From: Ramlibacter lithotrophicus
GTDB taxonomy: Bacteria; Pseudomonadota; Gammaproteobacteria; Burkholderiales; Burkholderiaceae_C
DNA: 64,000 nt
Assembly: GCF_012184415.1 (NCBI RefSeq)
Contig: NZ_VTOX01000002.1
Coordinates: forward strand, 248,001-312,000
Direction of reading: 5' to 3'
Shown: positions 1 through 64,000 of the stretch, one piece after another
How positions within the stretch are numbered: the stretch's first letter is position 1
How the letters are laid out: each line of letters begins with the position of its first letter
The notes under the pieces: model-generated
Told to the model about the DNA's origin: nothing
The model's database searches: none
The model's input: the letters and a program-made list of their open reading frames with translations, nothing else
Made by a program: the position numbers and the translations under genes

Positions 1-998
1 CCAACGTCGGCAAGGAAGCGATCGCGCTGAACCTGAAGGACCAGCGCGGCCGCGACCTGCTCGCCCGCCTCATCCGCGAACTGGACGTCGATGTCTTCTG
101 CTGCAACACCTTGCCGTCGCGTTACGAGCCTCTGGGCATCGACCCGGCGACATTGCGCCGGGCCCGCCCCGGCCTGATCTGGGCGGCCATCTCGGCGATG
201 GGGCCCGAGTACCCCGACGCGCCGGGCTACGACCCGGTGCTGCAGGCGATGGCCGGCTACATGGAAGTCACCGGCGACAAGGACGGTCCGCCGATGCTCA
301 CCGGCATTCCGGTCGTCGACCTGAAGGCCGGCGACGAGCTGTATTCGAGCGTCCTGCTGGCGCTGCTGGAGCGCCAGGAAACCGGCGCCGGCAAGGAGAT
401 CCACGTCTCGATGCTGCAGGCCGCCGCATCCTGGCTGATCACGCTGCTGCCGCTGATCGACTTCGGCTGCAAGCCCGAAGAGATCACGCGCTCCGGCAAC
501 GAACACCGCAAGTTCATCCCCACCAACGTCTACCCGGCGCGCGACGGCTACGTCTACCTGGCGATCGGCAGCGACGTGCAGTGGCGGCGCCTGACGGCGA
601 TGCCGAAGTTCGCAGCGGTGGCGAGCGAGGCGCGCCAGACCAACGAAGGGCGCCAGGCCGGACGCGAGCAACTGAGGCGCGACATGGTCGCGGTCACCAT
701 GCAGCACACCGTGGACGATCTCCTGGCCGACCTGGCGGTCGCCACCATCCCGGCCACCCGCATCCACGACATCCGGCAGGCGAGCGAACTGCCGGCGCTG
801 CACGACAAGCTCACGCGCACGACCATGCCGGACGGCCGCACGCTGCGCATGCAGCCGATGGCAGTGGACGTGGCGGGCGCCCCGGGCACGCTGGGCTTCG
901 CGCCGAAATACGGACAGCACACGCGCGAGGTGCTGGCGGAAGCGGGGCTCTCGCCCCCCGCGATCGAGGAACTGGCCGCCGCGGGGGTGATCGCATGA
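1..998 (+). CDS. Family III CoA-transferase (CaiB/BaiF type), 5' end cut off by the window
   Basis: The frame is already open at the window edge and gives 331 residues ending at a TGA at 996-998; roughly the first 70-90 residues of a family protein of about 400 are missing. What remains fits a class III CoA-transferase: an early [20 protein letters not shown] segment, then the helix [19 protein letters not shown], which is strongly conserved in this family, and a C-terminal part with the motif [14 protein letters not shown]. Such enzymes move CoA from an acyl-CoA to a free acid in the cytoplasm. The stop overlaps the next start (ATGA), so it is probably co-translated with the dehydrogenase-hydratase fusion and activates or recycles the substrate of that enzyme. 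The actual acid cannot be told from sequence. Confidence 0.88.
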
Positions 999-3001
999 AC
1001 GCGCGCGCCAACCCGCTGCTCGAAACGCCGGCGCGGCCCCTGCCGCGCCATGTGGCGGTGATCGGCGCCGGCGCGATCGGGCCGGACATCGCGTACTACC
1101 TGAAGACCGCGCTGCCGGGCCTGAAGGTCACGCTGCTGGACGTGCGGCAGGAGGCGATCGATGCCGCGCTGGCGCGCCTGGCGGGGTATGTCGACAAGGC
1201 GGTGCAGCGCGGCAAGATGACCGCGGAACAGGCGCGGCAGGCGCTGGCAGGCCTGGAGGGCAGCACCGACTATGGCGCGCTGGTGGGCTGCGACTGGGTG
1301 CTGGAAGCGGCCACCGAGGACCTGGCGCTCAAGCGCCGCATCTTCGCCGACGTGGAAGCGCGCGTCGCGAGCGACGCCGTCATCACCTCCAACACCAGTT
1401 CGCTGCCGGCGGCCCGCATCTTCGCCGAGCTGAAACACCCGGGACGGGCCACCGTCACCCATTTCTTCGCTCCGGCCTGGCGCAATCCGGCGGTGGAGGT
1501 CGTCGACTGGCCGGGCGCCGATGCTGCGCTTGTCGCCTGGCTGCGCCACCTGTTCGCGGCCACCGGCAAATTGCCGCTGGCGACCAGCGACGCACCGTGC
1601 TTCATGTTGGACCGCGTCTTCGACAACTGGTGCAACGAGGCGGCGCTGTTGCTGGCCGACGCGACGGCGGCACAGGTCGACACGGTGGCAGGCGAATTCG
1701 TGCACGCCGGCCCGTTCTTCGTGCTGAACCTCGCGCACGGCAACCCGATCATCGTCGAGACCAACAACCTGCAGGCCGACGAGGAAGGCGAGCACTACCG
1801 CCCCGCCGCGATCTTCCGCTCGGTGGACCGCTGGCACACCGTGGCGCCGGGACGGCAGGTCGAGGTGCCGCCGGCGCTGCGCGGGCGAATGCGGGACCGG
1901 CTGCTGGGCGTGCTGTTGTCGCAGGCCGTCGACATCCTCGACCGGGGCATAGGCGGCGCCGCCGACCTGGACCTGGGTTGCCGCATCGCGCTGGGCTTCA
2001 AGCGAGGGCCGCTGGAGCTGATGCGGGAACTGGGCGAGGCCGAGTGCGCGCGGGTGCTGCAGCGCTTTGCCGCCGAGCGCCCGGGCATGCCCTCGGCCGG
2101 CCGGCCGCTGCCGCAGTACCAGCCCGCCCAACGGCATGTGCTGGTGGACGACGTCGACCGGGTGAAGGTGATCACGTTGCGCCGGCCCGAGGCGCTGAAC
2201 GCCTTGCACGACGAGATGACCGACGAGATCCTGGCCGTGATCCGCCGCCACGAGGCCGATCCGCGGGTGGCCGGTTTCGTGATCGTCGGCTACGGCACCA
2301 AGGCGTTCTGCGCCGGCGCCGACATCGGACGCTTCCCTTCGCTGCTCGGCGATGCCGACGCGGCCGCGCAGTACGCGCGCGACTGCTCGCGCCTGCTGGT
2401 GCACCTGGACCGCTCGCCCAAACCGGTGGTCGCCGCGCTGAACGGCATGGGGCTGGGCGGCGGGCTGGAGCTGGCGATGCGCTGCCACGCCATCGTGGCC
2501 GACCGCCGCGCCGTCATGCAGTTGCCCGAGGTCGGGCTGGGCATCGTCCCGGGCATAGGCGCGATGGTGGTGCCGTACCGGCGCTGGCCGCGCGCCGCGG
2601 CCGTGCTGCACGGCATGTTGACGCGCGGCGAGCGGCTGCGCGCCGGGCAGGCGCAGGAGCTGGGGATCGTCGACGAACTGGCCGACGGCTGGCAGGACCT
2701 GGTCACGCGCGCCGTCGCGCGGGTGCACGCGCTGGCGGGCGCGGTGCGCCCGATTCCCGACGGTCCGGTGGCGGTGCCGCCGTTCGAGCCGGCGCCAGCG
2801 GCCGAGGCCGGCGTGCGCAGCGCGGCGATCGTGGCGCTGATCGAACAGGCGGTGCGCGAAGCCGCCGCCGCAACGACGCTCGGAGACGCGCTGGAGATCG
2901 GTTATCGCGCGTTCGGCGCGGCGGCCTGCACCCCGGCCGCGCGCGAAGGCATCGCCGCCTTCCTCGCGAAAAGAAGTCCGGACTTCGTGGCCACCGGCTG
3001 A
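995..3001 (+). CDS. 3-hydroxyacyl-CoA dehydrogenase / enoyl-CoA hydratase fusion
   Basis: Start chosen at the ATG that overlaps the previous stop, giving 668 residues. Residues 18-370 are an NAD-dependent 3-hydroxyacyl-CoA dehydrogenase: a GAGAIG dinucleotide-binding turn near residue 24, the SNTSSLP motif, and [11 protein letters not shown] with the probable catalytic His156. Residues about 380-668 are a crotonase: AFCAGADI and [13 protein letters not shown] form the oxyanion hole, and both hydratase glutamates are present (GGGLELAM and [11 protein letters not shown]). Domain order is dehydrogenase first, hydratase second, the reverse of the classical FadB. It would hydrate an enoyl-CoA and oxidise the 3-hydroxyacyl-CoA, in line with the CoA-transferase upstream. 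A TRAP carrier follows after 63 bp. Confidence 0.9.
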
Positions 3002-3064
3002 TGGCCGGGGCGGCACCACATTTGCAGTTCCCGTAGGTCGTACAGAGAAAACAGGAGACATGTC

Positions 3065-4090
3065 ATGAACAAGCTTTCGATTCTTGCAGCGGCCGCACTG
3101 GCGGCCATGTTGGGCAGCGCGCCGGCCGGCGCCCAGACGGTGCTCACCGCATCGTCCTGGGTTCCGCCCAATCACCCGCTCACCGCGAATGGACTGGTCG
3201 CCTGGACCAGGGAGGTGGAACAGGCGACGCAGGGCCGCGTCAAGTTCAACGTGCTGCCCAAGGCGCCGGTGGCGCCGCCGCAGACCTTCGACGCCGTGAA
3301 GGACGGCGTCGTCGACGTCTCGTTCACGGTGCACGGCTACACCCCGGGCCGCTTCGTGCTCACCAAGATGACCGAATTCGGCTTCCTCGGCGATTCGGCC
3401 GAGGCGATCTCGGTCGCCTACCAGCGCATGCACGACCGCCACCTGGCCAAGGTCGGCGAGCACAAGGGCGTCAAGGTGATCGGCGTGTTCTCGCATGGGC
3501 CGGGCCAGATCTACACCGTCAAGACGCCGGTCACCACGGTGGCCGACCTGCAGAACATGAAGGTGCGCGTGGGCGGCGGCATCGTCAACGACTACACCCG
3601 CGCGCTGGGCGGCAGCCCGCTGCTCAAGCCATCGAGCGAATCGTTCCAGATGCTGCAGAGCGGCGTCGCCGACGGCATCTTCTTCCCCAACGAGTCGATC
3701 ACCGGCTTCAAGCTCACCAGCCTGATCAGGCACGGCACCCTGGTGCCTGGCGGCCTGTACAACACCAGTTTCGTCATGATGATGAACGAGGCGAAGTACA
3801 ACGCCTTGCCCAAGGCCGACCGCGACGCGATCGACAAGGTCTCCGGCGAACACTTCGCGCGGCTCGCCGGCCGGATGTGGGATGCGGCCGACGCGGCGGG
3901 CCTCAAGGAGATCAAGGCGGCCGGCATCGACGTGCGCACCGCCAGCCCCGCCTTCGTCGCCGAAGCCAAGGCCAAGGTCGATCCGATCGAGCAGGCCTGG
4001 TACAACGAAGTGAAGGCCAAGGGGCTCGACGGCGCGGCGCTGATGCGCGAGTTCCGGGCCGAGATCGCCAAAGTGGCGGCCGGGCGCTAG
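3065..4090 (+). CDS. dctP: TRAP transporter solute-binding protein (DctP family)
   Basis: 341 residues with a clear Sec signal peptide, MNKLSILAAAALAAMLGSAP followed by an AGA cleavage site, so it is periplasmic. The body has DctP family features: TREVEQATQGRVKFNVLP near the N terminus, a central RVGGG segment where an arginine usually binds the substrate carboxylate, and a C-terminal helical EIAKVAAGR tail. A purine-rich ribosome site, acaggaga, sits 5-12 bases upstream of the ATG. Only 3 bases separate it from the small permease gene. The ligand is not predictable; family members mostly bind organic acids, which suits an operon of CoA-ester and 2-oxo-acid enzymes. Confidence 0.92.
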   Translation: MNKLSILAAAALAAMLGSAPAGAQTVLTASSWVPPNHPLTANGLVAWTREVEQATQGRVKFNVLPKAPVAPPQTFDAVKDGVVDVSFTVHGYTPGRFVLTKMTEFGFLGDSAEAISVAYQRMHDRHLAKVGEHKGVKVIGVFSHGPGQIYTVKTPVTTVADLQNMKVRVGGGIVNDYTRALGGSPLLKPSSESFQMLQSGVADGIFFPNESITGFKLTSLIRHGTLVPGGLYNTSFVMMMNEAKYNALPKADRDAIDKVSGEHFARLAGRMWDAADAAGLKEIKAAGIDVRTASPAFVAEAKAKVDPIEQAWYNEVKAKGLDGAALMREFRAEIAKVAAGR

Positions 4091-4093
4091 CCC

Positions 4094-4633
4094 GTGGACC
4101 AGGGCCTGCACCCGCTGGCGGCGGGGGACCACCCGCCGGCGCTCGCGCCCCCGCCGCTGGTGCTGCGGCGCACCGAGCGCGCGCTGGGCGTGCTGGCCGC
4201 GCTGGCGCTGGTGGGCATAGTACTGCTCACCTGCGTCGACGTGGTCGGCCGCTACCTGCTGAACCGGCCCCTCACCGGCGCCTTCGAGCTGTCGGAGATG
4301 GCGATGGGCGCGCTGGTGTTCGCCAGCCTGCCGCTGGTGACGCTGCGCCGCCAGCAGGTCACGGTGGACCTGCTGGACTGGCTGGTACCGGCGAGCTGGC
4401 GCACCGCGCAGGACGCGGCGGCGAGCCTCGTTGCCGCCCTGTGCGTCGGCGTGGTCGCCTGGCGGCTCTGGGTCAAGGCCGCGGAGATGCTGGCCAACGG
4501 CGAGACCACGGCGGTGCTGAAGATTCCCATGTACCCGCTGGTGCATGCGATGGCCTTGCTGAGTTTCCTCACGGCCGTCGTGATCCTCGCCATGGCCTGG
4601 ACGGACACCCGCTCACGGATCGGCCGGCCATGA
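4094..4633 (+). CDS. dctQ: TRAP transporter small permease (DctQ family)
   Basis: 179 residues beginning at a GTG 3 bases after dctP. After a proline-rich cytoplasmic head of about 35 residues there are four hydrophobic segments, with the DctQ hallmark DVVGRYLLNRPLTGAFELSE between the first and second. It forms the membrane complex with the large permease encoded next; their genes overlap by ATGA (4630-4633). The proline/alanine-rich head is longer than usual, and an internal start cannot be excluded, since no strong ribosome site is seen before the GTG. Confidence 0.88.
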   Translation: MDQGLHPLAAGDHPPALAPPPLVLRRTERALGVLAALALVGIVLLTCVDVVGRYLLNRPLTGAFELSEMAMGALVFASLPLVTLRRQQVTVDLLDWLVPASWRTAQDAAASLVAALCVGVVAWRLWVKAAEMLANGETTAVLKIPMYPLVHAMALLSFLTAVVILAMAWTDTRSRIGRP

Positions 4634-5922
4634 ACGAAGCGCTGATTGCCTTCGCCGCGATGCTGGTGCTCGCCTTCGCGCGGGTGCCGATCGCGTTCGC
4701 GATGGGGCTGGTCGGCTTCGCCGGGTTTGCCTTCAAGACCAGCGTGCCGGCGGCGCTGGCGATGACGGGGGCCGTGACCTACGAGACGGGCCTGTCGTAC
4801 GCGCTGTCGATCGTGCCGCTGTTCGTGCTGATGGGCAACCTGGTCACGCGCGCCGGCCTCTCCGAGGAACTGTACAAGGCGTCGCATGCGTTCCTCGGGC
4901 ACCGGCGCGGCGGCCTGGCCATGGCCACCATCGTCGCGTGCGGCGGCTTTTCCGCGATTTCCGGCTCCTCGGTCGCGACCGCCGCCACGATGGCGAAGGT
5001 GGCCGTGCCGCCGATGCAGCGCTTCGGCTACTCCGACGCGCTCGCGTCCGGTTCGGTGGCCGCCGGCGGGACGCTGGGGATCCTGATCCCGCCGTCGGTG
5101 GTGATGGTCATCTACGGCATCCTCACGCAGCAGAACATCGGCAAGCTGTTCATCGCCGGCATCCTGCCCGGGCTGCTCGCGATCGGCTGCTACCTCGGCG
5201 CCATCATGGTGACGGTGCATTTCGACCCGGCATCGGGCCCACCCGGGCGGCGGCTGCCGATGCTGGAGCGGCTGCGCACGCTCAAGGGCGTGTGGGGCGT
5301 GCTGCTGCTGTTCGGCGTGGTGCTGGGCGGCATCTACGGCGGCGTCTTCACACCGACGGAAGCGGCGGGCATAGGCGCCGCCGGCGGCTTCGTGTTCGCG
5401 ATCTGGCGCCGCGGCTGGGACCGCGCGATGCTGCGCGAGGTGCTGGTGGAGAGCGCGGCGACCACCGGGATGATGTTCACCATCCTGATCGGCGCCCTGA
5501 TCTTCGCCAACTTCGTCAACCTGACGACCATGCCGGGCGAGCTGATCGCGCTCACCGACCGCTTCACGGCCACCCCGCTGCTGGTGATCTTCGCGATCTG
5601 CTTCATCTACGTGCTGCTCGGCTGCGTGCTGGAGAGCATGTCGATGATCCTGCTGACGGTGCCGATGTTCTTCCCGGTGGTGCAGCACCTGGGCTTCGAC
5701 CTGATCTGGTTCGGGATCATCGTGGTGGTCGTGACCGAGATCAGCCTGATCACGCCGCCCGTCGGCCTCAACGTGTTCGTGCTGCGCAGCGTGCTGCCCG
5801 ACATTCCCACGGCGACGGTGTTCCGCGGCGTCATGCCGTTCGTCGCCGCCGACGTGGTGCGGCTGGGGTTGCTGGTGGTGTTTCCCGTGATTTCGCTGTA
5901 CCTCACGCAGTTCGTGCGGTAG
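4630..5922 (+). CDS. dctM: TRAP transporter large permease (DctM family)
   Basis: 430 residues, start fixed by the ATGA overlap with the small permease. A strongly hydrophobic protein with about 12 membrane segments. Family landmarks include RVPIAFAMGLVGF near the N terminus, GGFSAISGSSVATAATMAKV, the GGTLGILIPPSVVMVIYGI loop and the C-terminal TEISLITPPVGLNVFVL, the last two lining the substrate path in TRAP structures. It performs sodium-driven uptake of the ligand delivered by the DctP protein at 3065-4090. The oxidoreductase gene starts 8 bases after its stop. Confidence 0.93.
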   Translation: MNEALIAFAAMLVLAFARVPIAFAMGLVGFAGFAFKTSVPAALAMTGAVTYETGLSYALSIVPLFVLMGNLVTRAGLSEELYKASHAFLGHRRGGLAMATIVACGGFSAISGSSVATAATMAKVAVPPMQRFGYSDALASGSVAAGGTLGILIPPSVVMVIYGILTQQNIGKLFIAGILPGLLAIGCYLGAIMVTVHFDPASGPPGRRLPMLERLRTLKGVWGVLLLFGVVLGGIYGGVFTPTEAAGIGAAGGFVFAIWRRGWDRAMLREVLVESAATTGMMFTILIGALIFANFVNLTTMPGELIALTDRFTATPLLVIFAICFIYVLLGCVLESMSMILLTVPMFFPVVQHLGFDLIWFGIIVVVVTEISLITPPVGLNVFVLRSVLPDIPTATVFRGVMPFVAADVVRLGLLVVFPVISLYLTQFVR

Positions 5923-5930
5923 CGCCGGCC

Positions 5931-8900
5931 ATGGAACGCGGCCCGGTGTTCCTCACGGCCATGCAGGCGCTGGCACTGCTGCCCGTGCTGCAGCGCGAAC
6001 GCGATCGCGCGGCCGGCCTGAACACCGCGGGGTACGTGTCCGGCTACCGTGGCTCGCCGCTGGGCGGGCTGGACTTCGCGCTGCAGGAGGCGCAGCCGAT
6101 CCTGCAGGCGCACGACATCAGCTTCCGCCCCGCCGTCAACGAGGAGCTGGCCGCCACCGCGCTGTGGGGCACGCAGCAGCTGCACCTGCTGCCGCGACCG
6201 CAGCGCGACGGCATCTTCGGCCTATGGTACGGAAAAGGTCCCGGCGTCGACCGCTGCGGCGACGTGTTCAAGCATGCGAACTACGCCGGCACGTCGCGCC
6301 ATGGCGGCGTGCTGGCGGTGGCGGGCGACGACCACAGCGCGCGCTCGTCGGCCGTGGCGCACCAGAGCGAGCACATCTTCTCGGCCTGCGCGATGCCGGT
6401 GCTGGCGCCCACCGGCGTGCAGGACGTCCTCGACCTGGGGCTGCACGGCTGGGCCCTGTCGCGCTGGTGCGGCTGCTGGGTCGCGATGAAGCTGAGTTCG
6501 GAGACGGCGGAAACGTCGGCGACAGTGGTGCTCGATGCCGATCGCGTCGCCATTGCACTGCCAGGCGACTTTGCGTTGCCGCCCGACGGCGTGCACCTGC
6601 GCTGGCCCGATCCGCCGCTGGCGCAGGAGCGCCGGATGCAGGAGTTCAAGATCTACGCGGCGGCGGCTTATGCCCGCGCCAACGGGCTGAACCAGCTGGT
6701 GTTCGACACGCCGCGTCCGCGACTGGGGATCATCGCCTGCGGCAAGGCCTGGCTTGACGTGCGGCAGGCACTGGCCGGCCTCGGCATCGACGAACGCGTC
6801 GCGGCCGACATCGGCCTGCGCCTGTACCGGGTCGGCATGCCCTGGCCGCTGGAAGCCGGCGGCGTGCGCCGCTTCGCGCGCGGCCTGCGGGAGATCCTGG
6901 TGGTGGAGGAGAAGCGCCAGGTCATCGAGTACCAGTTGAAGGAGATGCTGTACGACTGGCCCGACGGCGAGCGCCCGCGCGTGGTCGGCAAGTTCGACGA
7001 GAGCGGCGAGTGGCCGGCGCCGCCGCACCAGTGGCTCCTGCCGCCCACGGGCGAACTGTCGCCGGCGCTGGTGGCACGCGCGATCGCCGCACGCATCGCT
7101 CCCTTCCACGACAGCCAGCCGATGCGCGAGCACCTGGCCATGTTGCGCGAGCAGGAAGCTGCCGCCGCGCGCGGCGGCGACGTGCTGCAACGCAGCCCCT
7201 ATTTCTGTTCGGGCTGCCCGCACAACCAGTCCACGCGCGTTCCCGAGGGCTCCTGCGCGCTGGCGGGCGTGGGCTGCCACCTGATGGCGGTCGGCATGGA
7301 ACGCAACACGCTGACGATCAGCCAGATGGGCGGCGAAGGCGTCACCTGGCTGGGGATGGCGCAGCATTCGGGCGCGGCCCACGTGTTCGCGAACATGGGC
7401 GACGGCACCTGGTTCCACTCGGGCCTGCTGGCGATCCGCGCCGCCGTGGCCGCCGGTGCCAACATCACCTACAAACTGCTGTTCAACGATGCCGTGGCGA
7501 TGACGGGCGGGCAGCCGGTCGACGGCGAGCTCACGGTGCCGCAGCTGACGCGGCAGCTGGCGGCCGAAGGCGTGGCGCGCATCGTGGTGCTGGCCGACGA
7601 CACGGGCAAGTACCCGTCGGGCGCCGGTTTCGCGCCGGGCGTGGTCGTTCGTCCGCGCGAGGACCTGGACGCCGTGCAGCGCGACTTGCGCGAGACGCCA
7701 GGCGTCACCGTGCTGGTCTACGACCAGGTGTGCGCCACCGAGCAGCGCCGCCGCCGGCGCGGCGCGCAGGAGGAACCGGCCCGGCGGCTGTTCATCAACG
7801 AACTGGTGTGCGACGGCTGCGGCGACTGCGCGGCGAAATCCAATTGCCTGTCGGTGGTGCCGGTGGCCACCGAGTTCGGTACCAAGCGGGCCATCGACCA
7901 GTTCTCCTGCAATCTCGATTTCAACTGCCTGGCCGGCTGCTGCCCCGCCATCGTGAGCGTCGAAGGCGCGACCTTGCGGCGCCCGCGCGTGGCCCTGCCG
8001 GCGGACACCCTGCCGGAGCCGGTCCTGCCCGCGCTCGAGCGGCCGTGGGAACTGCTGGTCGCCGGCGTGGGCGGCACCGGCGTCGTGACCATCGGAGCGC
8101 TGCTGGGGATGGCGGCGCACCTGGACGGACGTGGCGTCACGGTGCTGGACATGACCGGAATGTCGCAGAAGGCCGGCGCCGTCACCTCGCATGTGCGGAT
8201 CGCCCGCGGCGCCGGCGACCTGCACGCCGCGCGCATCGCCGCCGGCCAGGCCGACGTGCTGCTCGCCTGCGACATGGTGGTCGCCGCCGGCGCCGACGTG
8301 CGCGCCACCTTGCGCCGCGGGCGCACCCGTGCCCTGGCGAACAGCGCCCAGGTGATCACCGGCGAATTCCTGCGGCATCCGCAGCAGGTCTTTCCGCTGC
8401 CGGCGCTGCGGCAGGCGTTGTGCGATGCGGTCGGCGCGGGCGCGCTGGAGTTCGTCGACGCCACGCGCCTGGCGACGCAGTTGCTCGGCAACCAGGTCGC
8501 GGCCAACATCCTGATGCTGGGCCTGGCGTGGCAGCGCGGACTCGTGCCGCTGTCACGGGCCGCGCTGCGGCGCGCGATCGAACTGAATGCCGTGGCCGTC
8601 GCCGACAACCAGGCCGCATTCGAGTGGGGCCGTCGCATCGCCTGGGACCCGGAAGGCGTGGAACGGCTGGCGGCGCGGGCCGCACCGCCGGTGCCCCGGC
8701 GGCCGCCGGCCGACGGGCTCGCCGCCCTCGTCGCCAGCCGACGCGAGTTCCTCGCCGATTACCAGAACGAGCGCACCGCGCGGCGCTACGAACAACTGGT
8801 CGAGCAGGTGCGCCGGGCGGAAGCGGACGCCGTTCCCGGCAGCACGCGCCTGGCGGAGGCCGTGGCACGCGGCGCGTTCCGGCTCGCCGCGGCCAAGGAC

Positions 8901-9347
8901 GAATACGAGGTGGCGCGGCTGCACGCCCACCCGGACTTCCGGCGCGCGCTGGACGCCAGCTTCGAGGGCGACTTCAGGGTTCGCCTGCACCTGGCACCGT
9001 CGTGGCTGGGCCGACCCGACCCGGTCACCGGTGAGGCGCGCAAGCGCGCGTTCGGGCCTTGGGCCTTGACGGCGCTACGGCTGCTGGCGCCGCTGAAGGC
9101 GCTGCGCGGCACGCCTTGCGACCCGTTCGGCCGCACGGCCGAACGGCGCCTGGGGCAGGCGCTGGCACGGGACTACCTGGACACGGTGCGGCGGCTGCTC
9201 GCGCACCTGGATGCCGGCAACCACGCCGTCGCGTGCGAGGTCGCCGCCCTGCCAGACACGATTTGCGGCTTCGGCCCGGTGCGCCGGCGCCATGCCGATG
9301 CCGCGCGCGAGCGGCAGCTCGAATTGATGCGGAACTGGCCCGCGTAG
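5931..9347 (+). CDS. Indolepyruvate:ferredoxin oxidoreductase, fused alpha-gamma type
   Basis: 1138 residues, matching the one-chain form of 2-oxoacid:ferredoxin oxidoreductase. The N-terminal region has the pyrimidine-domain signature GYVSGYRGSPLGGLDFAL. Around residue 424 is YFCSGCPHNQST followed by the thiamine-diphosphate part with MGGEGVTWLGMAQH and the GDGTWFHSG metal-binding segment. Residues about 622-680 hold the cysteine-rich ferredoxin-like section (VCDGCGDCAAKSNCLSV, then NCLAGCCP). From about 708 comes the gamma domain, AGVGGTGVVTIGALLGMAAH. It decarboxylates aryl- or branched-chain 2-oxo acids to acyl-CoA, reducing ferredoxin or another acceptor. As last gene of the operon it could supply the acyl-CoA for the upstream CoA enzymes; this link is inferred. 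Confidence 0.93.
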   Translation: MERGPVFLTAMQALALLPVLQRERDRAAGLNTAGYVSGYRGSPLGGLDFALQEAQPILQAHDISFRPAVNEELAATALWGTQQLHLLPRPQRDGIFGLWYGKGPGVDRCGDVFKHANYAGTSRHGGVLAVAGDDHSARSSAVAHQSEHIFSACAMPVLAPTGVQDVLDLGLHGWALSRWCGCWVAMKLSSETAETSATVVLDADRVAIALPGDFALPPDGVHLRWPDPPLAQERRMQEFKIYAAAAYARANGLNQLVFDTPRPRLGIIACGKAWLDVRQALAGLGIDERVAADIGLRLYRVGMPWPLEAGGVRRFARGLREILVVEEKRQVIEYQLKEMLYDWPDGERPRVVGKFDESGEWPAPPHQWLLPPTGELSPALVARAIAARIAPFHDSQPMREHLAMLREQEAAAARGGDVLQRSPYFCSGCPHNQSTRVPEGSCALAGVGCHLMAVGMERNTLTISQMGGEGVTWLGMAQHSGAAHVFANMGDGTWFHSGLLAIRAAVAAGANITYKLLFNDAVAMTGGQPVDGELTVPQLTRQLAAEGVARIVVLADDTGKYPSGAGFAPGVVVRPREDLDAVQRDLRETPGVTVLVYDQVCATEQRRRRRGAQEEPARRLFINELVCDGCGDCAAKSNCLSVVPVATEFGTKRAIDQFSCNLDFNCLAGCCPAIVSVEGATLRRPRVALPADTLPEPVLPALERPWELLVAGVGGTGVVTIGALLGMAAHLDGRGVTVLDMTGMSQKAGAVTSHVRIARGAGDLHAARIAAGQADVLLACDMVVAAGADVRATLRRGRTRALANSAQVITGEFLRHPQQVFPLPALRQALCDAVGAGALEFVDATRLATQLLGNQVAANILMLGLAWQRGLVPLSRAALRRAIELNAVAVADNQAAFEWGRRIAWDPEGVERLAARAAPPVPRRPPADGLAALVASRREFLADYQNERTARRYEQLVEQVRRAEADAVPGSTRLAEAVARGAFRLAAAKDEYEVARLHAHPDFRRALDASFEGDFRVRLHLAPSWLGRPDPVTGEARKRAFGPWALTALRLLAPLKALRGTPCDPFGRTAERRLGQALARDYLDTVRRLLAHLDAGNHAVACEVAALPDTICGFGPVRRRHADAARERQLELMRNWPA

Positions 9348-9384
9348 CAGTTTCAAGAGCCTGGGCGGCAGAAGTTGATTTTCT

Positions 9385-9471
9385 CCCTCTCCCCCTGGGA
9401 GAGGGCTGGGGTGAGGGCATGCGGCGCTGGCGAGTCAGCCCCCACCCCTGCCCTCCCCCAGAGGGGGAGGG
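9385..9471. repeat. Paired C/G-rich hairpins behind the first operon, possible terminator
   Basis: Two perfect inverted repeats lie here: ccctctccc at 9385-9393 pairs with gggagaggg at 9397-9405, and ccctccccc at 9451-9459 pairs with gggggaggg at 9463-9471. The stretch between also has partly complementary arms (ggggtgagggc and gcccccacccc), so the whole block can fold as one cruciform-like unit. It sits between convergent genes and resembles the short palindromic repeats scattered in many proteobacterial genomes. No T-run follows, so a terminator role is only possible. Confidence 0.6.
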
Positions 9472-9510
9472 AGCCACAAACGCTGTGCTGGCACAGGGCC
9501 CCGCGCGGGA

Positions 9511-11130
9511 TCAGAACCCCGCGACCAGCCCGTCGCGCCGCGGGTCGCTGGCGCACAGGTAGCCTTCGACCTTCGGGTCGCCCGCGCGCCAGATGAACTG
9601 GCCGGCGCCGAAGTCCTGGTAGCTGTCCTTGAGCACCTCGACGCGGTGGCCGCGCTCCTTCAGCGTGCGCACCGTTTCCGCATTCAACTGCTGCTCGGCG
9701 TTGATCCCAACACCCTGGTTGAAGCGCCAGCGCGGCGCGTCACACGCGGCCTGCGGGCTCTGCCCGTAATCGAGCATGCGCACCACGGTCTGCATGTGGC
9801 CCTGCGGCTGCATGTTGCCGCCCATGACGCCGAAGCTCATGACGGGCTGGCCGTCCTTGCTCAGGAAGGCCGGAATGATGGTGTGGAACGGCCGCTTGCC
9901 GGGCGCGACCTGGTTCGGTCCGTCCTGCAGGCTGAAGCCGTGGCCGCGGTTCTGCAGGCTGATGCCGAAGGTCGGCTCGACGCAGCCGGAACCGAATCCC
10001 ATGTAGTTGCTCTGGATGAACGACACCATCATCCCGTTCTCGTCGGCCGCCGTCAGGTAGATCGTGCCGCCCTTGACCGGGTTGCCGGCGCCAAAGTCCT
10101 GCGCCCGCTTCATGTCGATCAGCCGCGCGCGGCTGGCCAGATAGCCGTCGTCGAGCATCTGCTGCGGCGTCACTTCCATCGTGCGCGGCTCCGACACGTA
10201 GCGATAGACGTCGGCGAATGCGAGCTTCATCGCCTCGATCTGCAGGTGCTGCGAATCGGCGCCGTCCACCGGCAGGCCGGCGACGTCGAAGTTCTTCAGG
10301 ATGCCAAGCGCCATCAGCGCCGCGATGCCCTGCCCGTTGGGCGGGATCTCGTGCAGCGTGTAGCCGCGGTATTCCTTGCCGATCGGCTTGACCCACTCCG
10401 GCTTGAACCCGGCGAAGTCCCGCGCCGTGATGCTGCCGCCGTTGGCCGCGGCGAACCGCTCCACCGCCTGCGCGATCTCGCCGCCGTAGAAGGCGGCGCC
10501 ATTGCTCTCCCCGATCGCGCGCAGCGCGCGCGCGGCGGCCTTGAACTGGAACAGCTCGCCGACCTTCGGCGCCCGGCCCCATGGCAGGAAGGACTGCGCG
10601 AACCCCGGCAGGCTGCCCAGTTCCGGCGTCGCGTCGGCCCACTTCTGCTGCACGACGATCGGCAGCAGGTAGCCGCGCTCGGCGATCTCGATGGCCGGCT
10701 CCAGCAGGTCGGCGAACGGCAGCTTGCCGAAGCGCTCGGAGAGCGCCACCCACGAAGCGACCGCGCCCGGCACCGTCGCCGAATCGAAGCCGCGCTTGGG
10801 CGGGGTCTTCGCATCCGCGCCGTACTTGCGGCGGAAGTAGTCGGCGGTCCACGACGCCGGCGCCGGCCCCGAGGAATTGAGGCCGTGCAGTTCCTTGCCG
10901 TCCCACAGGATGCAGAAGGCGTCGCTGCCCAGGCCGTTGCTGACCGGCTCGACAATGGTCATCGCCGCGGCGCAGGCGATCGCGGCGTCCACCGCATTGC
11001 CGCCCTTCCACAACATGCGCAGGCCCGCCTGCGCGGCGAGCGGATGCGAGGTCGAGACGGCGTTGCGCGCGAAGACCGGCAGCCGCACGCTCGAATAGGG
11101 GTTCTGGAAGTCGAAGTTCATGGGGTTCAT
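9511..11130 (-). CDS. Gamma-glutamyltransferase-family hydrolase
   Basis: 539 residues, starting at an ATG that overlaps the stop of the Bug receptor gene (ATGA, 11127-11130); a second ATG lies 9 bases further in. The Ntn-hydrolase fold of gamma-glutamyltransferase is clear: GGNAVDAAIACAAAMTIVEP and SNGLGSDAF in the large part, then a self-cleavage site GGTIYLTAADENG where Thr356 would become the new N-terminal nucleophile, and later FGVMGGNMQPQGHMQ. No signal peptide is visible, unlike the periplasmic E. coli enzyme, so it probably acts in the cytoplasm. Subfamily members cleave gamma-glutamyl bonds or act as acylases; pairing with a Bug receptor suggests a small imported amide or acid. Confidence 0.9.
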   Translation of the reverse strand: MNPMNFDFQNPYSSVRLPVFARNAVSTSHPLAAQAGLRMLWKGGNAVDAAIACAAAMTIVEPVSNGLGSDAFCILWDGKELHGLNSSGPAPASWTADYFRRKYGADAKTPPKRGFDSATVPGAVASWVALSERFGKLPFADLLEPAIEIAERGYLLPIVVQQKWADATPELGSLPGFAQSFLPWGRAPKVGELFQFKAAARALRAIGESNGAAFYGGEIAQAVERFAAANGGSITARDFAGFKPEWVKPIGKEYRGYTLHEIPPNGQGIAALMALGILKNFDVAGLPVDGADSQHLQIEAMKLAFADVYRYVSEPRTMEVTPQQMLDDGYLASRARLIDMKRAQDFGAGNPVKGGTIYLTAADENGMMVSFIQSNYMGFGSGCVEPTFGISLQNRGHGFSLQDGPNQVAPGKRPFHTIIPAFLSKDGQPVMSFGVMGGNMQPQGHMQTVVRMLDYGQSPQAACDAPRWRFNQGVGINAEQQLNAETVRTLKERGHRVEVLKDSYQDFGAGQFIWRAGDPKVEGYLCASDPRRDGLVAGF

Positions 11131-12089
11131 TCGAGCGTCAGCTTGCGGTCGTCGATGATCTTCTTCCACTTGGCGCGGTCGCGCGCCACCATCGTGGCGA
11201 ACTGCTGCGGGGTGCCGCCGGCCGGCTCGATCCCCAGTTGCGCCAGGCGGTCCTTGACGTCGGCTTCGGCCAGCGCCTGGTTCAGGCCGGCATTGACCTT
11301 GGCCACGATGTCGGCGGGCAGGCCTTTCGGCCCGTACACGCCGAACCAGGTCACGGACTCGTAACCCGGCACGCTCTCGGAAATGGCCGGCAGCTCCGGC
11401 AGCAGCGGCGAGCGCTTGAGCGACGTGATGCCCAGCGCCCGCAGGCGCCCTTGCTTCACGTGCGGCAGCCCGCTGGGCAGCGAATCCAGCAGCATGTCGA
11501 CCTTGCCGCTCACCAGGTCGGGGATCGCCAGCGCGGTGCCGCGGTAGGGAATGTGCACCAGGAACAGGCCGGCCTGCGCCTTGAAGTACTCGGAGCCCAG
11601 GTGCACGACGGTGCCGTTGCCGCTGCTCGCGTAATTGAGCTTGCCGGGGTTCTTGCGCGCGTACTCGACCCACTCCTTCACCGTCCTGGCCGGCGACGTG
11701 TTGGGCACCAGCATGATGCTGGGCGCGTTGCCGACGTGGGCGATCGGCGTGAAATCGGCCACGGCGTCGTACGGCAGCCTGGCGCCGAAGCTCGGCGCGA
11801 TGCTGTGCGTGCTGGTCGTCGACAGCAGCAGCGTGTAGCCGTCGGCCGGCGCCTTGGCGGCGAGGTCGGAACCGATGGTGCCGCCGGCGCCCGGCTTGTT
11901 GTCGACGATGACGGTGGTGCCCAGCTTCTCGCCCAGTTTCTGCGAGACGGCGCGCGCGAAGATGTCGGTGGCGCCGCCGGCCGGGAACGGCACGACGAGG
12001 CGGATCGGCTTGGCGGGGTACTGCTGCGCGTGGGCGAGCGTGCCGGTGACCAGCGCGACGCCGAGCAGGAGGGTGTGCAGGAGGTTCAT
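11127..12089 (-). CDS. Bug/TctC-family periplasmic solute receptor
   Basis: 320 residues with a signal peptide (MNLLHTLLLGVALVTG, cleavage after AHA). The mature start QQYPAKPIRLVVPFPAGGAT is the typical Bug opening, where the PFPAGGATD loop holds ligand carboxylates; the second conserved region GAGGTIGSDLAAKAPADGYT follows. Bug proteins are very expanded in Burkholderiales and most, as here, have no TctA/TctB permease genes next to them. The gene is first in a two-gene operon with the gamma-glutamyltransferase-like hydrolase. It is transcribed away from nth, with 96 bp between, which holds a partial repeat element. Confidence 0.93.
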   Translation of the reverse strand: MNLLHTLLLGVALVTGTLAHAQQYPAKPIRLVVPFPAGGATDIFARAVSQKLGEKLGTTVIVDNKPGAGGTIGSDLAAKAPADGYTLLLSTTSTHSIAPSFGARLPYDAVADFTPIAHVGNAPSIMLVPNTSPARTVKEWVEYARKNPGKLNYASSGNGTVVHLGSEYFKAQAGLFLVHIPYRGTALAIPDLVSGKVDMLLDSLPSGLPHVKQGRLRALGITSLKRSPLLPELPAISESVPGYESVTWFGVYGPKGLPADIVAKVNAGLNQALAEADVKDRLAQLGIEPAGGTPQQFATMVARDRAKWKKIIDDRKLTLE

Positions 12090-12147
12090 GAAGTGGTTCC
12101 CTGGGAGAGCTTTCGATTATCGCCGGGGTGGGAAACAGGACACCCAG

Positions 12148-12172
12148 ACGCGGAAGCCGCAGAAGAACAGCC
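12148..12172. repeat. Partial copy of a dispersed element containing ACGCGGAAGCCGCAGAA
   Basis: This short stretch between the divergent Bug receptor and nth genes carries acgcggaagccgcagaa plus the tail gaacagcc. Nearly the same core, acgcagaagccgcaga, recurs at 22081-22096 (with an inverted copy at 22188-22203) and in altered form at 27241-27287. Here only one arm is present, so it looks like a decayed copy. Confidence 0.5.
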
Positions 12173-12185
12173 ATACACTCCCGCC

Positions 12186-12839
12186 ATGACAGACGACCAG
12201 GTCGAGCCGTTCTTCGCCACCTTGCGGGCGGCCAACCCGCTGCCGACCACCGAACTCGAATTCACCACGCCCTTCGAGCTGCTGGTCGCCGTGCTGCTGT
12301 CGGCGCAGGCCACCGACGCCGGCGTCAACAAGGCCACCCGCAAGCTCTTTCCGCGCGCCAATACGCCGCGGGCGATCCTGGCGCTGGGCCAGGAGGGGCT
12401 GGAGGAGTACATCAAGACCATCGGCCTGTACCGCAGCAAGGCGAAGCACCTGCTGGAGACCTGCCGCATGCTCGTCGAGCGGCACGGCGGCCGCGTGCCG
12501 CGCACGCGCGAGGAACTGGAGTCCCTGCCCGGCGTCGGCCGCAAGACGGCCAACGTGGTCCTGAACGTGTGCTTCGGCGAGGAGACGATGGCGGTGGACA
12601 CGCACATCTTCCGCGTCGCCAACCGCACCGGGCTGGCACCGGGCAGGAATCCGCTGGAAGTCGAGAACGGGCTGCTGCGGCGCGTACCGAAGGAGTACCT
12701 GGTCGATGCCCACCACTGGCTGATCCTGCACGGCCGCTATGTCTGCGTCGCCCGCACGCCCAGGTGCTGGGAATGCGCCGTGATCCGCTACTGCGACTGG
12801 CAGCCCAAGACCCCGCCGCCCGGCGCGAGCCGGGCCTGA
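12186..12839 (+). CDS. nth: Endonuclease III (DNA glycosylase/AP lyase)
   Basis: 217 residues, the normal length. The helix-hairpin-helix is LPGVGRKTANVVL with the catalytic Lys120, followed by AVDTHIFRVANR with the catalytic Asp138; both have the same numbering as in the E. coli enzyme. The 4Fe-4S cluster loop has Cys177, Cys184, Cys187 and Cys193 in the expected C-x6-C-x2-C-x5-C spacing. It removes oxidised pyrimidines from DNA and nicks the abasic site. It stands alone; a palindromic repeat element begins at the last base of its stop codon. Confidence 0.97.
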   Translation: MTDDQVEPFFATLRAANPLPTTELEFTTPFELLVAVLLSAQATDAGVNKATRKLFPRANTPRAILALGQEGLEEYIKTIGLYRSKAKHLLETCRMLVERHGGRVPRTREELESLPGVGRKTANVVLNVCFGEETMAVDTHIFRVANRTGLAPGRNPLEVENGLLRRVPKEYLVDAHHWLILHGRYVCVARTPRCWECAVIRYCDWQPKTPPPGASRA

Positions 12840-13055
12840 GAAGCTGTGAACGAATTCCTCGCACCCGCGCGAGCCTTGTCGGAGGCACAGCTTTCGTTGC
12901 GTCCATGCGGCGGCTCGCCCTGCGGGCCGGGGCGCCTCAGGGCGCAGGCGGGTGTTACGGCCCTGGTCCAGGCGCCCAGCCTGGACTGCGGGCCGCGCCT
13001 ACGCCTGCACCCTGAGGCACCCCGTCGCGGCCGCGATCAATTCATTCACAGCTTC
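12839..13055. mobile_element. MITE-like inverted-repeat element, long copy
   Basis: The ends are inverted: agaagctgtgaacgaatt on the left and, read on the other strand from the right end, agaagctgtgaatgaatt. The left end starts on the last base of the nth stop codon. A second copy lies at 41419-41525, also starting at the last base of a stop codon, and shares the internal segment gcgcgagccttgt as well as both ends. This copy is 217 bp against 107 bp because of an internal 110-bp insertion at 12925-13034. There is no coding capacity. It may also act as a transcription terminator for nth. Confidence 0.75.
12925..13034. repeat. Nested 110-bp palindromic insertion inside the MITE-like element
   Basis: Absent from the copy at 41419-41525, where the flanking sequence ccctgcgatcaattc is continuous. 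The insert is itself a layered palindrome: gcctcagg (12934-12941) pairs with cctgaggc (13011-13018), gcaggcg (12944-12950) with cgcctgc (13002-13008), cggccc (12958-12963) with gggccg (12990-12995), and gtccaggc (12966-12973) with gcctggac (12979-12986). The trinucleotide gcg occurs at both junctions and could be a short target duplication. Confidence 0.65.
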
Positions 13056-13062
13056 TGAGCGT

Positions 13063-13749
13063 TCAGCCCCCTGCCGGCGCCCGGCGGCCCAGGCCGCCGT
13101 GCAGGTCCAGGCAGCGCTCGAACCACTGTTGCACGGCATCGTCGGCCGCCAGCAGCGGGACCGGACAGATCACCCGCGACCACTGGAACGCGCCGAACAC
13201 GACGTAGTCGGCATACGACGGCTGGTCGCCGCCGAGGAACGGCCGCTCGACCAGCATCGCGCGCATGGGCGCCAGCGCCGCGCCCAGCTGCGCGAGCAAG
13301 GCCGGCTGCTGCGCGCGAAAGCTCTCCAGCGGCGCGCCCAGGCGCTGCTCGCGGGTCTCGCGGAAGTACGGCTGGTCGGCCGCATCCAGCCGCTCCCAGA
13401 TGTCGGCGACGCCTATGCGCACGATCGGCGGGTGCAGCTGGGTCGTGGCCCAGTGGTGCACGAAGCGCGCGAACTGGCGCCCGGCCGCGCCGCCGAACAG
13501 CGAAGGCGCCTGCGGATAGCGCTCCTCCAGGTAGAGCGCGATGTCCCAGCTGTCCAGGATGGCGATCGGCCCGTCCAGCAGCACCGGCAGCGACTTGGCG
13601 CCGTGGCCGATCCGGGGAATGTCGGTGAAGCGCGCCGGCCGCAGTTCGGGGGTGAGCTCCTTGTGCGCCAGCGCCATGCGCGCGCGCCAGCAGTAGGGGC
13701 TGAAGGCGCGGCCGCCGGCCGCGCGCAATTCGAACAGCACCAGGCCCAT
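13063..13749 (-). CDS. Glutathione S-transferase family protein
   Basis: 228 residues. The ATG at 13749 is preceded by a strong ribosome site, aaggagg, which decides the start. The N-terminal thioredoxin-like domain has SPYCWRARMAL with Cys20 at the usual active-site position and later GPIAILDSWDIALYLEERYP, which corresponds to the glutathione-binding cis-Pro and Glu-Ser region, although the usual ES pair is DS here. The C-terminal domain is all helical, with GGDQPSYADYVVFGAFQW near its end, typical of GSTs. Likely a cytoplasmic detoxification or dehalogenation enzyme; no neighbour indicates a substrate. Confidence 0.87.
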   Translation of the reverse strand: MGLVLFELRAAGGRAFSPYCWRARMALAHKELTPELRPARFTDIPRIGHGAKSLPVLLDGPIAILDSWDIALYLEERYPQAPSLFGGAAGRQFARFVHHWATTQLHPPIVRIGVADIWERLDAADQPYFRETREQRLGAPLESFRAQQPALLAQLGAALAPMRAMLVERPFLGGDQPSYADYVVFGAFQWSRVICPVPLLAADDAVQQWFERCLDLHGGLGRRAPAGG

Positions 13750-13858
13750 GCGCTCCTCCTTGTTTCGTGAGCGGCCAGTATCGCCGATGGCCGCGCTGCC
13801 GCCGCCCAACCCATCCACCGCATTGCGTCTACAGTCGCTGAACGAACTGCGAGGCAAC

Positions 13859-14128
13859 ATGGATTCGAAAGAACTGCAGCAGGCCGTGGAACTGCACGGC
13901 CAGAACATCAACGGGCTCATGGAGAACCAATTGGCGCTCACCGCGCAGGTGCAGGTGCTGCAGGCCGCCCTGGCCACGGTCCTGCTCAGGCACCCGGACC
14001 GGCCCGCCCTGCTCGCCGCATTCCAGCAGTACATGAAGATCTGCAAGGACTCCGCGCCGCAGCTGGCCGGCCGCATGGAGGCCCTGGAAGGCGGCATGCT
14101 GGCGCTGCTGGGCCAGCACCAGGCCTGA
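13859..14128 (+). CDS. Small helical protein of unknown function
   Basis: 89 residues starting MDSKELQQAVELHGQNING, with a weak ribosome site (gcgagg) just upstream. The sequence is rich in Gln, Leu and Ala with heptad-like spacing over residues 5-45 and again 65-85, so it is probably a helical or coiled-coil protein. It has no signal peptide or membrane segment. I do not recognise the family. It is divergently placed from the GST gene, with 109 bp between the two starts, and may be constitutive. Codon use matches the surroundings, which supports a real gene. Confidence 0.65.
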   Translation: MDSKELQQAVELHGQNINGLMENQLALTAQVQVLQAALATVLLRHPDRPALLAAFQQYMKICKDSAPQLAGRMEALEGGMLALLGQHQA

Positions 14129-14352
14129 TCCCCGCCGGCCGGCCATGACCTGATTCAAAGCGTTTCGGGACTTGCACAAACGCGGTCACCCTGCACAGTT
14201 CCGCAACGGCACACTCCCGGCCAGCAGCCTCTGCGGCTGCGACCTGCCGTGAACTCGAGACGCCTTCCCGTCGTCCGGCGCCGGCGCCGCCCGGCGCCGG
14301 CGGCGCCGGCCCGCGCCGGGCCGGCGGGGCTGCCGGCCGTGCGAGGGTCGCC

Positions 14353-15009
14353 ATGAACACCAAGGTGCTGGTCGTCGAGGACGAACCGGTGTTCCTGCGG
14401 CGCTTCTGCGACGCGGTGGCCACGGGTCCCGCGCTGACGCTGTGCGGCTCGGCCACCACCATCGCCGAGGCGCTTGCGCTCCTCGACCGCACGGCGCCGG
14501 ACGTCGTCCTCGCCGACCTCGGCCTGCCCGACGGCAACGGCATCGACGTGATCCGCCACGCGATGCGCGGCCACCCGGACCGTGACGTCATCGTGATCAC
14601 GATGTTCGGCGACGACGGCCACGTGATCGACTCGATCCGCGCCGGGGCCACCGGCTACCTCCTGAAGGACGCACTGCCGCGCGACATCGCGGGCGCCATC
14701 CTGCAGGTGCGCGGCGGCGGCTCGCCGATCAGCCCTGCCATCGCGCGCCGGGTACTGCAGAGCCTGCAGCACCAGGGCCCGGCCGCGACGACGGCCGACG
14801 AGGCGGACGCCGGCGGCGCGCTGCTGTCGCGGCGCGAGACGGAAGTGCTGCGCCTGGTGGCCAAGGGCCTCAGCTTCAAGGAAGTGGGCGCCGCGCTGGA
14901 CATCTCGTCGCACACCGTCATCACGCACGTCAAGCGCGTGTACCAGAAGCTGGCCGTGCATTCGCGGGGGGAGGCGGTGTATGAAGCCAGCCAGATGGGC
15001 CTGCTGTAG
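14353..15009 (+). CDS. NarL/LuxR-type response regulator
   Basis: 218 residues. The receiver domain (1-120) has the acidic pocket VVEDEP, phosphorylation site Asp55 in VVLADLGLPDGNG and the conserved Lys in GYLLKDALP. The C-terminal LuxR helix-turn-helix (about 155-215) reads LSRRETEVLRLVAKGLSFKE and then HTVITHVKRVYQKL. It overlaps the sensor kinase gene by 29 bases, so the two form a two-component pair. A 224-bp GC-rich gap upstream (14129-14352) contains many gccggc-type palindromes but no recognisable promoter. The target genes are unknown; the adjacent secreted protein gene is a candidate. Confidence 0.93.
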   Translation: MNTKVLVVEDEPVFLRRFCDAVATGPALTLCGSATTIAEALALLDRTAPDVVLADLGLPDGNGIDVIRHAMRGHPDRDVIVITMFGDDGHVIDSIRAGATGYLLKDALPRDIAGAILQVRGGGSPISPAIARRVLQSLQHQGPAATTADEADAGGALLSRRETEVLRLVAKGLSFKEVGAALDISSHTVITHVKRVYQKLAVHSRGEAVYEASQMGLL

Positions 15010-16819
15010 CTGCCTGGCGCTGCTGCTGGCCATCAGCGTGGCGGCCGCCGATACCGACGCGTTGCGGCCGCGCGAAGCGCAGGTGATCGCCAGCGGCAGC
15101 GCCGTCCCTCCCGCCGCCGGCGATCCATGGCAGCGGGTCGAACTGCCGGCCTCCACCGACGCACCGGTGGCGTGGTACCGGATCGACTTCGAGGTGGCAC
15201 GGGTGCCCGCGGAGGCCTGGTCCGTCTTCCTGCCGTACCTCAATACCGGCGGCCGCCTGTACCTGAACGGGCAGCCGCTGGTCCACATCCGCGAATCGAC
15301 GGCGGACACCGTCGTGCGCTGGGAGCGGCCGCACCTGGTGCCGATCCCGCCGGGAATGCTGCAGCCGGGCCGCAACGTGCTCGCGCTGCGCCTGGCCGCG
15401 ACACGCTTCTCCACGGTCCGCCTGCCGCTGCCGGCGATCGGGCCGGCCGTCGCGCTGCTGGGCGAGTACGACGCCCGCCTCTTCTGGACCCGCACGATGT
15501 CGCAGTTCACCGTGGCCGCCTGCACCGTGGTGGGCGTGCTGGCGCTGTCCATCTCGTGGCGGCGCCGCGAGGAAACGCTGTACGGCCTGTTCGGCGCGGC
15601 GGCGCTGCTGTGGGGCCTGCGCACGCTGACCTTCGTCGTCGAGGTGCTGCCGTCGGCGCACTGGCACGCCTGGCGCACGCTGTACCACGGGGCGACCGGC
15701 GGCTTCACCATCGTGATGCTGCTGTTCGCCATGCGCCTGGCCCACCTGGACGCCGGCCGGCTCAAATGGTTGCTGCTGGGCTACTGGCTGCTCGGTCCGC
15801 TCGGCTACCTGGCGACCGGCGGCGACGAGTTCGTGATCGGCAGGATCTGGACCGCCGGTTTGCTGCCGATCGGCGTCGCGCTGCTCGCGATCGCCGCCGG
15901 CGCCGCCTGGCGCCAGCGCACCGCGCCGCTCGTGGTGCTCAGCGCGGCCCTGGGACTGGCCGTGCTGGCCGGCTTCCACGATTACCTGCTCGCCAGCGCC
16001 CCGGGCATCCTGCGCACCGTCGCGCCCGCCACCACCGAACAGCGGCTGTTCCTGCTGCATTACGCGGCGGACATCCTGCTGGTCGCGATGGGCGCCATCC
16101 TCAGCGCGCGCCTGGTCGGCACGCTCGATGCCATCCAGCAGCTCAATCGCACGCTGGAGGGCCGCGTCGCGGAAAGCGAGCAGACGATCCGCGTCAATTA
16201 CGAGCGGCTGCGGCGGCTGGAGCGGCACCACGCCGCCAGCCAGGAACGCCAGCAGATCATGCGCGACCTGCACGACGGCCTGGGCTCGCGCCTGTTCGTC
16301 ACGCTCTCGCGCGCCGAATCGGGGCAGGCGCCCCCCGGCGAGCTGGTGCAGGCGCTGCGCGAGTGCATCGCCGACATGCGGCTCACGCTGGAAGCGATGA
16401 GTCCCGAGAGCAACGACTTCCTGGAGGCCTGGGGCGATTTCCGGTTCCGATGGCAGCAGGTCCTCGATGGCTGCGGGCTCGCGTCGCAGTGGGACGTCGA
16501 GACCAGCGACGAGGCGGTCGTGCTCGCGCCGCACGTCACCCTGCAGCTGCTGCGCATCGTGCAGGAGGCCCTGACCAACGTCCTGAAGCACGCCGAAGCC
16601 GACCGCGTCGCCATCGCGCTGCACGCCGGCCACGCAGGCATCCGGATCGACGTCCGGGACAACGGCCGGGGCATGGCCGGCGGCGCCCCGGCGGCGGCCC
16701 GCGGCCTGGCGAACATGCAGGCGCGCGCGCTGGGCCTCGGCGCGCGGCTCCAGATCGCGGAGAGCCGCCCCGGCGTGCACGTGCGCCTGGACTTCGAACC
16801 GGGCCGTCCTGTCGCCTGA
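14981..16819 (+). CDS. Membrane sensor histidine kinase (HisKA_3 type)
   Basis: 612 residues, ATG within the end of the response regulator gene and preceded by a gggggaggc ribosome site. Layout: signal peptide (1-23), a periplasmic jelly-roll-like sensor domain (about 25-165, with WYRIDFEV and GRNVLALRL), about seven membrane segments (170-385), a short coiled linker, the dimerisation motif MRDLHDGLGSRL with phospho-acceptor His431, and an ATPase domain with VQEALTNVLKHAEA and VRDNGRGM. This is the 7TM-sensor architecture seen in kinases that sense extracytoplasmic ligands. The partner is the regulator encoded just upstream. Confidence 0.92.
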   Translation: MKPARWACCSCLALLLAISVAAADTDALRPREAQVIASGSAVPPAAGDPWQRVELPASTDAPVAWYRIDFEVARVPAEAWSVFLPYLNTGGRLYLNGQPLVHIRESTADTVVRWERPHLVPIPPGMLQPGRNVLALRLAATRFSTVRLPLPAIGPAVALLGEYDARLFWTRTMSQFTVAACTVVGVLALSISWRRREETLYGLFGAAALLWGLRTLTFVVEVLPSAHWHAWRTLYHGATGGFTIVMLLFAMRLAHLDAGRLKWLLLGYWLLGPLGYLATGGDEFVIGRIWTAGLLPIGVALLAIAAGAAWRQRTAPLVVLSAALGLAVLAGFHDYLLASAPGILRTVAPATTEQRLFLLHYAADILLVAMGAILSARLVGTLDAIQQLNRTLEGRVAESEQTIRVNYERLRRLERHHAASQERQQIMRDLHDGLGSRLFVTLSRAESGQAPPGELVQALRECIADMRLTLEAMSPESNDFLEAWGDFRFRWQQVLDGCGLASQWDVETSDEAVVLAPHVTLQLLRIVQEALTNVLKHAEADRVAIALHAGHAGIRIDVRDNGRGMAGGAPAAARGLANMQARALGLGARLQIAESRPGVHVRLDFEPGRPVA

Positions 16820-16979
16820 ACGCGGGATAGGCGCGGCCCGGGCCCACGCGCAGCATTCTTCCCCCGACACCGGCGGTACGCCGCGCGGCACGCCACGCGC
16901 GCCGGCGCCTCGCCGGCCGGACCGTCCCCGGGTGGGAACGGGTGCTGAATTTCCGCATGCAACGTTCAAGGAGATCTTC

Positions 16980-17366
16980 ATGAACCGCGACATCGAATCC
17001 CTCCTCGCCATCGCCGCCGTCGGGGCGATCGCCGCCGCAGCGGCCGCCGCCATGGCCTTGCCCCGCACGGCCTACGCGGACGACATCACCATCGAGACCA
17101 CGCCGTTCGCGAGCAGCCGCACCCGGACCGATGTGCGGCAGGAACTGCTGGGCCAGGCGCGCCAGGTGCGCGCCGGTGCCACCGAGTGGTCGCAACAGCA
17201 AGGCACTGTCCTGAAGGGGCAGGTCACGGTGCCGGAGGTGCGGGCCGACTTCGTCGCCAACCGGCGCGAGGTCAGCGCGCTGACGGCGGAGGACAGCGGC
17301 TCGGCGTGGCTCAAGATGAAGCCGCTGCCGGGCAGCACCGCCGTCATGGGAGGGCCGGGCCAATGA
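16980..17366 (+). CDS. Secreted protein of unknown function
   Basis: 128 residues; the start MNRDIESLLAIAAV is chosen because aaggagatctt lies directly upstream. A hydrophobic stretch of about 25 residues followed by a YADD cleavage-like site suggests export. The mature part begins DDITIETTPFASSRTRTDVR, resembling small secreted Burkholderiales proteins annotated as DUF4148-like, whose role is not known. It is downstream of and co-directional with the two-component pair but separated by 160 bp, so it may be its target or independent. Confidence 0.7.
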   Translation: MNRDIESLLAIAAVGAIAAAAAAAMALPRTAYADDITIETTPFASSRTRTDVRQELLGQARQVRAGATEWSQQQGTVLKGQVTVPEVRADFVANRREVSALTAEDSGSAWLKMKPLPGSTAVMGGPGQ

Positions 17367-17414
17367 ACGGCACGGCGACCGTCGTGCCGCTGCGCCGGCC
17401 GGCGCCCCGCACGG

Positions 17415-18812
17415 TCACAAGCCCCGCCAGCCGCCCCCCAGCGCCTGGACCAGCGCCACCGCCGCCACTTGCCGGTCGGAGAGAGCCTGAGTCAGGGCGC
17501 GTCTGGCATTTTGCGCTGTGACCTGCGCCGTCACGACCTCGGTGAAGCTCACCTGCCCCGCCTGGTAGCGGTTGAGTACCTGCTGCTCCACCAGGCTGGC
17601 GGCGTCGGCGGCCTGCTGGCGCAGCGCGAGCTGCTGCTGCAGCACCCGCGACGCGACCAGCTGGTCCTCGACGTCCTGGAACGCCGCCAGCACGGTCTGG
17701 CGGTAGCGCGCCGCCGCCTCCTCGTGGCTCGCGCGCACGCCGGCCACGCGCGCCTGCCGCCCGCCCGCATCGAAGATCGACTGCGCGAGCGACGCGCCGA
17801 GGGACCAGGCCAGCGCCGAGGCGCTGAACAGGTCGCCGATGCTGGCCGCCCCGGCACCGAGCGATCCCGACAGACGCAAGCTCGGATAGAGCGCCGACTG
17901 GGCGATGCCGATCTGCTCGTTGGCCTGGGCGACGCGCCGCTCGGCCGCCGCGATGTCCGGCCGGCGCTGCAACAGCGTGGATGGCACGTCGAACGGGACG
18001 TCCGGCACCACGCCTTGCCACGCGGTGCGCGGCGCCAGGCTGAAGCTGCCGGGCGCCTGGCCGGCCAGCACCGCGATCGCGTGTTCCAGCACCGCGCGCT
18101 GCCGCTGCAGCCCGAGCAGCTCGGCCCGCGCGTTGGCCAGTTGCGTCTGCGCCTGCAGCACGTCGGTGCGCGCGACGATGCCGGCCTCGTAGCGGTTGCT
18201 CGTGATGCGCAAGGTGCGCTCGTAGCCCGCGATGGTCTGCCCCTGCAAGGCGATGGAGGCGTCGAGCTCGCGCAGGTTGAAGTAGTCCACGGCCAGTTCG
18301 CCCTGCGCCGAGAGCCTGGCCGCCTGCAGGTCGGCCAGGCTGGCCTGCTCGCCGCTGCGCGCGCTTTCCACGCCGCGGCGCAGGCGCCCCCACACGTCCG
18401 GCTCCCACGCGCCGCCGATGTCCACCTGGTAACTGCCGCGCGTAGGCGTGTCGCCGCCGCCGCCACTGCGGCTGCCCCCGCCGTCGAGCGACACCACCGG
18501 AAACAGCGTGGCGCGCTGCTCGGCGACGAGCGCACGGGCCTGGGCATAGCGCGCCACGGCCGCGGCGACGTTCTGGTTCGACACCTCCACCCGCGCGGCC
18601 AGTGCGTTCAGCTCCGGGTCCTGGAACAGTTCCCACCAGGGACCGCGCTCCAGCAGGTCGGCGGGGACCGCCCTGACCCACGCGCCGTGCCCCTCCTTGA
18701 AAGCGACGGGCGTCTCGACCGGGGGCGGCTGGTAGGCGGGACCGACGGCGCAGCCGGCCAGTGCCAGCGCCAGCACGAGGACCGCCGGGCGGCATGGAAT
18801 CTTCATGTGCAT
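17415..18812 (-). CDS. Outer-membrane efflux lipoprotein (NodT/OprM family)
   Basis: 465 residues from MHMK; a second ATG six bases in is equally possible. A lipoprotein signal ends in the lipobox LAGC. The mature protein has the doubled OMF repeat: helix-rich segments ELNALAARVEVSNQNVAAAV and ERRVAQANEQIGIAQSALYP, the typical LLQRRPDIAAAE motif, and SIFDAGGRQARVAGVRASHE before the last helices. It forms the outer-membrane channel of a tripartite pump. It is the last gene of the efflux operon, 11 bases after the second RND subunit, so this pump carries its own channel and need not borrow TolC. Confidence 0.93.
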   Translation of the reverse strand: MHMKIPCRPAVLVLALALAGCAVGPAYQPPPVETPVAFKEGHGAWVRAVPADLLERGPWWELFQDPELNALAARVEVSNQNVAAAVARYAQARALVAEQRATLFPVVSLDGGGSRSGGGGDTPTRGSYQVDIGGAWEPDVWGRLRRGVESARSGEQASLADLQAARLSAQGELAVDYFNLRELDASIALQGQTIAGYERTLRITSNRYEAGIVARTDVLQAQTQLANARAELLGLQRQRAVLEHAIAVLAGQAPGSFSLAPRTAWQGVVPDVPFDVPSTLLQRRPDIAAAERRVAQANEQIGIAQSALYPSLRLSGSLGAGAASIGDLFSASALAWSLGASLAQSIFDAGGRQARVAGVRASHEEAAARYRQTVLAAFQDVEDQLVASRVLQQQLALRQQAADAASLVEQQVLNRYQAGQVSFTEVVTAQVTAQNARRALTQALSDRQVAAVALVQALGGGWRGL

Positions 18813-18823
18813 GATGTCCGTTC

Positions 18824-21800
18824 TCAAGCGGCCGTCTCCACGTGGCGGCCCAGATGGCGCTCCAGCGGGCTGCGCCGCCGCAGCCGGTCGAGCAACAGGT
18901 AGATCACCGGCGTGGTGAGCAAGGTGATGACCTGGCTGGCGACGAGGCCGCCGATGACCGCGATCCCCAGCGGCCGGCGCAGCTCGGCGCCTTCGCCGAA
19001 GCCGATCGCCAGCGGCAGCGCCCCCAGGCCCGCCGCCAGCGTCGTCATCAGGATCGGCCGGAAGCGCAGCAGGCTCGCCTCGCGCACGGCGGCATAGGGC
19101 GACAGGCCGCGCGAGCGCTCGGCGTCGAGGGCGAAGTCGATGATCAGGATCGCGTTCTTCTTGACGATCCCGATCAGCAGGAACAGCCCGATCAGCGCCA
19201 TGATCGACAGTTCCAGGTCGAACAGCAGCAGCGCCAGCACGGCGCCGACGCCGGCCGAGGGCAGCGTGGACAGCACGGTGACCGGGGGCACCAGGCTCTC
19301 GTACAGCACGCCCAGCACGATGTAGATCACCACCAGCGCCGCCAGGATCAGCATCGGCTGCTGCGCCTGCGACTGCTGCGCCGCGCGCGCCGTCCCCTCG
19401 AAGCTGCCCCGCACGTTGATCGGCATGCCGATCGCGGCCTCGGCCTGCCGCACGGCGGCCTGGCCGTCGTCCAGCTTGAAGCCCTCGGCCAGGTTGTAGG
19501 AGATGGTGGTGGCCAGCTCCGCGTCCTGGTGCGACACCGAGCTGTCGGTCGGTCGCAGCGAAAACGTGGCGATCGCCGACAGCGGCACCATCGTGGCGGC
19601 CTGCGCGCTCACCGCCTGCCCGCTGGCCTGGTCGCGCAGCCCCGGGTTGGCGGGCGTGGCCGCGGCCGTCGCGGTGCCGCTGGCCGAGGTCGACGCCGTG
19701 CTGCCGTTGGTGCCGCGGCGCGCCGGCACGTAGACATCGCGCAGCGCTTCGGGGCTGCGGATGTACGCCGGCGCCGCGCCCAGGATCACGCGGTACTGGT
19801 TCAACTCCTCGTAGACGGTGGCCACCTGGCGCTGGCCGAACGCGTTGTAGAGGGCGTTGTCGACGTCGCGCGCGGTGATGCCCAGGCGCGCCGCCGTGTC
19901 CTTGTCGATCTTCACGTACGCTTCGACGCCGTTCTCCTGCTGGTCGGTGTCCACGTCGACCAGCGCCGGCTGGCGCTTCATGGCTTCGGCCAGCCGCGTC
20001 GCCCACTGCCGCAAGTCGGCGGTGTTGTCGCTCTTGAGCGTGTACTGGTAGGTCGAATTGCTCTGCCGCCCTCCCATGCGCACGTCCTGCACCGGGTTGA
20101 GGAACAGCCGGAGGCCCGTCACCTGCTCGAGTTGCGGGCGCAATCGCGTCAGCACCGCCTGTGCGCGCTCGCCGCGATCGCGCTTGAGGTTGACGAACAT
20201 GAAGCCGCCGCCGGCGCGCCCGCCGCCGGTGAAGCCCACCACCGTCTCCACGGCGGGATCGGCCCGGATGATGTCCTGCAACTGCCGCAGCTTTTCCTGC
20301 ATGGCCTGGAAGGAGATGCTCTGGTCGGCGCGCAGCCCGCCCTGGATCTGGCCGCTGTCCTGCTGCGGGAAGAAGCCCTTGGGCGCCATGACGAACAGGT
20401 ACACGTTCAGCCCGACCACCGCCAGGAAGATCGCCAGCACCAGCCACTGCGCGTGCAGCGCCCAGTCCAGCGAATGTTCGTAGCCGCGCTGCATGCGGGC
20501 GAAGCCGCGCTCGAACCAGCGAGACACCCGCCCCGGGGGCCGCTCGTGCGCGTCGCGCCGCAACAGCCACGCGCACATCATCGGCGTGGTGGTCAGCGAG
20601 ATCACCAGCGAGATCAGCACCGCCGCCGACAGCGTGACGGCGAACTCGTGGAACATGCGTCCTACCTGGCCGCCCATGAACAGCAGCGGAATGAAGACGG
20701 CCACCAGGGACAGGCTGATCGACAGCACCGTGAACCCCACTTCGCGCGCGCCGAGCAGCGCCGCGCGGAAGCGGTCCATTCCCGCCTCGACGTGGCGGGC
20801 GGTGTTCTCCAGCACCACGATGGCGTCGTCGACCACGAAGCCCGTCGCCACCGTGAGCGCCATCAGGCTCACGTTGTTGAGGGAGAAGCCCAGCAGATAC
20901 ATCACGCCGAAGGTGCCAAGCAGCGACACGATGGTCGCCACGGCGGGGATCAGCGTGGCGCGCGCGCTGCGCAGGAAGGCGCTGACCACCAGCACCACCA
21001 GCACCACGGCGATCGCGAGCGTCACCTCCACTTCGTGCAGCGACGCCCGGATCGAGTGGGTGCGGTCGGTCGCCACCTCCAGCCGGATGTCGGACGGCAA
21101 CTGCTCCTGCAGCTCCGGCAGCAAGGCGCGCACTGCGTCCACCGTCTCGATGGCGTTGGCGCCCGGCTGCAGCGTCACCAGCACGATGACGGCCGGGTTG
21201 CCGTTGAACAGGCCCAGCGTGTTGACGTTCTCGACGCTGTCGATCACCTGCGCCACGTCGGCCAGGCGGATCGCGGCACCGTCGCGCCACACCACCACCA
21301 GGTCGCGGTAGTCGCTGGCCATCGGCCGGCCGCCGTCGTCGGCGCGGGTGCCGGTGTAGATCTGCAACTGGCGCCCCGCGCCTTCGATGCTGCCCTTGGG
21401 CCGGTTCGGGTTGCTGGCCTGCAGGGCGGCGCGCACGTCCTCGGTGCTCACGCCCCACTTGGCGAGCGCGAACGGCAGCAGCTCGACGCGCACCGCCGGC
21501 AGCGACCCGCCGCCCAGCTCCACGTCGCCGACGCCGCGCACCTGCGCGATCTTCTGCTGCACGATGTTGGAGACCGCTTCGTAGATCTGGCCGGCCGAGC
21601 GCGTGGGCGAGGTCAGTGCCAGGATCACCACCGGGGCGGCCGCGGGGTTGACCTTGCGGTAGGTGGGATTGCTGCGCAGCGTGGACGGCAGGTCGGCGCG
21701 GGCGGCGTTGATGGCCGCCTGCACCTCGCGGGCGGCGGCGTCGATGTTGCGGCTGAGATCGAACTGCAGCGTGATGCGGGTCTGGCCGTTGCTGCTGTTG

Positions 21801-22045
21801 GAGGTGATCTCGTTGACGCCGGCGATCACGCCCAGCCGGCGCTCCAGGGGCGTGGCGACGCTGCTGGCCATGGTGTCGGGGCTGGCGCCGGGCAGGCTGG
21901 CGCGCACGCTGATGACGGGAAAGTCCACCTGCGGCAGCGGCGCGACCGGCAGGACGAAGAAGGCGGCAATGCCGGCCAGCGCGATCCAGACCGTGAGCAG
22001 CACGGTGGCGACGGGACGGCGGACGAAAGGTGCGGAGAGGTTCAT
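18824..22045 (-). CDS. mdtC: RND multidrug efflux transporter subunit, MdtC-like
   Basis: 1073 residues from MNLSAPFVRRPVATVLL; a gaggt ribosome site lies upstream, and longer frames reach into the repeat element and are rejected. RND landmarks: SAPFVRRPVAT at the N terminus, [13 protein letters not shown] with the two Asp of the proton relay in TM4, KKNAILIIDFALDAER, and [19 protein letters not shown]. Twelve membrane segments and two large periplasmic domains are expected. A low-complexity Ser/Ala/Thr segment at residues about 770-815, after DVYVPARR, is an insertion compared with E. coli MdtC (1025 aa). It works as part of an MdtB/MdtC heteromultimer. Confidence 0.93.
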   Translation of the reverse strand: MNLSAPFVRRPVATVLLTVWIALAGIAAFFVLPVAPLPQVDFPVISVRASLPGASPDTMASSVATPLERRLGVIAGVNEITSNSSNGQTRITLQFDLSRNIDAAAREVQAAINAARADLPSTLRSNPTYRKVNPAAAPVVILALTSPTRSAGQIYEAVSNIVQQKIAQVRGVGDVELGGGSLPAVRVELLPFALAKWGVSTEDVRAALQASNPNRPKGSIEGAGRQLQIYTGTRADDGGRPMASDYRDLVVVWRDGAAIRLADVAQVIDSVENVNTLGLFNGNPAVIVLVTLQPGANAIETVDAVRALLPELQEQLPSDIRLEVATDRTHSIRASLHEVEVTLAIAVVLVVLVVSAFLRSARATLIPAVATIVSLLGTFGVMYLLGFSLNNVSLMALTVATGFVVDDAIVVLENTARHVEAGMDRFRAALLGAREVGFTVLSISLSLVAVFIPLLFMGGQVGRMFHEFAVTLSAAVLISLVISLTTTPMMCAWLLRRDAHERPPGRVSRWFERGFARMQRGYEHSLDWALHAQWLVLAIFLAVVGLNVYLFVMAPKGFFPQQDSGQIQGGLRADQSISFQAMQEKLRQLQDIIRADPAVETVVGFTGGGRAGGGFMFVNLKRDRGERAQAVLTRLRPQLEQVTGLRLFLNPVQDVRMGGRQSNSTYQYTLKSDNTADLRQWATRLAEAMKRQPALVDVDTDQQENGVEAYVKIDKDTAARLGITARDVDNALYNAFGQRQVATVYEELNQYRVILGAAPAYIRSPEALRDVYVPARRGTNGSTASTSASGTATAAATPANPGLRDQASGQAVSAQAATMVPLSAIATFSLRPTDSSVSHQDAELATTISYNLAEGFKLDDGQAAVRQAEAAIGMPINVRGSFEGTARAAQQSQAQQPMLILAALVVIYIVLGVLYESLVPPVTVLSTLPSAGVGAVLALLLFDLELSIMALIGLFLLIGIVKKNAILIIDFALDAERSRGLSPYAAVREASLLRFRPILMTTLAAGLGALPLAIGFGEGAELRRPLGIAVIGGLVASQVITLLTTPVIYLLLDRLRRRSPLERHLGRHVETAA

Positions 22046-22080
22046 GGGGGGACCTCGCGGGCGGGTACCCCAACCTCCGA

Positions 22081-22203
22081 ACGCAGAAGCCGCAGAGGTT
22101 TCGCAAAAACCGCAGAAGAACACCCAATGGAGATTGGATTCAGAACATCCAGTTCAAATGCGATTTCTCTGCGGCTTCTGCGCAGTTTCTGCGGCTTCTG
22201 CGT
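22081..22203. repeat. Intergenic inverted-repeat element of the GCAGAAGCCGCAGA family
   Basis: Between the two RND genes. acgcagaagccgcaga at 22081-22096 is matched exactly by its reverse complement tctgcggcttctgcgt at 22188-22203, and further partial copies (aaccgcagaagaaca at 22109-22123, tctgcggcttctgcg at 22168-22182) lie between. The right half also contains gattggattcag, shared with the element at 27230-27314. It separates two genes that normally abut, so transcripts must read through this structure. Confidence 0.65.
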
Positions 22204-22217
22204 ATGGATGTCCGCCT

Positions 22218-25200
22218 TCATTGCGCCGACTCCCGAAGCGCCGGCCGCCGCCCCCAGCGCCGGCCCAGGCGATCGAAGGCCAGGTAGATCACCGGCGTCG
22301 TGAACAGCGTCAGCAACTGGCTCAGCACCAGCCCGCCGAAGATCGCGATGCCCAGCGGCCGCCGCAGTTCGGCGCCCTCGCCCCAGCCCAGCATCAGCGG
22401 CACGGCCGCAAACAGGGCCGCCAGCGTCGTCATCAGGATCGGCCGGAACCGCAGCAGCGCCGCCTGGCGGATCGCCTCCAGCGGCGACTTGCCTTCATGC
22501 CGCTCGGCGTCGATCGCGAAGTCGATCATCATGATCGCGTTCTTCTTCACGATGCCGATCAGCAGGATGATGCCGATGATCCCGATCACGCCCAGGTCGT
22601 TGCCGGTCAGCCAGAGCGCCAGCAGCGCGCCCACGCCCGCCGACGGCAGCGTCGACAGGATCGTGAGCGGGTGGACATAGCTCTCGTACAGCACGCCCAG
22701 CACGATGTAGACGCAGACCACGGCGGCCAGGATCAGCCACAGCTGGTTGGTGAGCGATGCCTCGTACGCGCCCGCTGCGCCCAGGAACGTCATCGAAACC
22801 GCCGCCGGCAAGGCCACGTCCTGCGCAGCGTCGCGGATTGCATCCACCGCCGCCCCCAGCGAGGAGCCCGGCGCGGTGTCGAACCCGATGGTGGTCGCCG
22901 GGTACTGCGCCACGTGCGTGATCTGCAGCGGCGCGCGCCGTTCGGTGATGGTGGCCACCGCCGACAGCGGCGTCGGCTCGCCGGAGGCGGTGCGCAGTTG
23001 CACCAGGCCCAGGCTGGCGGGGCTGGCCGCGGCGTCGGGCCGCGCCTCCAGGATCACGCGGTACTGGTTGGTCTCGGTGAAGATCGTCGAGACGATGCGC
23101 TGGCCGAACGCGCTGTACAGGGCCTCGTCGATCGCGGCGGCCGAGATGCCCAGGCGCGCCGCCGTGTCGCGGTCGATCTGCACCGACACCGCGGCTCCGG
23201 CGGCCTGCGCGTCGGTCTGGACGTTTCGCAGTTGCCGCACCCCCTGCAGCCGCTGCGCGAGCTTGCCCGCCCACTCGGCGACGACGGCGGTGTCGGCGCC
23301 TTCCAGCGAGACACGGTATTGCGTAGGGCCGCCCTCGGCGTCGATGGTGAGGTCCTGCGTCGGTTGCAGGTACAGCGCGACGCCGGCCACCTGCTGCGCC
23401 CGCCGGCGCAGGCGGTCCATCAGCGCCTGCTGCTCGTCGTGGCCCGGCTTCAGGTTGATCAGCATGCGCCCCGTGTGCAGCATGGTGTTGTTGGCCGCGT
23501 CGACGCCGACGAAGCTGGCGATGGTGGCCACATCCGGGTCTTCCATCAGCCGCTGCGCAACTTCCCGCTGCAACGCGGCCATGCGGGGGTAGGACACCGA
23601 CTGCGGCGCCTCGACCCGCGCCTGCAGCTGGCCGGTGGACTGGGTCGGGAACAGTCCTTTCGGGATCCACATGTACAGCAGCACGGTGAGCCACAAGGTG
23701 CCCAGCGCCACCAGCAGCGTGAGGCCCTGGCGCGCCAGCACCCAGCCGAGCCAGCGGTCGTAGCCGGCGATCAGGCGATCGAACCGGCGCTGCATCCGGC
23801 CGCCCCAGCCGCTCTCGCCGCCCGGGCGCGCGGTGAGCCAGCGGGCCGACATCATCGGCACCAGCGTCAGCGACACCACCGCGGAAATCAGGATCGTGAT
23901 CGCCAGCGTCACCGCGAACTCGCGGAACAGCCGCCCCACCACGTCGCCCATGAACAGCAGCGGGATCAGCACCGCCACCAGCGACACCGTCAGCGAGATG
24001 ATGGTGAAGCCGATCTCGGAGGCGCCTTTCATGGCCGCGTGCAACGCGAGGGAGATATTCTGGCTCCGGCCGGACGCTGGCGCGTCCTTCACTTCGCCTT
24101 CGGCGAAATGAGCCTGCGCCGAAACATTTCTCGCCATCTCGACGCCGGAGATGTTTTGGCTCCGGCCGGACGCTGGCGCGTCCTTCACTTCGCCTTCGGC
24201 GAAATGAGCCTGCGCCGAAACATTTCTCGCCATCTCGAGATGGCGAGAAATGTTTTCGATCATCACGATGGCGTCGTCGACGACGAACCCGGTCGCGATC
24301 GTCAGTGCCATCAGGCTCAGGTTGTTCAGGCTGTAGCCGAGCAGGTACATCACCCCCAGCGTGCCAACCAGCGAGATCGGCACCGCCAGGCTCGCGATCA
24401 GCGTCGCCCGCGGGCTGTGCAGGAAGGCGAAGATCACCAGCACCACCAGGACCACCGCCAGCACCAGTTCCAGCTGCACGTGGTGCACCGACGCCCGGAT
24501 GCCGGTGGTGCGGTCGCTCAGGACGTCGACGTTCACGGCCGCCGGCAGGCCGGCGGTGAGCTCCGGCAGCCGGGCCTTGATCGCGTCCACGGTGGCAATC
24601 ACGTTGGCGCCCGGCTGGCGCTGCACGTTGAGGATCACCGCCGGCTTCAGGCGCCCGTCCACCGCCGCCCAGGCACCGAGCTTGACGTTCTCAGCGCTCT
24701 GCACCGCCCGCGCGATGTGGGACAGCCGCACGGGGGCGCCGTTGCGCCAGGCGACGATCAGCTCCTGGTAGTCCTGCGCCGCCACCAGCTGGTCGTTGGC
24801 GTCGATCGTGTAGGCCCGCGTGGGCCCGTCGATGCTGCCCTTGGCGCCATTCGCGTTGGCCGCGCTGATCGCCGTGCGCACGTTGTCCAGCGTCAGGCCG
24901 TACGACGCCAGCGCGCGCGTGTCGACCTGGATCCGCACCGCGGGCCGCTGGCCGCCCGACAGCGTGACCAGCCCGACGCCGCCCACCTGGCTGATCTTGA
25001 GCGCGAGCCGGGTGTTGGCGATGTTCTGCACCTCGGTCAGCGGCAGCGAGTCGGAGGTGAGCGCGAGGCTCAGCACCGGCGCGTCGGCCGGATTCACCTT
25101 GGCATAGACAGGCGGCGCGGGCAGGTCCGCCGGCAGCAGCGAGCCGCCGGCGTTGATCGCGGCCTGCACCTGCTGCTCCGCGACGTCCAGGCCCAGGCCC

Positions 25201-25490
25201 AGCGCGAACTGCAGCGTGACGATAGCCACGCCGGCGGCGCTGGTCGAACTCATGCGCGCGAGGCCGGGCATCTCGCCGAACTGGCGCTCCAGCGGCGCGG
25301 TGACGGTCTGCGCCATCACCTCCGGACTGGCGCCGGGGTACAGCGTCTGCACCTGGATGGTCGGGTAGTCGACCTGCGGCAACGCCGACAGCGGCAGGAA
25401 GCGCCACGCGACCAGGCCGGCCAGCACGATCGCCAGCATCAGCAGCGAGGTGGCGACGGGCCGCAGGATGAAGGGGCGCGAAGGACTCAT
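22218..25490 (-). CDS. mdtB: RND multidrug efflux transporter subunit, MdtB-like, with in-frame tandem insertion
   Basis: 1090 residues from [19 protein letters not shown], against about 1040 for E. coli MdtB. RND features: [15 protein letters not shown] with the proton-relay Asp pair, [36 protein letters not shown], and [14 protein letters not shown] before TM2. The extra length comes from a 32-residue unit, starting [16 protein letters not shown] and ending [11 protein letters not shown], at residues 420-451 and repeated at 452-480. It sits in the cytoplasmic loop right after the TM4 motif ENISRHLE. The frame is kept and the rest is intact, so the pump may still assemble. It lies between the membrane-fusion gene (16 bp upstream) and the MdtC-like gene. 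Confidence 0.93.
24051..24255. repeat. Tandem 96-bp palindromic element inside the mdtB-like gene
   Basis: Two copies with a 96-bp period; 24061-24142 and 24157-24238 are identical over 82 bp. At the gene-proximal end, aaacatttctcgccatctc (24218-24236) is followed at once by its exact reverse complement (24237-24255), a 38-bp perfect palindrome. Each unit also holds a small hairpin ttcgcc-ttc-ggcgaa. Because 96 is a multiple of three and the unit has no stop in this frame, the reading frame of the pump survives. Confidence 0.9.
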
Positions 25491-25506
25491 GCGCCGGCCG
25501 TCTTCC

Positions 25507-27000
25507 TCATGGCGTGGCGACGGGCGCCGATGCGGCGGCCGCACGGCGGCGTTCCTCGCGCCTTTGCGCGCGCCGCTCCTCGCGGTCGCCCGGCGCACCC
25601 ATGCGCTGCGGCCCGGCCGCCGCCTGCGGCGGCACGTCGCCGTTGGCCGCCGGCGCGGACGCGGCCGGCACGGCGCCGGGGGCGGCGCCATCGCCGCCGC
25701 GGCGCCGCACCCCGCGTCCGCCGGCGCCCGGCCCGTCACCGGGCAGCGTCACGCGCGAACCGTCCCGCAGGCGGTCCGCGCCTTCGGTGATCACGCGCTC
25801 GCCGACCTGCAGGCCGGTGGCAATCTGGACCCGCTCGGCGGTGGCCTGCCCGCGCGTCACCGGTCGCAGCGCAACGGTGCGGTCGTCCTTGAGCACGAAC
25901 ACGTGGTCGCCCTCGGCGCCATGCCGCACCGCCGACACCGGCACGACCACGGCATCGCGGATCGTGCGCACGTGCAGCTGCACGTTCACGAACTGGTTGG
26001 GAAACAGCGCCTCGCGCGCATTGTTGAAGCGCGCCTTGGCGCGCACGGTGCCGGTCTGGGTGTCGACCTGGTTGTCCAGGGAGGCGAAGACGCCGGTGTC
26101 GAGCAGGTTCGTGCGGCTGCGGTCGAGCGCCTTGACTTCCATGAAGGCGCGCGCATTGCGCTGCAGCTGCGGCGCCTGGTCCTGCGGCACCGCGAACTCG
26201 ACGTCGATCGGCGAAATCTGCGTGATGACGGCGACGCCGTTCGCGTCGCCGGGGCCGACCACGTTGCCGACGTCCACCGTGCGCAGGCCGACGCGGCCGC
26301 CGATTGGGGCCACGATGCGGGTGTAGCCGAGGTTGAGCCGGGCGGCGCCCTCGTTCGCCTTGGCGATCACCAGCGCCGCCTCCAATTGCTTGACCAGGGC
26401 CGCCTGGGTGTCGACCTCCTGGCGCGCGATCGAGTCCTGCTGCAACAGCGTGCGGAAGCGCTCGAGGGTCACCCGCGCCGCCTGCAACTGCGCCTCGTCG
26501 CGCATGCGCTGCCCGGAGGCCTGCTGCAGCGCCATCTCGAACTGCCGCGGATCGATCCGGGCCAGCACGTCGCCCTTGCGCACCAACTGGCCTTCCTTGT
26601 ACAGCACCTGCTGCAGCACCCCGGACACCTGCGGCCGCACGCGCACGGTAGCCTGCGGCACCACGGTGCCGAGTGCATCGAGGAAGACCGGAATGTCGGT
26701 TCGCTCGGCCACCGCGACGCCGACCGTGGTCGCGGGAGCGCCCGCACCGGCGCGACGCCCGCCCCCTCCGCCGCCGCCTCCGCCCGCCCCCTGGCCGCGC
26801 GCGACGGGGGCGCGGGCGCCTTGCGCCACCGCAGCGGATTCGGGATGAGTAAGTTCCCACGCCAGCCAACCCACGCCGGCCACGACGGCGAGGGCGGCGA
26901 GGCCGCCGATGATCCTGGCGCGGCGGCTGATGCGCCGGGGTGACGGCCCGCGGGCAGAAGGGTCCGGCAAAGGCGGCGGCACCGGCGGCTGTGATTCCAT
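25507..27000 (-). CDS. mdtA: Efflux pump periplasmic adaptor (membrane fusion protein), MdtA-like
   Basis: 497 residues from [13 protein letters not shown], with aaggac upstream of the ATG; a TTG one codon earlier is unlikely. A single N-terminal anchor (about 32-52) is followed by a glycine-rich linker containing nine consecutive Gly, then the lipoyl/barrel domain [20 protein letters not shown], a coiled-coil hairpin, and [20 protein letters not shown]. The C-terminal 70 residues are a low-complexity Pro/Ala and Arg/Glu tail not needed by the fold. First gene of the operon (mdtA-mdtB-mdtC-OMF); it bridges the RND trimer and the outer-membrane channel. Confidence 0.93.
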
Positions 27001-27229
27001 CAACGTCCTTGTTCGGCCGGCGCGAAGGCGCGAAGCGCGGCGGCGGGCCTGAACCGCGAGGGTGCAGCAGCCGCTGCGGCAGAGCCATCGGCGGGCGGCG
27101 CGTGCCCGTGTAGGCTGAATCCGGCAGTGCGGCGGGAAGTCGGCTGAGGGCGGCGCATGGCGGCAAGCATCGGCCGTTCATGTGAACGGCGTGCGAACCG
27201 CGGGCAAATGGTCGGGGCGTCCTGGTAAC

Positions 27230-27314
27230 CCAACAGCCGGACGCAAGAGCCGCAGAAACTACGCAGAAACCTTTGCGGCTTCTGCGTACGGCTGTTCGGC
27301 TGTTCGGCTGTTGG
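27230..27314. repeat. Intergenic inverted-repeat element, third copy of the family
   Basis: In the 316-bp gap between the phosphatase gene and the efflux operon. The outer arms are ccaacagccg (27230-27239) and its exact complement cggctgttgg (27305-27314). The inner arms are acgcaagagccgcagaa (27241-27257) and gcggcttctgcgt (27275-27287). Three tandem copies of the 8-mer cggctgtt lie at 27289-27312. The right end runs into the stop of the phosphatase gene. The rest of the gap (27001-27229), the efflux operon leader, shows nothing I recognise. Confidence 0.65.
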
Positions 27315-27316
27315 AT

Positions 27317-28981
27317 TCAGGGTGCCGCGAGCGGCAGCGGCCGGCCTTCCGCCGCCGCCGGTGGCGGCACGCCCAGCCAGCGCGCGATGGTCGGCGCGAT
27401 GTCGGCCACTTCGACCCGCGCCTCCACCTTGCCCGGCTTCACCCACTTCGGCCCGTAGACGAGGATGGGCACGTGCGTGTCGTACTCGTGCGGCGAGCCA
27501 TGGGTGGTCGAGTAGCCGCTCGACGATGCGTTCATCCAGTACGGCTTGAGCGCGTAATGCACGTCGCCGGATACGTCCTGGTGCCAGGACCGGCGCATCT
27601 GTCCGAAGTACGGCGCGCCAGCCTTGCTGCCGCTCTCGAGCTCGCGGCGGGTATAAGCGGCGGCGACCGCGGGGTCGGCCAGCAACGAGGCGCGGGCGGC
27701 TTCGGCGACGACGTTCAGGTCCAGCCCCTTCTGCGCGACCACCTTGCGATCGACGACCAGTGCCGTGGACGCCGAGATGAACGGCACCAGCTTCGGCTCG
27801 CCGAACTGGCGCTGCAGGTCGGCGTTGATGCGGGTCAGCAGCTGCGCCGGGGTGAGCCGGCCGGCCTGCCGCCCTTGCGACTGGCTGTATTCCGGCGCCG
27901 GCATGAATCCGTGGTCGGCCGTGAGCACCGCGACGTAGTTGTCGCGGCCGACGGTGGCGTCGAGGTCACGGAAGAAGGCCTCGAACAGCCGATCGAGCTG
28001 CAGCACGTGGTCGTGCGACAGGCGCGACTCCGCGCTCCAGTAATGGTTGACGTAGTCGTGGCCGGACAGGCTCACGGACAGGATGTCGGGCGCGTCGTCG
28101 CGGCCCAGGCCTTCGCCGGCGATGGCGGCACGCGCGAAGTCGAGCGCGAGCGCGTCGGCGAAGGGGCTGGGCAGCAGCCCGCTGTAGTAGGACAGGCCGG
28201 GCGCGTCGTCGTTCGGCGCCCCCATCATCATCGGCAGCTTGCCCACGCGCTTGCCGAACCACGGCTGCGCATCGGGCAGCGACCGTGCGTAGGCGGCCTC
28301 CGGCAACAGCGGCTTCCATTCGGTCTTGAAGTAGCGGTCGGCCGGCTTGCCGGCATTGAAGGTGGTGACCCAGGCCGGATGCTCCTTCATGTAGTAGGTG
28401 CTCGAGGCGAACTGCCCGGTCTGGCTCATGTACATGTAGGCGGTGCCGGTCCTGCCGGCCGGCAGGATCGCGCCGCGGTCCTTGCCCGAGATGGCGATCA
28501 CCTTCGATCGGGGATCCACGCGGCGCAGCACGTCGCCGACGGTCTCGACCTTCAGGTTGCGCGGACTGGTGCCGTCGAGCGGTCGCGTCTGGTGCCCGAT
28601 GTAGGTGTGCTGCGTGTCGCCGGTGTTGTAGACGGCGGCGCCGGTGTTCACGTCGCGCCATTCGTTGTTGATGATGCCGGTGCGATGCGGGTAGGCGCCC
28701 GTCAGCATGGTGGCGTGGCCGGGCGCCGTCGCCGTCACGGAGTGCCCGTAGTGCGCGTTGGCGAACCAGGCCCCGCGGTCGAGGAAGCGGGCCAGCCCGT
28801 CGGGCGCGAGCTGGTCGCGGTACGCCAGCACCTGGCGCTGCGGGAAGCCGTCGACGGCCATGAACACCACGAGCTTCGGCCTGGCCTGCGCCGTCGGCGC
28901 GGACGGCATCACGGAGCAGCCGGCCGCGGCGACCGACAGCAGGACGGCGCCTGCGACTCGAAGCAGTTGTGGTTTCTTCAT
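27317..28981 (-). CDS. PafA-type alkaline phosphatase family lipoprotein
   Basis: 554 residues. MKKPQLLRVAGAVLLSVAAA precedes the lipobox cysteine (AAGCS), so it is a lipoprotein. The alkaline phosphatase/NPP superfamily core is complete: VVFMAVDGFPQ supplies a metal-binding Asp, TATAPGHATMLTG contains the probable Thr nucleophile, followed by YPHRTGIINNEW; SLSGHDYVNH, LTADHGFMPAP and THGSPHEYDTHVPILVYG give the remaining metal ligands. This is the arrangement of PafA, a phosphate-irrepressible phosphomonoesterase, rather than PhoA. It would release phosphate from organic esters at the cell surface. No pho box was recognised. Confidence 0.9.
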   Translation of the reverse strand: MKKPQLLRVAGAVLLSVAAAGCSVMPSAPTAQARPKLVVFMAVDGFPQRQVLAYRDQLAPDGLARFLDRGAWFANAHYGHSVTATAPGHATMLTGAYPHRTGIINNEWRDVNTGAAVYNTGDTQHTYIGHQTRPLDGTSPRNLKVETVGDVLRRVDPRSKVIAISGKDRGAILPAGRTGTAYMYMSQTGQFASSTYYMKEHPAWVTTFNAGKPADRYFKTEWKPLLPEAAYARSLPDAQPWFGKRVGKLPMMMGAPNDDAPGLSYYSGLLPSPFADALALDFARAAIAGEGLGRDDAPDILSVSLSGHDYVNHYWSAESRLSHDHVLQLDRLFEAFFRDLDATVGRDNYVAVLTADHGFMPAPEYSQSQGRQAGRLTPAQLLTRINADLQRQFGEPKLVPFISASTALVVDRKVVAQKGLDLNVVAEAARASLLADPAVAAAYTRRELESGSKAGAPYFGQMRRSWHQDVSGDVHYALKPYWMNASSSGYSTTHGSPHEYDTHVPILVYGPKWVKPGKVEARVEVADIAPTIARWLGVPPPAAAEGRPLPLAAP

Positions 28982-29016
28982 GGCGGCGAGGGTAAGTCCC
29001 GCCGCCGCGGCTGGCA

Positions 29017-29682
29017 TCAGGGTTTGACCCGTCGGCGGCCCGCGCGGCAGGAGCCGCTCGCGATGAACATGGCGCCGCCGAGGACCTCCCGCACGGCCAC
29101 CTCGTCCAGCCGGGCGGCCAGCTTGTCCCAGGGCCGGGCCAGTCCCTCCAGGGAGGTGGCCGAGTACAGCGCGGCCAGCAGCACGAACGCGTTGGCGGGC
29201 CACAGCCACGGCGGCGCCCAGTGCAACCCCGTGGCCACGACCTGCGCCCCCGGCTTCAGGTGGCGCAGCACGTTGACCAGGGCCGCGTCGTCGCGCAGCA
29301 CGTCGTGGACCAGGTGGAACAGCGCTGCGTCGGCGCCGCCTGCCAGGCGCGCGGCGGCGGCGGGCGCGCACACCAGCTGCACCTGCCCCCACCCGTGTTC
29401 GCGCACGCGCTGGCGGGCGCGCGCCAGCATGGCCGGCGACTGGTCGATGCCGACGATGTGGCCGCCCGCGCCGATGCGGCCGTGCAGCAGGGGAAAGCTC
29501 AGGCCGGTGCCGCAGCCGACGTCCAGCACGGTGGCGCCGCGCTGCAGGTGGAGCGCGGCCACCGCCTGCAGCCGCACCGGCTCGAACGGGGCGAGCTCGA
29601 AGTCGTAGCAAGCGGCGCGGCGCCGGTACTGGGCCAGCGCCGCCGCCGGATCCGGCCGGCGCCGCGTGACGGGCGTGGCCAT
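29017..29682 (-). CDS. Class I SAM-dependent methyltransferase
   Basis: 221 residues. The SAM-binding motif I is VLDVGCGTGLSFPLL (about residue 50), followed by IVGIDQSPAMLARARQRV (motif post I) and a hydrophobic segment FHLVHDVLRDDAALVNVLRH. This is the Methyltransf_11/25 group close to UbiE-like enzymes. The C-terminal 60 residues contain a hydrophobic Trp-rich stretch (HWAPPWLWPANAFVL), perhaps for a membrane-bound or lipid substrate. Upstream of the phosphatase gene with 35 bp between, possibly one transcript. Substrate unknown. Confidence 0.87.
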   Translation of the reverse strand: MATPVTRRRPDPAAALAQYRRRAACYDFELAPFEPVRLQAVAALHLQRGATVLDVGCGTGLSFPLLHGRIGAGGHIVGIDQSPAMLARARQRVREHGWGQVQLVCAPAAAARLAGGADAALFHLVHDVLRDDAALVNVLRHLKPGAQVVATGLHWAPPWLWPANAFVLLAALYSATSLEGLARPWDKLAARLDEVAVREVLGGAMFIASGSCRAGRRRVKP

Positions 29683-29695
29683 GGCATGGGGCGGG

Positions 29696-30133
29696 TCAGT
29701 GCGTGATGACGCACAGCACGCTGCACGGCGCGTGCTCGATCAGCGCCCCGGAAATCGAGCCGCGCCACCAGCGGGCGGCCCAGCTGTCCAGGTGCTTGTG
29801 GCCGACGACGATCAGGTTCGCCTCGATCTTGCGGGCGTACTTGGTGATCTCGTCCACGGCCTCGCCGACCAGCACCTCGCCCTTGGCCGCATACCCGGCC
29901 TGGCTCAACCGGCGCAGGCCATCGTCGAGCACGGCGCGGTGCTTCTTCTTCTCGCGCTCCTCGAGCTCCATGTCGTACACGCCGCCCTCGAGCCCGACGA
30001 AACTCATCGCCGACGGCATGACCGCGATCAGGAACAGCTCCGACTGGCTCCACTGCGCAATGTCCTGGCAATCGAGGAGGGCCCTCTGCCCCGCGTCGGA
30101 ACCGTCGTAGGCGAGCAGGATTCGCTTGTACAT
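29696..30133 (-). CDS. Universal stress protein (UspA family)
   Basis: 145 residues from MYKRILLAYDGSDAGQRALL, which is the classic Usp opening; longer frames upstream lack a ribosome site. The C-terminal nucleotide-binding signature is NLIVVGHKHLDSWAARWWRG: the first Gly and the late RGS are kept but the middle differs from the common GxxGxxGxxR form, so ATP binding may be modified. It is a small cytoplasmic protein that usually dimerises. The methyltransferase gene follows after 13 bp. Confidence 0.9.
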   Translation of the reverse strand: MYKRILLAYDGSDAGQRALLDCQDIAQWSQSELFLIAVMPSAMSFVGLEGGVYDMELEEREKKKHRAVLDDGLRRLSQAGYAAKGEVLVGEAVDEITKYARKIEANLIVVGHKHLDSWAARWWRGSISGALIEHAPCSVLCVITH

Positions 30134-30221
30134 AAAAAGGTACTCCGTTGCGTGTTCGACCGAGCATAGACGCTGCCGCGGATCGCCACAACCGCGGGAT
30201 TCCCCCCAAGGGAAATACCGG

Positions 30222-30830
30222 TCAGAAGGGGCCGAACAGGGCCTGCAGCACCGCCGGGTCGCCGAACAGGCCATGCACGGCGAGCCCGAGGACGTTGCCC
30301 TGGTCGTTCTGCCACCCGATGCCGTCCGGCAGGACGACCCGGCCCGCCCCCATGCCGGCGTGCTGCACCGTGCGCCCCTGGCGCACCTCCGCCGCCCGCA
30401 GCTCGAGCGCCGAGAGCGGCGCCCAATGCCCGATCACCTCCCCGAACCGCAGGCGCGCGGGCACGAGGGCGCTGGCGCGGTCGAGCACGGACACGAGCGG
30501 CAGCAGGCCCAGCCCCGGGGCGTTGCCGGCGATGTCGCCGGTGTCGATCAGCGCCTCGCCGATCATCTGCATGCCACCGCCGAGGCCCAGCACCGGCCGG
30601 CGCGCCTGCGCGTGCAGCGCGATGGCGCTGTCGAGCCCCTGCGCCCGCAACCAGGCCAGGTCCGCGGCGGTGCTCGCCGTGCCGGGCAGCACGATGCACT
30701 CGGCGTCCTCGGCCTGCGCGCGGCTGGCGGCCCGCACCAGCCGCACGCCCGGCACCTGCTCGAGCGGCCGGAACTCGTCGAGGTCGGCCGCACCGGGATA
30801 CGCGATGACGCACACGTTGAACACGTTCAT
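30222..30830 (-). CDS. CobQ/CobB-like glutamine amidotransferase domain, catalytic Cys absent
   Basis: 202 residues, start overlapping the btuD stop by ATGA. The sequence matches the C-terminal GATase_3 domain of cobyric acid synthase: ECIVLPGTASTAADLAWLRA and, at residues 79-89, PVLGLGGGMQM, which corresponds to the family GICGGYQM. The Cys nucleophile is replaced by Gly84, while His186 in AVHGLFGDP is present. The N-terminal ATP-binding half of CobQ is missing entirely. So it probably cannot hydrolyse glutamine; a binding or regulatory role in cobalamin salvage is inferred from its place as last gene of the riboswitch-led operon. Confidence 0.8.
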   Translation of the reverse strand: MNVFNVCVIAYPGAADLDEFRPLEQVPGVRLVRAASRAQAEDAECIVLPGTASTAADLAWLRAQGLDSAIALHAQARRPVLGLGGGMQMIGEALIDTGDIAGNAPGLGLLPLVSVLDRASALVPARLRFGEVIGHWAPLSALELRAAEVRQGRTVQHAGMGAGRVVLPDGIGWQNDQGNVLGLAVHGLFGDPAVLQALFGPF

Positions 30831-31657
30831 GACCGAAGCACCTCCTGCATCACGGCCTGCCCCCAGTCGGCGACGCCGTCGAGCGCGATGAACTCGTTGG
30901 GCAGCGCCACCCACTGGCCGGCGATCGCGTGGACCGAGATGCGGCCCTGGAACACCTGCTCCAGCGCACGGTGCGTGGCCGGCTCCGAGCACGCGCCTTG
31001 GTGCACGACCTGGCCGCCGTCCATGACCAGCATGTCGTCGGCGTGCAAGGCCATCGTGATCTCGTGCAGCACCGTCACCGCGGTGCCGCCGCGCTGCACG
31101 TGGCTGCGCACGATGCGCAGCCAGTCGGCCTGGTGCGGCGGATCGAGGTTGGCCAGCGGCTCGTCCATCAGCAGCAGGGGCGCCCGCACCGCGAGCGCCC
31201 GTGCCAGCAGCACGCGCTGGCGTTCGCCGCCGGACAGGCTGCCCAGCGCGCGCTCGCGCCAGTGCCAGCACTGCGTCTCGCGCATCGCCTCTTCCACCGC
31301 CGTGCGGTCGGCGGCGCTCGCAGCGCCCAGCCACGACTGGTGCGGCAGCCGCCCGAGCATCACCACGTCCCAGGCCAGCAGGTCGTGCGCCGCGCCTTCG
31401 TTCTGGCCCAGCCACGCCAGCAGGCGTGCCCGTTCGCGGCCGCTCCAGGCGCCGGCCTCGCGTCCCATGAGCCGGACCTCGCCGCGGTACGGCAACAGGC
31501 GCGCCAGCGCCTTCAGCAAGGTGGTCTTGCCGGCGCCGTTGGGGCCGACGACCGCCGTCCAGCGTCCGGCCGGCAGCGCCAGCCGCACGCCGTGCAGCAC
31601 CTCGGTGCCGCCGCGCGCGACCTGCAGCCGTTCGGCGGCAATGGCCATGGTGATCAT
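30827..31657 (-). CDS. btuD: Cobalamin/iron-type ABC transporter ATPase (BtuD-like)
   Basis: 276 residues. Walker A is VVGPNGAGKTT (38-46), the signature is LGSLSGGERQRVLLARALAV, Walker B is LLLMDEPLANLD, and the H-loop is TVLHEITMAL. This is the FecE/BtuD family, and the riboswitch-controlled operon with btuB, btuC and btuF-type genes assigns it to vitamin B12. The start ATG lies 10 bases after the permease stop, and the stop overlaps the CobQ-like gene. A C-terminal 30-residue extension, which includes FIALDGVADWGQAVMQ, goes beyond the usual length. Confidence 0.92.
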   Translation of the reverse strand: MITMAIAAERLQVARGGTEVLHGVRLALPAGRWTAVVGPNGAGKTTLLKALARLLPYRGEVRLMGREAGAWSGRERARLLAWLGQNEGAAHDLLAWDVVMLGRLPHQSWLGAASAADRTAVEEAMRETQCWHWRERALGSLSGGERQRVLLARALAVRAPLLLMDEPLANLDPPHQADWLRIVRSHVQRGGTAVTVLHEITMALHADDMLVMDGGQVVHQGACSEPATHRALEQVFQGRISVHAIAGQWVALPNEFIALDGVADWGQAVMQEVLRS

Positions 31658-31667
31658 GCGGCTCCCG

Positions 31668-32663
31668 TCATGCCGGCCTCCGGTACATCAACCACAGCAG
31701 GTAACCGCCGCCCAGCACCGCGGTGAGGACCCCCACGGGCAGTTCCTGCGGCGCCATCACGCCGCGCGCCAGCACGTCGGCGGCCAGCAGCAGCGCGCCG
31801 CCGGTGAGCGCGGACAAGGGCAGCAGCCAGCGCGAGGTCGCGCGCGTCGCGGCCCGCACCAGGTGCGGCGCCACCAGGCCGATGAAGGCGATCAGGCCCA
31901 CCTGCGCGACGGCCGCGCCAGTGGCGAGTGCCATCACCCCGACCAGCGCCGTGCGCACCGGCCCCAGCGCCACGCCGAGGCTCGCGGCCGTGTCCTCGCC
32001 GAGCGACAAGGCATCGAGCCCGCGGCTGAACGCGAGCGCCGCCACCAGGCCCGCCACCAGCACGGCGGCGAGCAGCGCCACGCCCGGCCACCCGAGCAGC
32101 GCGGTAGTGCCAAGGAGGAACGACTGCATCGCGCGCATGACCTCGGGCACCCAGAACATCACCAGCGAAGCCAGTGCACCGAACACCATGCCGACGACCA
32201 CGCCCGCCAGCAGCAGGCGCAGCGTGTGTTGCACGCCCTTCGCGAGCGCCAGCGTCACCAGCACGGCCAGCACGGCGCCGGCGAACCCCGCGCCGGCCAG
32301 TCCCAGCCTGGCCACCCAGCCGCCGGCATCCAGCGGCGACGTGCCCGCGAGCGCCAGCAGCAGCGCGACGCCGAGCCCCGCGCCGGTCGCGCTCCCGAGC
32401 AGGTACGGGTCGGCCAGGGGGTTGCGAAAGAGCCCTTGCGCCACGGCGCCGGCCAGTCCCAGCAGCGCGCCGGCCAGCCACGCGCCGAAGGTGCGGGGCA
32501 CGCGGATCTCCCACAGCACCGCCGACGCGGACTCGCCGCCCGCGCGCCACAGCGGCTCCCAGCCGGCGCTGCCCACGGCCGCGCCGGCCACGCACAGCAG
32601 CAGGCTGGCCGCGACCAGCACCAGCGCCACCGGCGCCGGCGACCGCGCACGGGCCGCGCTCAC
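31668..32663 (-). CDS. btuC: Cobalamin ABC transporter permease (BtuC/FecCD family)
   Basis: 331 residues beginning at a GTG that overlaps the stop of the binding-protein gene (GTGA, 32660-32663). Very hydrophobic, about ten membrane segments. FecCD landmarks: VPRTFGAWLAGALLGLAGAV, then FRNPLADPYLLG, and near the C terminus VGLIAFIGLVAPHLVRAATR, which contains the coupling helix that meets the ATPase. It forms a homodimeric channel for cobalamin import with the ATPase encoded next. Confidence 0.93.
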   Translation of the reverse strand: MSAARARSPAPVALVLVAASLLLCVAGAAVGSAGWEPLWRAGGESASAVLWEIRVPRTFGAWLAGALLGLAGAVAQGLFRNPLADPYLLGSATGAGLGVALLLALAGTSPLDAGGWVARLGLAGAGFAGAVLAVLVTLALAKGVQHTLRLLLAGVVVGMVFGALASLVMFWVPEVMRAMQSFLLGTTALLGWPGVALLAAVLVAGLVAALAFSRGLDALSLGEDTAASLGVALGPVRTALVGVMALATGAAVAQVGLIAFIGLVAPHLVRAATRATSRWLLPLSALTGGALLLAADVLARGVMAPQELPVGVLTAVLGGGYLLWLMYRRPA

Positions 32664-33541
32664 GCCTTGCTCCTTGCGGCCGCGTCGCGCAGGCAGCGCG
32701 CCAGGATCTGCGCGGCCTCGACCAGGCGCGGCCCGGGACGCGACACCACGTTCGACTCGGCCGGCGTGAACCGGCAGACCCGCCCCTCGCGCACCGCGCG
32801 GATGCGGTTCCAGCCGGGGCGCTCGGCCAGCGGCCCGTCGCTCTCGGCGGCCAGCATGATCACCTGCGGATCGGCCCGCACCACGAATTCCGGATTGAGC
32901 TTGGGCACGCTGCCCAGGCGGGCCGGCACGATGTTGACGGCGCCCAGGCGCGCGAGCAGCTCGCCGATGTGGGACGCTTCGCCCGCCGCGTAAGGCCCCG
33001 CCGAGACCTCGAAATAGACGGTGGTCCCGCGCGCTTGCGCGGGCAAGGCCCGGGCCGCGTGCGCGAGCCCGGCCTCGATGCGCTGCCACAGCGCTGTCGC
33101 GCCCGGCACTTCGAGCACCCGGCCGATCGCGTGCACGCTGCGCTTCACGTCGGCCACGGTCTTGAGCTCGACGCCGAACACCGGCACGCCCAGCGACTGC
33201 AGCCGGCCGATGGCCGGCGAGGTGGCCGACAACAGCACGAGGTCGGGGGCCAGCGCCACGATGCGCTCGATGTTGGCGTCCGCCACGCCGCCCACGCGCG
33301 GCAGGCGGCGCACGCTGTCCGGCCAGTCCGAGAAACTGTCGACCGCCACCAGCCGGCCGCAGGCGCCCAGCTCGCACACGGTCTCGGCGAGCGAAGGCAG
33401 CATGGTGATCACCCGCTGCGGCGGGGCCGGCAGCGTCACGGCCACGCCGCGATCATCGACCACGGTGGCCGCGTGCGCAGGCCACGCCAGCGCGCACAAA
33501 CACAGCGCGGCGCAGGCGATGCGGCGCGCCGCGTCAACCAT
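32660..33541 (-). CDS. btuF: Periplasmic cobalamin-binding protein (BtuF-like)
   Basis: 293 residues with a signal peptide ending in PAHA (residue about 24). The mature part has the class III binding-protein pattern: VDDRGVAVTLPAPPQRVITM, SLAETVCELGACGRLVAVD, VGGVADANIERIVALAPDLV, the long connecting helix and a second lobe with VREGRVCRF. BtuF-type proteins bring B12 to the permease. It overlaps by 8 bases with a second BtuF-type gene upstream that has no signal peptide. Confidence 0.9.
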   Translation of the reverse strand: MVDAARRIACAALCLCALAWPAHAATVVDDRGVAVTLPAPPQRVITMLPSLAETVCELGACGRLVAVDSFSDWPDSVRRLPRVGGVADANIERIVALAPDLVLLSATSPAIGRLQSLGVPVFGVELKTVADVKRSVHAIGRVLEVPGATALWQRIEAGLAHAARALPAQARGTTVYFEVSAGPYAAGEASHIGELLARLGAVNIVPARLGSVPKLNPEFVVRADPQVIMLAAESDGPLAERPGWNRIRAVREGRVCRFTPAESNVVSRPGPRLVEAAQILARCLRDAAARSKA

Positions 33542-34349
33542 GGCTTTCGCTCCAGCGCAGCACGATGCGGTGCAACTGCTCGACGCCGTCGGTGAGCGCC
33601 GCCGGCCCCGGCTGCAGGATGTCGGCCGACTTGATCTCGAACAGCTGGCCTTCGCGCACCGCTTTCACCCGGTCCCAGCCGGGACGGGCCGCCACCAGTT
33701 CCGGGCGGAACTTCTTGCCGCACCAGGAGCCGATGACGATGTCCGGATCGCGCCGCACGATCTCGGCACCGTCCGCGATGATGCGATCCTTGCCCAGCGG
33801 CTCGCCCGCCAGCTCGGGAAAGCAGTCGTCGCCGCCGGCGATCGTCAGCAGCTGCGAGACCCAGCGGATGGCGCTGATGTGCGGCTCGTCCCATTCCTCG
33901 AAGAACACCTTCGGCCGCCGCGGCAACCGGCGCGCGGCGGCCTCGATCTCCTGCAGCCGGGCGCGAATGAGTTCCAGCAGCACCAGCCCGCGCGCCTCCT
34001 GCCCCACCATCGCCGCCACCTGGTACAGCATCGAGAAGATCTCCTCGATGCTGCGCTGGTTGAACACCGTCACCTGCACGCCGCGCCGGATCAGCTCGGC
34101 GGCGATGTCCGCCTGCAGGTCGGAGAAGCCGAACACGCAGTCGGGCCGCAACTCGAGGATCTTCCCGATCTTGGCCGACGTGAAGGCGCTGACCTTCGGT
34201 TTCTCCTCGCGCGCCCGCCGCGGCCGCACCGTGTAGCCCGAGATGCCGACGATGCGGGCTTCCTCGCCGAGCAGGTAGAGCCACTCGGTCGTCTCCTCGG
34301 TGAGGCAGACGATGCGTTGCGGTCCGCGGGGCAGCGCGAGGTCGGTCAT
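33534..34349 (-). CDS. Cobalamin-binding-protein-like protein without signal peptide
   Basis: 271 residues, MTDLALPRGPQRIVCLTEET, homologous in layout to BtuF: LPRGPQRIV opening, KIGKILELRPDCVFGFSD in lobe one, then a long helix, and PGWDRVKAVREGQLFEIKS in lobe two, close to the RPGWNRIRAVREGRV of its neighbour. There is no hydrophobic leader, and the start is only 4 bases after the btuB stop, leaving no room for a longer form in the operon. It should therefore stay in the cytoplasm, where it could hold imported B12 or act on it. Unlike its neighbour it has a WDEPHISAIRWVSQLLTIAG segment. Confidence 0.85.
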   Translation of the reverse strand: MTDLALPRGPQRIVCLTEETTEWLYLLGEEARIVGISGYTVRPRRAREEKPKVSAFTSAKIGKILELRPDCVFGFSDLQADIAAELIRRGVQVTVFNQRSIEEIFSMLYQVAAMVGQEARGLVLLELIRARLQEIEAAARRLPRRPKVFFEEWDEPHISAIRWVSQLLTIAGGDDCFPELAGEPLGKDRIIADGAEIVRRDPDIVIGSWCGKKFRPELVAARPGWDRVKAVREGQLFEIKSADILQPGPAALTDGVEQLHRIVLRWSESHG

Positions 34350-34353
34350 GGCG

Positions 34354-36303
34354 TCAGAACTTCACCCGCAGGGCCGCCGTGACGGTGCGGCCCGGCTCGG
34401 GGTAGATGGAAGTCGTCGCGCCCGCCGCGCAGCCGAACGCCTGCGTGTAATAGCGGCGGTCGAACAGGTTCGCCACCGCCAGCGACAGCTCCAGCCGCTG
34501 CCACTCGTACGCGTACCGTGCATCGGCCGTCGTGTACGAAGGAATCGTGCACGCGTTGGCGAAGTCCGGATGCTGCGCGCCGACCCAGTTCACCCCGCCG
34601 CTGACCCGGTGCGCGGCCGCGGGCGTCCAGTCGGCGCGCAGCGCCAGGGTCTGGCGCGGCACCAGCGGCACGTCGCGCCCGGAGTACGCGCCGGCGCGAA
34701 ACTTCGCCTCGCGCAGCGCCGCGTTGACGCGCAGGGTGACGGCGGGCGCGACGGCGTGCGTCGCGTCCAGCTCCACGCCCTGGCGGCGGGTCGGATCGAA
34801 GTTGACGTTGGCGCCCAGCATGCCGAACGGTCCCGCCGCGCCGGGGTCGAACCCGATCTCGTCGACGAGCGCGCTGCGCCAGGCCCTCACGTCCGCCTTG
34901 CCGCCGGCGTAGGACCAGCGCGCGCCCAGTTCCAGGTCGCGCGAGGTCTGCGGCGCCAGCGCGCGCCCCGGCGCGGTGAAACTGAATTCGTCGACGTTGC
35001 CGAGGCGGAAGCTGCGGCCGGCGCGGCCATAGACGGTGACGCCGGAGGCAAGCGGCGTGCTGGCGCCCAGTTCCCACGCATTGAGGCGATCGGCCAGGCC
35101 CGTGCCCGCGTTGCTGGCGTCCTTGGCCATGCGTTCGGTGCGCAGGCCGGCGGCCAGGCGGGTGCCGCCGGCCAGCGTCAGGTCGTCCTTGGCATACCAC
35201 GCGTGCGTCGACTGGCGCGCCGTGGAGCCGAATGCGCCCAGCACTTCGCGCGTCCAGCGCGCATGGTCGGTGCCGAACGTCACCATGTTGGTGGCGCCGC
35301 CGATCTTGCCTTCGTGGCGCGCGCGCAGCGAGGCGTTTTCGGCCTCGGTGTCGTAGTCGAAGGCGAACCCGCTGTTGGTGCTGCGCAGTTCCTTGGCGCG
35401 GGTGCCGGCGTCGGCGGCGAATTGCCAGGCGCCCCGGTCCGCCGCCGCATGCACGCTCGCCCGGGAATGGCGGATGCTGGCGCGGTCGCCCGGCGTCGTG
35501 CTCTGTGCGGGATCGGCTGCGTACTGCGCGGCCGTCAGCGCGCCGGGCAGGCCGGAGTCGAGGTCGTCGCGCGCGACGCGCGCGCCCAGCCGAAGCCATT
35601 CGCCGGCCCACTCGCCGGCCGCCGAGACGGCGTCGCGTTCGGAGCGGAAGTTGGCCCGGTGGTTGTCGCTGGTGCGCCGCTGGGCCGCGGCGTCGAGCGC
35701 GAACGCCCCGCTCGCCACGGTGCCGTTCGCACGCACGTCGCGCAGGCCATGGCTGCCCGCGCCGGCGTACAGCGACGCCGCGGGCCGGCGCTCCCGCGCC
35801 GCGCCGGCCTTGGTGGTGATGACGATCACGCCGCCGGTGGCGCCCTCCCCGTACAGCACCGCGCCGCTGCCGCGCAGCACCTCGATGCGCTCCACCGCTT
35901 CGATCGGGATGCCGGCCAGGCGCGTGCCGCCCAGGTCAGGCTCGCTCACGCGGACGCCGTCGACCACCACGACCTGGTTGACGTCGGCCGTGCTGCCGAA
36001 GCCGCGCAGGTCGAGGCCGTATTCGCCGCCGCCGAAGAAGTCCTGGCGGCCGACGATGCCCAGCAGGCGCATCAAGGCCTCGTTCACGGTGGCGGCGCCG
36101 CTGGCTCGGATCTGGTCGGCCGTGAGCACGCTCACGCCGAACGGCAGCGGCGCGGCGAGCTCGGAAAAGCGCGGCACGGTGACGACGATGTCGGGCAGCG
36201 AGACCGGGGTCTGCGCGACGAGGGTGGAAGAAGAGCAGGCGAGCGCGAGCGGGAGCGCCACGCGCCGGATGGACCTGGAGGCAGTCATGAAGGAGTCGGA
36301 CAT
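34354..36303 (-). CDS. btuB: TonB-dependent cobalamin receptor (BtuB)
   Basis: 649 residues from the first ATG; an ATG 15 bases in is also possible and neither has a clear ribosome site. A signal peptide ends near VAQ. The TonB box region is LPDIVVTVPRF. The plug domain carries VVVVDGVRVSEPD and VERIEVLRGSGAVLYGEGATGG in two adjacent strands, and the C-terminal barrel ends in Phe (AALRVKF), the outer-membrane sorting signal. The B12 riboswitch immediately upstream identifies the ligand as a cobamide. First gene of the operon btuB-btuF-like-btuF-btuC-btuD-cobQ-like. Confidence 0.93.
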   Translation of the reverse strand: MSDSFMTASRSIRRVALPLALACSSSTLVAQTPVSLPDIVVTVPRFSELAAPLPFGVSVLTADQIRASGAATVNEALMRLLGIVGRQDFFGGGEYGLDLRGFGSTADVNQVVVVDGVRVSEPDLGGTRLAGIPIEAVERIEVLRGSGAVLYGEGATGGVIVITTKAGAARERRPAASLYAGAGSHGLRDVRANGTVASGAFALDAAAQRRTSDNHRANFRSERDAVSAAGEWAGEWLRLGARVARDDLDSGLPGALTAAQYAADPAQSTTPGDRASIRHSRASVHAAADRGAWQFAADAGTRAKELRSTNSGFAFDYDTEAENASLRARHEGKIGGATNMVTFGTDHARWTREVLGAFGSTARQSTHAWYAKDDLTLAGGTRLAAGLRTERMAKDASNAGTGLADRLNAWELGASTPLASGVTVYGRAGRSFRLGNVDEFSFTAPGRALAPQTSRDLELGARWSYAGGKADVRAWRSALVDEIGFDPGAAGPFGMLGANVNFDPTRRQGVELDATHAVAPAVTLRVNAALREAKFRAGAYSGRDVPLVPRQTLALRADWTPAAAHRVSGGVNWVGAQHPDFANACTIPSYTTADARYAYEWQRLELSLAVANLFDRRYYTQAFGCAAGATTSIYPEPGRTVTAALRVKF

Positions 36304-36349
36304 GTCAAAGACCCGGACCAGCTTCCCCGCCGGTCAAGTGGGCGCCACA

Positions 36350-36377
36350 GCCGCGCTTTCCGGAAGGAAGGCGCGGC
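36350..36377 (-). promoter_or_regulatory. Stable hairpin between riboswitch and btuB, likely expression platform
   Basis: gccgcgctttcc (36350-36361) pairs with ggaaggcgcggc (36366-36377) with one G-U pair over 12 positions and a four-base loop. It lies between the aptamer and the btuB start. No U-run follows on the transcribed strand, so it may act by altering translation or by Rho rather than as a classic intrinsic terminator. Confidence 0.55.
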
Positions 36378-36387
36378 CACCATGTTG

Positions 36388-36600
36388 GCCGGTATCCGGG
36401 CTGGCGGAGCATTCCCGTCGCCTTCCCAGGCGCGCTGTTCGCACGCGCCCAGTGGCTGTGTGTGACGGGACGGAATTCCCTTGCGGGAATTCATCCGCTT
36501 ACCGTTGCGGGGGCAGCGCAGGTTGGCCCGTGCCGTGCGAACGGCCGCGAGCACCCTGCTTCCCGTTGAACTGCGGCATGTGAACCACACCGCGAGCACC
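36388..36600 (-). promoter_or_regulatory. Cobalamin (B12) riboswitch controlling btuB operon
   Basis: On the minus strand the conserved aptamer pieces occur in order: aacgggaagcagggtgc (36553-36569 region), the core gctgcccccgcaacggtaag (36498-36517), an optional stem gaattccc-ttgc-gggaattc (36473-36492), the B12 box gccactg (36450-36456), gggaaggc (36420-36427) and the closing cggataccggcc near 36388-36399. This fits the Rfam cobalamin class closely. Binding of adenosylcobalamin would lower expression of the uptake operon. Confidence 0.95.
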
Positions 36601-36638
36601 AACGCCGCCATTTTAGGGCCCCCGCAGTGACAAGACCC

Positions 36639-36644
36639 TACAAT
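36639..36644 (+). promoter_or_regulatory. Probable -10 box for the zapB-like/zapA operon
   Basis: TACAAT ends 7 bases before the ATG at 36652. A start of transcription at the usual distance would fall on or next to the ATG, giving a leaderless mRNA; this fits the lack of any ribosome site (only a T-run precedes the ATG). The same string ccctacaat stands before the 6S RNA gene. No convincing -35 box is seen. Confidence 0.5.
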
Positions 36645-36651
36645 CTTTTTC

Positions 36652-36861
36652 ATGAGTGCCGGCCAGATCGAGCAGATTGCGGAGCGCGTCGAGCGCCTCC
36701 TCGTGCGCTACGAGGAGCTGCAGCGCACCAACGCCCTGCTCTCGCAGCAGGTGGACGCGCTCACGCAGGAACGCGACTCGCTGAAGTCGCGGCTTTCGGC
36801 CGCGCGCTCGCGCGTCGACGCGCTGCTGGAACGCCTGCCGGACATCAAGAGCGCCGCATGA
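36652..36861 (+). CDS. Small coiled-coil protein, ZapB-like
   Basis: 69 residues, MSAGQIEQIAERVERLLVRY followed by heptads through LLSQQVDALTQERDSLKSRL, a continuous coiled coil over nearly the whole length. Its stop overlaps the zapA start by ATGA. Small coiled-coil genes in this position in betaproteobacteria are annotated as ZapB-like or TIGR02449-family division proteins, and E. coli ZapB is also a short coiled coil acting with ZapA at the FtsZ ring. The divisome role is inferred from position and structure. Confidence 0.82.
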   Translation: MSAGQIEQIAERVERLLVRYEELQRTNALLSQQVDALTQERDSLKSRLSAARSRVDALLERLPDIKSAA

Positions 36862-37208
36862 CCATGAAGCAGCTGGAAGTCCAGATCATGGGCCAGAGCT
36901 ACCTGCTCGGCTGCCCCGAGGGCGGAGAGCAGCGCATGCTGGAGGCGGTGGAGAAAGTCGACGGCGCGATGTGCAGGATCCGCGACGCCGGCAAGGTGAA
37001 GGCGCGCGACCGCATCGCCGTGCTCGCCGCGCTGAACCTCGCCTTCGACGCGGCCGGGCGTCACAGCGCGCCGCAGGCGGCGACCGCGCTCGCCTCGGCG
37101 GATCTCACCAGCGCCGGCATCAACGGCGCCAACGGCAATGATCCGCGCCTGGCCGGCCTGCTCGAACGCCTCGATCGCGCGCTGCGCCAGGACGGCCGCC
37201 TCCTCTGA
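36858..37208 (+). CDS. zapA: Cell division protein ZapA
   Basis: 116 residues from MTMKQLEVQIMGQSYLLGCP, the ZapA opening, followed by EGGEQRMLEAVEKVDGAMCR and RDRIAVLAALNLAFD, matching the N-terminal globular domain. A C-terminal helix (LLERLDRALRQ) completes the dimer/tetramer region. It cross-links FtsZ filaments at the division ring. Translationally coupled to the ZapB-like gene, and the 6S RNA gene follows, the same order as zapA-ssrS in E. coli and many other proteobacteria. Confidence 0.93.
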   Translation: MTMKQLEVQIMGQSYLLGCPEGGEQRMLEAVEKVDGAMCRIRDAGKVKARDRIAVLAALNLAFDAAGRHSAPQAATALASADLTSAGINGANGNDPRLAGLLERLDRALRQDGRLL

Positions 37209-37214
37209 GCGCCG

Positions 37215-37240
37215 CGCCACTGTCGAGTGGTGCTGTTTTC
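37215..37240 (+). terminator. Weak hairpin after zapA
   Basis: ccact (37217-37221) and agtgg (37226-37230) pair around the loop gtcg, extended by a G-U and a C-G pair outward, and are followed by tgctgtttt. The stem is short, but its place seven bases after the zapA stop and the T-rich tail fit an intrinsic terminator. Confidence 0.5.
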
Positions 37241-37324
37241 GACCTGTGTCAAGCCGCGCCAGGTTGGCACTGCGCGATGCGCGGTATTGCGATTTTTTCG
37301 GCCCCGCGGGGCGGGTCCAGCCCC

Positions 37325-37330
37325 TACAAT
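37325..37330 (+). promoter_or_regulatory. -10 box of the 6S RNA gene
   Basis: TACAAT about 8 bases before the first base that takes part in the 6S closing stem. A perfect 12-bp palindrome gccccgcggggc (37301-37312) overlaps the region where a -35 box would be; no consensus -35 is visible. Confidence 0.55.
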
Positions 37331-37337
37331 GGTTTCG

Positions 37338-37505
37338 TCTGCAGTGCGCCGGGCTTTATATGTCCTTGAACCAATGCTCTTCGAGCACGGGCTTGGAACC
37401 ATCGCTTGGTGAGCGTGATCGTCTCGCGTCAGATGAACCCAACGCCAAGCTGACCTCGCCCACCTGAACCCCGGTTCAGGCTGAGGGTCCGGCGGCACGG
37501 CAGAC
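37338..37505 (+). ncRNA. ssrS: 6S RNA
   Basis: About 165 nt located right after zapA, the conserved site of ssrS. The ends close on each other: ctgc-a-gtgc-gccgg from 37339 pairs with ccggc-g-gcac-g-gcag ending at 37503, and a T-run (acctttttcg) follows. The inner sequence cctgaaccccggttcagg forms a hairpin at 37462-37479. The long imperfect double-stranded rod around an open middle is what 6S RNA uses to mimic an open promoter and bind the sigma-70 RNA polymerase holoenzyme. The exact ends need mapping. Confidence 0.82.
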
Positions 37506-37580
37506 ACCTTTTTCGAAGCGGGTTGCGCATCCGGCACAATCGGGCGCAACCCCGCGCCAGGCGGGGCAGAACAACGAAGC

Positions 37581-38396
37581 ATGCCCCTCGAACCCCTCCT
37601 CGTTCTCGAACTCGCCGTGCTCGGCATCGGCACCGGCTTTCTCGCCGGCCTGCTGGGCATCGGCGGCGGCATGGTGCTGGTGCCGTTCCTCACGCTGATC
37701 CTGTCGCAGCGCAGCGTGCCGGCGGACCTCGCCGTCAAGATGGCCATCGCCACGTCGATGGCGACGATCATCTTCACCTCCATCTCCAGCGTGCGGGCCC
37801 ACCACAAGCGCGGCGCCGTGCGCTGGGACCTGGTGCGCGGGCTCGCGCCGGGCATCGTCATCGGCAGCATCATCGCGAGCCTGGGCGTGTTCGCCCTGCT
37901 GAAGGGATCGTGGCTGGCGCTGATCTTCGGCGTGTTCGTTGCCTTCTCCGCGACGCAGATGTTCCGCAACAGGAAGCCGGCACCCTCGCGCGGGATGCCG
38001 GGGGTGGGCGGGCAGCTCGGCGCGGGCGGCTTCATCGGCTTCCTGTCGGGGCTGGTGGGCGCCGGCGGCGGCTTCATCAGCGTGCCGTTCATGGCCTGGT
38101 GCAACGTCCCGATGCACAACGCGGTGGCCACGTCGGCGGCCCTGGGCTTTCCGATCGCGCTCAGCAACGTGGTCGGCTACGTGATCAGCGGCATGTCGGC
38201 GCAGGGCCTGCCGCCGGCCTCCTTCGGCTACATCTGGCTGCCGGGACTGGCGATCATCGCCGTCGCCAGCGTGGTCACGGCGCCGCTGGGTGCCAAGGCG
38301 GCCCACGCGCTCCCGGTCCCGAAGCTCAAGAAGATCTTCGCGAGCATGCTGTACCTCCTGGCGGTCTACATGCTCGCCAAGGGCCTGGCAGCCTGA
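37581..38396 (+). CDS. TSUP family permease (TauE/SafE sulfite exporter-like)
   Basis: 271 residues with about eight membrane segments. The family repeat is present twice: GTGFLAGLLGIGGGMVLVPFL near residue 20 and GFIGFLSGLVGAGGGFISVP near 150. Such proteins move sulfite, sulfoacetate or similar organosulfur anions, but the substrate is not predictable from sequence. The gene stands alone behind the 6S RNA gene and is convergent with the metallo-hydrolase gene, with only 10 bp between stops. Confidence 0.88.
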   Translation: MPLEPLLVLELAVLGIGTGFLAGLLGIGGGMVLVPFLTLILSQRSVPADLAVKMAIATSMATIIFTSISSVRAHHKRGAVRWDLVRGLAPGIVIGSIIASLGVFALLKGSWLALIFGVFVAFSATQMFRNRKPAPSRGMPGVGGQLGAGGFIGFLSGLVGAGGGFISVPFMAWCNVPMHNAVATSAALGFPIALSNVVGYVISGMSAQGLPPASFGYIWLPGLAIIAVASVVTAPLGAKAAHALPVPKLKKIFASMLYLLAVYMLAKGLAA

Positions 38397-38406
38397 CGTA
38401 GCGGCT

Positions 38407-39045
38407 TCAGGTGTTCGCCACGTAGGGATTGCTGCGCCGCTCGCGCCCGAACGTGCTCTCCGGTCCGTGGCCGGGAATGAACACGGTGTCGTCGCCCATC
38501 GGCCACAGGCGCTGCGTGATGCTGGCGATCAGCGTGTCGTGGTCGCCCTGCGGAAAGTCGGTGCGGCCTATGCTGCCGGCGAACAGCACGTCGCCGACGA
38601 AAGCGCGCTTCATCTCCGGCGAATGGAACACCACGTGCCCCGGCGTATGCCCGGGACAGTGCCGCACGTGCAGCACGTGGCCGGCCAGTTCCACCGTCTC
38701 CCCATCCTGCAGCCACCGCGTCGGCCGGAACGGGCGGGCCTCGGGAAAGCCGAACATCGCGCCCTGCTGCGCCAGCGCGTCGATCCAGAACTGGTCGGCC
38801 GCGTGCGGACCGATCACGGGCAGTTGCAGCTGCTCGGCGAGTTCCGCCGTGCCGCCCGCATGGTCGATGTGCGCGTGGGTGAGCCAGATCTGTTCCAGCT
38901 TCAGCCCCAGCCGCCGGGCCTCGCCGAGCAAGGTCTCGAGATCGCCGCCGGGGTCGATCACGGCGGCCTGCTTCGTCTCGCTGTCCCACACCAGGGAGCA
39001 GTTCTGCTGGAAGGGCGTCACGGGAATGGTCTGGTACTTCAGCAT
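38407..39045 (-). CDS. Metallo-beta-lactamase-fold hydrolase (YcbL / glyoxalase II-like)
   Basis: 212 residues from MLKYQTIPVTPFQQNCSLVW, a typical opening of the YcbL-type group. The metal-binding residues are in THAHIDHAGG (His57, His59, Asp61, His62), HCPGHTPGH, VGDVLFAGSIGRTD and IPGHGPES. It is a cytoplasmic zinc or iron hydrolase; relatives act as hydroxyacylglutathione hydrolase-like thioesterases. No partner gene is nearby. Confidence 0.92.
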   Translation of the reverse strand: MLKYQTIPVTPFQQNCSLVWDSETKQAAVIDPGGDLETLLGEARRLGLKLEQIWLTHAHIDHAGGTAELAEQLQLPVIGPHAADQFWIDALAQQGAMFGFPEARPFRPTRWLQDGETVELAGHVLHVRHCPGHTPGHVVFHSPEMKRAFVGDVLFAGSIGRTDFPQGDHDTLIASITQRLWPMGDDTVFIPGHGPESTFGRERRSNPYVANT

Positions 39046-39550
39046 GGGCAGGGCAGCGGCAGTGGTGTCATCGAGGCCCGATTGTCGCGGCAACGCCGTG
39101 CCACCCTTTTCGCCGGTGCCGCGCTCGGCACGAATCACGCCGGCGCCGCCATGGCGCCCACACCACGCCGGCGCCGATGCCGGCTTGCGACCACAAGTAA
39201 CTTCTGCGACCGGAGATCTGTAATGTAAGCGCACAGCCCGACCTGGGGCTTGCCGCACGCAGGCGCGAATTGCGCCCGCTAAGTGACTGTTTTCATTGCC
39301 GAGCTTGTCGCTTCTGGTAACGCGGCACCAGTCAGTCTTTGCGACGACCGCGCCATCTTCGTGACAACTTCACGCATCTCGCCTCGGTTCGTGGGAACAC
39401 GCGCCTTACATGTGTAGGCAATGGCTGATTGGCGTGTGGGACCCGTCCTACTAGAGTGACTCCTCCTGCTGAGGCGTCGCTACCGGGGCCTCGGACCCGC
39501 GAGGGGCACGACGATTCCCGCCGCCTCGCAAAGCGTTACATGCAGTCATC
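39046..39550. other. 505-bp intergenic stretch upstream of the GH8 gene
   Basis: No open frame with matching codon use on either strand and no structured RNA I can recognise. It is visibly less GC-rich than the genes around it, especially 39220-39440. It probably holds the divergent promoters of the metallo-hydrolase and the glycanase. The glycanase start has no good ribosome site. Confidence 0.5.
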
Positions 39551-41419
39551 ATGAAAAGACGACTTTTTCTGCTGTCCGGCTCGGCCGCCGCCACCCTTGC
39601 ATTGACCGGCTGCGGAGGTGGTGCAGAAGAGGAGGACCTCGCCGCGAACGACGCAGGGGCCGGGCCGCTGCGGACGCGCAGGAAGTCGAGCCCCAGGGCG
39701 CCAAGAGACGCGACGGCGGAACCGGCTCCCACGCCCACGCCCACCCCGACGCCCGCGCCGGCCCCGACGACCGACCCGGCCACCCTCGCCATCGCCTACC
39801 CGTTCGGCGCGCGGCTGGCCGCCTACAAGGCCGGCATCAAGCCGACCCAGAGCGCCTCCAGCATGGACACGCTGCTGAAGAACCACTACGACGCCTGGAA
39901 GGCGCACGCGATCGTGCCGGCCACCTCCATCGTGGCCGGCGGCTATGCCGTGCAGTTCTCCAACACCACCTATCTCACCGTGTCCGAAGGCATGGGCTAC
40001 GGCATGCTGCTGGCCGTGCTGTTCGCCGGCCACGACCCCAAGGCGCGCGAGCTGTTCGACGGCCTGCTGGCCGTGGTGCGGGCCCGCCCGGCCTTTGCCA
40101 TCGTGCCGTTCGACCCCAACGGCAAGTGGCTGATGGACTGGCGCCTCAACGCCAACGGCAGCTCCGCCGGCGAGGGCTGGAACGCGGTGGACGGCGACCT
40201 GGACATCGCCATGGCGCTGCTGATGGCCGACCGCCAGTGGGGCTCGGCGGGCACCTGGAACTACCTGCAGGAAGCAAGGAACACCATCGCGGCCATCAAG
40301 AGCTGGAACATGTGGACCGACGGCACCCTCAAGGGGCTGCGCAACCCGGAGAACAACCGCACCTCCGACTACATGATCGGCCACTTCCGCGCCTTCAAGG
40401 CCGCCACCGGCGACACCTTGTGGGACAAGGCGGTGGACCGCGCGTACTGGCTGCTCGATCGCATGCAGACCGTGTACTCGCCCGGGGTGGGCCTGATGCC
40501 CGACTTCGTGATCAACACCAACACGGCCACGCCCTCGCCTTCCACCGGCTACATCGGCGACGGCAACGACAAGGAAGGCTACTTCTGGTGGAACGCGTGC
40601 CGCAATCCCTGGCGCTTCGCGTCGGACTACCTGCTCTCGGGTGACGCGCGCTTCCAGCTGGTGACCAGCCGCATGATCGACTTCTTCAAGGCCAGCTCGG
40701 GCGGCGATCCGCTCAGGATCGGCACCGGCTACGACCTGGCCGGCAAGATGCTCACCGGCGGCAACAGCCCGGCCTACCACGGCCCGATCTGCGCCGGCGC
40801 CTGCGTCGACGCGCGCTTCCAGGGCTTCCTGGACACGATGTGGAACTGGAACGCCAGCCACATGACCACCGGCTACTACGACGGCGAGATCCAGCTGCTG
40901 TCGATGGTCGTCGCCTCGGGCAACTGGTGGACCCCGGGCGCGCCGGCCGGCGGCACGCCAGCGCCGAGCGAGCCGACCACCACGCCCACGACCGACACGA
41001 CGGCTCCGGCCACCAGTGCCAGCATCGTGGCCAACGGCGACTTCGCCGGCGGCATGACGGGCTGGCAGAACTGGGGCAATGCAGCGGTCGTGGCCGGCGC
41101 GCTGCAGGTGGGCACCGGCGCCGGCGGCGCGGGCCAGAACATCTCTGCCAAGGCCACGGCCGGCGCCAAGTACCAGTTCGATGCCACCGCCAACATCACC
41201 ACCGCCGCCGAAGGCGTCTTCGTGGGCGTCAAGGTCCTGGGCAGCACCGGTGCGGTGCTGCTGGACCAGGTCAAGGTGGTCAGCTCGCTGACGCCGGCGG
41301 CCGTCTCGATCGCCTTCACCGCCCCGCAAGGCGCGGCCGGCTTCCAGGTCTACGTCTGGAAGAACCAGAACGCGGCGATCGGCGTGGTGGACAACATGTC
41401 CCTCACGGCCGTCGCCTGA
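39551..41419 (+). CDS. Secreted GH8 endoglucanase-like lipoprotein with C-terminal carbohydrate-binding domain
   Basis: 622 residues. MKRRLFLLSGSAAATLALTG precedes a lipobox Cys, with a twin-arginine-like start, so it is a lipoprotein. An acidic then Pro/Thr-rich linker (residues 25-75) leads to the GH8 domain (about 80-455): SEGMGYGMLLAVLF with Glu146 as probable proton donor and WNAVDGDLDIAMALL with Asp214 in the family signature. A second Pro/Thr linker (about 460-490) joins a CBM4/9-like jelly roll (NGDFAGGMTGWQNWGN). It would cut beta-1,4-glucan such as cellulose. It is not within a cellulose synthase operon here. Confidence 0.92.
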   Translation: MKRRLFLLSGSAAATLALTGCGGGAEEEDLAANDAGAGPLRTRRKSSPRAPRDATAEPAPTPTPTPTPAPAPTTDPATLAIAYPFGARLAAYKAGIKPTQSASSMDTLLKNHYDAWKAHAIVPATSIVAGGYAVQFSNTTYLTVSEGMGYGMLLAVLFAGHDPKARELFDGLLAVVRARPAFAIVPFDPNGKWLMDWRLNANGSSAGEGWNAVDGDLDIAMALLMADRQWGSAGTWNYLQEARNTIAAIKSWNMWTDGTLKGLRNPENNRTSDYMIGHFRAFKAATGDTLWDKAVDRAYWLLDRMQTVYSPGVGLMPDFVINTNTATPSPSTGYIGDGNDKEGYFWWNACRNPWRFASDYLLSGDARFQLVTSRMIDFFKASSGGDPLRIGTGYDLAGKMLTGGNSPAYHGPICAGACVDARFQGFLDTMWNWNASHMTTGYYDGEIQLLSMVVASGNWWTPGAPAGGTPAPSEPTTTPTTDTTAPATSASIVANGDFAGGMTGWQNWGNAAVVAGALQVGTGAGGAGQNISAKATAGAKYQFDATANITTAAEGVFVGVKVLGSTGAVLLDQVKVVSSLTPAAVSIAFTAPQGAAGFQVYVWKNQNAAIGVVDNMSLTAVA

Positions 41420-41525
41420 GAAGCTGCGAACGAATTCCTCACAGCCGCGCGAGCCTTGTTCGAGGCGCAGGTGTCGTTGCGTCCGGGCCGCGGCTCGCCC
41501 TGCGATCAATTCATTCACAGCTTCT
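41419..41525. mobile_element. MITE-like inverted-repeat element, short copy
   Basis: 107 bp bounded by agaagctgcgaacgaatt and, in reverse, agaagctgtgaatgaatt. It begins on the last base of the GH8 stop codon, as the copy at 12839-13055 does with nth. The internal segment gccgcgcgagccttgt is nearly shared. It lacks the 110-bp nested insert, so it represents the ancestral form. Confidence 0.75.
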
Positions 41526-41579
41526 GAGCGCGCCGGGCTGGGGGATCGGGCGGGACCGCGCGTCCGATCGATCCCTGCG

Positions 41580-41924
41580 TCAACCGTGGCGCGCGCGCGA
41601 ATCCGCGGGCGCCTGCTCGCGGTCGTCCAGGCCGTAGCCGCGCACCACCTGCGCGATGTGGAGGCGATATTCCTTGAACATCGTGCGACGGCCGGCGGCC
41701 TGGGCGGCCCGGTGCGCCTCCAGGTTGCGCCACGCCGCCAGGCATTCCTCGTCGCGCCAGAACTGCAGCGACAGGATCTTGTCGGGATCGGTCAGGCTCT
41801 GGAACCGCTCGATCGAGATGAAGCCTTCCATCTGCAGGAGTTCGTCCTTCAGCCGGGCGGCCCATTCCAGGTAGCCGGCTCGATGCTCCGGATAAGGGCG
41901 GACTTCGAAAATGACGGCAAGCAT
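41580..41924 (-). CDS. Antibiotic biosynthesis monooxygenase (ABM) domain protein
   Basis: 114 residues, a single ferredoxin-like ABM domain: MLAVIFEVRPYPEHRAGYLE, MEGFISIERFQSLTDPDKIL, LQFWRDEECLAAWRNLEAHR. This last stretch, with Trp and His near the third strand, is typical of the HTH-less stress-response monooxygenases. Function is unknown; members act on quinones or simply dimerise as scavengers. The OsmC gene ends 15 bases upstream, so they may be co-transcribed with a redox-stress role. Confidence 0.87.
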   Translation of the reverse strand: MLAVIFEVRPYPEHRAGYLEWAARLKDELLQMEGFISIERFQSLTDPDKILSLQFWRDEECLAAWRNLEAHRAAQAAGRRTMFKEYRLHIAQVVRGYGLDDREQAPADSRARHG

Positions 41925-41939
41925 GTCGGCTCCAGTCCT

Positions 41940-42413
41940 TCAGGCTTGCGCGGGCACCGGCTCGCAGCGCACCTGCGCCGTCACCGAGTTCGCGATGTAG
42001 CACTCCTCGTGCGCCTCGTGGTGCAGCGCGGCGATGTCTTCGCTCGCGGGCCGAGCCTCGCCCGAGAACTCGACGCGCGGCCGCAGGGTCACCTGCGTGA
42101 TCGCCATCTTCCCGGCGGCATTGCGCGCCATCACGCCTTCCGCGTCGTCGGTATAGCGCTCCACCGTGTAGCCGCGGCGCGCCGCCAGCGCGAGGAACCA
42201 CAACATGTGGCAGCTCGCGAGCGCGGCGACGAACGCCTCCTCGGGATCGACCCCGGCCGGGTCCGACATCGGCTGCGGCACGACGTGCGGCGACGCCGAG
42301 CCGAGGACGTCCGCGCCGCCATCGAAGCGCAGCCGGTGGCGGCGGCTGTAGCGATTGCCGGTGAAGTCGGCGCCGTCGCGCTGCCAGAGCACTTGCGCCG
42401 TGTAGCGGGCCAT
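41940..42413 (-). CDS. OsmC/Ohr-family peroxiredoxin-like protein
   Basis: 157 residues from MARYTAQVLWQRDGADFTGN, with aaggatc upstream. Two conserved cysteines, Cys68 in VAALASCHMLWFL and Cys138 in HHEAHEECYIANS, match the OsmC reductase pair. OsmC-type proteins reduce organic hydroperoxides in the cytoplasm with these thiols. The C-terminal HHEAHEECYIANSV is typical of the YhfA/OsmC side of the family rather than Ohr. Probably in one transcript with the ABM gene downstream. Confidence 0.9.
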   Translation of the reverse strand: MARYTAQVLWQRDGADFTGNRYSRRHRLRFDGGADVLGSASPHVVPQPMSDPAGVDPEEAFVAALASCHMLWFLALAARRGYTVERYTDDAEGVMARNAAGKMAITQVTLRPRVEFSGEARPASEDIAALHHEAHEECYIANSVTAQVRCEPVPAQA

Positions 42414-42498
42414 GGGGGATCCTTGCTGAAAGCCGGGGGCCCTCAGTGTCGCCAGCGCGGCGCGCCTTGTCGAGCGGCGGCCCCTGGGCCGGCAGGGG

Positions 42499-43266
42499 TC
42501 ACCGGGTCGGCGGCAGCGCGCGCTCGACCAGCCGCCGGAGCACGCGCAGCACCAGCTCCGGCTCGCTGCGCTGCGGGAAGTGGCCGCTGCGCGTGGCGAC
42601 CACGTGTTCCCCGTGCGGCGACAGCCGCACCAGCGCCAGCTGGCGCTCGCGCCTGGCCTGCGCGGCGTCGGGCGACAGCAGCGATTTCGGCGGATCCATG
42701 CCGCCCGTGACCACCGCCACCGGCACCGGCGGGAACGGCCCGGCCGCGGCCACTTCGTCCACGGTATCGGCGGCCGCTTCCATCTCGGCATGCAGGTTGG
42801 CCTCGAATTCCCGCGGCGGCTGCGCCAGCACCTTGCTCAAGCCGCGCTTGAGTCGCTGCTCGTCCTGCTCCAGCACGTCCTGGTCGCGCGGGTGGGTGGC
42901 TTCGAGGAACAGCACCGCGGCCACCTCGGACGGATGCAGGCGGGCGAAGAGATTGGCGTGCAGCCCGCCCAGCGAGTGGCCGACCAGCACGTACGGCGGC
43001 CGCAGGCCGGCCCGGGCGAGCAACTCACGCAGCGATGCCACGACGGCCGCGCCGTCCTGCATCGCCGGCGGGTCCGCGCTGCCCTGGACGCCGAACCGGT
43101 TCCAGGCAAACACACGCCCCAGTTGCTCGATCCCCGGATAGAGCGCGCTCCAGCCGTCCAGCGTCACGCCGGCGCCATTGAGCAGCACGATGGTCGCCGG
43201 GCCGTCGCCCGACAGCGTGTATTCCAGCTCGCCTTTGCGCGTCGCGATGGTGTCGGTGGGCGGCAT
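42499..43266 (-). CDS. Alpha/beta-fold hydrolase
   Basis: 255 residues from MPPTDTIATRKGELEYTLSG. The nucleophile elbow is LVGHSLGGLHA with Ser98; the oxyanion region is IVLLNGAGVTLDGW; the His of the triad is expected in TRSGHFPQRSEP near residue 229. A lid-like segment rich in Glu (HPRDQDVLEQDEQRLKRG) lies between. No signal peptide, so cytoplasmic. Substrate unknown. It is 29 bp downstream of a gene of unknown function, likely in the same operon. Confidence 0.88.
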   Translation of the reverse strand: MPPTDTIATRKGELEYTLSGDGPATIVLLNGAGVTLDGWSALYPGIEQLGRVFAWNRFGVQGSADPPAMQDGAAVVASLRELLARAGLRPPYVLVGHSLGGLHANLFARLHPSEVAAVLFLEATHPRDQDVLEQDEQRLKRGLSKVLAQPPREFEANLHAEMEAAADTVDEVAAAGPFPPVPVAVVTGGMDPPKSLLSPDAAQARRERQLALVRLSPHGEHVVATRSGHFPQRSEPELVLRVLRRLVERALPPTR

Positions 43267-43295
43267 GGCGTCCACGCCGTCTGGCGCCGGCTCGG

Positions 43296-43787
43296 TCACG
43301 CCCCGCCGATCCCGACATTGACCTTGCCGCTCGCCTGGCAGCCGGGACAGCTGCGCCCACCCAGCCGGCCGCTGCCGCCGCCGCGCGGGCACGCGTCCTT
43401 GCCGGTGGCGGGCGTGCCGGGCGCGCCGGCGGGCAGCGCGAGGTCGACGGACGCCACCGAAGCGGTGACCTCGATCGCGGTCTGCTCAAAGCCGATGGTG
43501 GTTTCCAGCGGCGAATGGTCGGACGACAGCAGCCAGTTGACCATGGTCGCCTGCTCGTGCTCCACCCGCATCAGCTCGGCCAGCGCGACCCGCGCGTTGC
43601 GGTTCATGCGCAGCATGACCTGCTTCATGCGCAACGCGTCGTGCTCCACGCCGTTCATCAGGATGATGCGTACGCGCGTGAAGGCGTCGTCGTCGAGCTT
43701 GCTGATGGGCCTCTGGACCAGTTCCTTCCAGGTGAAGCGCTGGCGCTCCAGCGGACACCCTCCCTTGTCGAAGAGATTGATCGTCAT
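43296..43787 (-). CDS. Unrecognised helical protein with two Glu-His motifs and a Cys/Gly tail
   Basis: 163 residues from MTINLFDKGGCPLERQRFTW. Residues 35-95 are helical and carry LMNGVEHDALRMKQVMLRM and LMRVEHEQATMVNWLLSSD, two evenly spaced EH pairs that recall metal-binding ferritin-like helices, though I cannot assign a family. After about residue 120 the chain turns Pro/Gly-rich and ends with CPRGGGSGRLGGRSCPGCQ, a possible zinc-binding or disordered tail. Codon use is like its neighbours. The hydrolase gene follows at once. Confidence 0.65.
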   Translation of the reverse strand: MTINLFDKGGCPLERQRFTWKELVQRPISKLDDDAFTRVRIILMNGVEHDALRMKQVMLRMNRNARVALAELMRVEHEQATMVNWLLSSDHSPLETTIGFEQTAIEVTASVASVDLALPAGAPGTPATGKDACPRGGGSGRLGGRSCPGCQASGKVNVGIGGA

Positions 43788-43996
43788 GCAATTCCCGTGG
43801 CCGGTGTTGAACGCGAAGCCGGGCGGCAACAGCCATGCCCGCTGCCGCGAGCGGCAGCGGCGGCCCCGGCGCTTCAGTTCATTCCAACGCAGATCGCGCG
43901 CCGCAGGCTTGAGCCGATGCAACAAGATCGGGCGGGCGTAACGCCGTGGCCGAGCCACGGGTGGGGCGCGGGCGAACGGTGCCGCGCGCGCTGCGC

Positions 43997-44058
43997 CGGA
44001 AGCGCGGAAGCGCGGAAGCGCGGCAGTGCGGCAGTGCGGCAGTGCGGCAGTGCGGCGG
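43997..44058. repeat. Short tandem repeat of 8-mers GCGGAAGC / GCGGCAGT
   Basis: About three units of an 8-base repeat reading ggaagcgc, followed directly by four units of cggcagtg, end just before the stop of the crotonase gene. Both unit types differ by only a few bases, so one probably gave rise to the other by slippage. It lies in a 275-bp gap (43788-44062) that otherwise shows nothing recognisable. Confidence 0.8.
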
Positions 44059-44062
44059 GAAG

Positions 44063-44836
44063 CTACCGGCCGCGCCAGACCGGGGGGCGTTTCTCGGTGA
44101 AGGCCGTGACGCCTTCGCGGAAGTCCTCGCTGCCGTACGTGCGGCGGATCAGGTCTTCCACGTCGGGGGTGTTCTCCCGCAGGATCCGCCGCAACGCTTC
44201 CTTGGTCACGGCCTGCGTGACCGGCGCCAGCGCCGCCAGCCGCTCGCATAGCGTGCGGGCGGCGGCATCGATCGCGTCCGGCGCGACCACCTCCGCCAGG
44301 TAGCCACACGCCAGCGCTTCGTCGGCGCGCAGCACCTCCGCACCGACCAGCATGCGCTGCACGCGCGGCAGGCCGAAGGCGGCGATCAGGCGGGTGATGT
44401 TGGAACTCGACAGGCAGTTGCCCAGCGTGCGCGCGATCGGCACGCCCAGCCGCGCGGAAGGCGTGCCGATGCGGATGTCGCAAGCGGTCGCGATGGCCAG
44501 GCCGCCGCCGACGCACCAGCCCTCGATGACGGCGACCGTGGGAATGTCCAGCGCCGCGAGGCGCCCCATGCCGGCATCGATGGTGCGTTCGTACTCCACG
44601 CCCCGCTCCGCGTCGAAGGTCTTGAACTGCTCGATGTCGGTGCCGGCGACGAAGGCTTCGCCGCCGGCGCCGCGCAGGCACGCGACGCGCACGCCCGGCT
44701 CCCCGGGCAGCCGCTCGCAGATCGCCACCAGTTCCTGGTACATGTCCCAGGTCATCGCGTTGCGGGCGGCGGGACGGTCGAACAGGACCGTCGCGACGGG
44801 TCCTTCGATGCTGAGGCGCACTGTTCCTGCGGTCAT
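44063..44836 (-). CDS. Enoyl-CoA hydratase/isomerase family protein (crotonase)
   Basis: 257 residues. The oxyanion-hole segments are GGEAFVAGTDIEQF and EGWCVGGGLAIATACDIRIG. The two glutamates used by true enoyl-CoA hydratases are not present: the first position is Ala (GGGLAIATA) and the second region reads ARLGVPIART without Glu. It may therefore be an isomerase, thioesterase, lyase or decarboxylase of the crotonase fold. It ends a transcript that starts with the aminotransferase and TRAP genes; the gap to dctM is 24 bp. Confidence 0.87.
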   Translation of the reverse strand: MTAGTVRLSIEGPVATVLFDRPAARNAMTWDMYQELVAICERLPGEPGVRVACLRGAGGEAFVAGTDIEQFKTFDAERGVEYERTIDAGMGRLAALDIPTVAVIEGWCVGGGLAIATACDIRIGTPSARLGVPIARTLGNCLSSSNITRLIAAFGLPRVQRMLVGAEVLRADEALACGYLAEVVAPDAIDAAARTLCERLAALAPVTQAVTKEALRRILRENTPDVEDLIRRTYGSEDFREGVTAFTEKRPPVWRGR

Positions 44837-44860
44837 CGGCGTTTCACTCCTTGTTTGGGT

Positions 44861-46147
44861 TCAGCGGTAGAACAGCTCGACCAGGCCGAGCCCGGTGACG
44901 GGCACGTAGGTGACCAGCATCAGGACGGCGAACAGCACGCCGATGTACCACACGTTGACCCGCGTGACTTCCCAGACCGAGGACTTGGAAATCGAACTGG
45001 CCACCATCAGGACGCTGGCGACCGGCGGCGTCTGCTGGCCCAGGCCCAGGTTGACGGTCACGATCAGCCCGAAGTGGATCGGGTCGATGCCCACGGCGCG
45101 CACCAGCGGCATCACGATCGGCACCACCAGGATGATGGCGGCCGCCGAGTGCAGGAACATGCCGAGGAACAGGAACAGCACGTTCAGCAGCGCCAGCACC
45201 ACCCACTTGTTCGACGTGAAGTCGGACACCGCCTTGGCCAGCGCCTGCGGCGCCTGCACCTCGGTCAGGTAGGCGCCCAGCAGCGCGCTGGTGGCGACCA
45301 GCAGCATGACGACCGCCGTCTGCACGCCGCCTTCCATCACCGCCGCGCGCAGGTGCTTCATGTCCAGCTCCTGGTAGACCACCAGCCCGATGAACAGCGC
45401 GGCGACCACCGCCAGCGCCGCACCTTCGGTCGCGGTCACCAGTCCGCCGAAGATGCCGCCCAGGATGATGATCGGCAGGGCGAACGCCCACAGCGCGTCG
45501 CGGCCGGTCTGCAGCACGCGCCGCAGCGAGAACGCGGCCTCGCGCGGCAGGTTGTAGCGGCGCGAGAGGAACGTGGCCATGCCCATCAGCCCCGCGGCGC
45601 CGATCAGGCCCGGCACGATGCCGGCGACGAACATCTGCACCACCGACGTTTCCGCCATCACGGCGTACAGGATCATCGGGATCGACGGCGGGATGATCAC
45701 GGCCAGCGTCGCCGCCGAGGACATCGAAGCCGCCGCGAAGGCGCTGGGATAGCCCTTGGCCTTCATGCCGGGGATCAGGATCGAGCCGAGTGCCGCCACG
45801 TCGGCGACGGCGGAGCCGGAGATCTCCGCGAAGAACAGCGACGCGCCGATCGACACGTGCGCCAGCCCGCCGCGCACCCAGCCGAAGATGGCCGAGGCGA
45901 AGGCAATCAGCCGGCGCGAGATGCCGGACGCGTTCATGATCGCGCCGGCCAGGATGAACAGCGGGATCGCCAGGAGCGGGAAGTTGGTGGCGCCGTTGTA
46001 GATCACCAGCGGCATGTTCGGCAGGGAGTCCGTGCCGTGGCTGATCACCATCGCGATCACCGCCACCATGCCCAGCGAAACGGCGATCGGCACGTTCAGC
46101 AGCACCAGCCCCAGCACCGCCGTGAAGACGGTCATCATGGTTGCCAT
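44861..46147 (-). CDS. dctM: TRAP transporter large permease (DctM family), second system
   Basis: 428 residues, about 12 membrane segments. Landmarks are VLLNVPIAVSLGMVAVIAM near the N terminus, FFAEISGSAVADVAALGSI, VIIPPSIPMILYAVMAETSV and GLGQQTPPVASVLMVASSIS near the C terminus. It is the sodium-coupled transport subunit for the ligand captured by the DctP protein at 46720-47742. An unusual small spacing of 12 bp follows the DctQ stop. Confidence 0.93.
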   Translation of the reverse strand: MATMMTVFTAVLGLVLLNVPIAVSLGMVAVIAMVISHGTDSLPNMPLVIYNGATNFPLLAIPLFILAGAIMNASGISRRLIAFASAIFGWVRGGLAHVSIGASLFFAEISGSAVADVAALGSILIPGMKAKGYPSAFAAASMSSAATLAVIIPPSIPMILYAVMAETSVVQMFVAGIVPGLIGAAGLMGMATFLSRRYNLPREAAFSLRRVLQTGRDALWAFALPIIILGGIFGGLVTATEGAALAVVAALFIGLVVYQELDMKHLRAAVMEGGVQTAVVMLLVATSALLGAYLTEVQAPQALAKAVSDFTSNKWVVLALLNVLFLFLGMFLHSAAAIILVVPIVMPLVRAVGIDPIHFGLIVTVNLGLGQQTPPVASVLMVASSISKSSVWEVTRVNVWYIGVLFAVLMLVTYVPVTGLGLVELFYR

Positions 46148-46159
46148 GGAGGCTCTCCT

Positions 46160-46723
46160 TCAGTGCGTCGCGCCGCCGGCGGCCGCCGCGTCCGCCGCGC
46201 CATCGCCGCGGACCAGGTCGACCAGGTGCATGGCCTCGGCCACGATGATCAGCGCCGACGAGACCGGGATCACCGACTGGACGAAGTTCATCGGGATCCA
46301 GGTCAGGCTCACCAGCGACTCGCCGACCAGCGCCGGCATGATCGCCACGCCCATCCACCCGAGCAGGGCGAAGAACCCGATCACCAGCAGCTGCACGAGG
46401 ATGCCCAGCCCGCGCTGGGTCCGGCGCGAACACTGCTCCACCACTTCCGGGCAGCCGATGTGCGAGCGCTTGACCGACGCCAGCGCCGAGCCGTAGAACG
46501 TGAGCCACGCGAGCAGCACCGAAGCCAGCTCGTCGTACCAGACGAGCGAGCTGCCGGCCACGCGGAACACGATGCCCAGCGTGACTTCCAGCGACAGCCC
46601 CACCATCAGCGCCATGACGATGCGCTCGAGGAACAGCTCGTAGGCGCCGCGGAAGCGGTGCATCGCGCTGCCGCGAACGCCGCCGGCGACGCCGGCGACC
46701 GCCTGTGGTTGCGCGCCGGTCAT
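46160..46723 (-). CDS. dctQ: TRAP transporter small permease (DctQ family), second system
   Basis: 187 residues from MTGAQPQAVAGVAGGVRGSA; the ATG overlaps the dctP stop by ATGA (46720-46723). Four hydrophobic segments; the family hallmark here is VTLGIVFRVAGSSLVWYDEL between the first two, followed by WLTFYGSALASVKRSHIG. The N-terminal 22 residues are a polar extension and an internal ATG (MHRFRGAYE) could also serve. Partner of the large permease next to it. Confidence 0.9.
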   Translation of the reverse strand: MTGAQPQAVAGVAGGVRGSAMHRFRGAYELFLERIVMALMVGLSLEVTLGIVFRVAGSSLVWYDELASVLLAWLTFYGSALASVKRSHIGCPEVVEQCSRRTQRGLGILVQLLVIGFFALLGWMGVAIMPALVGESLVSLTWIPMNFVQSVIPVSSALIIVAEAMHLVDLVRGDGAADAAAAGGATH

Positions 46724-47742
46724 TGCTTGCCGAGCGCCACGGCCTTGTCGATCAGCGGCTTGGCGCCGGCGACTTCGTTGGCGAACTCGTCGTAGATCGG
46801 CCGGCTCGCCGCGATGAACGCATCCTTGTCGACCTCGTTGACCTGCATGCCGGCCTGCTTCAGCTTGGTGAGCAGCTCGGTCTCGTCCTTCGCGGCGGTT
46901 TCGTACACATAGGCCTGGGTTTCCTTGGCCGTCTGCTCCAGCACCTGCCGCACGTCGGCCGGCAGCGCATTGAACTTGCGCAGCCCGACGATCGCATAGG
47001 CCGGCGTGTACACGTGGCCCGAGAGCGACAGGTACTTCTGCACTTCCTGCAGCTTGGCCGAGTAGATCTGCGTGAACGGATTCTCCTGGGCGTCCATCAC
47101 GCCGGTCTGCAGCGCCGTGAACAGCTCGGAGAACTTCATCGGGCTCGGGTTGGCGCCGTACTCCTGGAACATCTTCACGCGCCACTTGCCTTCCGGCACG
47201 CGCAGCTTGATGCCCTTCAGGTCCGCCGGCACCTTGATCGGGTGCTTGTTGTTGGTGATGTGGCGCGAGCCGTTCTCCCACACGGCCAACACCTTGATCC
47301 CCTTCTTCTCGGCGAGCGGCGCGATGCTCGGCCAGAAGACGTCCTTCTCGATGCGCGCCATGTGCGCCCGGTCCTTGACGATGTAAGGCAGGTCGAAGAC
47401 GCCGAACTGGTCGACCTCCGACGTCATCACCGTGGACGGCACCGCCATGTCCACCGTGCCGAGCTTCACTTTCTGGATCAGCTCCTTGTCGCCGCCGAGC
47501 TGGCTGGAGCCGTAGACCACGACCTTGAGCTTGCCGCCCAGCTTGGCGTTGGCGCGGCGCGCGAATTCGTCGGCGCTTTTCTGGAAGATCGAGCCGGGCT
47601 CCCCGACGTGGCCGACCTTGAATTCGGCCTGGGCCTGCGCCGTGCCGTGGAGCGCGAGGCCCGCGGCGGCAGCCACCAGGGTGCGGCACGCCGTGCGCCG
47701 CGCGCCACTGAAACGCCGTGCAGCGAATGCGATGGTCTTCAT
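46720..47742 (-). CDS. dctP: TRAP transporter solute-binding protein (DctP family), second system
   Basis: 340 residues with a signal peptide (RRTACRTLVAAAAGLALHG, cleavage after AQA). The mature chain begins AEFKVGHVGEPGSIFQKSAD, and carries LKGIKLRVPEGKWRVKMFQE, where the arginine after KGIKL usually forms the salt bridge to a carboxylate, then GVMDAQENPFTQIYSAKLQE, a strongly conserved DctP segment. First gene of the dctP-dctQ-dctM-crotonase series. The aminotransferase gene lies 99 bp upstream on the same strand. Confidence 0.93.
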   Translation of the reverse strand: MKTIAFAARRFSGARRTACRTLVAAAAGLALHGTAQAQAEFKVGHVGEPGSIFQKSADEFARRANAKLGGKLKVVVYGSSQLGGDKELIQKVKLGTVDMAVPSTVMTSEVDQFGVFDLPYIVKDRAHMARIEKDVFWPSIAPLAEKKGIKVLAVWENGSRHITNNKHPIKVPADLKGIKLRVPEGKWRVKMFQEYGANPSPMKFSELFTALQTGVMDAQENPFTQIYSAKLQEVQKYLSLSGHVYTPAYAIVGLRKFNALPADVRQVLEQTAKETQAYVYETAAKDETELLTKLKQAGMQVNEVDKDAFIAASRPIYDEFANEVAGAKPLIDKAVALGKQ

Positions 47743-47841
47743 GTCTTGTCTCCTTTGGTTGTCAATCGTTTCCGGCCCCCGCAGGGGCCGTGGCGGAGGC
47801 GGGTCGGGCGGCTTTCAGAGCCGGCCTCGCCCGCGGCGCCA

Positions 47842-49080
47842 TCATGCCGCCTTCGGCGCCGGCTGCGAAGCAAAAAACTCCATGGCCGCCTGCACGCCCG
47901 AGCCGGCCAGCTTGACGCCGGCGAGCTTCAGGCCCATCTCGCAGCCGGCCAGCGCCGCCATCAGCGTGAGGTCGTTGCAGTCGCCCAGGTGCCCGATGCG
48001 GAACATCCGGCCCTTGACCTTGCCCAGGCCCGTCCCCAGCGAGCAGTCGAAGCGCTCGTAGACGATCTTGCGCACCGCGTCCGCGTCGACGCCGTCGGGC
48101 ATCATTACGCCGGTGAGCACCGGCGAGTAGACGGCCGGATCGGCGCACTGGATGTCCAGGCCCCACGCGCGCACCGCCGCGCGCACGCCTTCGCCCCAGC
48201 GGCCGTGGCGCGCGAAAGCGCCCGCCAGGCCGCCATGCTCGGCCGCCAGCAACATGTCGCAGGCTTCGGCCAAGCCGTACAAGAGGTTGGTGTTGGGCGT
48301 GTACGGCCAGTAGCCGCCCTGGTTCATCTCGACGATCTCGTCCCAGGCCCAGAACGCCTTGGGGAGTTTCGCGCTGCGGCTCGCCTCCAGCGCCTTGGGC
48401 GACACCGCGTTGAAACTGATGCCCGGCGGCAGCATCAGCCCCTTCTGGGAGCCGCTGATGGTGACGTCGACACCCCACTCGTCGTGACGGTAGTCGGCGC
48501 AGGCCAGCCCGGAAATGCTGTCCACCATCAGCAGCGCCGGGTGCTTGGCTGCATCGATGGCGCGCCGCACCGCCAGGATGTCGCTGGTGGCGCCGGTGGA
48601 GGTCTCGTTGTGCACGACGCACACCGCCTTGATCGAATGCTGCCGGTCGGCGCGCAGGCGTTCCTCGATCAGGTCGGCCTGGACGCCGCGGCGCCAACTC
48701 GCGGCCTCGGGCATCCGGTCGTCGCCGCCGCGGTACGCGAGGAACTCGGCTTCCAGGCCGAGACGGGTCGCCATCTTCTTCCACAGGCTCGCGAAATGGC
48801 CGGTCTCGTACATCAGCACGTGGTCGCCGGGGCTCATGGTGTTGGCCAGTGCCGCTTCCCACGCGCCGGTACCGGACGCCGGATAGATCACCACCGGGTG
48901 CTGCGTCTGGAAGACCTGCTTGATCCCCTTGAGCACGCGCAGCCCCAGCGCGCCGAACTCCGGGCCGCGGTGATCGATGGTCGGCAGGCTCATGGCCCGC
49001 AGGATCCGGTCGGGCACCGGCGACGGGCCCGGAATCTGCAGGAAGTGGCGGCCGGTGGGATGGAAGTCGAGCGTCAGCAT
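47842..49080 (-). CDS. Serine/alanine-glyoxylate aminotransferase family protein
   Basis: 412 residues from MLTLDFHPTGRHFLQIPGPS; an in-frame ATG 24 bases earlier falls in the operator-like sequence and is less likely. Class V aminotransferase features: FLQIPGPSPVP, PASGTGAWEAALANTMSPGD for cofactor binding, MVDSISGLACADYRHDEW and the PLP lysine Lys213 in TISGSQKGLMLPPG. It would transfer an amino group to glyoxylate or a related oxo acid. The divergent FAD dehydrogenase and GntR gene suggest a common pathway around glyoxylate or a 2-hydroxy acid. Confidence 0.9.
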   Translation of the reverse strand: MLTLDFHPTGRHFLQIPGPSPVPDRILRAMSLPTIDHRGPEFGALGLRVLKGIKQVFQTQHPVVIYPASGTGAWEAALANTMSPGDHVLMYETGHFASLWKKMATRLGLEAEFLAYRGGDDRMPEAASWRRGVQADLIEERLRADRQHSIKAVCVVHNETSTGATSDILAVRRAIDAAKHPALLMVDSISGLACADYRHDEWGVDVTISGSQKGLMLPPGISFNAVSPKALEASRSAKLPKAFWAWDEIVEMNQGGYWPYTPNTNLLYGLAEACDMLLAAEHGGLAGAFARHGRWGEGVRAAVRAWGLDIQCADPAVYSPVLTGVMMPDGVDADAVRKIVYERFDCSLGTGLGKVKGRMFRIGHLGDCNDLTLMAALAGCEMGLKLAGVKLAGSGVQAAMEFFASQPAPKAA

Positions 49081-49104
49081 GGCGGGCTTTCGAGGGTTGG
49101 TCAT

Positions 49105-49117
49105 TTTTTGCATACAA
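49105..49117. promoter_or_regulatory. GntR operator candidate, site 1
   Basis: tttttgcatacaa, 25 bases before the aminotransferase start. The same 13-mer recurs at 49169-49181, just before the GntR gene. Its core tttgcatacaaa is close to a palindrome, the usual form for an FCD-type GntR dimer. Spacing of 64 bp between the sites would allow binding on the same DNA face. Confidence 0.65.
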
Positions 49118-49168
49118 AATTCAGTTGTCAAGCGGGGTAGCTCTTGCCGTGGCGCGCCTTTTCGAACC

Positions 49169-49181
49169 TTTTTGCATACAA
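49169..49181. promoter_or_regulatory. GntR operator candidate, site 2
   Basis: tttttgcatacaa, identical to site 1 in the same orientation, 8 bases before the start of the GntR regulator gene, where binding would block its own transcription or translation. In this GC-rich DNA the AT-rich exact repeat stands out. Confidence 0.65.
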
Positions 49182-49189
49182 TCCGCCGC

Positions 49190-49885
49190 ATGAGTGCCGA
49201 CGTCATCTCCATTCCGCGGGCCGCGCTGCACGAGCAGGTCGCGATGCGCCTGCGCGAGATGCTGGTGGAAGGACGGATCGCGCCGGGCGCGAAGCTGAAC
49301 GAGCGCGAACTCGCCGAGAGCCTGCAGGTGTCGCGCACGCCCTTGCGCGAGGCCATCAAGATGCTGGCGGCCGAGGGCCTGGTCGAACTGCTGCCCAACC
49401 GGGGCGCCGTGGCGGTGTCGCTGAGCGAGCAGGACGTGCTGAACACCTTCGAGGTGATGGCCGGCCTGGAAGCGCTGTCGGGGGAACTGGCGGCGCAGCG
49501 CATCACCGCCAGCGAGCTCGCCGAGATCAAGGCGATGCACTTCGAGATGCTGGCCGCCTACACCCGCGCCGACCTCTCCGCCTACTATCGCATCAATGCC
49601 CAGATCCACCGTGCCATCAACGCGGCCGCGAAGAACCCGGTGCTGGGTGCCACGTACAACCAGGTCAACGCCCGGTTGCAGGCCCTGCGGTTCCGGTCCA
49701 ACCAGGACGGCGCGAAATGGAAGCGCGCCGTCAAGGAGCACGAGCAGATGATCGACGCCCTCACCGCCCGGGATCCGGCCGCCATGCGCGCGGTCCTGCT
49801 CACCCACCTGTGCAACAAGCGCGACGTCGTGCTGGAGCAGTTGCGCCGGGAAGCCCCGCCGCCGGCCGCGGGAGGCCGGTCATGA
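49190..49885 (+). CDS. GntR-family transcription regulator with FCD domain
   Basis: 231 residues. The N-terminal winged helix (about 10-80) has LHEQVAMRLREMLVEGRIAP and then ERELAESLQVSRTPLREAI, the family DNA-recognition helix, and LPNRGAVAVSLS in the wing. The FCD domain follows with the metal-ligand pattern YYRINAQIHRAINAAAKNP and AMRAVLLTHL. Such regulators sense organic acids. The start overlaps nothing upstream and its stop overlaps the dehydrogenase start by ATGA, so it controls, and is co-translated with, that gene; the repeated 13-mer in the divergent promoter is the probable operator. Confidence 0.92.
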   Translation: MSADVISIPRAALHEQVAMRLREMLVEGRIAPGAKLNERELAESLQVSRTPLREAIKMLAAEGLVELLPNRGAVAVSLSEQDVLNTFEVMAGLEALSGELAAQRITASELAEIKAMHFEMLAAYTRADLSAYYRINAQIHRAINAAAKNPVLGATYNQVNARLQALRFRSNQDGAKWKRAVKEHEQMIDALTARDPAAMRAVLLTHLCNKRDVVLEQLRREAPPPAAGGRS

Positions 49886-52800
49886 ACGCCCCGCTGCCGG
49901 TCAACGTCGCGGCGGGCGGCGCCGCGGGTGCCTACGAGACCGTCGCACGGGCCAGCAACGAAGTCGCGGGCCAGTTGGCGCGGCGCCTGGCGGCGGAAAC
50001 CCAAGGCGACGTGCTCTTTTCCGCGGCCGACCGGGGCCGCTACGCCACCGACGCCTCGATCTACCAGGTGCTGCCGGTCGGCGTGTTCGTGCCGCGCGCG
50101 AGCGCCGACGTGAAGCTGGCGCTGGACATCTGCCGCGACCTGCAGGTGCCGATCGTGCCGCGCGGCGGCGGCACCAGCCAGTGCGGCCAGACCGTGGGCG
50201 CGGGACTGGTGATCGACCACTCGCGGCACGTGCGCAACATCCTGCAGTTCGACGCCGACCATCGCACCGTGGAGGTGGAACCGGGCATCGTGCTGGACCA
50301 CCTCAACGCGGCGCTGAAGCAGTCCGGCCTGTGGTATCCGGTGGACGTGTCCACCAGCGCCCAGGCGACGCTGGGCGGCATGGCGGGCAACAACTCGTGC
50401 GGAAGCCGCAGCATCGCCTACGGCAACATGGTGCACAACGTGCTGGGCGCCCAGGCCTGGACCTCGGACGGCGAGCTGCACCGGTTCGGACGCTTCGACG
50501 AGAGCTCCGGCACGGCGCGCCGGCTCGGCGAGCAGGTGCGCGAGCTCGCGCTGCAACTGGCGCCCGAGATCGAGCGGCGCTGGCCCAGGGTGCTGCGTCG
50601 CGTCGGCGGCTACAACCTGGACATCTTCCACAACCAGAACGAGCGGCCGTACACCGGCGACGGTTCGGTGAACCTGGCGCACCTGCTGGTCGGCAGCGAA
50701 GGCACGCTGGCCGTGACCAGGTCGCTGACGCTCAGGCTGTCGGAGCTGCCCCGCACCAAGGTCCTGGGGGTCGTGAACTTCCCGACCTTCTACAAGGCGA
50801 TGGACACGGCGCAGCACATCGTGAAGCTGGCCGGCGACGCCGGTGCCACGCTGACGGCGGTGGAACTGGTCGACCGCACGATGATCGAGCTGTCGCTGCA
50901 GAACCCCGCCTTCGCGGCCGTGATCCGCACGGCGGTGATCGGCCAGCCCGACGCCGTGCTGCTGGTGGAATTCGCCGGCGCCGACAAGGCGGTGCTGGTG
51001 CGCAAGCTGGACCAGCTGGTGGAGCTGATGGGCGACCTGGGCCTGCCCGGCTCGGTCGTGCGCATGACCGAGGACGCGCCGCAGAAGAACCTGTGGGAGG
51101 TGCGCAAGGCGGGCCTCAACATCATGATGAGCCTCAAGGGCGACGGCAAGCCGGTGAGCTTCATCGAGGACTGCGCCGTGCCGCTGGAGCACCTGGCCGA
51201 ATACACCGACGCGCTGACGCAGGTGTTCCGCAAGTACGGCAGCCGCGGCACCTGGTACGCCCATGCCTCGGTCGGCACGCTGCATGTGCGGCCCATCCTC
51301 GACATGCGGCACGACGGCGCGGCCAAGATGCGCGCGATCGCCGAGGAGGCGTCGGCGCTGGTGGCCCGCTACAAGGGCGCTTACAGCGGCGAGCACGGCG
51401 ACGGCCTGTGCCGCGGCGAGTGGATCGGCTGGCAGTTCGGCCCGAAGATCAACGAAGCCTTCGCCCGGATCAAGACGCTGTTCGACCCGGCGCGCCTGCT
51501 GTGCCCGCAGCGCATCGTCAATCCGCCGCGCATGGACGACACGCGGCTGATGCGGTTTCCGCCCAGCTACCGGGTGATCGCGCTGCAGCCGGCCCTGGAC
51601 TGGAGCGGGTGGAACGTGCAGAACGACCCGGCCACCGAGCGCATCAGCCCCGCCGGCACCGGCGGCGATCCGTCCTTCGGCTTCGCCAAGGCGGTGGAGA
51701 TGTGCAACAACAACGGGCACTGCCGCAAGTTCGACGCTGGGACCATGTGCCCGAGCTACCGCGTCACGCGCGAGGAGAAGCACTCCACCCGCGGCCGTGC
51801 CAACACGCTGCGGCTCGCGCTGTCGGGCCAGCTCGGCACGCGGCCGGCGGCGGGCAACGGCAATGGCCGCCAGCAGGGGGACACCTGGCTGCAGTCCACG
51901 TCCTTCGCCAACAGCGTCAGCGCCCTCGACGCGGCGGCGCCCAGCCATGCCGGCACCTGGGACGACGATGCGCTGGAGGCCGTGAAGGACGCGCTGGACC
52001 TGTGCGTCAGCTGCAAGGGCTGCAAGCGCGACTGCCCCACGGGCGTCGACATGGCGAAGATGAAGGTCGAATTCCTCGCCCAGTACAAGGCGCGGCACGG
52101 CTTCACGATCAAGGACAAGCTGGTCGGCGGGCTGCCCGACTACGCAGCGCAGGCCAGCCGCTTCGCCGGGCTGCTGAACCTGCGCAACGGCAGCCCGTGG
52201 ATCGCGAAGGCCGGCGAGAAGCTGCTGGGGCTGTCGGCACGGCGCAGCCTGCCGCAGTGGCAGTCGCGGCATTTCTTCAACACGCCCGCCCCCACGGCCA
52301 CGCGCGAGCAGGTGCTGGTCGCCGCGCGTCCGGTGGTGTTGTTCGTCGACACGTTCAACGGCTACTTCGAGTCGCCCAATGCCGCCGCCGCGCTGCAGGT
52401 GCTGCAGGCGGCGGGGTACACGGTGCACGTCGCGGCCAAGCTGCAGCCCGATGGCAAGCACTTGTGCTGCGGCCGGACCTACCTGTCCAGCGGGATGGTC
52501 GACAAGGCCAAGGCCAAGGCACGCGAGGTGCTCGACGCCCTGCTGCCGTTTGCCGAACGCGACATCCCGATCGTCGGCCTGGAGCCCTCCTGCCTGCTCA
52601 CGCTGCGCGACGAGATGCTGTCCATGGGCCTGGGCGACGGTGCGGCCCGGCTGGCCAAGGGCGCCATGCTGTTCGAGGAGTTCCTGGCGCGCGAAGCGAA
52701 GCACGGCAAGCTCGAAGGGCTCAAGGGCCGCCTGCGGCCCCTGGAGCAGCGCGTGCTGCTGCACGGTCACTGCCACCAGAAGGCGTTTGCCGCGACCGCG

Positions 52801-53067
52801 CCCATCCTGGAAGTGCTGCGCCTGATCCCCGGCGCGCAGCCGGAGATGATCGAATCGAGCTGCTGCGGGATGGCGGGCAGTTTCGGCTACGAGGCCGCCC
52901 ATCACGAGGTGTCCATGGCGATGGCCGAACTGAGCCTGTTGCCGGCGCTGCGCAAGGACCCCGGCGCGGTGGTGGTCGCCGACGGCACCAGCTGCCGGCA
53001 CCAGATCCGCGACGGCGCGCAGCGCGAGGCGGTGCACGCGGCGGTGCTGCTGGCGCGGCAGTTGTAG
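49882..53067 (+). CDS. Giant FAD- and Fe-S-containing 2-hydroxyacid dehydrogenase (GlcD-GlcF/DLD fusion type)
   Basis: 1061 residues. Residues about 35-570 form the FAD_binding_4 and FAD-oxidase C domains: VPRGGGTSQCGQTVGAGLVI, GGMAGNNSCGSRSIAYGN, LLVGSEGTLAVTRSLTLRL and SGEHGDGLCRGEW. Two Fe-S regions follow, NNNGHCRKFDAGTMCPSYR near 608 and CVSCKGCKRDCPTGVD at 708. The C-terminal CCG domains have LEPSCLLTLRDE, HGHCHQKAFAATA and ESSCCGMAGSFGYE. It oxidises a D-2-hydroxy acid, such as glycolate or D-lactate, and passes electrons to the respiratory chain. Under the GntR regulator, opposite an aminotransferase that would consume the oxo acid. Confidence 0.93.
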   Translation: MNAPLPVNVAAGGAAGAYETVARASNEVAGQLARRLAAETQGDVLFSAADRGRYATDASIYQVLPVGVFVPRASADVKLALDICRDLQVPIVPRGGGTSQCGQTVGAGLVIDHSRHVRNILQFDADHRTVEVEPGIVLDHLNAALKQSGLWYPVDVSTSAQATLGGMAGNNSCGSRSIAYGNMVHNVLGAQAWTSDGELHRFGRFDESSGTARRLGEQVRELALQLAPEIERRWPRVLRRVGGYNLDIFHNQNERPYTGDGSVNLAHLLVGSEGTLAVTRSLTLRLSELPRTKVLGVVNFPTFYKAMDTAQHIVKLAGDAGATLTAVELVDRTMIELSLQNPAFAAVIRTAVIGQPDAVLLVEFAGADKAVLVRKLDQLVELMGDLGLPGSVVRMTEDAPQKNLWEVRKAGLNIMMSLKGDGKPVSFIEDCAVPLEHLAEYTDALTQVFRKYGSRGTWYAHASVGTLHVRPILDMRHDGAAKMRAIAEEASALVARYKGAYSGEHGDGLCRGEWIGWQFGPKINEAFARIKTLFDPARLLCPQRIVNPPRMDDTRLMRFPPSYRVIALQPALDWSGWNVQNDPATERISPAGTGGDPSFGFAKAVEMCNNNGHCRKFDAGTMCPSYRVTREEKHSTRGRANTLRLALSGQLGTRPAAGNGNGRQQGDTWLQSTSFANSVSALDAAAPSHAGTWDDDALEAVKDALDLCVSCKGCKRDCPTGVDMAKMKVEFLAQYKARHGFTIKDKLVGGLPDYAAQASRFAGLLNLRNGSPWIAKAGEKLLGLSARRSLPQWQSRHFFNTPAPTATREQVLVAARPVVLFVDTFNGYFESPNAAAALQVLQAAGYTVHVAAKLQPDGKHLCCGRTYLSSGMVDKAKAKAREVLDALLPFAERDIPIVGLEPSCLLTLRDEMLSMGLGDGAARLAKGAMLFEEFLAREAKHGKLEGLKGRLRPLEQRVLLHGHCHQKAFAATAPILEVLRLIPGAQPEMIESSCCGMAGSFGYEAAHHEVSMAMAELSLLPALRKDPGAVVVADGTSCRHQIRDGAQREAVHAAVLLARQL

Positions 53068-53151
53068 CCGACGCGGGCGGCACTCGCCGCGCGGCGGCGG
53101 ACCTCGCGCCCCCCGGTGCGCTGGCTATCATGGCAGGCACAGGAGGCCGTC

Positions 53152-53763
53152 ATGTCCGCGCACACCATCCGCACACTGGAGCAGTTGCAGGCGCTCTACG
53201 CGCCCGTCGGCGAAGCGTCGATCCGCAAGGAAGTCGACCACGTGCATCCGCTGTATCGTGCGCTGATCGAGGCCTCCCCGTTCGCGGTGCTGGCGACCTC
53301 GGGACCGGAAGGGCTGGACGCGTCGCCGCGCGGCGATCCGCCGGGCTTCGTGATCGTGCAGGACGAGCACACGCTGCTGGTGCCCGAGCGGCGCGGCAAC
53401 AACCGCATCGACGGCCTGCGCAACATCCTCACCGATCCGCGCGTCGCGCTGCTGTTCCTGGTGCCAGGCAACGGCGAGACGCTGCGCGTGAACGGCACCG
53501 CCACGATCTCGGTCGATCCTGAACTCCTCGACCGCTGCGCCATGCAAGGCAAGCGGCCCCAGTGCGTACTGGTGGTGCAGGTGCAGACGGTGTTCTTCCA
53601 GTGCGCGCGGGCGATCCAGCGGTCGCGGCTGTGGGATGCGGGTCTGCCGCGGCGGAAGGTGCCGAGCGCGGGAGCGATCCTGGAGGCGCTCACGGACGGC
53701 GGCATCGAGGCCGGGCCATACGACGAGCAACTGCCGGGGCGGCAGGCGGCGACGCTGTATTAG
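53152..53763 (+). CDS. Pyridoxamine 5'-phosphate oxidase-family flavoprotein
   Basis: 203 residues from MSAHTIRTLEQLQALYAPVG, with an aggaggc ribosome site. The split-barrel FMN-binding region is ASPFAVLATSGPEGLDASPR followed by GDPPGFVIVQDEHTLLVPER and RIDGLRNILTDPRVALLFLV. The family MSMEG_1061/DUF-type group is known for small oxidoreductases rather than vitamin B6 synthesis. It stands 84 bp after the FAD dehydrogenase and could share its transcript. Its end marks the change into lower-GC DNA. Confidence 0.87.
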   Translation: MSAHTIRTLEQLQALYAPVGEASIRKEVDHVHPLYRALIEASPFAVLATSGPEGLDASPRGDPPGFVIVQDEHTLLVPERRGNNRIDGLRNILTDPRVALLFLVPGNGETLRVNGTATISVDPELLDRCAMQGKRPQCVLVVQVQTVFFQCARAIQRSRLWDAGLPRRKVPSAGAILEALTDGGIEAGPYDEQLPGRQAATLY

Positions 53764-54017
53764 CCGGCTGAAGGCTCGCAGGTCCTATAGGCGCGAGAGG
53801 CTCGGTTCACTACCGACATGTGGCGACAGCCTCGGCCGGGAGCGGACGTCTCCGGGTTGCGACTGCGGTCCTCTCGCTGCCGATCTTGCAGACGGCACGA
53901 AAGACCGCTTTGCAGCGGTTGCTGCCGGTGATGGGCGCACCTTGAACCCACCGTCTCTGTCACATTGCGGTCATCCGGGTGCGCAACCTCGCAGGCGGGG
54001 CGCGGGAGAATGTCGAC

Positions 54018-56183
54018 ATGACTCCTCAAGACATCCGGTCCGAAGCTGACGTATTTGCCGACCTGGCACGGTTGTGCCGCAGCCCAGGATACGTCCACGC
54101 CTTCGCTCACCTGTGCTGGCGCGACAACCTAGTTCGCTACGCCGGCCAGATGAAGCCGGAGGACATGCAAAAGCTGTTCGCCCCGGATCGTTTGATCCGT
54201 ACCGAACTGTCGACTCTGCTGGGCCAGATGGTGCAGGCACCGTGGCAGGGCCCACACCCCGGCGCCGACGCAGTACGCGCGCTGATCGCGCAAACCGACA
54301 CGTTGATGCACCAACTGCACTACAGCATGCCGGGCAGTCTGGGCCAGTGGGCGGTTGATAAGGACGGGCTGCCGGACATGCTGGACGCCTACAGGCGCGG
54401 CGCGGCGTTGCGTGAGCCGATTTTCTACGGCGGTGAGTCAGCGTACATTTTCCAGTACCGCGACCTCAGCGTCCCCAAGTACGCCGCCGACAACGCCTGG
54501 ATGCTGGCCAACAAGGGTTTCGAGATCGCGGACGCTTATGCGGTGGTTCAAGCGATCGCACGACTGCAGGACGAGAAAGCCACCCGTTTGTGGAATGCAT
54601 CCCGCCACCCGGGCGACTGGCTCGGCGTCGACCTGCTGGCTTCCTATACGTTCAGCGAGGCCGAAATCGCCCAACGCAGCGCGGTGCCGGTGGCGCGCGT
54701 GCAGGCTGTGCTGGCAGCTTTCACCCTTGCCGATGACAACGCGTCCTTCACATCTCTGGCGGGACTAAATGCCATCTACGCCCAGCCGCTGCTGGCCGCC
54801 GGTAGCGAGTCGGTCTTGCAGTTCCTGCCATATGCCTCGGCCGAGGCGCTGTACGAATCGCCCTACTACTGGATGATGGAGGACAAGACGTACCGTGCCA
54901 CCGCAGCGATTCATCGTGGAGAGTTCACCGAGGCATTCGCGGTAAGGCGCTTGCGGAAGGTCTTCGGGGACGGCCGGGTGCATCACAGTGTTCGTCTGGT
55001 CAAGAAAAAAGGTGAGCTAGCCGGCGAGATCGACGCCCTTGTGGTCTACGGTAACCGGCTGATAGTGGTGCAGGTCAAGTCCAAGCGTCTCACGCAGGAG
55101 GCACGAAAGGGCAATGACCAAAAGCTGCAGGATGACTTTGCCAAGGCAATCCAGGAGGCATATGACCAGGGCCAGTCATGCGCGGAGCTAATCCTTGATG
55201 GTCATTGTGATCTCACGTTGCCGGACGGCCAGGCGCTAGCCTTACCGGCGCCACCTCAAGAGATATTCCTGTTCACAGTGGTGGCCGACCACTACCCCGC
55301 TCTCTCATTCCAGGCAGGCCAGTTCCTAAAGACGCGGGAGCATCCCAAGGTCCGCTCGCCGTTCGTGATGGACGTGTTCCTGCTCGACGCGATGACCGAA
55401 ATGCTGGAGTCGCCGCTGCGGTTTTTAACCTATGTCGCTCTGCGCGCCCGACACGCCGACCGTCTGGTCATCAGCCACGAACTCACGGCCCTCGGCTATC
55501 ACCTGAAGATGAATTTGTGGCTGGAAGAAGGTGTGTCTATGGCCATGCTGCAGGACGACTTGGCAGCCGATCTAGATCTGTCCATGTCCGTGCGCCGCGA
55601 TGGGGTCATCGGCCCATGGAGTCCGCCGGGGATCCTGACCAAGTTCGCCGGCACCCGGTTCGGAAACCTACTTGAGCAGTTGGAAGGCAAGGCCGACGAA
55701 GGCCTGGTGGACATGGGGATGTTGTTGATGACGATCGGGGAAGAAACCTGCCGCTCAATCGACGAGCGGCTGGGAATCATCACTCAGATGTCGCGAAGAG
55801 ATGGCCGGCGGCACGACTTCACGATCGGAGTCGGTTCCGCCAGAGAGGGCGTCACGTTCCATTGCAATCCGGCTCCGAAGGACGAGGACCGCGATGTGAT
55901 GGCGGCCTACTGTTACGGACGTAAATACGTTCAAAAGGCGGATCGGTGGTTTGGCCTATCCATTGACCCTGCGGGCCAGCTTCAGTTTGGGTTAGCGCTG
56001 GATTTTCCCTGGGAGCATTCTCCGGACATGGAGGCGCGCACGGCGTCCATGCGGCGCAAGTCCCATGTCTCGCTCGCCCCACCCGTTGTGCGGCCCGTAC
56101 GCACGGAACCGAAGATCGGGCGTAACGATCTGTGCACGTGCGGCAGCGGCAAGAAGTACAAGAGGTGCTGCCTCAATACTTGA
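54018..56183 (+). CDS. Large protein with PD-(D/E)XK nuclease-like centre and C-terminal SEC-C zinc motif
   Basis: 721 residues from MTPQDIRSEADVFADLARLC, with gcgggag upstream; a GTG 39 bases earlier is also in frame. Residues 1-310 are helical without a recognised domain. At 310-370 is a nuclease-like core: EAFAVRRLRKVF, then AGEIDALVVYGNRL with Asp339 and VVQVKSKRL with Gln352 and Lys354, the D-QxK form of the PD-(D/E)XK site, as in NERD-like enzymes. The chain ends KIGRNDLCTCGSGKKYKRCC, a SEC-C zinc knuckle. GC is lower than the neighbours, suggesting transfer. It could be a DNA-targeting defence or repair nuclease; function is inferred. Confidence 0.82.
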   Translation: MTPQDIRSEADVFADLARLCRSPGYVHAFAHLCWRDNLVRYAGQMKPEDMQKLFAPDRLIRTELSTLLGQMVQAPWQGPHPGADAVRALIAQTDTLMHQLHYSMPGSLGQWAVDKDGLPDMLDAYRRGAALREPIFYGGESAYIFQYRDLSVPKYAADNAWMLANKGFEIADAYAVVQAIARLQDEKATRLWNASRHPGDWLGVDLLASYTFSEAEIAQRSAVPVARVQAVLAAFTLADDNASFTSLAGLNAIYAQPLLAAGSESVLQFLPYASAEALYESPYYWMMEDKTYRATAAIHRGEFTEAFAVRRLRKVFGDGRVHHSVRLVKKKGELAGEIDALVVYGNRLIVVQVKSKRLTQEARKGNDQKLQDDFAKAIQEAYDQGQSCAELILDGHCDLTLPDGQALALPAPPQEIFLFTVVADHYPALSFQAGQFLKTREHPKVRSPFVMDVFLLDAMTEMLESPLRFLTYVALRARHADRLVISHELTALGYHLKMNLWLEEGVSMAMLQDDLAADLDLSMSVRRDGVIGPWSPPGILTKFAGTRFGNLLEQLEGKADEGLVDMGMLLMTIGEETCRSIDERLGIITQMSRRDGRRHDFTIGVGSAREGVTFHCNPAPKDEDRDVMAAYCYGRKYVQKADRWFGLSIDPAGQLQFGLALDFPWEHSPDMEARTASMRRKSHVSLAPPVVRPVRTEPKIGRNDLCTCGSGKKYKRCCLNT

Positions 56184-56448
56184 TGAAGGCGCCGAAGCCA
56201 TCCTTCGGATGCGCTCTGCAGTTTGATGCCGGTGGTGTGCCTCAGGAGGTCATGCAGTCACCCAAGACAGCGCTTGGCGAGGGACCGGATGACCTCGATC
56301 GCTGTCGTTTAGGCGCGGATCGCGAACGTCCGAGTTCAGTCTTCAACGGACATTCAAGTTGGCGCCACGACGGGCAGCTCATGGCCGGAAGCGGCCGTAC
56401 TCCAGCGAGACATCTACGCCGTGACGTTCGGTTCGGTCCCCTGAGACT

Positions 56449-57180
56449 TCACGACCGACAATGGCCGCCTGCCTCCTGCTGCAATGTGAGCAGGTCATAG
56501 GTCCTGATCATGTTGAGTAGGCCCGAATGCCCGTAGGTCTGAGGCGAGAACGCGGGATCGGTGCGCTTCAGGTACGAGCCGAGCGCGCCCAAGCTCACCT
56601 TGCCTTCGGATGCTCCGCCCGCGAGCAGGTCGACTGCATCCACCACGAACTTCGGGCGGCGCTTGACCACAAGTTTGGCTGGCTCCGCCCCCTCCACCGG
56701 CTGCTTGTTTACCGTCTCCGCGGCTGCCGAGGCCTCCGCTGGCGAGGCGATCGAAGGACTCCATTCGAAGAATTGGTCGCTGGCATTTCTGAGCGCATCC
56801 GGAGTCTTTGCCTCGCCGACGATGTACACGGTTGCCCCACGCTCGCGAAGCTTCCTGCAAAGGTAGGCAAAGTCGGAGTCACTTGTTACGAGACAGAACG
56901 TGTCCGCGCGACCGTCGAACATTGCTTCCATCGCGTCAAGGGTCAGTGCTATATCGGAAGTGTTCTTGGCCGCGGCGTATTGGTACTGCAGGCATGGAGT
57001 GAACGCCAGACGTACTAGTGCCGCCTGCCACCTATTCGCCAGCGCCTGATGGTTGCCGTATCCGCGACGCAGAACCACCCTCCCAAACTGCGCGACCACT
57101 CGCAGTGCGTGCTCCGCAGCTCCCGGCTCCAAGTTCTCGCAGTCCACCAAGACAGCGACACGACCTTCTGCACCTGACAT
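56449..57180 (-). CDS. NYN-domain ribonuclease-like protein with C-terminal OST-HTH/LOTUS domain
   Basis: 243 residues. The NYN (PIN-like, LabA/DUF88) domain spans about 5-125: VAVLVDCEN with Asp13, KNTSDIALTLDAME with Asp76 and Asp82, and LVTSDSDFAYLCRKLRERG with Asp101 and Asp103, together a complete acidic site. A linker (130-170) leads to an OST-HTH/LOTUS domain (about 172-232: VDAVDLLAGG, then SLGALGSYLKRTDPAFSP and YGHSGLLNMIRTYDLLTL). Such proteins cut or bind RNA. It is convergent with the SEC-C nuclease gene across 265 bp that carry no recognisable gene. Low GC suggests transfer. Confidence 0.87.
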   Translation of the reverse strand: MSGAEGRVAVLVDCENLEPGAAEHALRVVAQFGRVVLRRGYGNHQALANRWQAALVRLAFTPCLQYQYAAAKNTSDIALTLDAMEAMFDGRADTFCLVTSDSDFAYLCRKLRERGATVYIVGEAKTPDALRNASDQFFEWSPSIASPAEASAAAETVNKQPVEGAEPAKLVVKRRPKFVVDAVDLLAGGASEGKVSLGALGSYLKRTDPAFSPQTYGHSGLLNMIRTYDLLTLQQEAGGHCRS

Positions 57181-57488
57181 ACCGCATCCTTCGCTTCAGT
57201 ACGACTCATGCTAGCGGGGGCGGACGGGAACCGCCACATTCGGAGACGCCGGACGGGTTCACATGCAGCGTGCGCCCCACAGTTCCGCTCCCGGCCCAAA
57301 GCGAACCTCGCGCAAACTCCTCATCGTCGCCATCCAGACATCGGCGGCGCCCGCGCGCGCCCGCATGCGCGGCCAACATAAGGCCATGCCCAATCGGCTG
57401 CGCCCGGCGGCCGGGCGCTTGAGGCAAGGCAAATGGCCCCCGCATTCCCTCTCCAAGAATCAGGACAACGACACAGCGAAAGGGCAAT
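57181..57488. other. 308-bp intergenic region upstream of aspA
   Basis: No gene seen. Contains a perfect hairpin gcgcccgg (57400-57407) / ccgggcgc (57411-57418) about 70 bases before the aspA start. The GC content rises back to the level of the main chromosome near 57240-57330, so this marks the right edge of the lower-GC patch. Confidence 0.5.
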
Positions 57489-58886
57489 GTGAGGACCGAA
57501 AAAGACTTCCTGGGCGAGCGCGCCATTCCCGGGGGCGCCTATTACGGCGTGCAGACGCAGCGCGGCATGGACAACTTCCGCATCACGGGCGTGCCGATGT
57601 CGGCCGAGCCCCAATTCGTGCGCGCCTTCGGCTACGTGAAGAAGGCCGCGGCGCTCGCCAACCGCGATCTCGGCGTGCTCGAGCCCGCCATCGCCGATGC
57701 GATCGTGGCCGGCTGCGACCGGCTCATCGCCGGCGAGATGCGCGACCAGTTCCTCACCGACTTCATCCAGGGCGGGGCCGGCACGTCGACCAACATGAAC
57801 GCCAACGAGGTCATCGCGAACCTCGCGCTGGAACACCTGGGCCGCGAGAAAGGCCAATACCAGTTCGTGAGCCCGAACGATCACGTCAACTTCGGCCAGT
57901 CGACCAACGACGTCTACCCCACGGCGTTCCGCCTCGCGCTGATCCTGCGGCTCGCGAGCTACATGGACGCCCTGACGAGCCTGCAGCAAGCCTTCTTCGC
58001 CAAGGGCAGGGAGTTCGAACGGGTGCTGAAGATGGGGCGCACGCACCTGCAGGACGCCGTGCCCATGTCGCTCGGCCAGGAATTCCACGGCTGGGGCACC
58101 ACCCTCGGCGAGGAGGTGCAGCGGATCGCGGAGGTGCGGCAACTGCTGCACGAAATCAACCTGGGCGCCACCGCGATCGGGACCATGGTGACCGCCGCCC
58201 CGGGTTATCCGGAGCTGGCGACGCGCTACCTGTCCGAGCTCACCGGCCAGAAATTCATCCTGGCCGGTGACTTGGTGGAGGCCACCTCGGACACCGGCGC
58301 CTACGTGCTGCTCTCCGGCGTGCTGAAGCGCACCTCGTCCAAGCTCACGAAGATCTGCAACGACCTGCGCCTGCTCGCCTCCGGCCCGCGCTGCGGCTTC
58401 AACGAGATCAACCTGCCGCAGATGCAGCCCGGCTCCTCGATCATGCCCGGCAAGGTCAACCCGGTGATCCCGGAAGTGGTCAACCAGGTCGGCTTCCTCG
58501 TGATCGGCCTGGACCTGACGGTGACCCTGGCCGCCTCCGCTGGCCAGTTGCAGCTGAACGTAATGGAGCCGGTGATCACGTACGCGCTCTTCACCTCGAT
58601 CTCGACGATGGAGAACGCGGTCAACAGCCTGCGCGTCAACTGCGTGGACGGCATCACCGCGAACGCCGAGCGCACGCGCGACATGGTGCTGAACTCGCTG
58701 GGCATCGTCACCGTGCTCAAGCCCAGGCTCGGCTACAAGCTGTGCGCCGAGGTCGCCCGCGAGGGTTTCAACACGGGCAAGTCACTGCACGACATCGTGG
58801 TGACCGAGCGCGGGCTGCTCACGCAGGCTGAATGGGAGAAGGTCTTCTCCTTCGACAACCTGATCCGTCCCGAATTCACCAACTGA
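57489..58886 (+). CDS. aspA: Aspartate ammonia-lyase (aspartase)
   Basis: 465 residues beginning at a GTG preceded by gaaaggg. The fumarase/aspartase superfamily signature is GSSIMPGKVNPVIPEVVNQV at about 316, and the substrate loops include GAGTSTNMNANEVIANLALE and GQSTNDVYPTAFRLAL. The opening RTEKDFLGERAIPGGAYYGV and the following dcuA gene favour aspartase over fumarase. It converts aspartate to fumarate and ammonia reversibly. The C4-dicarboxylate carrier gene begins 19 bp after its stop, an arrangement also known from E. coli. Confidence 0.92.
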   Translation: MRTEKDFLGERAIPGGAYYGVQTQRGMDNFRITGVPMSAEPQFVRAFGYVKKAAALANRDLGVLEPAIADAIVAGCDRLIAGEMRDQFLTDFIQGGAGTSTNMNANEVIANLALEHLGREKGQYQFVSPNDHVNFGQSTNDVYPTAFRLALILRLASYMDALTSLQQAFFAKGREFERVLKMGRTHLQDAVPMSLGQEFHGWGTTLGEEVQRIAEVRQLLHEINLGATAIGTMVTAAPGYPELATRYLSELTGQKFILAGDLVEATSDTGAYVLLSGVLKRTSSKLTKICNDLRLLASGPRCGFNEINLPQMQPGSSIMPGKVNPVIPEVVNQVGFLVIGLDLTVTLAASAGQLQLNVMEPVITYALFTSISTMENAVNSLRVNCVDGITANAERTRDMVLNSLGIVTVLKPRLGYKLCAEVAREGFNTGKSLHDIVVTERGLLTQAEWEKVFSFDNLIRPEFTN

Positions 58887-58905
58887 AAACAGGAGGGCGG
58901 AGCCT

Positions 58906-60231
58906 ATGACATCCATCATTCTTCTTCAATTCGCCGTCGTGCTGGGCGCCATCTGGCTCGGCGCGCGCTCGGCCGGCGTCGGCCTTGGCTTATGGGGCGG
59001 GGTCGGCCTGCTGGTGCTGGTGGTGGCCTTCGGCATCAACCCCACGTCGCCGCCGGTCGACGTGATGCTGATCATCCTGGCCGTGATCATGGCGGCCTCG
59101 GTGATGGACGCCGCCGGGGGCATCGACTTCCTGGTGCGGATCGCCGAGCGCATCATCCGCGCGAACCCGAAGTACGTGACCATCGTGGCGCCGTTGACCA
59201 CGTGGACCTTCACCTTCCTCGCCGGCACCGGCCACATCGTCTATCCGCTGCTGCCGGTGATCTACGAGACGGCGCACCAGAACGGCATCCGGCCCGAGCG
59301 CCCGATGGCCGTGGCCACCATCGCGTCGCAGCAGGCCATCACCGCCAGCCCGGTGGCAGCGGCCACCGCCGCGATGATCGGCCTGTTCGCCGAGAAGGGA
59401 ATGGCCGACTGGGGCCTCGCGCAGATCCTGATGATCTGTGTCCCGTCGACCCTGGCCGGCGTGGTGGTCGCCGCCGTCGTCTCGATGTTCATGGGCAAGG
59501 ACCTCAAGAACGACCTGGTCTACCAGCAACGCCTGAAGGACGGCCTGATCCCGCCGCCGCAGGCGATCGCCGCGCGCCCGCCGCTCAAGCCGGCCGCGAA
59601 GCGCTCCGCGCTGATCTTCCTGGCCGGCGTGGCGCTGGTGGTGGTGCTCGGCTTCTTTCCGTCGCTGCGCACGCTGCCGGGGGCCAAGTCGGCGCTGGGC
59701 ATGCCGGTCGTGATCGAACTGGTCATGTTGTCCGTCGCCGCGGTGATGCTTCTGGCCACACGGGTGGCGGTCGACGACGTGCCGAAGACGGCCACGCTGC
59801 GCGCCGGCGTCGTGGCGACGATCGGCATCTTCGGCCTGGCCTGGCTCGGCGACAGCTTCATTGCGGCCAACAAGGAAGTCATCGTGCCCGCCATCGGCGA
59901 ATGGGCCAAGTTCGCGCCGTGGACCTTCGCGCTGGGACTGTTCTTCGCGTCGGTGCTTCTGTACAGCCAGGCGGCGACCACCCGTGCGCTGATGCCGCTG
60001 GGCGTGGCGCTCGGCCTGCCGCCCCAGTTCCTGATCGGCATGTTCCCGGCCGTGAACGGCTACTTCTTCATTCCCACCTACGGTTCGCTGATCGCGGCGA
60101 TCAACTTCGACCTCTCGGGGACCACGCGCATCGGCAAGTACGTGCTGAATCACTCCTTCATGATTCCCGGCATCGTCGCCACCGGCGTGGCCGTGGTCAC
60201 CGGGCTGGCGATGGCCCGCGTGGTGTTCTGA
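58906..60231 (+). CDS. dcuA: Anaerobic-type C4-dicarboxylate transporter (DcuA/DcuB family)
   Basis: 441 residues, aggaggg ribosome site, 10 or more membrane segments. Family segments: VMDAAGGIDFLVRIAERIIR, then TFTFLAGTGHIVYPLLPVIY, SQQAITASPVAAATAAMIGL, and AVNGYFFIPTYGSLIAAINF near the C terminus. Dcu carriers exchange aspartate, fumarate and succinate. Linked to aspartase, it probably imports aspartate and exports succinate or fumarate. A strong stem-loop follows at 60251-60276. Confidence 0.93.
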   Translation: MTSIILLQFAVVLGAIWLGARSAGVGLGLWGGVGLLVLVVAFGINPTSPPVDVMLIILAVIMAASVMDAAGGIDFLVRIAERIIRANPKYVTIVAPLTTWTFTFLAGTGHIVYPLLPVIYETAHQNGIRPERPMAVATIASQQAITASPVAAATAAMIGLFAEKGMADWGLAQILMICVPSTLAGVVVAAVVSMFMGKDLKNDLVYQQRLKDGLIPPPQAIAARPPLKPAAKRSALIFLAGVALVVVLGFFPSLRTLPGAKSALGMPVVIELVMLSVAAVMLLATRVAVDDVPKTATLRAGVVATIGIFGLAWLGDSFIAANKEVIVPAIGEWAKFAPWTFALGLFFASVLLYSQAATTRALMPLGVALGLPPQFLIGMFPAVNGYFFIPTYGSLIAAINFDLSGTTRIGKYVLNHSFMIPGIVATGVAVVTGLAMARVVF

Positions 60232-60250
60232 TCCGCACATGACGCGCATC

Positions 60251-60276
60251 GCGGGCGGCCCGAGCGGGCCGCCCGC
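60251..60276 (+). terminator. Strong stem-loop after dcuA
   Basis: gcgggcggccc (60251-60261) and gggccgcccgc (60266-60276) form a perfect 11-bp stem with loop gagc, 20 bases after the stop. No long T-run follows, as is common in high-GC genomes. It probably ends the aspA-dcuA transcript. Confidence 0.7.
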
Positions 60277-60290
60277 GTTGCCCTGGCCGG

Positions 60291-60524
60291 GATGCTCCGG
60301 CAGGGGCTCGGCGAGAGTCGGTCAAGGTCGCCCGGACCGAAGAAGCGCTTGAACGCGGCATAGCACGCTTGCTGCCGGCAGAAGCGGGGTTCGATTCCCT
60401 CGCCCTCGCCCGCGCCATGCAGGTAGCCGCGGACGCAGTTGAGGCGGCAAAGCAGCAGGCCGGATGGCGCAAGACACCGCTTGATTCCGATACGGCCGAC
60501 ACCGTACTTGCCCAATGGAAGTAG
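60291..60524 (+). pseudogene. Possible gene remnant, no start codon seen
   Basis: A frame with chromosome-like codon use runs from the dcuA terminator to a TAG at 60522-60524 and reads EEALERGIARLLPAEAGFDS, then ALARAMQVAADAVEAAKQQA and so on. The first ATG in frame is at 60417, leaving only 36 codons; no start fits the whole. It may be the 3' end of a lost gene. The same DNA contains ggttcgattcc, like a tRNA T-arm, but no tRNA can be folded around it. Confidence 0.35.
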
Positions 60525-60595
60525 TGCAGCGCGCTCGCGAGGCGGGTGCCGTTCCCGCGGGCGGCAAAGGCGCGCCGCGGTCGACTTGGCGCGAC

Positions 60596-61333
60596 TCAGT
60601 CGATCCGGTAATTCATCCAGGACGCCACCGTTTCGCGCAGGGCGGTGCCTTCCGCGAACGCCTCGCGGCTGCCCTCGGCCTTGTTGCGGCCCAGCTCCAG
60701 GATGTACATGTAGTCCGAAACTTCCGCGCAGCGCCGCACGTTCTGGTCGACCAGCACCACGGTCCGCCCTTCGTCCGCCAGTTGCCGGATGAGCCGGTAG
60801 ATCTCGTGTGAAATCTTGGGCGCGAGCATCGCCGTGGGTTCGTCGAACAGGACGACCGATGGATCCAGCAGCAGGGCTCGCGCGATTTCCACGAACCGTT
60901 GCTGCCCGCCGCTCAGGCTGGCCGCGAGCGCGGCGCGCTTCTGCGCGAGGGCCGGAAAGCGCTCGTAAGCCCCTTCCAGGCGCTGCTTCACGAGCGGCTT
61001 GTCGCGGCGAAACGACCAGCAACCGAGCAGCAGGTTGTCCTCCACCGACAGGCCGCCGAACAGGCTGCGGTTCTGCGGCACGACGGCGACGCCCAGGGCG
61101 GCACGGGCGTGCGAAGGCGAGTCGGTGACGTCGGCGTCGCCCAGGCGGATGCTGCCGGCGCGCGGCCGCAGGAAGCCGAACATCGTCTTGAGCGCCGTGG
61201 ACTTTCCGGCACCGTTGGGGCCGATGATGCCGGTCACGCGGCCAGGCTCCGCGCGCACCGTGACGCCGTCCAGCACCGTGATGTCGCCGTGGTAGGCGAC
61301 GGTCACGCCTTCGAGGCAGAGGGACTGCGGCAC
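60596..61333 (-). CDS. livF: Branched-chain-amino-acid-type ABC transporter ATPase (LivF)
   Basis: 245 residues from a GTG at 61333, 3 bases after livG. Walker A is IIGPNGAGKSTALK, the signature is LSGGQQRFVEIARAL, Walker B is VVLFDEPTAMLAP, followed by the H-loop region TVVLVDQNVRRCAEVSD, in which the usual His of LivF is replaced by Gln-Asn (DQNV), as is typical for LivF. Together with LivG it energises uptake of amino acids or amides. Last gene of the operon. Confidence 0.9.
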   Translation of the reverse strand: MPQSLCLEGVTVAYHGDITVLDGVTVRAEPGRVTGIIGPNGAGKSTALKTMFGFLRPRAGSIRLGDADVTDSPSHARAALGVAVVPQNRSLFGGLSVEDNLLLGCWSFRRDKPLVKQRLEGAYERFPALAQKRAALAASLSGGQQRFVEIARALLLDPSVVLFDEPTAMLAPKISHEIYRLIRQLADEGRTVVLVDQNVRRCAEVSDYMYILELGRNKAEGSREAFAEGTALRETVASWMNYRID

Positions 61334-61336
61334 GGG

Positions 61337-62053
61337 TCAGGCTCCCAGGTACGCTTCGACCACCGCGGGGTCGCGGCGGACATGGTCGGCGTCGCCCTGG
61401 CTCAGGATCGCGCCTTCGTTCATCACGACGATGTGGTCGGACAGCTGGTAGATCGACGTCAGGTCGTGCGACACCAGCACCACCGAGCAGTCGTGTTCGG
61501 CCGGAATCTTGCGGATCACGGTGATGAGGAGTTGCGCCAGGCGCGGATTGACGCCAGCGAACGGTTCGTCCAGCAGGATCAGGTGCGGCCGGGTCACCAT
61601 GATGCGGGCCAGCTCCAGCAGCTTCTGCTGGCCGCCGGAGAGTTCCTCGCCGTAGTTGTGCCGCAGGTCGAAGAGCTCCACTTCGCGCAGCCAGTGCTCG
61701 GTCTGGTCCGCGACCTCGTCGGCGGAACGGCCCAGCGGAATCTGCGGCACCTCCAGGTTGTCCAGCAACGTCAGGCGCGGGAACACGCGGGGCACCTGGA
61801 AGGTGCGCCCGACGCCCAGCAGCGCCACCCGCTCGGGGGCGAGCCCCACCAGTTCCCTGCCATCGAGCTTGATGCTGCCCGCGTCGGCCCGGTACAGGCC
61901 GCCGATGCAGTTGAGCATGGTCGTCTTGCCGGAGCCGTTCATGCCGATCACGCCCAGCACGCTCCTGGGCGGCACCACGATGTCGATCCCGTTGAGCGCC
62001 GTGAGGCCGCCGAAGCGCTTTTGCAGGCCCTGGATGCGGAGTTCCTTGGTCAT
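61337..62053 (-). CDS. livG: Branched-chain-amino-acid-type ABC transporter ATPase (LivG)
   Basis: 238 residues. Walker A is VIGMNGSGKTTMLNCIGG, the signature LSGGQQKLLELARIM, Walker B LILLDEPFAGVNPR, H-loop VVLVSHDLTSIYQLSD. The GRTFQVPRVFPRLTLLDNLE segment is diagnostic of LivG. Its Walker A has Met-Asn-Gly-Ser where most LivG have Pro-Asn-Gly-Ala, still compatible with nucleotide binding. The gene lies 4 bases after livH. Confidence 0.93.
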   Translation of the reverse strand: MTKELRIQGLQKRFGGLTALNGIDIVVPPRSVLGVIGMNGSGKTTMLNCIGGLYRADAGSIKLDGRELVGLAPERVALLGVGRTFQVPRVFPRLTLLDNLEVPQIPLGRSADEVADQTEHWLREVELFDLRHNYGEELSGGQQKLLELARIMVTRPHLILLDEPFAGVNPRLAQLLITVIRKIPAEHDCSVVLVSHDLTSIYQLSDHIVVMNEGAILSQGDADHVRRDPAVVEAYLGA

Positions 62054-62057
62054 CGCG

Positions 62058-62939
62058 TCACCGTGCGGCGCGCCGGCCGAGAATGCCTTCCGGCCGGATG
62101 AAGATGGTGAGCACCAGCAGCGCGAAACCGATGATCAGGGCGATGGACTGGCTGAAGTACACCGCGGAGACCTGCTCCGTCACGCCGAACAGGAGGGCGC
62201 CGAGCAGCGCGCCGACCGGATGGCCGAGCCCCCCGAGCACGATGACGATGAAGCCGATCAGCGTGTAGTCACTCCCCGAGAACGGCGAGAAGGCCGGGAA
62301 GATCATGGCCACCAGCACGCCTGCCACCCCGGCCAGCGCGATGCCGATACCGAACGCAACGGCCGACAGGAGCGAGGCGTTGATGCCGACGATCTGCACC
62401 GCGTCGCGGTTCATGGTGATGGCGCGCAGTGCCTTGCCGACGGTCGTGCGATAGAGGAAGAAGGCCAGCAGCCCGACCAGCACCAGCACGACGCCGAGCG
62501 CGATCAGGCGAACCGTCGGGATCAGGATCGGTCCGAGCTTCAGGAACACCGGCTCGATGCTGTAGTTGAGGGAACGCGCGTCCGCCTCGAACGCCAGCAG
62601 CATCCCGGCGCCGAGCATGATCGACACGCCGAACATCACCAGCAGCGAGGCGGTCTCGGGGTCATCGGACCGGCCCAGGCGGGGAATGAGGACGAAGTAG
62701 AGGAGGTACCCGATGCCGAAGAAGACCGCGAACACCAGGGGTAGCGCGACGAACGGATTCAGCCCGAGAAAGTGCAGCGCCAGGAATGCGAAGTAGGCAC
62801 CGAGCACCAGGAACTCGCCGTGCGCGAAATTCACCACGCGCAGCACGCCGAAGATGACGTTCAGGCCGAGGCCGATCAGCCCGTAGATGGCGCCCAGGAT
62901 GATCCCGTTGACGAGGGCCTGGACGGCGAGTTGGGTCAT
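62058..62939 (-). CDS. livH: Branched-chain-amino-acid-type ABC permease (LivH)
   Basis: 293 residues from MTQLAVQALVNGIILGAIYG, about eight membrane segments. Family features: YGLIGLGLNVIFGVLRVVNF and AHGEFLVLGAYFAF, then RAITMNRDAVQIVGIN and GFIVIVLGGLGHPVGALLGA before the last helix. It forms half of the membrane channel with LivM. The gap to the livM stop is 11 bp. Confidence 0.93.
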   Translation of the reverse strand: MTQLAVQALVNGIILGAIYGLIGLGLNVIFGVLRVVNFAHGEFLVLGAYFAFLALHFLGLNPFVALPLVFAVFFGIGYLLYFVLIPRLGRSDDPETASLLVMFGVSIMLGAGMLLAFEADARSLNYSIEPVFLKLGPILIPTVRLIALGVVLVLVGLLAFFLYRTTVGKALRAITMNRDAVQIVGINASLLSAVAFGIGIALAGVAGVLVAMIFPAFSPFSGSDYTLIGFIVIVLGGLGHPVGALLGALLFGVTEQVSAVYFSQSIALIIGFALLVLTIFIRPEGILGRRAAR

Positions 62940-62950
62940 CGTCGTCGTCC

Positions 62951-63946
62951 TCAGGCGATGTAGCGGCGCAGCCAGGGCTTGCGTTGCACCAGGCTGCCGA
63001 GAATGCCGCGGGGCAGGAAGAGCATCAGCAGCACGATGAAGAGGCCGAGCAGCAGCAGGTTCACGAGGGGGAAGCGCTGCCAGATGACGTGGTCGATGCC
63101 CAGCAGCACGCCGGTGCCCACCAACGGGCCGAGGACGGTGCCGAAGCCGCCGGCCATCGCATAGATGATGCTCTTGGCCGTGATCAGCACGCTGAAAGCC
63201 GCCTCCGGATCGACGACGTTCGTGTACCAGGCCTCGACCCCGCCGGCGAGCGCCGGGAAGAAGGCGGCCAGCACCCATGCCCGCAGCCGGGTCCGGGCCA
63301 CCCGGATGCCGACCACGGCCGCTGCCTCGTCGTCGTCGCGGATCGCCTTCAGGGCCTTGCCCAGGGCCGACGCGGAGATCCACAGGACGGTCGCCAGCGT
63401 CATCGCGGCCACGGCCCACATGGCGTAGTAGCTGAGGATCGGGTTGTTGGCCCCCGAGAGGATGATCCCGTTGCTGCCGCCCGTGATCCTGTCGGGCAGG
63501 TTGGCCAGCACCAGCCGCACGATGCTGGCCAGAGCGAGGCTGACGATGCCGAAGTACACGCCCTTGAGCCGCAGGGTCGGTGCCAGCAGCAGCGAAAGCA
63601 GGATGCCCGCCGCGCCGGCGGCGGCGAGCGCCAGGCCGATCGGCCAGCCGGCGATCCTGTAGAGGATCCCGGTCGTGTACGCGCCGATGCCGTAGAAGAC
63701 GACGAATCCGAACGGCAGGTACCCGGTGAAACCGGCCGAGATGTTCAGCGCGCTCGCCATCGTGACCCACAGCAGCAGGTAGAAAGCCAGCGAGATGTTG
63801 CTGGTCACGAGCGGCACCGCCAGCGCGCCCGCCAGGAACAGGGCGAACACGCCGCCGGCGATGCGCGTGCGCAGCGATTCGATGCGCCGGTCCTGCGCGC
63901 GCGTGGCGGCTTGCGTATCCGGGATGAGGGCCGTGGTTGTGCTCAC
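62951..63946 (-). CDS. livM: Branched-chain-amino-acid-type ABC permease (LivM)
   Basis: 331 residues from a GTG at 63946. After a polar head of about 30 residues comes a series of membrane segments: LLLWVTMASALNISAGFTGY, FVVFYGIGAYTTGIL, RLKGVYFGIVSLALASIVRL, and the EAA-like coupling segment KALKAIRDDDEAAAVVGIRV. It pairs with LivH. It is the first gene of the operon inside the window; the usual substrate-binding protein gene is not here and may lie beyond 64000. Confidence 0.92.
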   Translation of the reverse strand: MSTTTALIPDTQAATRAQDRRIESLRTRIAGGVFALFLAGALAVPLVTSNISLAFYLLLWVTMASALNISAGFTGYLPFGFVVFYGIGAYTTGILYRIAGWPIGLALAAAGAAGILLSLLLAPTLRLKGVYFGIVSLALASIVRLVLANLPDRITGGSNGIILSGANNPILSYYAMWAVAAMTLATVLWISASALGKALKAIRDDDEAAAVVGIRVARTRLRAWVLAAFFPALAGGVEAWYTNVVDPEAAFSVLITAKSIIYAMAGGFGTVLGPLVGTGVLLGIDHVIWQRFPLVNLLLLGLFIVLLMLFLPRGILGSLVQRKPWLRRYIA

Positions 63947-64000
63947 GCTGGTCGACGCCCGTGCGGCGTCCTGGATGACGTATGGCGGCGCAGATTAACC

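Follow-up and report, generated by a model that had tools for sequence, protein, structure and literature searches.

A structured, probably host-copying repeat of Betaproteobacteria stands in tandem inside an RND efflux pump gene of Ramlibacter lithotrophicus

The question raised by this locus is what the repeat is that stands twice, in frame, inside an RND efflux pump gene of Ramlibacter lithotrophicus, and how it came to be there. The window, which is the whole 64,000-nucleotide stretch of DNA that was analysed, contains the complete pump gene, and a profile search matched its product to ACR_tran with 1020.9 bits over nearly the full length (Table 1). The repeat consists of two tandem 96-bp units at 24051-24238, which are 98% alike across 92 aligned nucleotides and for which TRF gave a score of 362 and 2.0 copies, while the inverted copy is completed by positions 24239-24255. 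Both units are free of stop codons in the minus-strand coding frame of the pump, each of them reads as 29 protein letters and then (GVE), and the first one begins at pump residue 420. These data agree with the original prediction, which had described two in-frame units of this size starting at that residue; the number of units is as assembled and may include an assembly error. The folding energy of the insert strand was -65.2 kcal/mol, compared to a mean of -36.9 kcal/mol for dinucleotide shuffles (z -7.0), which bears out the earlier description of the units as hairpin-rich.

The pump was then compared with its orthologues. The stretch that begins with DDAI and ends just before GFT, which spans the loop between TM4 and TM5 that we take to be cytoplasmic, has 31 residues in 17 of 17 Ramlibacter orthologues (L151-L166, L173), while it has 89 residues in the pump of the window, a net gain of 58. 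Hence, the observation of additional sequence holds, and a native loop is excluded by the 17 orthologues without the insert; the stretch is an insertion, as had been proposed.

The unit did not prove to be the single self-contained palindrome for which it had been taken. It is composed of a structured core of 61 nt and of about 35 nt derived from the pump gene, in the form of direct and inverted copies. In the order of the coding strand, the site ATGATCGA|AAACATTTCTCGCCATCTC, which contains the first host copy (D), is followed by the inverted copy I, the core, a remnant of a further direct copy (D'), six bases, and then by a second I, a second core and the last D' remnant. The sequence of I, GAGATGGCGAGAAATGTTT, is a perfect inverted copy of D. 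The dispersed, recurring part of the 96-bp unit is the core.

Table 1. Positions in the window of the pump gene and of the parts of its insertion; the bar marks the cut
Feature	Position	Strand	Evidence
RND efflux pump gene (AcrB/AcrD/AcrF family, MdtB-like), carrier of the insertion	22218..25490	-	frame open throughout; 17 orthologues of the genus without insert
Target site GA|AAAC with D, the first host copy (GA + AAACATTTCTCGCCATCTC, in codons ENISRHLE)	24237..24257	-	sequence; perfect inverted pair with I; most residues common to orthologues
I, 19-nt inverted copy of D, adjoining core 1	24218..24236	-	inverted repeat, 100% over 19 nt
Core 1, 61 nt, three-way-junction element	24157..24217	-	model R1, 77.2 bits, match 24153-24221 including arms; the sequence is a member of the training set of R1
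D' remnant AAACATCTCC, 3' of core 1	24147..24156	-	sequence, comparison with D
Second I, 19 nt, adjoining core 2	24122..24140	-	inverted-repeat comparison
Core 2, 61 nt	24061..24121	-	model R1, 73.4 bits, match 24057-24125 including arms
Last D' remnant GAATATCTCC, then the 16-residue native continuation minus about seven codons	24051..24060	-	sequence, orthologue comparison

The core is present in this genome in seven copies at four loci, which are the pump (two copies), the 3' end of cysH (one copy, in frame), the intergenic region between recA and recX (one copy), and the region behind metK (three copies). At each of the four loci the end of the neighbouring gene is repeated. The recA tail NKVRESLGIPLLPAEA flanks the core on both sides, the metK tail TDKAAALRAAAGLK recurs, with changes, after two of the three cores, and KECGLHVK is present on either side of the core in cysH. 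Inspection by eye showed recA without the core in twelve relatives, and no metK array in the 11 relatives that were readable past the metK end, of 12 fetched. A stretch behind metK in L196, which is without a match to model R1, resembles a decayed copy of the core. In L094, an SAH riboswitch (5074-5153, minus strand, 58.7 bits) is separated by about 60 nt from a copy of the core, which itself follows a metK-like tail. The window also contains, at 43997-44056, a tandem array of 8-bp units of the GCGGCAGT type (6.6 copies), which is unrelated to the element. The search of the genome and its relatives thus found the expected recurrence in other genes, with the core in or beside cysH, recA and metK here and in many other genomes. 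This result also bears on the reading of the two units as an assembly artefact or as a plain tandem duplication of a native loop, which could draw on the 98% likeness of the units. We give this reading next to no credence, because 17 orthologues are without such a loop and because the same core is found at three other loci here and in many independent assemblies; for the element itself it is refuted.

To understand what is conserved in the core, its copies, which are about 50-62 nt long, were aligned and compared for pairing. The core is a conserved, covarying three-way junction, with helices formed by the host-derived arms, by RGC/GCY, by GGC/GCC, and by P2 and P3. The outer part and P2 were recovered by RNAalifold, while the full structure, in which 91.1% of cells are paired, was supplied by hand. 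The number of cells changed on both sides was 109, compared to a shuffle mean of 34 (none of 500 shuffles reached 109) and to at most 23 with slid partners, and the covariation score was 0.360 versus 0.118. The difference was smaller by a weaker measure, the number of pairs changed on both sides (15 versus 11.5, reached in 5 of 500 shuffles), and by a weak control, the number of further pair types (34 versus 30.0, reached in 47 of 500 shuffles). The inner part of P3 was paired in just 72% of cells, which is partly an effect of the alignment. The 32 distinct P2 hairpins contained 249 Watson-Crick, 12 G-T, 1 A-C and 8 other pairs, and the 12 G-T pairs against a single A-C pair indicate that the functional, folding strand is the written strand, although many of the G-T pairs share one position and may represent few events. 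In alignment A1, the letters of P2 and P3 vary among the copies of one genome, yet the pairing stays good, pointing to copies that are old and under selection, or else to palindromes that are often corrected. A search of Rfam with window positions 23900-24400 and with ten loci (E up to 1 and 0.1) gave no gathering-score match over the element, and a curated Rfam RNA was dropped as its identity for this reason.

The distribution of the core was determined using a covariance model built from 34 cores, in a genome scan that scored at most 13 candidates per genome, and using pattern searches. The core was found in 118 of 399 genomes of the order Burkholderiales (E up to 1e-4), and in three of 370 genomes of the class at 1e-5, which were this genome, one genome of the same family, and one with a weak match at a contig end. 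An exact-pattern search matched 14 of 299 genomes of the family, this genome included, of which at least one (G301) is chance-like, and another search matched three of 60 genomes, with the match in G047 chance-like. Among the matches listed, the core-bearing records include Ramlibacter, Curvibacter, Pigmentiphaga, Dechloromonas, Thiobacillus, Hydrogenophilus and Gallionellaceae, while several of the listed exact-pattern matches in distant phyla are chance-like and were kept out of the flank sets. A well-formed core was also seen on a MAG contig labelled Klebsiella pneumoniae (L133, about position 3274), perhaps through contamination of the MAG or through transfer beyond Betaproteobacteria. Plasmid and phage collections gave no match to one 66-nt query; this search was weak because the hairpin letters vary between copies, so that absence from plasmids and phages is not established by it. 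The core pattern was matched by 31 stretches of IMG/VR viral contigs (L303-L333), which could be prophage flanks or true phage copies.

The arrangement seen in the pump recurs elsewhere. Many insertions have the layout D-I-core-D' at a GA|MAAN site, in either orientation to the genes. In this layout the host stretch that begins at the site is present twice, as D and as D', and I, which ends at the core, is reverse-complementary to the first part of D. The frequency of this layout was measured in an unselected set consisting of all listed core matches minus 14 rows for duplicate places, which gave 108 arrays or single copies, and 107 after one with a short flank was dropped. With thresholds of at least 9 for the score of I, adjoining the core, and at least 18 for the score of D', after the core, I was present in 56 of the 107, D' in 61, either in 78, and both in 39. 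In 33 of the 39 cases with both, the two defined the same site to within 1 nt. In a cross-pair control (n = 2646), scores at the level of I arose in 0.6% and at the level of D' in 0.8%. Neither copy was detected in 29 of the 107, and 13 of these 29 lie inside another repeat (L213, L249-L257, L259, L260); those outside other repeats include an in-frame copy in another RND pump (L217), in which I and D' are both below threshold. The cores in L249-L257, L259 and L260 (G396, G492) and in L213 (G388) stand inside a repeat of about 200 bp, the ends of which are like AGGCCGTTGAAAAACG in G396, at GCGA|AAACG, and they seem to have multiplied along with that repeat. About 1.7 Mb of sequence contained four examples of a minimal hairpin, CGGC-NNN-GCCA, with the same arms, and all four are next to a full copy within another repeat.

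In the unselected set the cut was preceded by GA in 66 and by CA in eight of 78 cases, while the sites known from D' alone were less clean (GA in 12 and CA in six of 22). The cut is followed by A or C, and then by A and A; since the arms help to locate the site, its right side is biased, while GA is unbiased. The site was located 26-46 nt upstream of the core in 15 of 78 cases, 55-106 nt in 60, and further away in three, and the duplications reach 40-90 nt. The lengths obtained for I, 9-38 nt, are too high wherever D and I make up a single palindrome, as in the window, where the script gave 34 nt and the inverted-repeat comparison 19 nt. A hand-listed set of 70 matches, picked before flank scoring, contained I in 39 and D' in 38 cases. 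The figures on gene ends, phase and background rest on a chosen set of 77, made up of 52 of these 70 (18 were dropped after the flanks had been seen) and 25 more, and its own counts (I in 51, D' in 57, either in 70 of 77, agreement in 32 of 38) are flattered by the selection. In the chosen set MAA was preceded by GA at 46 of 52 sites, compared to a background of 8.1%. The reading frames in this set were picked by length, and the pick was wrong for some, including L275 and L138, which are antisense genes, and the window, which was placed on the wrong strand.

The genes that have been struck suggest how such insertions could be tolerated. Those struck near the 3' end include, by the names of their profiles, ornithine carbamoyltransferase, FtsW, AccB, GlmS, DnaJ, SmpB, MetK, AcsA, CcmE, PstB, SerS, FolE2 and DnaB; NuoD, RuvC and a thiolase were struck at the 5' end, in antisense, CysH near its end, and Mpl inside the gene. 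The genes named are representatives, and some of the profile matches are partial and below the curated cut-off. Several of the struck genes recur, by eye, at the same place in more than one family. Of the 52 sense cases in the chosen set, 40 have the stop codon between the site and the core, so that the left copy of D keeps the gene whole; for comparison, among the GAMAA sites in long reading frames of these loci, 60 of 466 are within 90 nt of a stop. In one case (L268, 721-807) a tRNA-Leu(CAA) gene is cut in the anticodon at the site CA|AAAT and is followed by two cores, each of them with copies of the tRNA 3' portion before and after it, and the gene stays whole because this portion is duplicated. 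As judged from these sequences, the duplication can preserve genes that are struck near their end, such as metK, recA, ftsW, glmS, smpB and tRNA-Leu.

A smaller group of copies is read as protein. The phase GA|A AAN was found in 41 of 52 sense-frame sites of the chosen set, which is partly explained by the fact that sites are commonest in this phase (260 of 466), and in the GAA-AAC frame the core is free of stops and reads x-SAQA...VK...GRSQ-N or close to it. In-frame copies in conserved proteins were found in the pump of the window, L271, L217, Mpl (L243), L109, and the C terminus of CysH. The protein of L271, from Casimicrobiaceae, is an RND pump with CusA/CzcA as its best profile (partial and under the cut-off), and it carries three 99-bp units at the same E-N pair. 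The site preference, together with a tolerant loop, would account for RND pumps of three families having been struck at the same codon pair. The likeness to Rickettsia palindromic elements that had been suggested for the pump thus stands as regards in-frame entry, while in its place inside proteins it fits fewer of the sense cases than lie at gene ends.

The positions of the copies also bear on whether the core could be retained at gene ends for a regulatory role, as a functional RNA or a terminator, the duplicated ends being a by-product of local rearrangement. Such a role would fit a covarying structure with one preferred strand and the many copies directly after stop codons, and a BRE, a repeat to which we return below, lies in a transcribed sRNA region of Bordetella (PMC3110155). 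On the other hand, antisense copies over the starts of nuoD, ruvC and the thiolase gene, copies in frame inside proteins and in a tRNA, and the patchy occurrence in 118 of 399 genomes all speak against it. The antisense copies weaken a terminator function in particular, and we regard this explanation as improbable.

Overall, the data are best explained by a non-autonomous mobile element of Betaproteobacterial chromosomes, which is probably the correct reading. The core, as compared across diverged species, very likely belongs to a mobile family that copies its target. An ordinary MITE, moved by a DNA transposase that makes unusually long and variable target duplications, with I arising later by correction of an imperfect palindrome, is a less likely source of the same features. 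It would account for a small element that is non-coding alone and has a closing inverted repeat and duplications, for the presence of I in just 56 of 107 cases, and for tandem arrays and near-perfect hairpins, which fit ongoing palindrome correction; variable duplications of 3-26 bp are known for YPAL (PMC2229807). However, later correction does not predict that I and D' have a common first base in 33 of 39 cases, nor that I adjoins the core, the duplications of up to 40-90 nt are long and variable, and a local search revealed no parent transposon with these ends among the loci examined. We consider a MITE of this kind unlikely. A convincing autonomous longer form, with the halves of the core far apart, was also not found among the loci examined.

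To look for a mover, genomes rich in copies (five or more) were compared with genomes free of them. RVT_1 was found in 10 of 20 copy-rich and in seven of 20 copy-free genomes, and Y1_Tnp in 14 of 20 of each, so neither was associated with the element, and a Y1 or RVT_1 enzyme was dropped as its mover. Four of the 10 copy-rich genomes without RVT_1 are listed as 100% complete. A reverse transcriptase may since have been lost, or may be unlike RVT_1.

For the mobile element, the layout allows a tentative, and rather doubtful, order of steps by fold-back. The site would be nicked, and the core would be joined to, or copied onto, the right-hand side of the nick. The closing stem (RGC/GCY) would then fold back, and the new 3' end, now on the host strand, would copy that strand outward from the site, giving rise to I, after which synthesis would switch to the left-hand side, where D is still present, so that D would be duplicated. 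Such a scheme would account for the two limits of I, which are the core and the site, and for the pairing between the ends of the core. The survivors would be those insertions in which the left D restores the end or the start of a gene, or in which the core is in frame at GAA-AAC in a tolerant loop, as in the pump of the window, while tandem units, 96 bp long here, would be made later by unequal recombination or slippage. It is conceivable, at somewhat less than an even chance, that a small structured nucleic acid caps one side of a GA|MAAN break as a hairpin tip, primes copying of the host strand from its closing stem and is sealed by a strand switch, which would be a new mode of insertion.

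The element as such had been expected, if it occurred in other genes, to represent a new family, which it probably does not. Hot et al. (2011) named a repeat of about 90 bp, with partial forms of 40-60 bp, the BRE, in Bordetella, Polaromonas, Delftia and others (PMC3110155). The available parts of that report describe it as chromosomal, present in tandem arrays of varying copy number, and suspected to be mobile, as overlapping the 5' or 3' ends of genes, with some copies 'entirely within coding sequences', and as a repeat that 'needs further investigation' (PMC3110155). The core family likely is the BRE, from the comparison with the published description rather than of letters, as both share the Betaproteobacterial hosts, the tandem arrays, and the copies at gene ends and within coding sequences. 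The parts of the BRE text that were available give no target site, host-sequence copies, fold, peptide or mechanism, unlike the data presented here (PMC3110155), and no description of the target site, the host-sequence copies, the fold or the peptide was found in the open-licence library that was searched.

Other families of small repeats resemble the core in part. The RPE of Rickettsia and the WPE of Wolbachia are likewise palindromic and enter conserved genes in frame, and RPE are also found in RNA genes (PMC2229807, PMC10969869, PMC3733652). The RPE differ in their length of 105-150 bp, in their Alphaproteobacterial hosts, and in a target duplication that is listed as '?', and the likeness is one of behaviour; the available parts of these sources describe no gene-end copying for them, unlike the core family (PMC2229807, PMC10969869, PMC3733652). 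The REP elements, which are linked to RAYT transposases, are short hairpin repeats, some of them in reading frames (PMC3733652). They are tagged with GTAG or CGTC at one end (PMC3733652), while the core ends differently, with host copies, and shows no association with Y1_Tnp. YPAL/RU-2 is small, palindromic, not A+T-rich and has variable target duplications, but it is 168 bp long, its duplications measure 3-26 bp, and it occurs in Yersinia and Erwinia (PMC2229807). What was described here is probably the repeat of 2011, and its unusual layout may point to a new way of insertion.

For a repeat that was probably named in 2011 and left unexplained, a structure is now available, together with its target site and with an insertion signature that can be tested. 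Besides Rickettsia and Wolbachia, there is now a second bacterial setting where conserved proteins gain peptides from palindromic elements. Entry into dense genomes would be explained by the D-I-core-D' layout, since the duplication repairs the struck gene. If the new insertion mode is true, each insertion brings with it its target in a direct and an inverted copy, spares genes near their ends, and seeds new segments of proteins. For genome annotation, the duplicated tails and odd loops in metK, cysH, recA, glmS, ftsW and others may share one cause.
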